Source of the DNA: Phycisphaera sp.
GTDB taxonomy: Bacteria; Planctomycetota; Phycisphaerae; Phycisphaerales; SM1A02
Assembly: GCA_016124975.1 (NCBI GenBank)
Contig: WGMP01000001.1
Location: forward strand, 1 to 38,052
DNA: 38,052 bases
Direction of reading: 5' to 3'
In this document: in pieces, positions 1-38,052 of the stretch
How positions within the stretch are numbered: the first letter of the stretch is position 1
Layout: every line of letters begins with the position of its first letter
Notes under the pieces: generated by a model
Told to the model about the DNA's origin: nothing
What the model saw: only the letters and a program-made list of their open reading frames with translations
Database searches by the model: none
Position numbers and translations under genes: made by a program

Positions 1-1
1 G

Positions 2-736
2 GCGTTCGAGTGGCTGGATGGCCTCGTGGGCTCGCGCCTTGCGATGTACGAGACCGCCGGCAGCATCCGCAACGGCGCGCTCGTCTGGGCCCTCGTGCGG
101 CTGCCGGGGGAGCTGCGCATCGCGAACACCGACGATGTGGTGCGGCCGTTCATCCTCGTCTGCAACAGCCACGACGGCTCGGTCGCGTTCCGAGCCCTGA
201 ACACCAGCGTGCGCGTCGTCTGCTCGAACACGCTCACGCTCGCGTTCCGCACCGCAGGCGCCGACTCGATCGCCGTCAAGCACACCGAGCGCATCCACGA
301 CCGCATCGCCGACGCGCAGGAGGTCCTCGGCCTCGCCGTCACCGAGCACCGCCGCTTCGAGGCGCACATGAACATCCTCGCCGAGAGGAAGCTCAGGAAG
401 CGCGAGTTCGAGTCGTACCTCGACAAGGTCCTCGGCCCGTCGTCGAGGCAGGAGTGGAAGGACGAGTCGGGCGAGGTCGGCTACGAGCTCTCGGCGGCGA
501 GGCAGCAGATCACGGCGAACTTCGACCACGACCTGCAGCGGCTGAAGGGCATCGAGCACAGCGCGTGGAGTGCGTTCAACGCCGTCAGCCAGTACGTCGA
601 CTGGGAGCGCCCCACGAGGGGTTCTGTCGGGCGGGACCGCGACGAGCGCCGCTTCGCGAGCATGATGTTCCAGGGTGGCGCCGACCTGAAGCGCCGCGCA
701 TGGTCCGCCGCCCTTGCCACCGCGGGGGTGCGCTGA
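2..736 (+). CDS. DUF932 phage/plasmid-like protein, 5' truncated
   Basis: The reading frame is open from the left edge of the window, so the true start lies outside; 244 residues are visible. The visible part reads like the middle and end of the DUF932 family (also called phage/plasmid-like protein, TIGR03299): 'FEWLDGLVGS', a stretch on nucleotide-binding-like beta structure with 'CSNTL', and a helical C-terminal half rich in charged residues ending near 'KRRAWSAAL'. The molecular function of this family is not established. Members are found on phages, plasmids and integrated elements, which agrees with the recombinase gene 6.5 kb downstream, although ordinary-looking exported proteins lie between. 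The stop codon overlaps the start of the next small gene (TGATG), so the two are probably translated together. Family assignment is from recognition of the pattern and is fairly sure. Confidence 0.75.
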   Translation, partial: AFEWLDGLVGSRLAMYETAGSIRNGALVWALVRLPGELRIANTDDVVRPFILVCNSHDGSVAFRALNTSVRVVCSNTLTLAFRTAGADSIAVKHTERIHDRIADAQEVLGLAVTEHRRFEAHMNILAERKLRKREFESYLDKVLGPSSRQEWKDESGEVGYELSAARQQITANFDHDLQRLKGIEHSAWSAFNAVSQYVDWERPTRGSVGRDRDERRFASMMFQGGADLKRRAWSAALATAGVR

Positions 737-876
737 TGTGCCGCGGGTGTGGTGGCGGCCGGTGCGGAGGTGGCGGCGGCCGGGGCGGCGGCGGCGGGGG
801 TGGTGCCGGCGCCGGCTGCATCACCATGGTCGTGATCGCGTTCGCCCTGTTCGCACTGCTGCGCGGCTGCTCGTAG
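736..876 (+). CDS. 46-residue Gly/Cys-rich small membrane protein
   Basis: Its ATG shares a base with the TGA stop of the DUF932 gene, and a strong hairpin terminator follows 14 bases after its stop, so it is the last gene of that transcript. The protein has 46 residues: a start 'MCRGCGGGRCGGGGG' with three Cys and almost only Gly, a second Gly-rich stretch, then a hydrophobic segment at about residues 29-41 (ITMVVIAFALFAL) and a short tail 'LRGCS'. The hydrophobic part could be a single membrane helix. I do not recognise a family. The low-complexity G-rich DNA could create an open frame by chance, but the exact coupling to the upstream stop and the terminator position favour a real gene. Confidence 0.5.
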   Translation: MCRGCGGGRCGGGGGRGGGGGGGAGAGCITMVVIAFALFALLRGCS

Positions 877-890
877 GAGCACACGCGGCA

Positions 891-923
891 AGGAAGAAGC
901 GCCCTCGGCGGGCGCTTCTTCTT
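891..923. terminator. Strong hairpin terminator, likely bidirectional
   Basis: A perfect 12-bp stem (arms 893-904 and 910-921, GAAGAAGCGCCC with its complement) encloses the 5-base loop TCGGC. The arms are A-rich on one side and T-rich on the other, so both strands end in a short T-rich tail. It lies between the convergent small membrane protein gene and the Sel1-repeat gene and can serve both. Confidence 0.8.
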
Positions 924-941
924 AGGTGTCAGGGTGGCGGC

Positions 942-1946
942 TCAGTTGACGGGATTGACCTTCGGCTTGAACTCACGGGCGATGCGCTCGGCCTCGGCGA
1001 TCTGCTCCTTGGTCATTTCCCTTGCGACGGCGTTGCGAAGCTCCGCTGCATCTCCGTCCCCTTGGCTCGCAGCCAAGCTCAACCATGCATGGGCCAGAAT
1101 GTTGTTCTTTGAAACTCCTCGGCCGTTCGCGTACATGAAGCCGAGTTCGTACTGCGCGCGCGCGAGTCCCTGCTCGGCGGCCTTGCGGATCCACTCGACG
1201 GCCAGCGCGTCGTCCTTCGGCACGCCGGTGCCGTCTCTGTACATCTCGCCGAGGTTGCTCTGCGCGAGCGCGTCTCCCTGCTCGGCGGCCTTTCGGTACC
1301 ACTCGACGGCCTTGGCTTCGTCCTTTGGAACCCCTCGGCCGATCCCGTAACTGAAGCCGAGGTTGACCTGCGCGAACACGACACCCTGCTCGGCGGCCTT
1401 GCGGATCCACTCGGCGGCCTTGGCTTCGTCCTTCGGGACGCCGGTGCCGATCTGGTACATCAAACCGAGTTTGGTCTGCGCGTCTGCGAGGCCCTGCTCC
1501 GCAGCTCTTCGGTACCACTCGACGGCCTTGGCGTCGTCCTTGGGTACGCCGGTGCCGTCTCTATACATCACGCCGAGGTTGGACTGCGCGGGCGCGTACC
1601 CCTGCTCTGCGGCCTTGCGGAACCATTCGACGGCCTTGGCGTCGTCCTTGGGTACGCCGATCCCATCCGCGTACATCTCGCCGAGGTTGGACTGGGCCTG
1701 CGCGTGTCCCTGCTCGGCCGCCTTTCGCCACCACTCGACGGCCTTGGCGTCGTCCTTGGGTACGCCGATCCCATCCGCGTACATCACGCCGAGGTCGTGT
1801 TGGGCCTGCGCGTCGCCCCGCTCGGCAGCTTCCCGAACCTTTGCGCTGTGCTCCGACGCATCACCGGCCGGCGGGGGCGTCGTAGCCTGCGCATCAAGGC
1901 CTGAGGCGAGAGCAAGAATCAGCACTGCCATTCGCGTGATTTTCAT
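942..1946 (-). CDS. Exported Sel1-repeat (SLR) protein
   Basis: The 334-residue protein starts with a signal peptide (MKITRMAVLILALASGLDAQA). After a half repeat it has seven Sel1-like repeats of 36 residues with the usual pattern 'AQ-x-NLGxMYxDGxGVPKDxAKAVEWxRKAAEQG'. The last repeat diverges ('GVSKNNILAHAWLSLAA') and is followed by a charged helical tail ending 'KPKVNPVN'. SLR proteins are alpha-solenoid scaffolds for protein-protein contacts; no enzyme domain is present, so a periplasmic or outer-surface adaptor role is the best inference. The middle repeats are nearly identical at DNA level (for example 1620-1790), which suggests recent duplication or gene conversion. A TAAACT hexamer ends 6 bases before the ATG and there is no Shine-Dalgarno, supporting this start as a leaderless one. 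Confidence 0.88.
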   Translation of the reverse strand: MKITRMAVLILALASGLDAQATTPPPAGDASEHSAKVREAAERGDAQAQHDLGVMYADGIGVPKDDAKAVEWWRKAAEQGHAQAQSNLGEMYADGIGVPKDDAKAVEWFRKAAEQGYAPAQSNLGVMYRDGTGVPKDDAKAVEWYRRAAEQGLADAQTKLGLMYQIGTGVPKDEAKAAEWIRKAAEQGVVFAQVNLGFSYGIGRGVPKDEAKAVEWYRKAAEQGDALAQSNLGEMYRDGTGVPKDDALAVEWIRKAAEQGLARAQYELGFMYANGRGVSKNNILAHAWLSLAASQGDGDAAELRNAVAREMTKEQIAEAERIAREFKPKVNPVN

Positions 1947-1952
1947 GGCGAC

Positions 1953-1958
1953 AGTTTA
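1953..1958 (-). promoter_or_regulatory. Putative -10 element of the Sel1-repeat gene
   Basis: TAAACT read on the minus strand, followed by GTCGCC and then ATG. The 6-base distance would place transcription start at the start codon. No convincing -35 box was seen. Confidence 0.5.
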
Positions 1959-2355
1959 CCGATGCAGCCGTCGAGCTGATGCGACGGTTGCGTGCGCCAT
2001 CCACGGGGTGGCTGTGGTCGACCGCGGCCATTCGGATTGCGCGGTGCCATTGACGGCGCGCGCAGGGTCTAAACGCCTACGGATCAAATGTTTATAAATA
2101 ACTTTCGTGGAATTTTCGGCGAAGAAGCCGTTTTTCAGGCCAGAATTTTCTACGGGCTTAGTTCTTTTTTTGTATTCACGGGGCGATGCGGCTTCGCGCG
2201 ACGACCGTCTCGTCTTGTTTGAATCGCGAGTCGGGGATTGATCGCCGACCCGATTTCCGTTCTCATGTCTGGACTCCGCCGCGCCGTCACCGCGGTGGAG
2301 CCATGGCGCGCCGCCGGGGTGCGGTGCCAGGATCGTGACAGCAGGGGATGAACGG
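1959..2355. other. Gene-free divergent region with an AT-rich core
   Basis: About 400 bases between the divergent Sel1-repeat and RCC1/FGE genes. The part 2090-2175 is far more AT-rich than the rest of the window: TTTATAAATAA at about 2094-2104, a short hairpin CGGC-GAAGAA-GCCG followed by TTTTT near 2119-2138, and a run of seven T near 2165. It may hold the promoter of the plus-strand gene with a long leader, or it may mark a junction. No coding frame was found that I believe. Confidence 0.4.
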
Positions 2356-5300
2356 ATGAGCAGCATGATGCGCAAGCACCTGGCGGGGGTTCTGGTTTCG
2401 GGGTTCGCACTCGCGGCGACGGCGTCGGCCGAGGCGCAGGTGGTGCGGGCGTGGGGGTACAACGGCAACGGCCAGACAAGTGTCCCCAGTGACCTGGGAC
2501 CGGCGTCGGCTATCGCAAGTGGCCTTTGGCATGTGTCGGCACTCCAGACAGATGGAAGCGCCCGTTGCTGGGGGTTGAACAACTTCGGCCAATGCAACGT
2601 TCCCGCGGGCATGGGTACAGCAATCGAACTTGCGAACGGCGAGTACCACACGATCGCGCTTCTCGCGGACGGCAGTGTCCGCTGCTGGGGTTACAACGTG
2701 CTTGGGCAGTGCACCGTGCCCCCCGATCTCGGCCCTGTGAAGGCAATCGCGGCGGGACGTCAGCACTCAATGGCGCTTCGCCTGGACGGCGCCATTCGCT
2801 GCTGGGGATATGACGGAAACGGCGAGAGCACGCCCCCGAACGACCTCCCTCCCTCTGCCGCGATCGCTGGTGGAGGCGAGCACTCTATTGCGCTGTCGAC
2901 CGGCGGCATCGTGCGTTGCTGGGGCAAGAACGACGAGGGGCAGTGCAACATCCCGGCGGGGCTCGGCCTTGCGAAGGCAATCTCGGGCGGAGTGAAGCAC
3001 ACGATCGCGTTGCGGCTGGACGGCTCGGTTCTCTGCTGGGGTCGGAACTCTGAGGGACAGTGCAACACTCCAGCCGACCTTGGTCAGGTTGTCGCGATCG
3101 CGGGAGGCGTCTACCACTCGATCGCGCTCCGCAGCGATGGCAGTGTCCGTTGTTGGGGATCTAACACTTACGGTGAGTGTGCTCCGCCAGCTGGGATAGC
3201 GCCAGCGTCCAAGGTCGCGGGCGGTGGGTACCACACGGTAGCCCTCACCTGCGGCACCCCCACGGTCGACCGCAACTCCGGCAACCTCGGCCCGATCGGC
3301 TCGGGCACTCCGCGCGAGTTCACCTTTAGCGGGCTGCCCGCGGCCGCATCCGCCGCGACGCTCCGCGTGCGTGTCCGCAGCGACCTGAACCTCTCCTCGG
3401 AGTTCCTCACGCTGCGGCTCGACGGCGTGACCTCCGGCACACTCTTCGTCACGGGAGCGAACGACTGCCCCCCGACGCCCGACCAGGCGACGGTGACGAT
3501 CCCGCTGAAGGCGCTCGCAGGCTACCTCGCCAACGGCGCGCTCACGGTGCGTCTCGAGGCGTCGCCGCTCGTCAGCGCCACGCAGTGCTCGGACGGCCTC
3601 TGCGAGATCTCGCTTTCCTACGAGGCTGCGCCCGTCGACTGCAACGCGAACGGTATCGAGGACACCTGCGAGGTGCGCATTCCGGGTAACGACTGCAACG
3701 CGAACGGAATCCCCGACTCCTGCGACATCGCGTCGGGCACTTCGGCCGATGTGAACTCGAACGGCATCCCAGACAGCTGCGAGCCTGACTGCAACGCGAA
3801 CAACCTGCCCGATACCTGGGAGATCTCGCAGGGCCTCGCGCCCGACTGCAACGCGAACGGGAAGATCGACTCCTGCGATATCGCGCAGGGCCTCGCACCC
3901 GATTGCAACGCGAACGGCCGGCCTGATTCCTGCGACATCGCGAGCGGCACGCCTGACTGCAACACGAATGGCATCCCCGACTCCTGCGACATCGCCTCGG
4001 GCACCTCGCCCGACATCGACGGCAACGGCGTGCCCGACTCGTGCCAGGGCGATTGCAACGGCAACGGCATTCCCGACACTTACGAGATCGTGCAGGCACC
4101 TTGGAAGGACTGCGACTCCGACCTCGTGCTCGACAGCTGCGAGATCGCCGCGAACCCCGCGCTGGATTGCACGGGCAACGGCCGCCTCGATTCCTGCGAC
4201 ATCGCGACCGCGAACGGCGACTGCAACGGCAACGGCACTCCCGACAGCTGCGAGATCGCGAATGGCGCGCAGGACAAGGACGCCGACGGCGTGCTCGACG
4301 ACTGCGAGTTCGCCCGAGGCGACTTCGACCTCGACGGCGAGATCGGCGGCGGGGACCTGGCGGTGGTGCTTGCGCTCTGGGGACTTCAGAATCCGCCGAT
4401 CGGCGATGTCAGCGGCGACGGCGTGGTCTCGGGCGAAGACCTGGCCATGATCCTCGCGAACTGGGGCGTCATCGCTTGGCAGCCATCGATCGCGTCGGTG
4501 ACGCCAGAGAGTGGTCCGAACAGCGGTGGCACGATCGTGACGATCCGCGGCTCAGGCTTCGATTCTTCGACGACCGTGACGATCGGCGGCGTGGCTGCGA
4601 CGGTGGTTGCGAACCCGAACCCGACGACTCTGACGGTGACCACGCCTGCGGGGCAGGTGGGATTCCGAGACATCGTGGTGCAAGCCGCGGGCGGCAGCAC
4701 GACGGCGGTGCGGGGGTTTGAGTATCGTGTTCCGTGGTACACGGTACTAGAGCAGAGCCCTGACCCCGCGGTTGTGACGAGCGCATCGCTAAGGGCCGCG
4801 ATAACGGCGACGGGCTACGCGTGGCGCGTCCGCGACAACACAACAAACATCGAGATGGTGCTGATCCCGCCGGGCTCGTTCAACATGGGGTGCTCTGCGT
4901 CGAACCAGTACGGCTGCGGCTCCGACGAGAACCCCGTCCACGCGGTGACGCTGACAAACGCGTTCTACATGGGCCGCTACGAGGTCACGCAGGCGCAGTG
5001 GACGGCACGGATGGGTTCGAATCCGTCGTGGTTCCAGTCGGCGAGCACGGAGGTGCTCGCCGATCAGGTGCCGAACCGCCCGGTCGAGCAGGTGTCGTGG
5101 AACACGATCCAGGGCTTCCTCACGGCGACGGGCATGCGCCTTCCGACCGAGGCGGAGTGGGAGTACGCGTGCCGCGCTGGCACGACCACGGCGTTCCACG
5201 GCTGGACCGTGCAGCCGACGGGCACGAACGACGACACGCAGGTCGGGAACATCGCGTGGTTCGGCTCGAACTCGAACAGCCAGACCCGCCCCGTGGGCGG

Positions 5301-5559
5301 CAAGGCGCCGAACGGCTTCGGACTGCACGACATGGCGGGGAACGTGTGGGAGTGGGTGAACGACTGGTACTCCGGCAGCTACTACGCGTCGAGTCCGTCT
5401 ACGAATCCGCTGGGGCCGGCGAGTGGAGACTTCCGTGCGGTTCGCGGTGGCTCATGGTTTGGTATCACGGACGCCGCGCGCTCCTCCTACCGCAGCACGA
5501 ACCCGCCTGGGGCCAGCAGTGGACCCTTCGGCGGCTTCCGCGTCGCCCGCAACCCGTGA
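2356..5559 (+). CDS. Exported mosaic protein: RCC1 repeats, Asn/Cys repeats, dockerin, IPT/TIG, FGE-sulfatase-like
   Basis: I chose the ATG at 2356 because GGGG lies 8-9 bases upstream; this gives 1067 residues and a signal peptide ending near 'ASAEAQ'. In order: seven RCC1-like repeats ('CWGxNxxGQCxVPxxLG', about 29-298), a beta-sandwich-like stretch (300-425), about eleven 'DCNxNGIPDSCDIA' repeats with Asp/Asn patterns of calcium-binding loops (428-652), a dockerin-like pair ('GDFDLDGEIGGGDLA' and 'GDVSGDGVVSGEDLA', 655-705), an IPT/TIG domain (709-790), and a formylglycine-generating-enzyme-like domain (828-1067; 'RLPTEAEWEYACRAGT', 'GNVWEWVNDW', 'RAVRGGSW'). The Cys pair of active FGE after GGSW is not present, so this domain is probably a binding fold rather than an oxidase. 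The protein is likely surface-attached or secreted and used for adhesion or ligand binding; its partner is unknown. Confidence 0.88.
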   Translation: MSSMMRKHLAGVLVSGFALAATASAEAQVVRAWGYNGNGQTSVPSDLGPASAIASGLWHVSALQTDGSARCWGLNNFGQCNVPAGMGTAIELANGEYHTIALLADGSVRCWGYNVLGQCTVPPDLGPVKAIAAGRQHSMALRLDGAIRCWGYDGNGESTPPNDLPPSAAIAGGGEHSIALSTGGIVRCWGKNDEGQCNIPAGLGLAKAISGGVKHTIALRLDGSVLCWGRNSEGQCNTPADLGQVVAIAGGVYHSIALRSDGSVRCWGSNTYGECAPPAGIAPASKVAGGGYHTVALTCGTPTVDRNSGNLGPIGSGTPREFTFSGLPAAASAATLRVRVRSDLNLSSEFLTLRLDGVTSGTLFVTGANDCPPTPDQATVTIPLKALAGYLANGALTVRLEASPLVSATQCSDGLCEISLSYEAAPVDCNANGIEDTCEVRIPGNDCNANGIPDSCDIASGTSADVNSNGIPDSCEPDCNANNLPDTWEISQGLAPDCNANGKIDSCDIAQGLAPDCNANGRPDSCDIASGTPDCNTNGIPDSCDIASGTSPDIDGNGVPDSCQGDCNGNGIPDTYEIVQAPWKDCDSDLVLDSCEIAANPALDCTGNGRLDSCDIATANGDCNGNGTPDSCEIANGAQDKDADGVLDDCEFARGDFDLDGEIGGGDLAVVLALWGLQNPPIGDVSGDGVVSGEDLAMILANWGVIAWQPSIASVTPESGPNSGGTIVTIRGSGFDSSTTVTIGGVAATVVANPNPTTLTVTTPAGQVGFRDIVVQAAGGSTTAVRGFEYRVPWYTVLEQSPDPAVVTSASLRAAITATGYAWRVRDNTTNIEMVLIPPGSFNMGCSASNQYGCGSDENPVHAVTLTNAFYMGRYEVTQAQWTARMGSNPSWFQSASTEVLADQVPNRPVEQVSWNTIQGFLTATGMRLPTEAEWEYACRAGTTTAFHGWTVQPTGTNDDTQVGNIAWFGSNSNSQTRPVGGKAPNGFGLHDMAGNVWEWVNDWYSGSYYASSPSTNPLGPASGDFRAVRGGSWFGITDAARSSYRSTNPPGASSGPFGGFRVARNP

Positions 5560-5805
5560 CCGCGACGTGCATTCCAGAATCGCCCCTATGCGACCGTGGG
5601 TCGGCGGTGACGGCGAGAGTTCCGAAAGTCCGTCTGCGGCACCGCGTGAGGGGAAGCTCCCCGCTGGCGGTGCTCCCCGGGCGCATCGGCCATCGGCGTT
5701 GCCGCGGCCTCCGTTTAGGTGGATACCGGCCTGACCGTGGCTTTCGTCTGAGGTCGTGCTGTGGGAAAAACCTCGACCTCGTGGACGATATCCCTCCTCG
5801 ATCGG
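5560..5805 (+). other. Gene-free spacer after the RCC1/FGE gene
   Basis: About 250 bases with no convincing gene. A small hairpin (GGGGA at 5650-5654 with TCCCC at 5658-5662) is visible but has no T-tail, so I do not call a terminator. Confidence 0.3.
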
Positions 5806-5811
5806 TAGGCT
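5806..5811 (+). promoter_or_regulatory. Putative -10 element of the 346-residue unknown gene
   Basis: TAGGCT, then 7 bases, then the ATG at 5819. No Shine-Dalgarno precedes that ATG, so a leaderless transcript is predicted. Confidence 0.4.
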
Positions 5812-5818
5812 CCACCGC

Positions 5819-6859
5819 ATGACAACCGCACAGTCGAACGATCCGGACGGCGTGCCGAAGCAGCAGAAGGCGAAGAAGAAGGCTGCGCCTGTCGGCAACG
5901 CGAAGCTCGATGATAAGGACTTCAAGCAGGCGGCCATCGATCTTCGCGCGTTGGCGAGGCAGCTCGAGGGCTGGACCAAGGTCTCGCCGCCTGATCTGGC
6001 GATCTTCGAGCGGCTGATCAGGGTCCAGACGGATGTCGCGAAGCGTATCGCGGAAGAACCGACCGTCGTCCTGCGCTGGGATGGAGACCGCCTCGTAGCC
6101 CGAATCCGGGTCGGCGCCGTGAGCGCGGCACTGAGTCATGAGAGCATCAGCCTTGGTGTGCGTTTCGACATGGACCAGTTCCCTCGGTGCGTGTGGCTCG
6201 CTTCGCAGGGCCTCAGTCGGGCGACCTTCTCTCGGGAGGTGCCGCAGATCGGCGAGGATGCTCCGGAGGATCCAGAGGAGGCCCTGGAGCGGCGGAAGCA
6301 GTTCGTCGAGTTGCAGGACCAGATCGCGCTGAAACTGATTCGGACCAGACTGGCCAGCTGGAAAGACGGGGAGCCAGCAGGCGACGTGATGAAGGAGATC
6401 CGTAAGGCGATCGAGGAGCGCCAGCGGCCTCCTGCGGAACGTCATCCCGAGTTCCGTGGGTTCCTGTGGGATCAGTTCGAGTTCGTTGAACCGTTCGCCC
6501 TGATCCGCGGCGCGCTCGAGACCTTCGCTGATTTCGCGGAGTACCTCGTCGACTACCGTCCGCCGGAGCTCACCGCCGAGGAGCTGGCCACACTCGAGCT
6601 CTTGTGGAAGCGGAGCGGGTGCGATCACTTCGTTTCGTTGAAGTATGAGGCCGAGGAATCTGCGGTCAAGAAGCCGAAGGTTCCGATCGCCGCTGCACTC
6701 GGAGATGGTCCGACCACCCGTGCGCAGAAGGCTGCCAACGCCGCGCCAAGGCTCGGGGAACTTGGATATGTGGAGGCGATCCAGGGCAAGGGGACTAGGC
6801 TGACTCCGCTCGGACGCACGATCGCGGCACAGCGGTTCGGCGCTTCGCCTCATAAGTGA
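5819..6859 (+). CDS. Unknown protein next to HTH and recombinase genes
   Basis: I do not recognise this 346-residue protein. It begins with a Lys-rich, probably disordered stretch ('KQQKAKKKAAP', residues 15-25). A mixed central part includes a beta-rich segment ('PTVVLRWDGDRLVARIRVG'), a long charged helical region around 140-200, and 'ERHPEFRGFLWDQFEF'. The last about 70 residues ('TTRAQKAANAAPRLGELGYV...GKGTRLTPLGRTIAAQ') resemble a winged helix with a wing, so DNA binding is possible. No membrane segment or signal peptide is seen. It lies 86 bases upstream of the HTH gene on the same strand and its codons are less G+C-rich than those of the large genes to the right, so it may be cargo of the integrated element. 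Confidence 0.7.
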   Translation: MTTAQSNDPDGVPKQQKAKKKAAPVGNAKLDDKDFKQAAIDLRALARQLEGWTKVSPPDLAIFERLIRVQTDVAKRIAEEPTVVLRWDGDRLVARIRVGAVSAALSHESISLGVRFDMDQFPRCVWLASQGLSRATFSREVPQIGEDAPEDPEEALERRKQFVELQDQIALKLIRTRLASWKDGEPAGDVMKEIRKAIEERQRPPAERHPEFRGFLWDQFEFVEPFALIRGALETFADFAEYLVDYRPPELTAEELATLELLWKRSGCDHFVSLKYEAEESAVKKPKVPIAAALGDGPTTRAQKAANAAPRLGELGYVEAIQGKGTRLTPLGRTIAAQRFGASPHK

Positions 6860-6945
6860 ATCACTATCTCGGTGCCGAAAGGAGCGAGTCTGCTCGTTGG
6901 GACGTGCGCATGGAGCGCTGTGCCCACACGAGTAGGAGCGCCCCG

Positions 6946-7206
6946 GTGTCGAACGAGCCAGAAGAGTCGGATCCCTTCCTTCCCCGAGACGAAGTCGCGG
7001 CGGCGATCGGCGTGAGCGTCCGCACGCTGTCGCGGATGGTCGCGGCGGGCGAGTTCCCGCGTCCGATCCACGTGCGCCGCAAGCCGATGTGGCCGCGTTC
7101 GGCCGTCATGCACTGGCGGCACGAGCGCGTGGCGGAGTTCCGTGCGATCAACGGGCTTGATAGGCCAATCAAGGGCGCCGCGCGTCCTCGGGTAAAGGTG
7201 GACTGA
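6946..7206 (+). CDS. AlpA-like helix-turn-helix protein, possible excisionase/regulator
   Basis: The frame is open from 6856, but TAGGAG stands 7 bases before the GTG at 6946, giving an 86-residue protein. Residues about 13-60 form an AlpA/MerR-type helix-turn-helix: 'LPRDEVAAAIGVSVRTLSRMVAAGEFPRPIHV', then the wing-like 'KPMWPRSAVMHWRHERV'. Proteins of this kind are typical partners of tyrosine recombinases on integrated elements, acting as excision factors or as activators of the integrase. The recombinase ATG follows 2 bases after its stop, so both are on one transcript. The direct role in excision is inference from context. Confidence 0.78.
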   Translation: MSNEPEESDPFLPRDEVAAAIGVSVRTLSRMVAAGEFPRPIHVRRKPMWPRSAVMHWRHERVAEFRAINGLDRPIKGAARPRVKVD

Positions 7207-7208
7207 TC

Positions 7209-8453
7209 ATGGCATCGGTCTTCAAGCGGAAAGGAAGCGAGCTCTGGGTTGCGAGCTGGAAGGACGCCAGAGGGCGCTGGCGGCATCGCTGTGGAACCCG
7301 CAGCAAGCAGGACACGCTGCGCATGGCGCGGCGGCTCGAACGCGATGCGCTCGAGAAGGGACTCCAGCGGCTGCAGGAGGATCCATTCGAGCAGCACCTC
7401 GAGGCTCCGATCGCGGAGCACATCGCGGCATATCTCTCGAGCCTGCGGAACCTCGGGCGCGAGGAGGCCTATGTGCTCCAGGTCGATGCTGCGATCCGCC
7501 GGGTCGTCGAAGCCGCCGAGCTCAACACGCTGCGGGATCTCGATGTGGTCCGCGTCGCGGATACGATCGACGGACTTCAGAAGGCGCCGCGCGGCTTCTC
7601 TCGAGGGGAGGCGAGCGACGACGACGAGGAGGGCGTGTCGCGCCGCACGAAGACGACGATCGCGACGCGGCTGCGCGGCTTCGCGCGGTGGCTCGTGAAG
7701 GCACAGCGGCTCCGTCACGATCCGCTGGCGGCGCTCGCGTTCTCATCGACGCGGAATGACGGCGCCGGACGAGTCCGCCGCTCGCTCACTCGGGAGGAGG
7801 CCGCGCGGCTTCTCGATGCCGCGGAGCGCCGCCCTGAGAACGAGCTTCGGCTGGTGCGGGTCGGCAAGCACAAGGGGAAGACTCGGGCGAAGGTGCGCGA
7901 GAAGAGCCTGGCCGGTGCACGGAAGATCGGGCTCCAGCGGCGGACCGTCTACCTGCTCGTCCTGTGGACCGGCCTTCGGCGCAGCGAGATCGAGAAGCTG
8001 CAGTGGGGCGATCTGGTGCTCGACGGAGCCCGGCCCGCGATCCAGCTGCGCGCGAGCGCCACGAAGTCGCGGCGTGCGGACCGGCTTCCGATCCATGCCG
8101 AACTCAAGGCAGCGCTCGTGCGGTGGCGGCAGGCCGTGGGAAAGTCCGCGACGGATCCACAGGCGTGCGTCTTCACGACCATCCCGAGCATGAAGGCGTT
8201 CAAGGCCGACCTTGCCGCAGCGGGGATCTCATATCAGGTCGCGGGCAAGGGCGTGGTCGACTTCCACGCCCTTCGCAAGACCTACTCGACGCTGCTCGCG
8301 GCGGCGCAGGTGCCGCAGCGGATCAGGCAGGCCGCCATGCGGCACGCCGACCCGCGGCTGACCGAGACGACCTACATGGACGAGGAGGTCCTGCCCGTCT
8401 TCGAGCATGTGTCGGGGTTGCCGCCGCTCGGGCAGGCGGGCCCCAGCTCCTGA
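7209..8453 (+). CDS. Tyrosine recombinase (phage-type integrase)
   Basis: The 414-residue protein has an N-terminal arm-type DNA-binding region ('VFKRKGSELWVASWKDARGRW', 4-25), a core-binding helical domain (about 60-175), and a catalytic domain with the full residue set: R257 in 'TGLRRSE', K286 in 'ATKSRR', H353 and R356 in 'HALRKTY', H379 in 'MRHAD' and nucleophile Y389 in 'TTYMD'. It should cut and rejoin DNA at attachment sites and looks intact. AAGGTGG lies 7 bases before the ATG. About 330 bases downstream is the 3' end of tRNA-Gly, the usual attachment place for this class; the element would extend to the left. I saw no second copy of the tRNA end within the window, so the far boundary is probably outside it. 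Confidence 0.92.
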   Translation: MASVFKRKGSELWVASWKDARGRWRHRCGTRSKQDTLRMARRLERDALEKGLQRLQEDPFEQHLEAPIAEHIAAYLSSLRNLGREEAYVLQVDAAIRRVVEAAELNTLRDLDVVRVADTIDGLQKAPRGFSRGEASDDDEEGVSRRTKTTIATRLRGFARWLVKAQRLRHDPLAALAFSSTRNDGAGRVRRSLTREEAARLLDAAERRPENELRLVRVGKHKGKTRAKVREKSLAGARKIGLQRRTVYLLVLWTGLRRSEIEKLQWGDLVLDGARPAIQLRASATKSRRADRLPIHAELKAALVRWRQAVGKSATDPQACVFTTIPSMKAFKADLAAAGISYQVAGKGVVDFHALRKTYSTLLAAAQVPQRIRQAAMRHADPRLTETTYMDEEVLPVFEHVSGLPPLGQAGPSS

Positions 8454-8747
8454 TGGGGACTTCGGACAGCGCGGTTGGGGGCGGACGCTGGCGGTGCCGG
8501 CGGGTGTCGCATTGGGTCTGGCGGGGCGGCGAGAGGCGTCGACAGGGCGGCCAAACGGGGTCCGACCCTCGCCATTTACTTTTCCCATTGTGTACACAAA
8601 GCTGCACAAAACCGTGTCGCGAAGGGTCACTTTCTGGCCTTCTCGGTCCTTCGGAGTCCTCTGCTGTCCCGGTGCCGCTGGCCGCGGCTGGCGAAGCTGG
8701 CCCTGTGCGCTTTCAGCGGAAAACAAGCCACTTGCGCGCAAAAACAC
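8454..8747. other. Gene-free stretch between recombinase and tRNA-Gly, candidate attachment region
   Basis: No convincing gene. It contains an AT-richer patch at about 8573-8612 with a perfect 12-base palindrome TTGTGTACACAA (8588-8599). This region and the tRNA 3' end are where recombinase arm and core sites would be expected. Confidence 0.35.
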
Positions 8748-8774
8748 AACCGGAAGGCGCTGGGCCTTCCGGTT
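8748..8774 (-). terminator. Terminator of tRNA-Gly
   Basis: Perfect 11-bp stem (8748-8758 with 8764-8774, AACCGGAAGGC) and a 5-base loop. Read on the minus strand it is followed by GTGTTTTTG, a T-tract, placing it directly after the tRNA gene. Confidence 0.8.
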
Positions 8775-8783
8775 GGTCGTTGA

Positions 8784-8855
8784 AGCGGGTGAAGGGGATC
8801 GAACCCTCGACATTTACCTTGGCAAGGTAACGCTCTACCGCTGAGCTACACCCGC
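8784..8855 (-). tRNA. tRNA-Gly (anticodon GCC)
   Basis: Folds as a full cloverleaf: acceptor GCGGGTG/CACCCGC, D arm GCTC...GAGC, anticodon arm TTACC-TTGCCAA-GGTAA, T arm with TTCGATC. The discriminator base is T and the CCA end is not encoded. Its 3' end points toward the tyrosine recombinase gene, making it the likely attachment site of the element to the left. Confidence 0.96.
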
Positions 8856-9037
8856 AGAACTGTGTCCGCGGCGGGTTGGGGCCCGTCGCGGGTCGAGAAG
8901 AATAGCAGAAGTTTGGGAAGGGGCAAGGGCCACGGGAGGCGCTGGTCGGGGCCGAGGTGCGGCTCGGGTGGCCAAGTCTCTCTGTGTGGGCGGCAATATC
9001 TGCCTCTCGGACTTTGCCGGATCTTCGGCCCAGTCCG

Positions 9038-11728
9038 TCAAGCCTTCCCGCCGCCTCGCGCGGCGCGGCTGTAGAGGGCGCTTGTGGCGACGAAGAGGAG
9101 GCCCGTGACGAGGAGCGCTCCGACGCGCCAGAGGGTGCCTGCGTTGGCCATGTCGAGGACGAGCACCTTGGCTGCGACGAGTCCGAGGAGGGCGAGGCCC
9201 GTCCAGCGGGCTTGGCGGAGCTCGCGGCGGAAGCCGACCACGACGAAGGCGACCGCCGAGATCGCGAGCCAGACGCTGAGCGCCGACTGCTGGATCGTCT
9301 CGGTCGTGGCGAAGGGCGCCCCGACTCGTGGATCGAAGACGCGGTAGACGAGCGTGGAGCTTCCGACGAGGAAGAGCGCACCCGCGGCGGCGGCGAGCGT
9401 TGCGCGCACCGAACGGTCCGCGGCGAACGCTCCGCGCAGGGCGAGGCCGCAGCCGAGGAGGACGACCACCGCGAGGTTCGCGTGCGAAAGGAGCGCATGC
9501 CAGAGCCAGCGCGCGCCCTCGGGCGGCTGGTAGGCCTCGGCAGCGATCATGACGAGCGTGACCGCGCCCGCGAGCGAGGTCGCGATGAGGCCGAGCCCCA
9601 CGCTCAGGTCGAGCTTCGTCTGGCGCGCGGTGATGGCGCCGACCGTCGCGACGACCGCGACGGCGCTCGTCGCCCAGATCGTGGCGGTGGTGACGGCGCC
9701 GTCGGTCTGTCCTGCGAGGCGCTCGATCAGGATGATCGTTGCGAGCGCGGCCAGGCCAAACCCGAAGCCGAAGGCGGTCGGGAGCTCGCCGAAGGGCTCT
9801 CCGCGGAATCTCCGTCCGAGGATGAGGCCGCTCGCGACGACGAGCGCCGCCGCGATGGCCGCGCCCTCCGGCCGCGCGAAGTCGGTGCCCGCGTTCTCGA
9901 CGACATGGAGCGTCGTCGCGCCGAACCAGCCGAGGGCCGCGATCGCCGTGCCGAGGAGTGCGACGAGCTTGACGAGGACGACGGTCCGGCCCGCGAGGAG
10001 CGCCGCCGCGGGAATCGCGAGAAGGAGCGCGACCGTGGTGAAGCTGAAGGCGATCGAGAGCGAGAGCCCGATCCACACGAGCGCGGCGCAGGCCGCGAGG
10101 AAGCCCGACATGAGCCGCACGCCGACCTTCGGGTCGGAGCCGATTGACCAGAATCGCGCGGAGAAGAGGAGCCCGAACGCGACGAGGAGCGGCGTCCAGT
10201 GGGTGTCGGTGAAGCGGAAGCTCCACGCCGACTGCGCGCGCAGCAGGGCGTCCGTGGGATAGGCGACGATCGTGGTGGCGCCGCCGAGCGAGATGAGCGC
10301 GTGGACGGCCATCGCGCAGAGCCCAAGGAGCGCCGACGCTGCGCCGAGGACGGCGGTCGCGCGCTGCTCGCCGCGGCGGCCGATGAGGATCGCCGCAGCG
10401 CCCATCGCGACCCAGGTGACGGGGAGTGCGCCGCCACGGACCACGACGCCGACCTGTGCGATGACGAGGGCGCCCGCGAGGACGAACAGCACCATCGACT
10501 GCCGCGCGCAGGTCTCTGCCATCTCGGCCGCGCTCGGATCCTCGGCCCTGTCGCGCTCGTCGACGCCGCCGACGGGAACGAACGAGCGCAGCGAGAACGC
10601 AGCCGCGAGCGCCACGCCCGCCATGCCGAGCGGAAGCCACGAGTGGAGATCTGCCCACGGATTCGTGGCGAACGCGCCACGCAGGGCGAGCGTCGCCGCG
10701 ACCGAGGTGGCCGCGACGGTGAAGGCGGTGTTCAGGCGAGGCGTCCGGCCGCGCATCGCGGTGAACGAGCACTCGGCGACGGCCATGGCCCACCAGAGCG
10801 CCGTGGTGGCAAGCGACAGCGCGGGGGCGGTGCCGCCGATCTCGATGAGAAGGAGGAACCCCGAGATCGCTTGGAACACGCCTGCGAAGCGCAGCCACGC
10901 GAAGCCGCTGGGCCCAAACGCGGCAAGCGTGAGCGCGACCGCGTAGACGCCCGTCAGGTAGAGGGCACCCGTGGTGGCTGCCGCCTCGCCGAGCGCGGAG
11001 CCGGGCGTGTAGATCCCCGCGAAGACGGGAACGATGTAGGCGCCGAGGAGGCTGATGGCGCCGACCGAGAGTTCGCGCGAGCGCAGCGTGAGCACGCCGC
11101 CCGCGACCGCCGCGGCGACGCCCGCGAGGAGCGCGGGGATCGGCCCAAGCACATTGAGCGGCGTGATGCCCGCGCAGGTCGAGACGAAGAGACCGCCGAC
11201 GCCCGCCGCCAGCATCGACGCCGCGGGGAGACGGCCGATCCGCTCGCGGAGGAGCGTGCCTGCGATGGCGAACGCCGCAGAGAGGAGGTACGCCATCGCG
11301 AGCTTCAGGCTCGGCGGAGTCTTCTGGAACCATCCTGCGTCGATGGCGAGCTTGGCGAAAATGGCGATCGCCGCGATCACGACGACTGCGCCGATCCACG
11401 CGGCGACCTGGCCGCCGAGGAAGCGCTCGAGGTTCGCGGGTGAGGCGGCGCTTTCGGTCGGCGGCGGTTGCGTGCGTGCAGCGACCTGTGGCGGGGCGTC
11501 GGGCGGGGCGTCGGGCGCGACGGTGGCGCGCGGCGAGGGGTGGAATGGGGGCGGCGGCGGCGCGATCGGGGGCGCACTTGGCGGCGCGATCGGGAGCGCG
11601 GTCGAGGCTGGCGCGGGAAGCACGCCGCGTGCGTCGGCGTCACCCGACGGCGCTGGGGCGGCCCGTTCCAGTGCCGAGAGGCGTGCCTCGATCGCCGCGA
11701 GGCGCGCGTTGAGATCGGGGTCTGCCAT
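9038..11728 (-). CDS. DUF2339 multi-spanning membrane protein
   Basis: The 896-residue protein begins with a short coiled coil ('DLNARLAAIEARLSALERA'), then a Pro/Ala-rich linker up to about residue 95, and then 'LERFLGGQVAAWIGAVVVIAAIAIFAKLAIDAGWF', the usual opening of the DUF2339 membrane part. The rest is an almost unbroken series of hydrophobic segments, more than twenty by eye, to the end. Family length (about 800-1000) and layout match. The function of DUF2339 proteins is unknown; they are inner-membrane proteins. GGAG lies 8 bases before the ATG. The small membrane protein gene ends 54 bases upstream on the same strand, so they may share a transcript. Confidence 0.87.
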   Translation of the reverse strand: MADPDLNARLAAIEARLSALERAAPAPSGDADARGVLPAPASTALPIAPPSAPPIAPPPPPFHPSPRATVAPDAPPDAPPQVAARTQPPPTESAASPANLERFLGGQVAAWIGAVVVIAAIAIFAKLAIDAGWFQKTPPSLKLAMAYLLSAAFAIAGTLLRERIGRLPAASMLAAGVGGLFVSTCAGITPLNVLGPIPALLAGVAAAVAGGVLTLRSRELSVGAISLLGAYIVPVFAGIYTPGSALGEAAATTGALYLTGVYAVALTLAAFGPSGFAWLRFAGVFQAISGFLLLIEIGGTAPALSLATTALWWAMAVAECSFTAMRGRTPRLNTAFTVAATSVAATLALRGAFATNPWADLHSWLPLGMAGVALAAAFSLRSFVPVGGVDERDRAEDPSAAEMAETCARQSMVLFVLAGALVIAQVGVVVRGGALPVTWVAMGAAAILIGRRGEQRATAVLGAASALLGLCAMAVHALISLGGATTIVAYPTDALLRAQSAWSFRFTDTHWTPLLVAFGLLFSARFWSIGSDPKVGVRLMSGFLAACAALVWIGLSLSIAFSFTTVALLLAIPAAALLAGRTVVLVKLVALLGTAIAALGWFGATTLHVVENAGTDFARPEGAAIAAALVVASGLILGRRFRGEPFGELPTAFGFGFGLAALATIILIERLAGQTDGAVTTATIWATSAVAVVATVGAITARQTKLDLSVGLGLIATSLAGAVTLVMIAAEAYQPPEGARWLWHALLSHANLAVVVLLGCGLALRGAFAADRSVRATLAAAAGALFLVGSSTLVYRVFDPRVGAPFATTETIQQSALSVWLAISAVAFVVVGFRRELRQARWTGLALLGLVAAKVLVLDMANAGTLWRVGALLVTGLLFVATSALYSRAARGGGKA

Positions 11729-11782
11729 GGGAAGTGCTCCGTGTAGGGCTACGGTCGAGCGGGCCGCACCACGGCCGCGTGG

Positions 11783-12103
11783 TCACCAGTTGCGCACGAC
11801 GGCCGCGCCCGCGATGGCGCCGCCGAAGAGCTTCGCCCCGAAGAAATAGCTTCCGAGGTCGAGCGGGTAGATGGGATTGAGGACGACGGCGAGCGCTGCG
11901 CAGAGCCCGCACCAGACGGCAGAGCCGTCACGGCCGAAGACGATTGCCGCGATGAGGAAGGTCGCCGAGCTTGCCCAGCGGACGATCTCGTCGTTCACGG
12001 AAGTGGGGAGCAGGTTGAAGCTCTGGCAGAACAGGAACGCGCTCAGAAGCGCGAGCGGGATGAGGATCACCTTGCCGCCGGAGCCGCCGCCCTTGCTTGC
12101 CAT
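11783..12103 (-). CDS. Small four-helix membrane protein, unknown
   Basis: 106 residues with a Gly/Lys-rich start ('MASKGGGSGGK') and four hydrophobic segments: 'VILIPLALLSAFLF', 'SSATFLIAAIVFG', 'VWCGLCAALAVVLNPIYPL' and 'LFGGAIAGAAVV'. The layout recalls small membrane proteins of unknown function such as the DUF6804 group (loose resemblance in the 'NPIYPLDLG' part), which I cannot verify here. It precedes the DUF2339 gene on the same strand and may be co-transcribed. No enzymatic motif. Confidence 0.72.
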   Translation of the reverse strand: MASKGGGSGGKVILIPLALLSAFLFCQSFNLLPTSVNDEIVRWASSATFLIAAIVFGRDGSAVWCGLCAALAVVLNPIYPLDLGSYFFGAKLFGGAIAGAAVVRNW

Positions 12104-12300
12104 GGGGCGGATATCGGCTCAGGCCGCCGACGGGCTGCAAGGGGTGGAGGGGCGGCCCCGTCGACGCGACTGAAGGCACGGTGGCCCCATCGACCAAGTC
12201 CAGGGATCGGACGATGCCGGTCGTCGACTCCGACGCGGGGCCTGCACGCGGCGCCCACAGGGCAGCGCGAGCAAGTCGCGAGGCAGGTCGGGCGCGCTCC

Positions 12301-15300
12301 TTACTTGTCCGAATCGGGCAGCCCCATGCCGCGGCGGTTCGGCCCCTTCGGCTCGGGAACAGGCTTGTAGGCGTTCGTCTCGAGCTCCTTCAGCAGCACC
12401 TCGACCGCCTTCTCGAGCTGCGGGTCGCCGCCATCCTTCATCAGGGCGGGGTCGTCGATCACCTCGATGTCCGGATCGATGCCGTGTCCCTCGACGCCCC
12501 AGGTGCCATCGGTCTCGTAGAAGCCGAAGGTCGGCACGGCGATGGTGCCGCCGTCGAGGAGCGACGGGTTCCCCGAGATGCCGATGAGGCCGCCCCAGGT
12601 CCGGGTTCCGATCACGGGCCCGAGCTTGTTGTGCTGGAAGAGCCACGGGAACATGTCGCCGCCCGAGCCCGCGAGGCCGTTCACGAGCATCGCCTTCGGG
12701 CCGCGGTGACCGTCCGGCGGCCACGCGCCGTCGCGGGCGTCGCGGCGTGCCCAGTAGTTGGTGACAGGGCGGTTCAGGAGCTCGATGAAGCGCGTCGGGA
12801 TCTGCCCGCCGCCGTTCCAGCGCTCGTCGATGAGGAGCGCCGGCTTCATGCGCTGGCCGTAGAACTGGCGGACGAGCTCGGTCTGTCCGTCGACGCCCGT
12901 GTTCGGCACATAGATGTAGCCGATCTTGCCGCCCGAGAGATCCTCGACGCGGCGGCGCTTCGACTCGACCCAGCTGCGGTAGTTGAGCGAGTCCTCGCTC
13001 GAGATCGTCGTGACGACGACATCGCGCGCGTCCCCGTCGCGGACGGGCTTCTTCGACACGGTCAGCACCACGGAGCGGTCCGCGAGGCCGATGAACGCAG
13101 ACCACGGGTCGCGCGTCGGGTCGATGTCGACCCCGTTGACGGCGAGGAGGTAGTCGCCCTCGGCGACGCCGAGGCCCTGCGCGGCCAAGGGGCTACGCGC
13201 GGTGTTGTCGAACGCGGCACCCGCCTTGAAGCGGGCGATCTTCCACGCCTTCGCGGGCGAACCGTCGTCGTTGAGCGCGGGCGCGAACTCGACCCCGAGC
13301 ATGCCCACCGAGCGGCTCGGCGCCGTCTCGACATCGCCCGGGCCCTGCAGGTAGGCGTGGCCCGCGTTCAGTTCGGAGATCATCTCCGCGATCAGGTAGT
13401 TGAGGTCCTCGCGCGTGACGACCGCAGGAAGCATCGCCTCATACTTCGCGCGGATCGCGGGCCAGTCGACGCCGTGCATGCCCGCCTCGTAGAAGTAGTC
13501 GCGGAAGATGCGCCACGCGTCGACGAGGATCTGCCTTCGCTCCGCGCGCGGGTCGACCGTGACGAGCATGGGCGAGGTGACGATGGGCTTCGCCGTCGCG
13601 CCGGCGCCAGAGCCCGCGATCGACGCGCCGCCGCGGCCGCCGACGAGGAGCTTCTTGCCGTCGGCCGACACCTCGAAGCGCGCGCCAGAGACGCCCGTCT
13701 TCTCCGTTGGGTTGCGCTCGGTGAGATCGAGGATGCGCACGCTGCCGTCGCGGCCGTAGAGGAGCTCGTTGCGGTCGTTGAAGCCGAGCGAGCCGAACGA
13801 GCCCGCCGCCGCAGGAAGCTGCACGGCGCGGGCCTCGAAGCCGTCGAGGTCGATGACGACTTCCTTCTTGTCGTCCTTCTTGTCGCCGTCCTTCTTCTCG
13901 TCGTTCGCGCCATCCTTCTTCTCGCCGTCGCCGGTCGCTGCGCGCGTTCCCGTGAACTCGGTCTCGACGGCGTTGCCTTCCTCATCGGTGCTGCGCGCGA
14001 CTCCCGAGATCGCGTCGCCCGCGACCCTGAGGTCGAGCTCAAACGACATGGCGTTGACGGCGCCACGCAGCTTGAGCGCGCCCGTGGCGGCGTCGAAGGT
14101 GCCCGTCAGGTCCGCGGCGCCCATGACCGAGGTCGCCTTGCCCGTGACCTCGCCGTCGCGCTCGGTGAGGACGAGCGTGACCGCGACGGGCGCGTTCTCC
14201 ACCTTCACGACGCAGTTCCAGGTGCCCGAGGCGCCTGTCGCTGCGCCGGCGTCGCGCTCCTCCTGCATCGTCGAGTCGGGCGCCGACGCCTGCGCGTCAA
14301 GCTCGGTGCGCCTTCGGCGCCTGCCCTCCGCGGGTCCGCCTGCGGGGGCGCCCGCTGCGGGAGCGCCGTCGCCGCCCGCAGGCTTCGCGTCGTCCTTCTT
14401 CGCGTCGTCCTTCTGGCCTTCCTCGTCGCTCGTCGGGAGCCACGGCAGCTTGAATTCCTTCTTCAGCGGGACGGCCATGAGGACCTGCGAGTTGTTGTAG
14501 ATCCAGGTGGTGTCGAACTCGCTGTAGGCGGGGGAGAAGTTGCGGCGGCTCGTGAACGCGAGCCACTCGCCCTTGCGGTCGAAGGTCGGGTTGCTGTCCG
14601 AGTAGAACCCGCTCGTCACCATCGTGCGCGCCTTCGCGGGGTCGGCTTCCTTCGTGTCATGGAGATAGATCGCGTCGAGTTCTGTCTCGTCGCACGAGCG
14701 CGACCATGCGATCCAGCGCGAGTCGTGCGAGAACGAGATCGGCGCCACGCGCGGCGCGGAGGGGTTCTTGTCGAGCGCGACGGTCGCGCCGTCCTCGAGA
14801 GTCACGAGCTCGATGTTGCCCGCCTTGTCCTGGAGGACGACCGACTTCGAGTCGGGCGACCACACGATGTCGGTGCGGAAGCAGCTCTCGCGGCCCTCGC
14901 GCGGCGCGGTGACCTGACGCGGCTCGCCCGTGCCGTCGGCGGAGATCGTGTAGAGCTCGTACTCGCCCGTGGCGTCGGAGAAGAACGCGATGGTCTTTCC
15001 GTCGGGGCTCCAGGTCGCGGAGCGCTCGAAGACGCCGTCGGTGCGGGTCAGGTTGCGCGGCGTGCCGTTCTCGGCGGGCGCGGTCCAGATGTCGCCGCGC
15101 GCGACCACAGCCACGCGCTTCCCCGAGGGCGAGATCGAGGTTCCCTGGATGTTCTCGGCGGCGTCGACGATCGTCGGGCGCAGCGACTGGCGGTCGCCGG
15201 GCACGGTGATCTCGACGATGCGCGCCGCGTTTGTCTTGAGGTCGAGGAGGTAGATGCTGTCGCCGTGCTGGAGCACGATTTCGCCGCCGCTGCCGTCGTC

Positions 15301-16122
15301 AGGGCCGATCGCGGGCCACTTCACATCGTGCTCCTTGAAGCGGCTGACCTGCTTTCGCGCGCCCGTGTCGAGGCTGTAGCTCCAGATGTTGAGGACATGC
15401 CCTTCGGCGGCGCCCTCGTCGCTCAGGTAGTAGACCGTGCGGCCGTGCCACATCGGCAGGGTGTCGGTTCCCTCCCAGTCGGTGATGCGCTTCGACTCGC
15501 CGGTCTTCACGTTGAAGAGCCAGATGTCGGTCGCCATGCCGCCGCGATAGCGCTTCCAGGTGCGGTTGTCCGTCGAGTGCGGCGTGTAGGCGAGCCACTC
15601 ACCCGTCTTGTCGAGCGAGCCGTTCGCGCCGTAGGGAACTGGGAGCATCGCGGGCAGTCCGCCCGACGCGGGAACCGAGTAGAGCTTGGTCGCGCGCGAC
15701 AGCCCGTCGATCCCGCTCGCCATGAAGATCAGGCCTGCGCCGTCGGGCGTCCAGTCGCAGAGGCCCTCGACAGCGGGGTGATGCGTCACGCGCTCGGGAA
15801 TGCCGCCCTGCGCCGAGATCGTGTAGAGGTCGAGGCCTTGGTCGTAGTTGCCGCGGAAGGCGATCGACTTCCCGTCTGGAGAGAAGCGGGGCGAGCCCTC
15901 GAAGCCGCGCGGGCTTGCGAGCGGTCGCGCGGCGCCGCCTTGCTTCGGCGCGATCCAGAGGTCGTTCGCGTAGACGAAGACGATCTCGTTCTTCGAGACA
16001 TCGGGGTAGCGGCAGAGGCCTGACGCGAGGTCGGCAGCGGTGGCGCTTCCCGCCGCGAGCGCGCTCGCGGAGAAGGTGGTGGCGACGAGGACGAGCGCGC
16101 TGCAGAGGTGGGTGATCGGCAT
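12301..16122 (-). CDS. Tricorn-like protease, S41 family, exported
   Basis: 1273 residues from the ATG at 16122, which gives a signal peptide 'MPITHLCSALVLVATTFSASALAAG'; the frame is open to 16230 but upstream residues look non-coding. The N-terminal half has beta-propeller repeats of TolB/WD40-like type ('PRFSPDGKSIAFRG', 'TWSPDGKTIAFFSD', 'WSPDSKSVVLQD'). An inserted low-complexity stretch of Asp/Lys lies mid-protein (13860-13935). The tricorn core follows ('WRIFRDYFYEAGMHGVDW', 'ISELNAGHAYLQG'), then a PDZ domain ('GVAEGDYLLAVNGVDI') and the S41 peptidase end with nucleophile Ser about 1153 in 'GLAGSGGDMFPW' and Glu about 1211 in 'GVEGHGIDPDIE'. The archaeal Ser before the catalytic His is Gly here. 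Tricorn degrades oligopeptides; a periplasmic peptidase is inferred. Confidence 0.9.
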   Translation of the reverse strand: MPITHLCSALVLVATTFSASALAAGSATAADLASGLCRYPDVSKNEIVFVYANDLWIAPKQGGAARPLASPRGFEGSPRFSPDGKSIAFRGNYDQGLDLYTISAQGGIPERVTHHPAVEGLCDWTPDGAGLIFMASGIDGLSRATKLYSVPASGGLPAMLPVPYGANGSLDKTGEWLAYTPHSTDNRTWKRYRGGMATDIWLFNVKTGESKRITDWEGTDTLPMWHGRTVYYLSDEGAAEGHVLNIWSYSLDTGARKQVSRFKEHDVKWPAIGPDDGSGGEIVLQHGDSIYLLDLKTNAARIVEITVPGDRQSLRPTIVDAAENIQGTSISPSGKRVAVVARGDIWTAPAENGTPRNLTRTDGVFERSATWSPDGKTIAFFSDATGEYELYTISADGTGEPRQVTAPREGRESCFRTDIVWSPDSKSVVLQDKAGNIELVTLEDGATVALDKNPSAPRVAPISFSHDSRWIAWSRSCDETELDAIYLHDTKEADPAKARTMVTSGFYSDSNPTFDRKGEWLAFTSRRNFSPAYSEFDTTWIYNNSQVLMAVPLKKEFKLPWLPTSDEEGQKDDAKKDDAKPAGGDGAPAAGAPAGGPAEGRRRRRTELDAQASAPDSTMQEERDAGAATGASGTWNCVVKVENAPVAVTLVLTERDGEVTGKATSVMGAADLTGTFDAATGALKLRGAVNAMSFELDLRVAGDAISGVARSTDEEGNAVETEFTGTRAATGDGEKKDGANDEKKDGDKKDDKKEVVIDLDGFEARAVQLPAAAGSFGSLGFNDRNELLYGRDGSVRILDLTERNPTEKTGVSGARFEVSADGKKLLVGGRGGASIAGSGAGATAKPIVTSPMLVTVDPRAERRQILVDAWRIFRDYFYEAGMHGVDWPAIRAKYEAMLPAVVTREDLNYLIAEMISELNAGHAYLQGPGDVETAPSRSVGMLGVEFAPALNDDGSPAKAWKIARFKAGAAFDNTARSPLAAQGLGVAEGDYLLAVNGVDIDPTRDPWSAFIGLADRSVVLTVSKKPVRDGDARDVVVTTISSEDSLNYRSWVESKRRRVEDLSGGKIGYIYVPNTGVDGQTELVRQFYGQRMKPALLIDERWNGGGQIPTRFIELLNRPVTNYWARRDARDGAWPPDGHRGPKAMLVNGLAGSGGDMFPWLFQHNKLGPVIGTRTWGGLIGISGNPSLLDGGTIAVPTFGFYETDGTWGVEGHGIDPDIEVIDDPALMKDGGDPQLEKAVEVLLKELETNAYKPVPEPKGPNRRGMGLPDSDK

Positions 16123-16232
16123 GGGAGTCTCGGTGGGCGCGTGGAATGCGCGCGGGGCGAGATGGTAGAGCCTCGATCTTTGGTCGAGCGCGCCGATGAG
16201 GCGTCGTTTGGAAAAACGACGGCAAGACAACA
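16123..16232 (-). other. Presumed leader of the tricorn gene with a hairpin
   Basis: Holds a perfect 8-bp hairpin (16202-16209 with 16214-16221) with a 4-base loop, and a possible -10 TACCAT (minus strand) near 16170. Neither is proven to act. Confidence 0.3.
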
Positions 16233-16321
16233 GGGTTCCTTAGGGTTCCCTTGGGTTCCCTTGGGTTCCCTTGGGTTCCCTTGGGTTCCCTTGGGGTCCC
16301 TTGGGTTCCTTCGGGTCGCTT
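16233..16321. repeat. Tandem array of a 10-bp unit, about 9 copies
   Basis: GGGTTCCCTT is repeated with exact 10-base spacing; five inner copies (16243-16292) are identical and the outer ones carry single changes. It lies upstream of the tricorn gene and downstream of the anti-sigma gene. Such arrays change copy number easily. Confidence 0.92.
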
Positions 16322-16370
16322 GCTCCGGAGGCGCGGGGCGCATTGGCGCAGGCTTTGCGCGGACTTAGGA

Positions 16371-16456
16371 CTTCGCGAGGCCTTCGATCTTCGCGAGGCC
16401 TTCGATCTTCGCGAGGCCTTCGATCTTCGCGAGGCCTTCGATCTTCGCGAGGCCTC
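16371..16456. repeat. Tandem array of an 18-bp unit, 4.8 copies
   Basis: CTTCGCGAGGCCTTCGAT is repeated perfectly four times and then partly, the last copy running into the stop codon of the anti-sigma gene. The gene's last codons (ILAKP) contain a similar CTCGCGAAG sequence on the minus strand, so the array may have grown out of the gene's 3' end. Confidence 0.92.
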
Positions 16457-17288
16457 AGGGCTTCGCGAGAATCGCGATGCGCCGATCGCTCACCACGACG
16501 CCGCCGGGGCGCTCGATCGTGACGGCGAAGAGGGTGGGCTTGTCCACGCTCAGCTTTGCGGCGATGGGGATCACGGCGCGGCCGCCGGCAGGAACATCAA
16601 AGACGCCGCCGTCGACGGGATAGCGGTCGTCGCGCGCTGCGTCGAAGATCCAGAGCTGGTACTGCTCGAGCGTGGGATCGTTCGCGGCGAGCCCCTCGAT
16701 CACGAGGAGGCCCTTCGAGGTCCGTGGGTCGAAGATGGCCTCGCCACGCACCTCGCCGACCACATGCTCGTCTTCCGTCGGCGTCCACGGCCAACGCACC
16801 GCGGTGGGGTGCATGGAGACGAATCTGGCGGGATCCTTGGGGAACGCCTCGAGCGGCTCCTGGCCTGCGCGGAGGAGCGCGAAGGTCGAGGCCGCGCCGA
16901 AGGCGATGCACGCGGCGGCGATGAGCCAGTCGCGCATGGGCGTTCGACGGGGGGACGGCGCGGGCGTGAACGGTAGCGGGGCGGGTGCAGCGGAAATGGC
17001 CGCGGGCGCTGCGGCGCTCGACGCCGCAAGTCGCAGCAGGCGTGCGCGCAGGTGCGCCGGAATCTCGTTCTCTGTGGCGCGCGCCATCCGCTCCGTCTCA
17101 AGCTGGGCCGCAACGAGCTCGAATGCCTCGACCTCGCGGGCGAGATCAAGACCCGCGCTGCGTGCCTCGAGGGCGTCGTCCGCGGTCGTCGGATCACCGA
17201 ACAACGCAGCGTCGCAGGCTCGTTCGAGCGTGCGCTGAGCGGCGTCGCGGTGGGCGTCGTCCGAGTGGCGGTGCGGTTCGCGGGTCAC
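16455..17288 (-). CDS. RskA-type anti-sigma factor
   Basis: 277 residues in the order expected of anti-sigma-K factors: a cytoplasmic N-terminal helical part (about 10-90, with '[18 protein letters not shown]' and '[11 protein letters not shown]'), an Ala/Pro linker, one membrane helix (about 119-140, '[19 protein letters not shown]'), and an outside RskA C-terminal beta domain ('[24 protein letters not shown]', '[15 protein letters not shown]'). It should hold the ECF sigma factor at the membrane until a signal releases it. The first four bases overlap the end of the sigma gene, which fits a sigma/anti-sigma pair. No classical HxxxCxxC zinc motif is seen, as usual for this type. Confidence 0.9.
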
Positions 17289-17998
17289 GGTTGGAGGTCC
17301 CTTCTCGAGGATGAAGTCGAGGAGGAAGGTTGAGGGCGTGTTTCGGAGGCACGCTCGTCGCGGATTCGCGGAAAATCCTGCGTATTCGGCGCGCGAGAGG
17401 TCTGCGACTGCGGAAGATCGCGCGGAAGATCCTCTGGCGCGAGCACGCCTTGGTCCGCCAGAATCTGCCTGATCTTGATCAAGCCGCGGCGCGCGTGGGT
17501 CTTGACAGTTCCAAGCGGCATGCCTGTTGCGGTCGCGATCTGCTCGTGCGAGCAGCCGTGGTGGATGGCCAGTTGCAGCACCTGCTGCTGCTCGGGGCGA
17601 AGCTGGGCGAACGCGCGCTGGGCCACGCCGAACTCCTCCGCCATCTCCGATGTGTTGCGCTCAGGTGCCGCGTCCGCAAGCGTTTCCGCGATCTGGGGAA
17701 CCTCGGGCCGCCGCATGCGCCGCCTGCCGCGGTCGATCAGGCGGCGCCGCGCGATCATGGCGACGAAGGTCGTCTCGCTTGCGATCGCAGGATCGAATCG
17801 CCCCGCGCTCTTCCAGACATCGATGAAGATCTCCTGCACCGCATCCTCGGCCTCCGCGGCGCTCGAGCAGAGCCGGCGCGCGAGGCTCCAGACGAGCCCG
17901 CTGAAGCGGTCGATGCATTCCGCGGGTGCGGCGGCGTCACCCGCGGCAACGCGCGCGAGCAAGGAAGGGCTTTCGGAGTTGGCGGGGGAGTCGGGCAC
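17285..17998 (-). CDS. ECF RNA polymerase sigma factor
   Basis: 237 residues starting at a GTG. Region 2 covers about 25-95 ('FSGLVWSLARRLCSSAAEAEDAVQEIFIDVWKS', 'FVAMIARRRLIDRGRR'), with the core-binding 'AEDAVQEIF' motif. Region 4 covers about 130-185 ('LRPEQQQVLQLAIHHGCSHEQIATATGMPLGTVKTHARRGL'), a clear helix-turn-helix for the -35 box. A 50-residue polar tail follows ('SQTSRAPNTQDFP', 'PSSSTSSSRR'), longer than usual. The partner anti-sigma gene overlaps by four bases, placing it in the SigK/RskA class. A TACACT hexamer about 45 bases upstream may be its promoter. The regulon is not known from this window. Confidence 0.92.
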   Translation of the reverse strand: MPDSPANSESPSLLARVAAGDAAAPAECIDRFSGLVWSLARRLCSSAAEAEDAVQEIFIDVWKSAGRFDPAIASETTFVAMIARRRLIDRGRRRMRRPEVPQIAETLADAAPERNTSEMAEEFGVAQRAFAQLRPEQQQVLQLAIHHGCSHEQIATATGMPLGTVKTHARRGLIKIRQILADQGVLAPEDLPRDLPQSQTSRAPNTQDFPRIRDERASETRPQPSSSTSSSRRDLQP

Positions 17999-18102
17999 GG
18001 AGAGAAGCCTGCAGATCGCGCGAGTGCGGCCGCAGGATTCTCAGTGTAGCGAAAAATGGCGCATGTTTGTGCGCGTGCAGCAAGCCAGTCCGGGAATTCG
18101 GC

Positions 18103-18735
18103 TTAGGCGTCCGAGGAGATCGCCGTCTGCACGTCGGCGAGCTCGCGCTTCAGGTCGGTGACCGCGGTCCCGAGCCGGGCGATGGTCGCGTCGACGTTCT
18201 TCCACATGCCGCCGGCGTCGCGCAGCGCGCGAGCCGAGAGGTCGGCGCTCAGGAAGGTGCGGACATCCGAGAAGCTCTTTGAGAGCTCTGCGGAGAGCGA
18301 CTCGACCGACGCGGCAAGGCCGTCGATCTGGGAGAGCTCCTCCGAGATGCGGTCGATCCGCAGCTGGGTCTGCGCCTTGAGGCTCTCGTTCTCGATCGCG
18401 CTCTGCGTCTTCACGAGCGAGTCGATGTATCCCTTGGCCGATGCGCGCACCTCCGCGATCGACGAGGTCATGCGCTTCGCGCCCGAGTCGAACGCAGCGA
18501 CTTCCTTCTCGAAGCGGGGGAAGAGCGCCTTGAGATCGCCGCCCGACATCGAGGTGAAGTAGGTCTGGGCGTTCTGCGCGGCCATGAGCAGCGCGTCGGC
18601 GGCGCTCTCGGAGTTCCGCATCGCCGACGCGGTGCTGTCGCCCTTCTTGTAGGCAGGCGTTGCGCATCCCACGAAGAGGGCGGGAGCGGCGGCGAGGACG
18701 GCGACGGCGAGAAGTGCGTTGTTGATTCGTGGCAT
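18103..18735 (-). CDS. DUF2959-like lipoprotein
   Basis: The frame is open far upstream, but that part overlaps tRNA-Ser on the other strand. The ATG at 18735 has GGAG 8 bases upstream and gives a clean lipoprotein signal ('MPRINNALLAVAVLAAAPALFVGCA', lipobox FVGC). The mature part of about 185 residues is helical, with long coiled-coil character ('IAEVRASAKGYIDSLVKTQSAIENESLKAQTQL', then 'FLSADLSARALRD'). The pattern 'GGDLKALFPRFEKEVAAFDSGAKRM' resembles DUF2959, a family of unknown function in which a conserved block near 'FL...NLNARAI' recurs. Likely anchored in a periplasmic membrane leaflet. Confidence 0.78.
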   Translation of the reverse strand: MPRINNALLAVAVLAAAPALFVGCATPAYKKGDSTASAMRNSESAADALLMAAQNAQTYFTSMSGGDLKALFPRFEKEVAAFDSGAKRMTSSIAEVRASAKGYIDSLVKTQSAIENESLKAQTQLRIDRISEELSQIDGLAASVESLSAELSKSFSDVRTFLSADLSARALRDAGGMWKNVDATIARLGTAVTDLKRELADVQTAISSDA

Positions 18736-18812
18736 GGCGTGACTCCGAGGGGAGGGAGGATACAGGGCTTCAGGTGAAGGGGGAAGCCGCGAGGAGCGAT
18801 GCATGCTTCGGA

Positions 18813-18818
18813 TACACT
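18813..18818 (+). promoter_or_regulatory. Possible -10 element for tRNA-Ser
   Basis: TACACT in the context GGATACACTC, 30 bases before the tRNA. The same 9-base context occurs before prfB. No clear -35 box. Confidence 0.35.
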
Positions 18819-18847
18819 CGATGCGCGGGGCGCACTCCGCATCACGA

Positions 18848-18934
18848 GGTGGGGTGGCAGAGCGGTTGAATGTACCGGTCTTGAAAACCGGCAGACCCGT
18901 CAGGGTCTCGAGGGTTCGAATCCCTCCCCCACCG
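18848..18934 (+). tRNA. tRNA-Ser (anticodon UGA)
   Basis: Acceptor GGTGGGG/CCCCACC, D arm, anticodon arm CCGGT-CTTGAAA-ACCGG, a long class II variable arm (GACCCGTCAGGGTC) and T arm GAGGG-TTCGAAT-CCCTC. Discriminator G; CCA not encoded. Confidence 0.96.
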
Positions 18935-19024
18935 TTCCGAGGTCGCAGTGAGAACTTCACCGTGCTTGACAAGAGGTCGAGGCGAGTTCGTTGTCCTACG
19001 TGCCCCCCCGAACGGCGGGGGCGC

Positions 19025-19108
19025 CGGAGTCGACGATCACGGGTGCCCGGGGACGAAGTCCCCGGAACGACACGCGTCGGAGTCGAAGGCTGACATCATC
19101 CGTTCCGC
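19025..19108. repeat. 84-bp direct repeat, copy 1
   Basis: Identical over 84 bases to 19161-19244, offset 136 bases. It starts CGGAGTCGAC, contains a complete hairpin element and ends inside the arm of an inverted one. No coding frame. The stretch 18935-19363 holds nothing else recognisable. Confidence 0.95.
19041..19072 (+). repeat. Hairpin element 1 (GGGTGCCC...GGAACGACA)
   Basis: Flanks GGGTGCCCG and CGGAACG around an 8-bp stem CCGGGGAC/GTCCCCGG with loop GAA. Confidence 0.85.
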
Positions 19109-19131
19109 GGACTGAAGTCCACGGGCACCCC
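19100..19131 (-). repeat. Hairpin element 2, inverted
   Basis: Read on the minus strand it has the same flanks as element 1, but the stem is CGTGGAC/GTCCGCG (one G-T pair) with loop TTCA. Confidence 0.85.
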
Positions 19132-19160
19132 AGCTGTTCGTGTCGCACGCTTCAGATCGT

Positions 19161-19244
19161 CGGAGTCGACGATCACGGGTGCCCGGGGACGAAGTCCCCG
19201 GAACGACACGCGTCGGAGTCGAAGGCTGACATCATCCGTTCCGC
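19161..19244. repeat. 84-bp direct repeat, copy 2
   Basis: Perfect copy of 19025-19108. Just before it a further palindrome GATCGTCG-GAGT-CGACGATC overlaps its start. The sequence after the copy differs only in the hairpin stem. Confidence 0.95.
19177..19208 (+). repeat. Hairpin element 3
   Basis: Identical to element 1, within copy 2 of the direct repeat. Confidence 0.85.
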
Positions 19245-19267
19245 ATGCTGAAGCATGCGGGCACCCC
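19236..19267 (-). repeat. Hairpin element 4, inverted
   Basis: Same flanks on the minus strand with stem CCGCATGC/GCATGCGG and loop TTCA. It stands in the position of element 2 but with a different, fully paired stem. Confidence 0.85.
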
Positions 19268-19363
19268 TGCTTCTCGTGGCGTGAGGTTCAGGTCATCGGA
19301 GTCGATCACCCGTGACCATCGTGTCGGACGATCGAAGCGGTCGCGGTCGATCACCGTACGAGC

Positions 19364-22014
<2,651 letters not shown>

Positions 22015-22018
<4 letters not shown>

Positions 22019-24159
22019 CGCGCGCGCTCCACGGCGGAGAGAAGAAGCGCCTCGAGCACGCAGCCGACGCTCCACGCCTGCATGGGGCAGCCACGCCGCG
22101 TGTGCGGTGGGTCGCCGTCGACGATCTCGGGGAGCGAGCCGATGCCACCTTCATGGGCGCGCGCGGCAAGGTCGGCGAGCACTTCCGCGCGGAGAAGCTC
22201 GGCGCGCGGCGAGCCCGCGGCTTCGAGGGCGCGGAGATGGAGGCCGAGCAGGAACGGCCACGCGGTGCCGTTGTGGTAGGCGAGGTCGCGCGAGCGCTGG
22301 TCGCCTTCGTAGCGGCCGCGATACTCGGCCGCTCCGCGGGGGAGCGTGCGAACGGCAAGGGGCACCACGAGCTCTCGCTGGATCGTGGCGAGCGCGTCGT
22401 CGCGCCACGCCGCGGGAAGGTGCTCCGCGCAGAGCGCAAGCAGGAAGAGCTGGTTCGGCCTGATCGCGCCGTCATCGCCAGCGGGGCCGTCGAGGAGATC
22501 AGAGAAGCACTGGATCGAGGGGTTCCAGAAGCGGGGGATCGCGCTCGCCGTGCGTTGCGCCGCAGCCGCGAGCCGCGCGCCATCCTCGGCAAAGGACGGC
22601 GCGTGCGCAGCGATGAAGCGGGCGAGTCGGCCCGTCGCCGCAAGCCACAGCGCCGAAAGCTCGATCGGCTTCCCAGCACGCGGCGTCACGACGAGGTCGC
22701 CGATCTTCGCGTCCATCCAGGTGAGCTGGAGACCTTGCTCGCCCGCCGTGACGAGGCCGTCCCCTGCGACGCCGATTCCGTGGTGCGTGCCTGCGAGATA
22801 GCTCGCGGTGATCGAGAGAAGGCGCGGAAGCTCCGTAGCAAGCCAGGCGTGGTCGCCCGTCGCGCGCGCAACCTCCGTCGCGGCGACGAGCGCGAGAAGG
22901 GGCGCATCGGCGCTGTGATACTCGGCGCCCGCGCGCTCGTCGGGAAAGCGGTTCGGAAGCAGTCCTCCGTCGAGATGGTCGAGGAAGGTGGCGAGGACAA
23001 GCTTCGCCTCGTCGCCGCGCCGCGTCGCGAGGAGAAGACCGGGGAGCGCGAGCATGGCGTCGCGGCCCCAGTCCTCGAACCACGGATACCCCGCGATGAT
23101 CGAGCGTCCTTCGGAGCCGTCGCGCCGCCTGCGCTGCACGATGAAGTCGTCGGCCGCAAGGGCGAGCGAGCGGAGCTCCCGCGGCGCCGAGGCGAGGCCC
23201 GCACGCTCGATGAGGTCGCGCCGCCGCGCGCGCTCGCGCGAGAGGATCATCCCTGCGTCGAGCCCGCGCGACGCGAGCATCGCGCGCAGAGGGTCGTCGG
23301 CGGAGCCGGTCGCGCCCTCGCCGAGGCCGATCACGATGCCGCGCGTCTCGCCGGGCGCGAGGATCACCGTCGCGGTGAGCGCGTGGCACGCGGAGCCGAG
23401 CGCGTCATAGCCGCGCGCGCGCTCCTCGACGAGCTGGTGTCGGCGCCACCACACGCACTCGGCCGCGAGCGTGGCGCCGTCTGCGGCGACGAAGAGCGTC
23501 GTCGGCGTGGGCGCGTGGGCGTTGGCGGGAAGCATGATCTCCGCGCGCGCGCCTTCGCCATGGAGGATGCGTACCTCGGGAAGCCACGCCGCGTCGGGGT
23601 CGAGCCGATGGTGTCCACGGTGCTCGACGAAGATGCGCGCGTCGAGCTCGATCGACGCCGGTGAATCGACGAGCGTCCACAGCACCGCGACCGCGCGCGG
23701 CTCGCGCAGCAGCAGGATGCGCCGCTCGAGGCGCGCTGGTCCGACCTCGAAGACCGTCGTGGGAATCCCGTCCTCAAGGTGGAAGCCCGCGATGCGGCGG
23801 TGACCGTCGGGGTCGACGGCGCCGTCCGACCATCGGCGCACCGCGAGCGCGTGCCGCGCGGAGCCGACCGTGACCTCCTCGTCGATGAAGGGGACGAGCA
23901 TGCGGCGCCCGATCGGCGGCGTCGACGCCGCGACGAGAAGCCCGTGATAGCGCCGCGTCGCAAGTCCGTTCACGGTTCCGAGCGCGTAGTCGCCGAAGCC
24001 GGAGGTCACGAGCCACTCGCGGCGCGCGCCCTCTGTGACATCGCAGGCGACGCCTCGGTCAAGCTCCTGGATGAGTGAGGGCGGTGCGCCGAGGTTCATG
24101 GCGAGCTCTTGCGAAGCAGCGTCGTGCGAGCCCGGGATGACGGCGGTCTGATCGGACAT
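22015..24159 (-). CDS. Glycogen debranching enzyme family (amylo-alpha-1,6-glucosidase, GH133-like)
   Basis: 714 residues from the ATG at 24159, preceded at 6 bases by TATCGT; an alternative ATG lies at 24099. The N-terminal GDE domain (about 25-250) has 'EWLVTSGFGDYALGTVNGLATRRYHGLLVA' and 'IDEEV'. The C-terminal amylo-alpha-1,6-glucosidase domain (about 300-700) shows 'PWFEDWGRDAMLALPGLLL', 'LLPNRFPDE', 'GLQLTWMDAKIGD', 'VTPRAGKPIELSALW' and 'YHNGTAWPFLLG'. This set removes alpha-1,6 branch glucose in archaeal- and bacterial-type GDEs. The stop overlaps the start of the GH63 gene. Cytoplasmic, no signal peptide. Length and motifs are complete, so it should be active. Confidence 0.92.
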
Positions 24160-24165
24160 CACCGC

Positions 24166-24171
24166 ACGATA
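24166..24171 (-). promoter_or_regulatory. Putative -10 element of the debranching gene
   Basis: TATCGT on the minus strand, then 6 bases (GCGGTG), then ATG. It suggests an internal leaderless promoter in the cluster. Confidence 0.4.
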
Positions 24172-24238
24172 TCGCGGCAACTGCAGTCGGAAGCGGGGCG
24201 TTTCCGCGATCGGCGCGAATCGCATCCCCGCGACGCGC

Positions 24239-25396
24239 TCACGACAGACGCCGCGCGGGGAAACGACCTGCGAAGAGATGGAGATCCTCGGCCGCCACGG
24301 TGAACGCGCGCCGCGCGCCGACCGCGATGCCCGCGGCGTCGCGCGCGTCGAGGCGGACGCGAATGGACTGATCGGGAGACGCGCCCGATGAATCGCCCGT
24401 CGCCGCCACGACATCGACGAAGAGACCTGCGGGCTCGATGGCGCGGACGACCAAGTCGAGGAGAAGGCCCTCGCGCTCGCCCTCGCCCTCGCCAACGCCG
24501 TCCGCGCGCCGTATCTGCGTGGAGCGCATGCCGAGCCATCCACCGTCGGCTCCGAGCGGTGCCTCGCGCAGGCGACGCTCGATCGCGGTGGGAAGTCGCA
24601 CGACTCCCGCTGCCGCACCCCGTGCATCGATGGAAATCGCCTCGAAACCGAGCTCGTCGACGAGCGCGGCGGTCTCGAGATCGGGCGGGTGGCGATGGAG
24701 CTCGGCCGCTGGGCCGAACGCACGCACGGCGCCGTCGACGAGGACGAGCATGCGGTCGTCTGCGCCGTCCGCGAGGGCGAGCGCGTCGCCGGGGTCGTGG
24801 GTCACGACGATCGTCGTCGCGGCCGTCGCATGGCGCATCGTGCGCACGAGCGCGCGCACGGCGAGCCGGTTCGCGCGGTCGAGGTTCGCGAACGGTTCGT
24901 CGAGGAGCGCGACGCTCGGACCGCGCACGAACGCGCGCCCGAGCGAGACGCGCCTGCGCTCGCCCGCCGAAAGCGTCGCAGGCCGCCGGTCGAGGAGCGC
25001 GCCCACGCCGAGCGCCGCGGCCGCCTCGGCCACGCGCGTGCGCCGCGCGGGCGCTGCATCGCCGCGTGGAAGCGCGGCCGCCTCGAGGTTCTCGCGCACG
25101 GTGAGATGCTCGTGCAGCGCCGCGTCGTCGAAGCTCATGCCGACGCCGCGCGCGACGGGATCGAGCGCGCGCCAGTCCTCGCCGTCGAGATGGATCGAGC
25201 CCGCTGTCGGCTGCTCGAATCCCGCGAGAAGCGAGAGCAGCGTGCTCTTGCCCGCACCCGACGGCCCGACGACCGCAAGCAGCGCCCCGCGCGCGAGCGT
25301 GAACGAGACATCAGAAAGGACGGCACGGGAAAGGTCGGCCCGCGACCCGCGGACGAGCGTCAGGCGCTCGACCTCGAGTCCAGCGCGCCTCATCAC
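24239..25396 (-). CDS. ABC transporter ATPase, sugar-import (MalK/UgpC-like) type
   Basis: 385 residues. Walker A 'GPSGAGKST' (about 44-52), Q-loop region replaced by 'GVGMSFDDAAL', signature 'LSAGERRRVSLGRAF' (LSAGE in place of LSGGQ), Walker B 'VALLDEPFANLD', H-loop 'VVTHDPGDAL'. The last about 130 residues form a TOBE/MOP-like regulatory domain ('LGMRSTQIRRA', 'FTVAAEDLHLFAG'), the CUT1 sugar-importer layout. No permease or binding protein gene is nearby, so its membrane partner must be elsewhere; some such ATPases serve several importers. Start: GTG at 25396 overlaps the prfB stop (GTGA), and an ATG follows at 25393; either is possible. Position before two glucan-active enzymes suits sugar uptake. 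Confidence 0.88.
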   Translation of the reverse strand: MMRRAGLEVERLTLVRGSRADLSRAVLSDVSFTLARGALLAVVGPSGAGKSTLLSLLAGFEQPTAGSIHLDGEDWRALDPVARGVGMSFDDAALHEHLTVRENLEAAALPRGDAAPARRTRVAEAAAALGVGALLDRRPATLSAGERRRVSLGRAFVRGPSVALLDEPFANLDRANRLAVRALVRTMRHATAATTIVVTHDPGDALALADGADDRMLVLVDGAVRAFGPAAELHRHPPDLETAALVDELGFEAISIDARGAAAGVVRLPTAIERRLREAPLGADGGWLGMRSTQIRRADGVGEGEGEREGLLLDLVVRAIEPAGLFVDVVAATGDSSGASPDQSIRVRLDARDAAGIAVGARRAFTVAAEDLHLFAGRFPARRLS

Positions 25397-26500
25397 CCGC
25401 GCTCCGCGCGCCTGCGCTTCAGCTCCGCGTCGATGAAGTCGGCGATGTGCCCGTCGAGCACATGCTGCGGGTTGCCCACCTCGTGGCCAGTGCGGTGGTC
25501 CTTCACGCGGTTGTCGTAGAAGACATACGAGCGGATCTGGTTGCCCCAGTCGCGCGACACCTTGCCGCCCGTCGCGGCGGTGAGCTCGGCGGCGCGCCGC
25601 TCCTCCTCGAGCTGCTCGAGCTTCGCCTGAAGAACCGCGAGCGCCTGCGCCTTGTTCTGCGGCTGGTCGCGGTAGGTGCTCGCGACGACCTGAATGCCCG
25701 TCGGAAGGTGCGTGACGCGGATCGCCGACGCGACCTTGTTCACGTTCTGTCCGCCTGGGCCCGACGCGCGCACGAAGGCCACGATCTCGAGGTCCTTGTC
25801 AGGGATGACGAGGTCGCCATGCTCGAACTCGGGCGTGACATCGACGGTGGCGAAGCTCGTCTGGCGCTTGCCTTCGGCGTTGAAGGGGCTGACGCGCGCG
25901 AGGCGGTGCGTGCCGCGCTCGCAGTTCATGTAGCCGTAGGCGTAGGGGCCCGAGACGCGGTACGACACCTCGGAGATCCCCGCCTCGGGGCCGAGCGAGC
26001 GCGAGATCTCCTCGAGCTTCCAGCCCATCTCCTTGAAGTAGTAGAGGTACATGCGCTCGAGCATGCCCGCCCAGTCCTCGGCCTCGGTGCCACCCGCGCC
26101 CGCCTGGATGGCGACGAAGCAGTTGCGGTGGTCGTGCTTCCCCGACAGGAGCGACTGGCGCTCGATCTTGTCCATCCGCGACTGGAGCCCGAAGAGCGTC
26201 TCATCGACCTCTGCCAGCATCTCGCGGTCGCCCGCCTCCTTGGCGAGCTCGTAGCCGACCTTGGCGTCGTCGAGCAGGCGGATCGCCTCCTCGAGCGGCT
26301 CGACCTGCGCACGGACGACCTTGCTCTCCTCGATGACCTTCTGGGCCGCCTTCGGGTTCTCCCAGAAGTCGGTGGCGTTCATGCGGTCGTCGAACGCGGC
26401 GCGTTCGGCAAGCTTCTGATCGTAGTTAAAGAGAGTCGCGGAGCGTGATGATCCGCGCCTCCAACTCGTCGATCACCGGTTGATGAGCGTCGTAGTGCAT
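25393..26500 (-). CDS. prfB: Peptide chain release factor 2, with programmed +1 frameshift
   Basis: RF2 releases peptides at UGA and UAA codons. The main frame has the catalytic GGQ in 'ASGPGGQNVNK' and the RF2 anticodon-reading tripeptide SPF in 'ARVSPFNAEGK', plus the 'AGAGGTEAEDWAGML' block. The first 24 codons lie in another frame from the ATG at 26500 ('MHYDAHQPVIDELEARI', then 'ITLRDSL'). Translation meets TAA at 26428-26426, and a +1 shift at CTT continues with 'NYDQKLAERAAFDD' into the main frame. The joined product, 368 residues, matches the usual RF2 length. The peptide around the joint aligns with the E. coli joint (LRGYL-DYDAK). The in-frame stop is UAA, not the usual UGA. Coordinates cover both parts; base 26428 is skipped. 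Confidence 0.93.
26425..26431 (-). promoter_or_regulatory. prfB programmed frameshift site CTT-TAA-C
   Basis: Codon 24 (CTT, 26431-26429) precedes TAA (26428-26426) at codon 25, followed by C, the same codon position as the E. coli site CTT-TGA-C. The preceding bases (CGCGACTCT) contain no Shine-Dalgarno-like AGGGGG stimulator. Confidence 0.82.
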
Positions 26501-26509
26501 GGGGCGGGG

Positions 26510-26515
26510 AGTGTA
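26510..26515 (-). promoter_or_regulatory. Putative -10 element of prfB
   Basis: TACACT on the minus strand, 9 bases before the prfB ATG, with no Shine-Dalgarno between; a leader of only 2-3 bases is predicted. Confidence 0.4.
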
Positions 26516-26550
26516 TCCGCGGCGGCGCTTCCGCGCGGCGCGCAAGACAC

Positions 26551-26556
26551 TACATT
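26551..26556 (+). promoter_or_regulatory. Putative -10 element of the aminotransferase gene
   Basis: TACATT, then 6 bases (TCCCGC), then ATG. Predicted leaderless start. Confidence 0.5.
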
Positions 26557-26562
26557 TCCCGC

Positions 26563-27783
26563 ATGTTCGTCTCGAGCCGCATCGCGTCGATGTCCGAGTC
26601 CGCCACCCTCGCCGTGGGGGCGAAGGTCGCAGCCGCGCGCGCGAAGGGGCGCGACGTGGTCGCGTTCGCGATGGGCGAGCCCGACTTCGACACGCCCGGC
26701 AACATCAAGCGCGCTGCGATCGACGCGCTCGAGAAGGGGATGACGAAGTACGCGCCGACCCCGGGCGACAAGGCCGCGCGCGAGGCGATCGCCGCGAAGC
26801 TCACGAACGAGAACGGCGTCGCGACGAGCTTCGACCAGGTGACGGTCACCGTCGGCGCGAAGCACGCGATCTACATGGCGCTGCAGGCGATCATCGAGCC
26901 CGGACGCGGCGACGAGGTGCTGCTCCCGACGCCCGCGTGGGTCTCGTACAAGCCGCTCATCGAGCTTGCGGGCGCGCGCTGCGTCGAGGTTGCGGGCTCG
27001 GTCGAGCGCGGCTTCCGCATCACGCCCGCCGAGCTCGCCGCGGCGATCACGCCGCGCACCGTCGGCATCGTGTGGAACTCGCCGTCAAACCCGTGCGGGA
27101 TCGCATATCCCGCCGACGAGGTGCGCGCGCTCTGCGAGGTGCTCGCGCGGCACGAAAGGATCGCCGTGATCTCGGACGAGATCTACGAGAAGCTGATCTA
27201 CCCCGAGATCGATCCAGGACTCGCGCATGTCTCGCCTGGCGCGCACCCCGCGCTCGCCGCGCGCACGATTACCGTGAACGGCATGAGCAAGAGCTATGCG
27301 ATGACGGGCTGGCGCATCGGCTACATGGCGGCGCCCAAGGCGATGGCGACCGAACTCATCAAGCTGCAGGGGCAGATGACGAACTCGATCCCGAGCTTCT
27401 TCTATCCCGCGATTCTCGAGGCGCTGACGAACAGCGCCGCGGGCGTCGAGGCGATGCGCGTGAAGTTCGCGGCGCGCGCGAGGCTGATCCACGACGAGCT
27501 CGCCACGATCCCCGGGTTCCGCACCCCGAGGCCGAACGCGGCGTTCTATGCGTTTCCCGATGTGTCCGCGCACTTTGGCAAGACCTCGCCAGGCGGCGTG
27601 CGCATCGACGGCGCGCAGTCGTTCGCAGACGCGCTTCTCGCGGAGGCCGATGTCGCGGTCGTTCCTGGCGAGGATTTCGGCGCCTGCGCGCGCGGCCACA
27701 TCCGCTTCTCGTTCGCGTGTTCCGACGAGAACATCGTGAAGGGCGTCGGCCGCGTCCGCGCGTGGGTGGCGAAGCTTGCGTGA
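26563..27783 (+). CDS. Class I aminotransferase, aspartate (or aspartate/prephenate) type
   Basis: 406 residues of a fold-type I PLP enzyme. PLP-binding Lys243 in 'NGMSKSYAMTGWRIGY', Asn176 in 'SPSNPCG' (usually NPTG), Asp205 and Tyr208 in 'VISDEIYEK', and the substrate carboxylate Arg in 'HIRFSFACS' near the end. The N-terminus 'SRIASMSESATLAVGAKVAAARAKG' and 'FAMGEPDFDTPGNIK' is typical of subgroup 1-beta aspartate aminotransferases, which make aspartate/oxaloacetate with glutamate/2-oxoglutarate and in some species also act on prephenate. Diverges from prfB with only 62 bases between the starts. Cytoplasmic. Confidence 0.9.
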   Translation: MFVSSRIASMSESATLAVGAKVAAARAKGRDVVAFAMGEPDFDTPGNIKRAAIDALEKGMTKYAPTPGDKAAREAIAAKLTNENGVATSFDQVTVTVGAKHAIYMALQAIIEPGRGDEVLLPTPAWVSYKPLIELAGARCVEVAGSVERGFRITPAELAAAITPRTVGIVWNSPSNPCGIAYPADEVRALCEVLARHERIAVISDEIYEKLIYPEIDPGLAHVSPGAHPALAARTITVNGMSKSYAMTGWRIGYMAAPKAMATELIKLQGQMTNSIPSFFYPAILEALTNSAAGVEAMRVKFAARARLIHDELATIPGFRTPRPNAAFYAFPDVSAHFGKTSPGGVRIDGAQSFADALLAEADVAVVPGEDFGACARGHIRFSFACSDENIVKGVGRVRAWVAKLA

Positions 27784-27791
27784 GCGCCGCG

Positions 27792-27824
27792 CTTGCTCGT
27801 GCCTTGCTCGTGCATTGCTCGTGC
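27792..27824. repeat. Three copies of an 11-bp tandem repeat
   Basis: CTTGCTCGTGC twice and ATTGCTCGTGC once, exactly filling the gap between the aminotransferase stop and the convergent esterase stop. Function unknown. Confidence 0.8.
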
Positions 27825-27825
27825 C

Positions 27826-28674
27826 TCAGTTGCGCCGCTGCGCGAACATCCAGTCGAGGATGCCGTCTGTTCCGAAGCGATAGGCGGGCGTCCACGCGTC
27901 GTGGCCGATGCCCGCGAGCTCGAGGAATCGCGGGCTTCCGCCTGCTGCGACGGCTGCGTCGCGCATCGCCCGCGAGAGCGCCACGGGAACCACGGGGTCG
28001 TCGGCGCCGTGCACGATCGCGAGCGGGAGGTGCGCGAATCGCGCGGCGGTCGTCGGGTCGCCGCCTCCGCAGATCGGGGCGATGGCGGCGAAGAGCTCAG
28101 GCCTGCGTGCCGCGAGGTCGAACGCGCCGAAACCGCCCATCGAGAGGCCAGTGAGGTAGACGCGGTCTCTGTCGACTGGCTTCGTGGCGAGGACCTCCTC
28201 GATCGCGGCGACGAGCGCGCGCATGGCGCGCGTCGGCTCCTCCGCGAACCTCGGCAGCTCGCCCTTCTCGCGGAAGGCCTTGAGGTCGATCGCGCTCCAC
28301 GACTCGTCGCGCGGACACTGCATGGCGAGCACGAACGCAGGCACGCGCGACTGAAACTCCTCGCCCGCCGTCGCGCCCGCGAAGTGCTTCAGCTGCGCCG
28401 TATTGTCGTCGCCGCGCTCGCCCGAACCGTGCAGGAAGACGACGAGCGGCAGTCTGCCGCCCGCCTTCGCGAGCGCCTCGGTGCTCGGCTCGACGAGGCG
28501 CGAGCGATACACGGCGTCGACGGCGCCGTCGGCCTTCCGCACCGTCGTCTCGAGCGACGCGATGGCTGCGAAGCGATCCACAGGCGCCGCGCGCGGCGCC
28601 TCGGCCTCCTGCGCCGAGAGAACGCCGCCCGCGCAGAGGGCGCAGGCGGCGAGGGAGACGAACATGATGTTCAT
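27826..28674 (-). CDS. Exported alpha/beta-hydrolase, esterase/peptidase-like
   Basis: 282 residues with a signal peptide ('MNIMFVSLAACALCAGGVLSAQ'). The alpha/beta-hydrolase core starts at 'LPLVVFLHGSGERGDDN', where HGSGERG forms the oxyanion region typical of the PHB-depolymerase/dienelactone-hydrolase-like group. The nucleophile Ser sits in 'TGLSMGGFGAFDLA', the acid in 'VHGADDPVVP' and the His in 'AGIGHDAW'. All three are present, so it should hydrolyse esters; the substrate is open (phenolic ester, polyester or short peptide). TAAGCT ends 6 bases before the ATG, supporting this start. Confidence 0.87.
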   Translation of the reverse strand: MNIMFVSLAACALCAGGVLSAQEAEAPRAAPVDRFAAIASLETTVRKADGAVDAVYRSRLVEPSTEALAKAGGRLPLVVFLHGSGERGDDNTAQLKHFAGATAGEEFQSRVPAFVLAMQCPRDESWSAIDLKAFREKGELPRFAEEPTRAMRALVAAIEEVLATKPVDRDRVYLTGLSMGGFGAFDLAARRPELFAAIAPICGGGDPTTAARFAHLPLAIVHGADDPVVPVALSRAMRDAAVAAGGSPRFLELAGIGHDAWTPAYRFGTDGILDWMFAQRRN

Positions 28675-28680
28675 GCGCGA

Positions 28681-28686
28681 AGCTTA
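28681..28686 (-). promoter_or_regulatory. Putative -10 element of the esterase gene
   Basis: TAAGCT on the minus strand followed by TCGCGC and ATG. It lies in the short gap after nuoB, so the esterase can have its own transcript. Confidence 0.4.
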
Positions 28687-28696
28687 CCGCGCTCGG

Positions 28697-29293
28697 TCAA
28701 CCGCGCAGCGGCGCGCCCTGCAGGTTGCTCGCGCCGATCCCAAGCGGGACAGGCTGCGGGCGGACCTCGTAGTTCGGGCTCAGCGCGATGTTGAGCGGCA
28801 GGCGCTTACCCGTCGGGTCGCGCGGGATGTTGTCCTGGTCGATGATGCGCTGGATCGCCATGATGCCCTCGATGAGCATCTCGGGGCGAGGCGGGCAGCC
28901 GGGCACATAGACATCGACGGGGACATACTGGTCGACGCCCTGCACCACCGCGTAGGTGTCGAAGACGCCGCCCGTCGAGGCGCAGGCGCCCATCGAGATC
29001 ACCCACTTGGGCTCGGCCATCTGCATGTAGATCCGCTGCAGCACGGGCAGGGTCTTCACGCTGACGCGGCCCGCCACGATGAGGAGGTCGGCCTGTCGCG
29101 GCGAGAAGCGCATGACCTCCGCGCCGAAGCGCGCGAGGTCGAAGCGCGAGCACGCGGTCGCCATCAGCTCGATGCCGCAGCAGGCGGTCGCGAACGGCAG
29201 CGGCCAGACGCTCGAGCGCCTGGCCCAGTTGATGACTCGGTTCAGCTGCGTGGTGACCACGCTGTCGGTCGGGAGTGCGGCTTCAAGGCCCAT
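28697..29293 (-). CDS. nuoB: NADH-quinone oxidoreductase subunit B, isolated gene
   Basis: 198 residues from the ATG at 29293 ('[13 protein letters not shown]'); upstream residues of the open frame look non-coding. NuoB carries the N2 [4Fe-4S] cluster that passes electrons to quinone at the junction of the peripheral and membrane arms of complex I. The four ligands are visible: the Cys pair in '[12 protein letters not shown]', the Cys in '[10 protein letters not shown]' and the Cys in '[10 protein letters not shown]'. Length fits the family. No other nuo gene is near, so the rest of complex I is encoded elsewhere. The C-terminal extension after '[10 protein letters not shown]' is short and not conserved. 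Confidence 0.93.
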
Positions 29294-29302
29294 AGGTCGA
29301 GC

Positions 29303-29308
29303 ATGGTA
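29303..29308 (-). promoter_or_regulatory. Putative -10 element of nuoB
   Basis: TACCAT on the minus strand, 9 bases before the ATG at 29293; no Shine-Dalgarno is seen. Confidence 0.35.
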
Positions 29309-29377
29309 GCGCGGCATCGCCCGCGCGGCACCGCGGTTTTGCGCGGGATTCCCGCCACTCTTCCGCGATTTCCCGCG

Positions 29378-29776
29378 TCAGCCGAGGATGCGGGTCATGT
29401 CGTCGCTCCCGTGGAGCACGGTGTAGAGCTTCTCGACCTTCATCATGCGCAGGAGGTCGAGCACCGTGCGGCTCGTGCCGACGAGGTAGCCCTTCATCTT
29501 CGCGCTCGCAGCACGGTTGCGGATGTCGACGCACATGCCGAGGCCCATGCTCGAGATCTGCTGCACGCCTGCGAAGTCGATGACGATCGAAGACACCTTC
29601 GAGTGGGCGCATCCGTCGATCGCGGCCATGATCTCCGCGGCGATGATCGGCGCCTCGCGCTGCCCGATCGACGGACAGAGGATGCGGGCGAAGAGCCCGC
29701 GCGAATGGCGGTCGATGCACACATACTGCGACTGCGTGCGGTCGGACGGCGTGGTGGGCAGCGTGTACTGCTTCAT
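29378..29776 (-). CDS. STAS-domain protein (anti-anti-sigma-like)
   Basis: 132 residues from the ATG at 29776; a TTG at 29815 would add 13 residues. The STAS fold covers most of the protein: 'ARILCPSIGQREAPIIAAEI', then 'SSIVIDFAGVQQISSMGLGMCVDI', where the 'DxxGVxxISSxGLG' block matches the phosphorylation loop of SpoIIAA-type antagonists (Ser retained), and 'LVGTSRTVLDLLRMMKVEKLYTV'. Such proteins bind an anti-sigma kinase and so free a sigma factor, or act as modules in other switches. No kinase gene is adjacent. Confidence 0.82.
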   Translation of the reverse strand: MKQYTLPTTPSDRTQSQYVCIDRHSRGLFARILCPSIGQREAPIIAAEIMAAIDGCAHSKVSSIVIDFAGVQQISSMGLGMCVDIRNRAASAKMKGYLVGTSRTVLDLLRMMKVEKLYTVLHGSDDMTRILG

Positions 29777-29885
29777 GCTCCGTGCATCGGCCCGCGCGGG
29801 CGGCGACTTCGGCAATAGTTGCCGAATGAAGGTGACGCGGCGTGCGACCCCGAGGTTCGCGGGCCTGCCTGCACAGACCGAACTC

Positions 29886-31709
29886 TCAGCGGCGTGGCGG
29901 CAACCGCCATGACCCTGTCAGCACGGGAGGATCGACCGTCACGGCGGTGTTGGCGACGACCGTGACGGTGGGGATCGCGTGCGGAAGGACGGTCGGCGAT
30001 TCGGCTGCCTTGGCGCGCTCGTGGGCGGCATTCTCCGCGTGCGCGTGCGGCACTGGCGCACCCAGCGTGTCGATCTCGACCGCGGCGATCGGACCAAGCC
30101 GTGACAGCTCGCCTGCGAAGTTTCGGGCCACCGTCCGCGAGTCGCCTTGGAGGAGATCGGTGTCGAGCGCGATCTCCGCAAAGGCACGGTCCGCCTTGCC
30201 CGCAAAATGGCGCAGCGCGTTGGCGAGACTGCGCATCTCCTGCGACAGCTCGGCGCGGACACCGCCCGCGATCGCGTCGGCGATCGGCCTGATCCGCTCG
30301 GGGGAGGGCGATGCGAGCAGGGGCGCCCAGTGCGCGAACTGCTCGAGGACGGGCGCCGCGGACTCCGTGGCCGCGCGCACCGATTCGCTTGCCACATTCG
30401 CGCGATCGGCGCGCTCGACGAGTTCGCCCGACATGCGCTCGCCGCGCTCGACGAGCCAGCTGAGGTCGTCGCGCATGCGGCGCATGTCGCCGTGCACGGA
30501 CTCCCGCGCGGCGGCGAGTTCGTGCACGAGCTTGCCCAGGACCTCGCGCAGCGCCGTTCCGTCGCCGACGCGGATGGCGAGCGCGTCGATGAGGCGCTGG
30601 CCATCCGAGGAGAGTCCCGCGAGCGCGGCGGTCGCACGCTCGGAGCGCTCGATCAGCGCCGCGGCCTCGCCCGTGGCCGAGAGCGCTGCGTCGACACGGG
30701 CAGTCGCCGTCTCCGCGCGGCGCACCATGTCGTCGATCCTCTCGAGCCTGCCTCCGAGCTCGGCGTCGACGGCGGCGAGCGTCGCGTTTGCGGCGTGCTC
30801 GAGGCGCGCCTCGATCTCCTTGATCCTGTCGAAGCGCCAGTCGAGTTCGCGCGCGATCAGCGCCACCTTCTCGCCGACAACGCGGTCCGCGGCCTCGCGG
30901 ATCGCGGCTTCGGTACGCGCCTGCGCGGAGGCCGCGGCCTCCTCGACCTCGCGCTTACACTCGGCCGCCGCTAGGGACGCCTTGTTGCGCAGGGCATCGG
31001 CGGCCTGCACCGCGGCGTCGCTCGCCGCGTGCGCCGCGCGCTCAAGCGCCGCGCGCATGGCATCGGTCACCTTCTCCGCCTGCTCGTGCGTGGAGCGCGC
31101 TGCGCGCTCCGACTGTTCGCGTGCGGCCGCGAGCACCCGTTCCGCATCGTCGATCACGCCGACGGCACGCTCCGCGATCCGCTCGCCGCGGCCTCCCTGC
31201 ACATCGAAGGCCTGCAGCATTCGGACGCCGAGCTTGAGACGCTCCTCGAGCTCGGCCGCGAGCCGAACCGCGCGATCCGCAGCCTCGTGCTCGTCGGCGA
31301 GCTTCGCCTCGAGACGCGTGGTCTGCGCCTCGACGCGCGCGAGAAGCTCGGTGAGACGAGTCTGCTGCGCGATCGACGCGGGGGTCTGCGCAGGCGCCTG
31401 CGGCTGAGCCGCGTTGTTTGGTGTCATCGCGGCGGACCGCGGCGCAGGCACGGAGAGCGGCGCGGGCACCGTGCTCGGCGGCGCGCTTCGCTGCTGCGCG
31501 GTGGGGCGCGCTGCGACGACCTGCCTTGCGCCATCGAACGACTTGCCCATGTCAAATGGGCGTGCGGCCGCAGCGGCGCTCTGGGCGATGTCCGTCGCCG
31601 GCACCGGCTCTGCGATGAAGCCCTGGAATGCGCTCGGCTGCGACGCCGGCTGCGCGTTCGGGCTGATTCCGTCTGAGTGAGGCGTTCCGCTGTGGTTCTG
31701 GTCGAGCAT
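29886..31709 (-). CDS. Long Ala-rich coiled-coil protein, unknown
   Basis: 607 residues from the ATG at 31709, with AGGA just upstream. The first about 115 residues are Pro/Ala/Gln-rich and likely disordered. Residues about 120-550 form near-continuous amphipathic helices ('LTELLARVEAQTTRLEAKLADEHEAADRA'-type heptads, 'AATESAAPVLEQFAHWAPLL'), reminiscent of methyl-accepting or apolipoprotein-like coiled coils but without an MCP signalling hairpin. The tail is Ala/Thr/Val-rich and ends 'LPPRR'. No membrane segment or signal peptide. A cytoskeletal, chromosome- or envelope-linked scaffold is possible but not shown. Confidence 0.75.
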   Translation of the reverse strand: MLDQNHSGTPHSDGISPNAQPASQPSAFQGFIAEPVPATDIAQSAAAAARPFDMGKSFDGARQVVAARPTAQQRSAPPSTVPAPLSVPAPRSAAMTPNNAAQPQAPAQTPASIAQQTRLTELLARVEAQTTRLEAKLADEHEAADRAVRLAAELEERLKLGVRMLQAFDVQGGRGERIAERAVGVIDDAERVLAAAREQSERAARSTHEQAEKVTDAMRAALERAAHAASDAAVQAADALRNKASLAAAECKREVEEAAASAQARTEAAIREAADRVVGEKVALIARELDWRFDRIKEIEARLEHAANATLAAVDAELGGRLERIDDMVRRAETATARVDAALSATGEAAALIERSERATAALAGLSSDGQRLIDALAIRVGDGTALREVLGKLVHELAAARESVHGDMRRMRDDLSWLVERGERMSGELVERADRANVASESVRAATESAAPVLEQFAHWAPLLASPSPERIRPIADAIAGGVRAELSQEMRSLANALRHFAGKADRAFAEIALDTDLLQGDSRTVARNFAGELSRLGPIAAVEIDTLGAPVPHAHAENAAHERAKAAESPTVLPHAIPTVTVVANTAVTVDPPVLTGSWRLPPRR

Positions 31710-31902
31710 GGTCCTGCGCTCGCGTGGGGCATCCTGCCCAATGAACGATGAACGGCCGATCGACGGCGCCCCGCGGCGCCGCCTCGCCGCCACCGAAGCC
31801 CGCAGAGCGGACAAGCGGCGGCGCGGGCCGTAGTTTCACAGAAATGCCGGTCCTTGGGACCGAGAAGCGCTGCCGTTCCGAGAAAAAAGCATCAAGGGCG
31901 CG

Positions 31903-33333
31903 TCAGGATCGGCGCGGCCCGCGAGGCGAGCCGCTCCGCGATGGGCCGCTTTTCGCGGAGGAACCGCCTCGTGGAGCACTGCCCCTCGGAGCACCGCCCC
32001 TCGTAGCACTGCCCCTCGTAGCACTGCCCCTCGTAGCACTGCCCCTCGTAGCACTGCCCCTCGGAGCACCGCCCCTCGGAGCACCGCCCCTCGGAGCACC
32101 GCCGCTCGGAGAACCACCTCTCGAAGAACCACCTCGAGGCGCGCCGCCTGCTGGCGTGTCGCCCCTCGAGGCGCCACTCCGCGATGCTCCACCTCTCGGC
32201 GCTCCACCTCTCGGCGCTCCACCTCTCGGCGCTCCACCTCTCGGCGCTCCACCTCTCGGCGCACTGGCTCCCGCGGCATCGGTCCACGGCGTGTTGGCTT
32301 GCTTCCCATCTCCTCGCGACAGGGGCCGCGTCGGAGCGGGCTTCCTCGCGCCACCCGTCAGGGGTCCGCGATCCTTCCCGTGGCGCATGGGTGCCGCCGC
32401 CGCAGAGCGTGCGGTCGGCGCTTCAGGCATCGTGGCTGGGGCCTCCGCCGCGCGCGCAGCGGCCTTCGCCTCGCGAATCACCGCATGCTCCTCCATCGAG
32501 CGGCGCGGAGCCTTCGGCTTGCGCGCGGGCTGCGTCGACTCGCCGCGCGAGGCCTGCCGCAGCAGATCGATCTCCTTGCCCGTGAGGTCTCGCCACTCTC
32601 CGACGGCGAGCCCCTTGAGCTTGATCGGGCCGAACGAAGTGCGGCGGATCTTCTTCACGGGGTGCCCGAGTTCGAGCATGAGCGGGCGGATCTGCAGGTT
32701 GCGATGCTCGCAGAGCTCGAGGTGGACGACCGTCTTCTCGCGGTCGCGCGCAATGAGCTTCAGCGAGCTCTTCACGGGCGCGTCGCCAGGACTCGCTCGG
32801 AAGATCTCGCGCTCGATGCCCGCGATCGCGCGCTCGTCGAGGCTTCCCTCGAGCGTGATGTCGTAGCCCTTCGGCACGCCGTAGCGGGGGTGCGTGAGCC
32901 GGTTCGCCAGCTCGCCGTCGTTCGTCAGGAGAAGAAGCCCCGAGCTGTCGAGGTCGAGCCTGCCGACGCAGTAGAGCCGCGCCCGCTCGGGATGCTGCAC
33001 AAGGTCGATCGCGCGCGGACGGCCCGCCGGGTCGCTGTTCGTGCACACCGTTCCGCGCGGCTTGAAGAGCACGATGTAGACATGCTTCTCGGGCTTGCGC
33101 AGGGGCTTGCCGTAGACCTCGATGCGGTCAGCCGAAGGATCGACCCACGCAGGCAGCGTGTCGACGCACTTCCCGTTCACGGTGACGGCGCCCGAGAGCA
33201 CCAGCTCCTCGCACTCGCGGCGCGCGGCCACTCCCGCGTCGGCGAGCGCCTTCTGCAGGCGCACGCCTCTCGACTTGTCCGCGAACTCGCCAAGAGGGCC
33301 CTTGGAGCGACGGGGTGAACGGTTGGAACGCAT
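31903..33333 (-). CDS. RluB/RluE-type rRNA pseudouridine synthase with RGG-like tail
   Basis: 476 residues from the ATG at 33333 (TACACT 6 bases upstream). An S4 RNA-binding domain (about 24-80, 'VRLQKALADAGVAARRECEELVLSG') is followed by the RsuA/RluB catalytic domain (about 84-270) with the catalytic Asp127 in 'VGRLDLDSSGLLLLTNDG', then 'THPRYGVPKGYDITL' and 'HRNLQIRPLMLELGHPVKKIRR'. It converts a uridine in large-subunit rRNA to pseudouridine. The last about 200 residues are unusual: an Ala/Arg linker and then about twenty copies of a pentapeptide of type APRGG or ATRGS. RGG-rich tails often bind RNA, so it may increase rRNA affinity. Normal RluB is about 250-290 residues, so the tail is lineage-specific. 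Confidence 0.92.
   Translation of the reverse strand: MRSNRSPRRSKGPLGEFADKSRGVRLQKALADAGVAARRECEELVLSGAVTVNGKCVDTLPAWVDPSADRIEVYGKPLRKPEKHVYIVLFKPRGTVCTNSDPAGRPRAIDLVQHPERARLYCVGRLDLDSSGLLLLTNDGELANRLTHPRYGVPKGYDITLEGSLDERAIAGIEREIFRASPGDAPVKSSLKLIARDREKTVVHLELCEHRNLQIRPLMLELGHPVKKIRRTSFGPIKLKGLAVGEWRDLTGKEIDLLRQASRGESTQPARKPKAPRRSMEEHAVIREAKAAARAAEAPATMPEAPTARSAAAAPMRHGKDRGPLTGGARKPAPTRPLSRGDGKQANTPWTDAAGASAPRGGAPRGGAPRGGAPRGGAPRGGASRSGASRGDTPAGGAPRGGSSRGGSPSGGAPRGGAPRGGAPRGSATRGSATRGSATRGSATRGGAPRGSAPRGGSSAKSGPSRSGSPRGPRRS
31966..32265. repeat. 15-bp coding repeats for the RGG-like tail
   Basis: About twenty 15-base units, e.g. GCCCCTCGGAGCACC and GCCCCTCGTAGCACT in plus orientation, in blocks of identical copies. 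All keep the frame because the unit is 5 codons. Copy number is likely variable among strains. Confidence 0.9.
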
Positions 33334-33339
33334 CGCGAC

Positions 33340-33345
33340 AGTGTA
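33340..33345 (-). promoter_or_regulatory. Putative -10 element of the pseudouridine synthase gene
   Basis: TACACT on the minus strand, then GTCGCG, then ATG: nearly the same arrangement as before the Sel1-repeat gene. Confidence 0.5.
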
Positions 33346-33370
33346 CGGCACTTCGGATTCGCGCCCTCGC

Positions 33371-33376
33371 TATCCT
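33371..33376 (+). promoter_or_regulatory. Putative -10 element of the FmdB-like gene
   Basis: TATCCT, 7 bases, then the ATG at 33384. The divergent pseudouridine synthase start is only 50 bases away. Confidence 0.45.
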
Positions 33377-33383
33377 TTGCCCC

Positions 33384-33623
33384 ATGCCAATCTACGAGTA
33401 CGAAGCGGTCGAGGACGGCGAGGTGATCGAGCTCCTGCGCTCGATGAAGGAGGCGGACAGCCCCGTCGATGATCCGAGCGGCCGAGGCCGCACCTTCCGC
33501 CGACGCATGTCGGTGTTCGGCGTCTCTGGCGCTGCGGACGCGCAGGCCGCGCCCGCGGTCGGCCATGTGCACTCCTCGAGCTGCGGCTGCGGCAAGCCCC
33601 GTGGAAGTTGCGGCATCGGATGA
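33384..33623 (+). CDS. FmdB-like small protein with degenerate zinc ribbon
   Basis: 79 residues. It begins 'MPIYEYEAVEDGEVIELLRSM', the normal FmdB start (MPIYEYRCxxCGxxFE), but both Cys of the first zinc knuckle are replaced ('AVEDGE'). The second part of the fold keeps the shape of 'FRRRMSVFG', and Cys appear only at the tail ('SSSCGCGKPRGSCGIG'). The tail could bind metal by itself. FmdB-like proteins are small putative regulators without firm function. The stop overlaps the next start (ATGA). Confidence 0.72.
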   Translation: MPIYEYEAVEDGEVIELLRSMKEADSPVDDPSGRGRTFRRRMSVFGVSGAADAQAAPAVGHVHSSSCGCGKPRGSCGIG

Positions 33624-34456
33624 AGACCGCCCCGACAAGCGTTCCTGTCTCCGGCTCGAGAACCGTTATCCACGGCGTCGACTTCTCAGGCGCCGACGGC
33701 GGCGGCGCTGCCAAAATCCGCATCGCCGAGCGCGAACTCGCCGCGAAGAGCGTGGTGGCCATCAGGCCGCGCGTCGACCGCAACGGGCTTCGGCGGCTGA
33801 TCGCCGAGTGCGCGCGCGATGGCCGCGAGCACCTGTGGCGCATCGACGCGCCGTTCGGGCTTCCGCGCGAGAGCCTTGCCGCGGGCATCGACGGACTTCC
33901 GCAGGACCGCGAGCCGAGCTGGATCGAGGTGGCCGAGTGGATGGCCTCGTTCCCGAACGCGCGCGCGTGGCGTGGCGCGATGCGCGAGTCCTCGCGCCGC
34001 GAGCCGAAGCGCACCTGCGACCGCGCGCTGCACACGCCGCTCGCGCCGATGAACCTCCGCGTCTTCAAGCAGACCTTTACGGTGATCACCGAGATCCTGC
34101 TGCCGCTCGCGCGCGAGGGCGTCGCGATCATGCCTGTCTCGATGCCCGCCGCCTCCGGTTCGGCTTCACTTCCGTCGACCCGCGTCTTCGAGGGCTGCCC
34201 CGCGAGCGTCCTCCGTCATCGTGGCTGGCCCGCGAAGGGCTACAAGGGCGGCGGCGAACCTCCGCGCGCGGTGCGTGAGGAGATCGTTCGGCTCCTGCGC
34301 CGCGACGGGCTCGAGATCGCGTCGGAAACGGCGGTCGAGGCGATTCAGGACCAGGAGGGCGATCTCCTCGATGCGATCCTCCTGACCACCGCGCCGATCG
34401 CGCCGCCCGAAGGCGGCGTTCCGCCCGAGGCGCTGCTCGAGGCGTGGGTCTACTGA
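33620..34456 (+). CDS. DUF429-like protein (predicted RNase H-fold)
   Basis: 278 residues from the ATG at 33620, which overlaps the stop of the preceding gene. The motifs 'VIHGVDFSGADGGG', 'LWRIDAPFGLP', 'RVFEGCPASVLRHRG' with 'KGYKGGG', and 'DQEGDLLDAILL' match the order of the DUF429 family, predicted to have an RNase H-like fold with acidic residues at the active site (Asp in GVDFSG, Asp in RIDAPFG, Asp in DLLDA). The biological role is unknown. Lies in a plus-strand row with the FmdB-like gene and queE. Confidence 0.72.
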   Translation: MKTAPTSVPVSGSRTVIHGVDFSGADGGGAAKIRIAERELAAKSVVAIRPRVDRNGLRRLIAECARDGREHLWRIDAPFGLPRESLAAGIDGLPQDREPSWIEVAEWMASFPNARAWRGAMRESSRREPKRTCDRALHTPLAPMNLRVFKQTFTVITEILLPLAREGVAIMPVSMPAASGSASLPSTRVFEGCPASVLRHRGWPAKGYKGGGEPPRAVREEIVRLLRRDGLEIASETAVEAIQDQEGDLLDAILLTTAPIAPPEGGVPPEALLEAWVY

Positions 34457-34470
34457 TCCGCGGGTACGCC

Positions 34471-35178
34471 ATGCCGACCGAGGCGTCCGACATCCTCTCG
34501 CAGACCCTGCGCATCAACGAGACGTTCTTCTCGATCCAGGGCGAGTCGACCTGGGCCGGGTGCCCGTGCTTCTTCGTGCGCCTGACGGGCTGCCCGCTTC
34601 GTTGCCACTACTGCGACACCGAATACGCGTTCCGCGAGGGTTCGCCGCGCACGATCCAGGCGATCCTCGACGAGATCCGCGCGTCGGGCGCCACGCTTGT
34701 CGAACTCACTGGCGGAGAGCCGCTGGCGCAGAAGCGCGCGTTCGACCTGATCGCGCTCTTGTGCGACGAGGGCTTCACGGTGCTCGTCGAGACCTCGGGC
34801 GCCGTCGACATCACGGCCTGCCACCCGAAGGCGATCCGCATCCTCGACATCAAGACCCCAGGCTCTGGCGAGTCGGCTCGCAACCTCTGGTCGAATCTCG
34901 ACGACCTCCGACCGCACGACGAGGTGAAGTTCGTCGTCGTCGATCGCGCCGACTACGAATGGGCGCGCGGCGTCATGCGCGAGCATCGCCTCGCGGAGCG
35001 GTGCCGCGCGGTGCTCATGAGCCCCGCGTTCCCGCAGAAGAAGGGGCTCGAGATCCTCGGCTGCCCCGGCCTCGACCCGCGCGCGCTCGCAGAGTGGATC
35101 CTCGAGGACCGCCTGCCCGTGCGGCAGCAGACGCAGCTCCACAAACTGATCTGGGACCCCGGCACGCGCGGAGTCTGA
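34471..35178 (+). CDS. queE: 7-carboxy-7-deazaguanine synthase
   Basis: 235 residues from the ATG at 34471 (a GTG at 34444 would overlap the previous gene). QueE is the radical-SAM enzyme that converts 6-carboxytetrahydropterin to 7-carboxy-7-deazaguanine for queuosine in tRNA. The cluster motif C-x3-C-x2-C is in 'GCPLRCHYCDTEY', the SAM-binding 'LTGGEPLAQ' follows, and the start 'LRINETFFSIQGESTWAGCPCFFVRL' is the family signature. Other queuosine genes (queC, queD, queF) are not seen nearby, and no preQ1-riboswitch-like leader is visible. Confidence 0.94.
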   Translation: MPTEASDILSQTLRINETFFSIQGESTWAGCPCFFVRLTGCPLRCHYCDTEYAFREGSPRTIQAILDEIRASGATLVELTGGEPLAQKRAFDLIALLCDEGFTVLVETSGAVDITACHPKAIRILDIKTPGSGESARNLWSNLDDLRPHDEVKFVVVDRADYEWARGVMREHRLAERCRAVLMSPAFPQKKGLEILGCPGLDPRALAEWILEDRLPVRQQTQLHKLIWDPGTRGV

Positions 35179-35213
35179 CCGGCGGCTGCGCAGCTTGCAC
35201 CGCGCCCCCAGCC

Positions 35214-35553
35214 GCACCAGAGGGAGCAGCCGCAGCTGCGACCGCTCAAACCACGACAGCACCAGAGGGAGCAGCCGCAGCCGCGACCGCTCAAACCACG
35301 CAGCGGCCGCAGCCGCGGAGTTTTCCCAGCGCCCCCAGCCGCACCAGAGGAAGCAGCCGCAGCCGCGACCGCTCAAACCACGCCAGCACCAGAGGGAGCG
35401 GCCGCAGCCGCGACCGCTCAAACCACGCCGCAGCCGCAGCTGCCGAGTTTTCGCAGCGCCCCCAGCCGCACCAGAGGAAGCAGCCGCAGCTGCGACCGCT
35501 CAAACCACGCCGCACCAGAGGGAGCGGCCGCAGCCGCGACCGCTCCAATCACG
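35214..35553. repeat. Higher-order tandem repeat, 127-bp period built of 42-bp units
   Basis: Six copies of a 42-base unit start at 35214, 35259, 35341, 35386, 35468 and 35512. They are arranged as unit, 2-3-base gap, unit, 40-base spacer, giving a 127-base period (35214, 35341, 35468). The unit reads GCACCAGAGG...CTCAAACCACG with a GC-rich centre able to pair with itself. The spacer holds GAGTTTTC. It lies between queE and the tRNA-Leu terminator. The frames are open on both strands, but the period is not a multiple of three, so I judge it non-coding. Confidence 0.92.
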
Positions 35554-35556
35554 CAA

Positions 35557-35580
35557 CAGGCCCCGCTTGCGCGGGGCCTG
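35557..35580 (-). terminator. Terminator of tRNA-Leu
   Basis: Perfect 10-bp stem CAGGCCCCGC/GCGGGGCCTG with loop TTGC; directly after the tRNA on the minus strand, only a weak T tail. Confidence 0.7.
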
Positions 35581-35586
35581 TCTGAA

Positions 35587-35670
35587 TGCCCAGGAGAGGA
35601 CTCGAACCTCCAAGGTTGTTACACCACCAGCACCTCAAGCTGGCGCGTCTGCCAATTCCGCCACCTGGGC
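35587..35670 (-). tRNA. tRNA-Leu (anticodon GAG)
   Basis: Acceptor GCCCAGG/CCTGGGC, D arm with GGCAGAC, anticodon arm CCAGC-TTGAGGT-GCTGG, class II variable arm, T arm with TTCGAGT. Discriminator A; CCA not encoded. Confidence 0.96.
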
Positions 35671-35768
35671 AGGTGGCCGACCGCCGCGGCTTGGGGTCGC
35701 GTCGGGGGACGGGAACGATAGCGGAAGCCGCGCGACGGGGCAAGGGCTTCGGGCAGCGTCGTGAAAGC

Positions 35769-35803
35769 GAAACCGCCCGAACGCGGGGCGTTCGGGCGGT
35801 TTC
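35769..35803 (-). terminator. Terminator of the M36-type protease gene
   Basis: 15-bp perfect stem (35769-35783 with 35789-35803) around a 5-base loop. It follows the protease stop on the minus strand and ends in TTTCGCTTTC. Confidence 0.82.
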
Positions 35804-35828
35804 GGGACTTGCGGCGAGGGTGGGGCGA

Positions 35829-38051
35829 TCAGCCCCAGTTCGACAGCAGGATCGCGAGGTCGGAGCCATCGGTCGTGCCGTCCCCGTTGAGATCGGCGAC
35901 GCCGTTCTGGCCCCAGGTCGACAGCAGGCCCGCGAGGTCCGCGCCGTCGACGATGCCGTCGCCGTTGATGTCGCCCGGGGTTACCGCCTCGCAGACGAGG
36001 ATGCGCATGCGCACTTCATCGATCGCGGCCTCGACGAGCGATCCCGAGCCCGTGTCCTCGGCGACGAAGCGCAGACGGACCTGGTTCGAGGGCGTCACGA
36101 AGTCCGCCACGCGGAACTCCTTCGCGTACCAGCCGCCGTCGGCCTCTGGGCCGCCCGGACCGACCGTCTCGAGCGGCACCCAACTGGTGCCGTTGTTGTT
36201 CGAGATGAGCACGCGGAAGACATCCGCGTTCGGCGCAGCGCCGCGGGCGTTCGAGTACCAGCGGCTGTAGCTGATGAAGGCCTCGCCACCCGTCGCGTTC
36301 ATGGCGGGGGAGGTCAAGGTCGTCGTTCCGCCGTCAATGTCAGCGGAGCCTGCACCGCCGCCCACGACTCCCTGACCCGTCACGAAGCAGATCGTGCCAG
36401 GGGCGGGAGAGGCGTCGTCTTCAGGCTGCACAGCCGCGCCGCCGCTCGTCGTGCCGACGGGGTCGACGCGGACCCACTGGCCCGCGGTCGCGGTATCTGC
36501 GGGGATTGAGAGCGTCCAACCGAGATTCGTCTCCACCGTGTCGACGAACGGGAACTCGATGCCCGTCGCCGCGATCACGCTGTAGAAGCTCGCGGGCGCG
36601 TCCGACGGGCTGCGCACGGTGGCGCCAGCCGTCGTCTGCGCGCTGATGTAGTACTGGATCTGCGAACCGCACGGAGCGGCGGGGATCGTCGCGAGGTACT
36701 CGCTCGTCGTCACCTGCGTGAGGGGAACCTGCGTGAACGATCCCGTGCCGCCGAGGCGGTAGAAGAACTGACCCGAGCCCGCCTGCGGGGTGGCGGCGAT
36801 GCCCGTGACCCTCACGGGGAAGGTCGTGGTGCCAGAGGGCGAAGCGATCGACGGACGACCCTGCGGGTAGCCGATGTCGAGCAGCGCCAGCGCGGGGCCG
36901 GGCATGCTGTGGTCGGAGAAGCCCTGGTTGATCGCCGCGTAGTTCGGCGTTCCGTTGAGGATGTTCGAGTCGTCGTCGTCGACCGTGAGGAAGTCGATCG
37001 TGATCGACGGATCGATGCCCGTTCCCGTGTGGAGCAGCACCGAGTTGACGGTGAGGAACGAGATGATGTCGCGGTAGGTCGCGGGGTTCTGCGCGAGGAG
37101 GTAGTTGCGCGTGCTCCACACGCAGCCCGAGAGGACGGTGCCGCAGGTGTGGATGGCGCTGCCCGCCGTCGAGCAGTTGGTCGGCGAGTACTGATTCGTG
37201 TTGTCGGCGTTGCGGATGCCCGTCGAGCAGGTCTGGAAGCCGATCGCGAGGCGCGAGTCGTCCGTCACGATCACGGCCATGCAGTCGGAGAAGCCTTCGC
37301 CATAGGCGCCCTGGCCCGAGCCCGCGCGGTTCACGATGTGGTGGCCGTACTCATGGTGCACGACGGCGCTGAAGCCCGTGTTGTTGCAGCCGCCGCCCGC
37401 GGGGTAGAAGTTGATCGACGAGCCGTCGTAGAACGCGTTGCAGGTGCCCGACACCATCACCTTGATGGGGAAGTCGACCTGCGTCGGAATGGTCGGGAAC
37501 GCAGGCGCGTACTCGAGCAGGTAGTCGCGCACGCGGTTCGCCTCGACGTAGGTGTTGACCTGCGAGCGGTTGCTCTCGTCCTGCACGGTCGAGCCGTTCA
37601 CGGCGTTGTGCACGAATTCCAGGTTGCCTCCGCTGCTCGAGAGGGTCAGCGAGCTCTCCGTCGTCGAGGTCGCGTTGTCGATCATCGAGAACCAGCGGCC
37701 CTGCACGGTCGAGTTGAAGCTGATGCTCGCGCCGGCGGCGTTCGGCACCGTGACGGTGCCATCGACGCCCGCGTAGACATTGACGCCGTTGTAGGTGATC
37801 TTCGCGTAGGGAAGCGGCTCGGACGCCTCTGGGGCGCACGCGTCCGCCGCGAGACCCTGCGTCTTCAGGCCGCGCACGCTGACATTCACATCCGCGTGGA
37901 TGATCTGGTCTTCCTGGAAGAGGATGCGGCCCGTCGCGGCGTCGGCGACATAGAGCATCTTCTGCATCGTGTTGCGGTCGAAGACGCCCGGGCCCTGGAC
38001 GACGAACTTGACGGCGAGGACGGGCTTCTCGGCGGCGATCTCCTCATAGCC
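35829..38051 (-). CDS. Exported M36-type metallopeptidase with C-terminal dockerin pair, 5' truncated
   Basis: The frame is open to the right edge, so the N-terminus (signal peptide and pro-part) is missing; 740 residues are visible. The zinc site is 'VVHHEYGHHIVN' (HEYGH) with the third ligand Glu in 'AYGEGFSD', the spacing of fungalysin-like (M36) peptidases. After the catalytic part come beta-sandwich regions ('SIASPSGTTTFPVRVTG', 'RFVAEDTGSGSLVEAAIDEVRM') and a C-terminal dockerin-like pair ('GDINGDGIVDGADLAGLL', 'ADLNGDGTTDGSDLAILL') ending 'LSNWG'. An extracellular protease held at the cell surface is inferred; the dockerin pair resembles that inside the 2356-5559 protein. A strong terminator follows its stop. 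Confidence 0.88.
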   Translation of the reverse strand, partial: GYEEIAAEKPVLAVKFVVQGPGVFDRNTMQKMLYVADAATGRILFQEDQIIHADVNVSVRGLKTQGLAADACAPEASEPLPYAKITYNGVNVYAGVDGTVTVPNAAGASISFNSTVQGRWFSMIDNATSTTESSLTLSSSGGNLEFVHNAVNGSTVQDESNRSQVNTYVEANRVRDYLLEYAPAFPTIPTQVDFPIKVMVSGTCNAFYDGSSINFYPAGGGCNNTGFSAVVHHEYGHHIVNRAGSGQGAYGEGFSDCMAVIVTDDSRLAIGFQTCSTGIRNADNTNQYSPTNCSTAGSAIHTCGTVLSGCVWSTRNYLLAQNPATYRDIISFLTVNSVLLHTGTGIDPSITIDFLTVDDDDSNILNGTPNYAAINQGFSDHSMPGPALALLDIGYPQGRPSIASPSGTTTFPVRVTGIAATPQAGSGQFFYRLGGTGSFTQVPLTQVTTSEYLATIPAAPCGSQIQYYISAQTTAGATVRSPSDAPASFYSVIAATGIEFPFVDTVETNLGWTLSIPADTATAGQWVRVDPVGTTSGGAAVQPEDDASPAPGTICFVTGQGVVGGGAGSADIDGGTTTLTSPAMNATGGEAFISYSRWYSNARGAAPNADVFRVLISNNNGTSWVPLETVGPGGPEADGGWYAKEFRVADFVTPSNQVRLRFVAEDTGSGSLVEAAIDEVRMRILVCEAVTPGDINGDGIVDGADLAGLLSTWGQNGVADLNGDGTTDGSDLAILLSNWG

Positions 38052-38052
38052 C

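Follow-up and report, generated by a model that had tools for sequence, protein, structure and literature searches.

How is the +1 frameshift of release factor 2 (RF2) synthesis stimulated at a prfB gene whose slip site lacks the Shine-Dalgarno (SD) sequence of the E. coli site? The E. coli slip depends on AGGGGG in the mRNA, which forms a duplex with the 3' end of 16S rRNA beside the E-site codon and so drives the shift. The question is raised by a locus in a 38,052-nucleotide stretch of a Phycisphaera sp. genome (contig WGMP01000001.1, positions 1 to 38,052), called the window throughout. There prfB lies on the minus strand: an ATG (26500-26498) opens 24 sense codons, the last being CTT (26431-26429), which is followed by TAA (26428-26426) and C (26425). 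From 26427 the +1 frame reads NYDQKLAERAAFDDRMNATDFWENP... and continues for 344 residues down to a TGA at 25395-25393. The RF2 body scores above the curated NCBIfam prfB cut-off TIGR00020 (387 bits vs 370), and the release-factor domain has four matches in the window's genome: prfB, one RF1-like protein and two in shorter frames. The coordinates and the TIGR00020 match confirm the initial annotation, in which the zero frame from 26500 ended at TAA and the +1 frame encoded RF2. The locus thus combines a short leader ORF that ends in an internal stop, RF2 coding sequence following it in the +1 frame, a slippery CTTT with C next to the stop, and a stop that RF2 can read (TGA or rarely TAA; TAA in the window). 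The elements of the switch are as follows.

26426..26500, minus strand: prfB zero-frame leader ORF of 24 codons, MHYDAHQPVIDELEARIITLRDSL, with TAA at its end (leader DNA compared among 13 genus members).
26428..26431, minus strand: slippery CTTT, where the P-site CTT would slip onto TTT (126/126 order sites, the rows having been selected by CTTT[AG]AC).
26426..26428, minus strand: internal stop TAA (UAA in the mRNA; the 126 distinct order sites comprise 68 with TAA and 58 with TGA).
26425, minus strand: C in the fourth position past the stop (126/126 order sites, under the same CTTT[AG]AC selection).
25393..26427, minus strand: RF2 body of 344 aa, read in the +1 frame, with SPF and GGQ motifs recognized by eye.
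35586..35671, minus strand: tRNA-Leu(GAG), which can read CUU and re-pair on UUU with a first-position G.U; its role is putative.

Closely 3' of prfB on the same strand (window 24239-25396 and 22015-24723) are an ABC-transporter ATPase gene and a glycogen-debranching-like gene, assigned from open frames and sub-cut-off family matches. The three genes are possibly on one transcript.

The start of prfB was read in the window's family (89 of 101 genomes matched), in 80 named records and in 40 loci from five other families of the order. The order is taken to be Phycisphaerales from the NCBI lineage and from the labels of relatives, which range over Planctomycetota, Phycisphaerae, Phycisphaerales and Planctomycetia and of which some are apparently wrong. 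CTTT[AG]AC was in place in 205 of 218 loci, giving 126 distinct 48-base sites when identical 48-mers were counted once. Many of L120-L199, which were placed in the order by 63-94% RF2 identity, seem to be the same genomes as other loci. The 13 loci dropped comprised eight without the stop (L083, L088, L093, L100, L117, L218, L230 and L231), three truncated (L136, L167 and L172) and two misaligned (L203 and L216). The class sample was 40 loci from 20 further families, of which 39 were used, L258 having no stop. From other classes 32 of 40 loci were used; five had no internal stop (L293, L325, L326, L327 and L336), and L281, L282 and L335 were left out.

The UAA is not a sequencing error. A search of 16 genomes of the genus gave 13 in which RF2 aligned from residue 1 (the other three gave no full RF2 match), and CTTTAAC, preceded by an identical CTCCGCGACTCT, is present in every one of the 13, among them the window's genome. 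This agreement rules out a base-call error at 26428. The substitution of UAA for UGA reported in the initial annotation is therefore real and is kept in the genus. That annotation had also named TGA in related genomes as evidence against its claim, and this is found in part: 58 of the 126 order sites have TGA, with the same hairpin (described below), and 68 have TAA. A quick tree built from 88 RF2 proteins without the joint residue requires at least nine TAA/TGA changes and has large clades that are uniformly TAA. Ordinary stop usage does not explain the UAA, because in a 413-kb sample of the window's genome (G+C 69%, 292 predicted genes) TAA ends only 4.5% of genes, compared with 84.6% for TGA and 11.0% for TAG. 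Mutation pressure is not an evident cause either, since TAA sites are not in AT-rich genomes (mean locus G+C 0.638 for 35 TAA loci and 0.645 for 15 TGA loci).

Prince 2025 (PMC12421855) gives UAA as 1.4% of frameshifted prfB genes in 8,164 genomes and describes it as scattered, without broad fixation in clades, and the SD as hyper-conserved; PMC3711429 gives the site consensus as YTT_TRA_C. Set against that published view, UAA held in whole clades looks unreported. A UAA in the A site could be recognized by RF1 as well as by RF2, so that either might terminate translation. PMC12421855 argues that RF2 still dominates at UAA generally, and it may do so here because RF1-only stops make up 11% of the sample. 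The same source links high UGA usage to loss of the frameshift; a later paper (PMC13245932) reports no significant correlation of UGA use with frameshift loss after phylogeny correction. Note that the window's genome retains the internal prfB stop despite its very high UGA usage (84.6% of the 292 genes).

Numbering from the C of CTT as 0, the E. coli AGGGGG occupies -9 to -4. These positions in the window read CGCGAC, which is not SD-like, and the best pairing of -14 to -2 with the 16S tail of the same genome is +0.1 kcal/mol, vs -10.7 kcal/mol for the real E. coli site. The canonical internal SD is thus missing, as the initial annotation had it, and its absence is kept in the genus. Lacking an AGGGGG-like SD three bases before CTT, the site is not of the E. 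coli sub-type. Across the order, 98 of the 126 sites, the window among them, pair with the 16S tail through -14 to -2 at just +0.1 or -0.5 kcal/mol, and GGGA at -8 to -5 occurs in none of the 126. The other 28 sites, which do not include the window, pair weakly through GUGA (-3.8 or -4.4 kcal/mol), about as strongly as the median for the rest of the class (-4.0 kcal/mol). The order is therefore not wholly free of 16S pairing, and the window is.

It had also been proposed that this lineage relies little on SD pairing, and that proposal needs tempering. SD use is moderate in the window's genome: of 286 starts, predicted with a rough gene finder and start choice of our own, 33% have a motif in front, compared with 57% of 42 starts in E. 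coli (controls 2%). The 16S tail is nevertheless intact, and 33% exceeds the 15% of 278 internal controls. Flavobacterium johnsoniae, which seldom uses the SD, retains a perfect one in prfB (PMC8710568).

The main feature of the site, which the initial annotation missed, is a conserved hairpin located where the SD duplex would be. The consensus is CGCGGAU-N7-AUCCGYG, with the 3' arm ending 5 nt before CUU. In the window its parts are as follows.

26451..26457, minus strand: hairpin 5' arm CGCGGAT, -26 to -20.
26444..26450, minus strand: hairpin loop of 7 nt, -19 to -13.
26437..26443, minus strand: hairpin 3' arm CTCCGCG, -12 to -6; the top pair in the window is T.C, leaving six pairs.
26459..26461, minus strand: GAG, which may form one strand of an outer stem beneath a G.A mismatch, with its partner CTC at 26435-26433 (predicted fold).
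26433..26435, minus strand: CTC, the possible outer stem partner of GAG (predicted fold).
26458..26462, minus strand: GGAGG, a perfect SD core at the 5' foot of the hairpin, -31 to -27 and thus distant from the canonical position (-9.3 kcal/mol with the 16S tail).

The window sequence from -30 to -2 is predicted to fold at -12.5 kcal/mol, giving a stable hairpin shortly upstream of where the slip occurs. Among the 126 order sites, drawn from six families, all seven stem pairs are present in 108 and six in 18, the top pair being open in 16 including the window. Below the stem, -28/-4 is G-C or G.U in 126/126 sites and -29/-3 is A-U in 118, G.U in five and C.U in three. The gap between stem and CUU is 5 nt for the seven pairs and 3 nt if the -28/-4 pair is counted, in which case stem and E. 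coli SD duplex share their last base. On inspection the two misaligned loci, neither of which is in the 126, also have the hairpin and TGA, L216 with G at -4. Folded over 121 nt, the site shows no exceptional stability (z -0.72), and no Rfam family matches there. In E. coli prfB itself (L342), the stretch before AGGGGG folds weakly (-5.8 kcal/mol for -30 to -2), which may be chance.

Over eight pairs, 98.2% of the 1008 cells in the 126 order sites are paired, and shuffled columns give 97.7%. Most of this pairing is therefore plain conservation, and because the order columns hardly vary, the evidential weight rests on changed pairs. The pair -25/-7 joins synonymous third codon positions, found in the order as GCG/CGC, GCG/CGT and GCA/CGT. 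Pairs that have changed still pair: GCA goes with CGT in L084 and L119 of the window's family and in L219 and L233 of another, and CGA goes with a T partner in L038 and L232. One C.T (L042) and one A.C (L232) are also found in the order. Over 80 class sequences, a set with six rows from the window's family, some chosen for their variation, the pair -25/-7 is GC in 36, CG in 27, GU in five, AU in four, UA in two and other in six. In that set the cells changed on both sides number 42 vs 13.9 +/- 2.6 in shuffles and the covariation score is 0.246 vs 0.100, both against controls that ignore relatedness. Counts of double-changed pairs and of pair types are not clearly above shuffles, either in the order (41 and 41 of 500) or in the 80 class sequences (399 and 73 of 500).

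Codon randomization that kept the protein was used to compare the mean number of the seven pairs found with that expected. The real and expected values were 6.82 and 5.26 for 91 sequences of the window's family, 6.94 and 5.25 for 35 sequences of the order's other families, and 6.05 and 4.69 for 39 sequences of other orders of the class; the 32 sites of other classes gave 2.28 against 2.41 expected. Third codon positions in the stem are held in the order: -28 is G in 126/126 sites despite eight different codons there, -25 is G or A and -7 is C or T, while the third positions of the loop vary. G.U cells far outnumber A.C cells (31 vs 1 in the order and 12 vs 3 in the rest of the class), indicating that the pairs are formed in RNA rather than DNA.

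The rest of the class has the hairpin in the same register, mostly as CCCGGAT...ATCCGGG. The -25/-7 pair is flipped from G-C to C-G in 27 of the 39 sites of other orders, mostly via synonymous changes (GCC/CGG in 20), and is otherwise U-A in two, G-C in four and unpaired in six; at least one of the seven pairs is missing in 15 of the 39. The presence of both pair types within single families (f11 and f18) suggests that the flip happened more than once. One family of the class has an AAGGA SD and no hairpin. A covariance model of the order's sites matched in 108 of 150 class genomes. In a phylum-wide draw of 118 genomes, 11 rows of which were marked as order or class, it gave eight matches, all in the class, and none in the roughly 107 genomes outside it, under stricter filters that lose weak matches. 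In another class, two members of family f45 (L289 and L321) are without an SD and have a CTGCAG palindrome before CTTTGAC with its 3' arm in the same register, and the third member (L322) has an SD. That palindrome is possibly an independent hairpin or a chance result of Leu-Gln codons.

Nine relatives whose prfB has no internal stop, the eight order loci given above plus L258, have three to five of the seven pairs (raw counts), and three of them still fold, by some pairing, at -10.2 to -11.7 kcal/mol. These relatives occur in three families (f1, f6 and f15), which suggests repeated loss of the switch within the class.

Two features of the sites, GGGA and GAGG, run oppositely across these groups. 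GGGA at -8 to -5 is present in 27/27 class sites with C-G at -25/-7, 0/5 with G-C or A.C, 3/7 others, 0/126 order sites and 6/32 sites of other classes. For GAGG at -30 to -27 the corresponding counts are 4/27, 5/5, 0/7, 107/126 and 0/32, and for TAA they are 0/27, 1/5, 0/7, 68/126 and 0/32. Loss of the proximal SD thus accompanies gain of the bases at the hairpin foot and tolerance of TAA.

These sequences lead us to propose, with a probability of about 0.6, that an mRNA hairpin replaces the mRNA:16S duplex as the +1 stimulator of the RF2 frameshift. The ribosome would read 24 codons, placing CUU in the P site and UAA (UGA in relatives) in the A site. With release factor plentiful, translation would terminate at the internal stop; with release factor scarce, the ribosome would pause, tRNA-Leu would slip from CUU to UUU, AAC would be read as Asn and RF2 would be made. 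The hairpin CGCGGAU/AUCCGYG, with the G-C pair below the G.A mismatch, would be melted by the passing ribosome and would refold behind it, its 3' strand lying on -12 to -4 and so spanning the positions that the SD duplex takes up (-9 to -4). In this picture we infer that the hairpin refolds on the ribosome and stimulates the +1 slip, that the gene is autoregulated in this organism, and which factor is sensed. That the hairpin may do what the SD does in E. coli is suggested by engineered precedents and by the stem, with the -28/-4 pair counted, ending at the base where the SD duplex ends. In PMC6321510, an engineered upstream hairpin acting on CUUUGA with 70S ribosomes gave about 60% of the SD level, which fell with a weaker stem; the effect was seen only without RF2 and was weaker than that of the SD, and the stem used had 12 bp. 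In PMC3639245, a 6-bp GC hairpin refolding behind the ribosome stimulates +1 shifting in yeast, and a hairpin acted half as strongly on -1 shifting once it stood 5 nt rather than 2 nt from the slip site. The latter result counts against the hairpin reading because the gap here is 5 nt (3 nt with the outer pair).

The foot of the hairpin can also be read as an SD that has moved: GAGG at -30 to -27 would pair with 16S rRNA while the hairpin loops out the intervening bases, leaving the SD duplex about 5 nt from CUU. We consider this unlikely, although several counts fit it. GAGG is found in most order sites and in all five class sites with G-C or A.C, is absent from the 32 sites of other classes and occurs in just four of the 27 C-G sites, all of which have the proximal GGGA; GG at -28 and -27 is present in 126/126 order sites, and the window's GGAGG pairs well with the 16S tail (-9.3 kcal/mol). 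The same bases are, however, accounted for by the outer stem GAG/CTC of the predicted fold, with -29/-3 mostly A-U; eight of the 126 sites lack AGG and yet keep the hairpin, and the exit channel may be too narrow for a helix placed between the SD and the P site. We therefore prefer the outer stem GAG/CTC to a displaced SD as the reading of the foot, and the sequences fit both. A more elaborate history, which we think rather improbable, is a stepwise handover in the Phycisphaerae. A proximal SD (GGGA) within the hairpin strand would have been lost as C-G flipped to G-C, leaving the hairpin plus an SD displaced to its 5' foot, which folding on the ribosome would bring into position; the freed stop would then have drifted to UAA and the switch would gauge RF1 plus RF2.

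Conservation of the encoded peptide and codon bias would leave the hairpin without a role, and indeed about five of the seven pairs are expected from the protein alone and shuffled order columns pair almost as often. We judge this quite improbable, given pairing above the codon-preserving expectation in all three groups, stem third positions that are held while those of the loop vary, and covariation that includes G-C to C-G flips. Interrupted palindromes near gene starts are a common operator shape, and the inverted repeat could by that resemblance be a DNA operator or other DNA site within prfB unrelated to frameshifting. The excess of G.U over A.C, the fixed register to the shift site and the fewer pairs in the nine stop-less relatives make a DNA site very unlikely. 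Equally implausible is synthesis of RF2 from the internal ATG at 26382, with the upstream part a leader peptide or decaying remnant: Met is found at body residues 14-19 in 121 of the 126 order sites, but a Met at that place is common in RF2 generally, and the leader, slip site, stop and hairpin would not persist across families if unused. Finally, the conserved bases might pair with another stretch of 16S rRNA rather than with each other, and the 3' arm does have a 7-nt perfect complement in 16S; a complement of at least 7 nt is also found for 309 of 500 shuffled 14-mers and the arms covary with each other, so that this pairing is most improbable of all.

Most sampled members of the order keep the RF2 switch without mRNA:rRNA pairing at the usual place, and have a natural hairpin in the same register. 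The comparison suggests that one kind of RNA duplex has been replaced by another at this switch. If the hairpin works as proposed, this is a natural case of a duplex swap known, in the literature found, from designed constructs. It raises the testable question of whether any duplex beside the E site is enough for the +1 slip or whether 16S rRNA is required, and the UAA variants offer a way to find out whether RF1, RF2 or both are sensed. Pairing of mRNA with rRNA is commonly regarded as an invariable component of the RF2 switch: its elements were termed hyper-conserved in a survey of 12,753 genomes, and the finding that a clade with altered anti-SD has no such frameshift was read as a sign that the pairing is critical. 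No natural hairpin stimulator in prfB was found in full-text literature searches, which did not reach most subscription papers or any supplements. The frameshift and UAA are already known; a natural prfB hairpin in place of the SD, order-wide and modified in much of the class, is what we did not find described earlier.

Among known systems the locus is closest in plan to the E. coli prfB +1 frameshift, with a leader of about 24 codons, a CUUU slip, an RF2-readable stop, a C in the fourth place and an RF2 body in the +1 frame. It differs in that the order sites are without AGGGGG, have a conserved hairpin in its register and use UAA in 68/126 cases. The UAA sites of PMC12421855 share the stop and the site, but are described there as scattered and beside a hyper-conserved SD, whereas here UAA is held by whole clades without a canonical SD. 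Flavobacterium johnsoniae prfB (PMC8710568) likewise keeps the frameshift in a lineage that uses the SD little, although its site has the perfect SD AGGAGG. The engineered hairpins of PMC3639245 and PMC6321510 also lie directly 5' of a +1 site, where they stimulate the shift and mimic the SD duplex. In contrast to those constructs, the hairpin reported here is natural, conserved and located in the gene itself, and has a stem shorter than that of the 70S construct.
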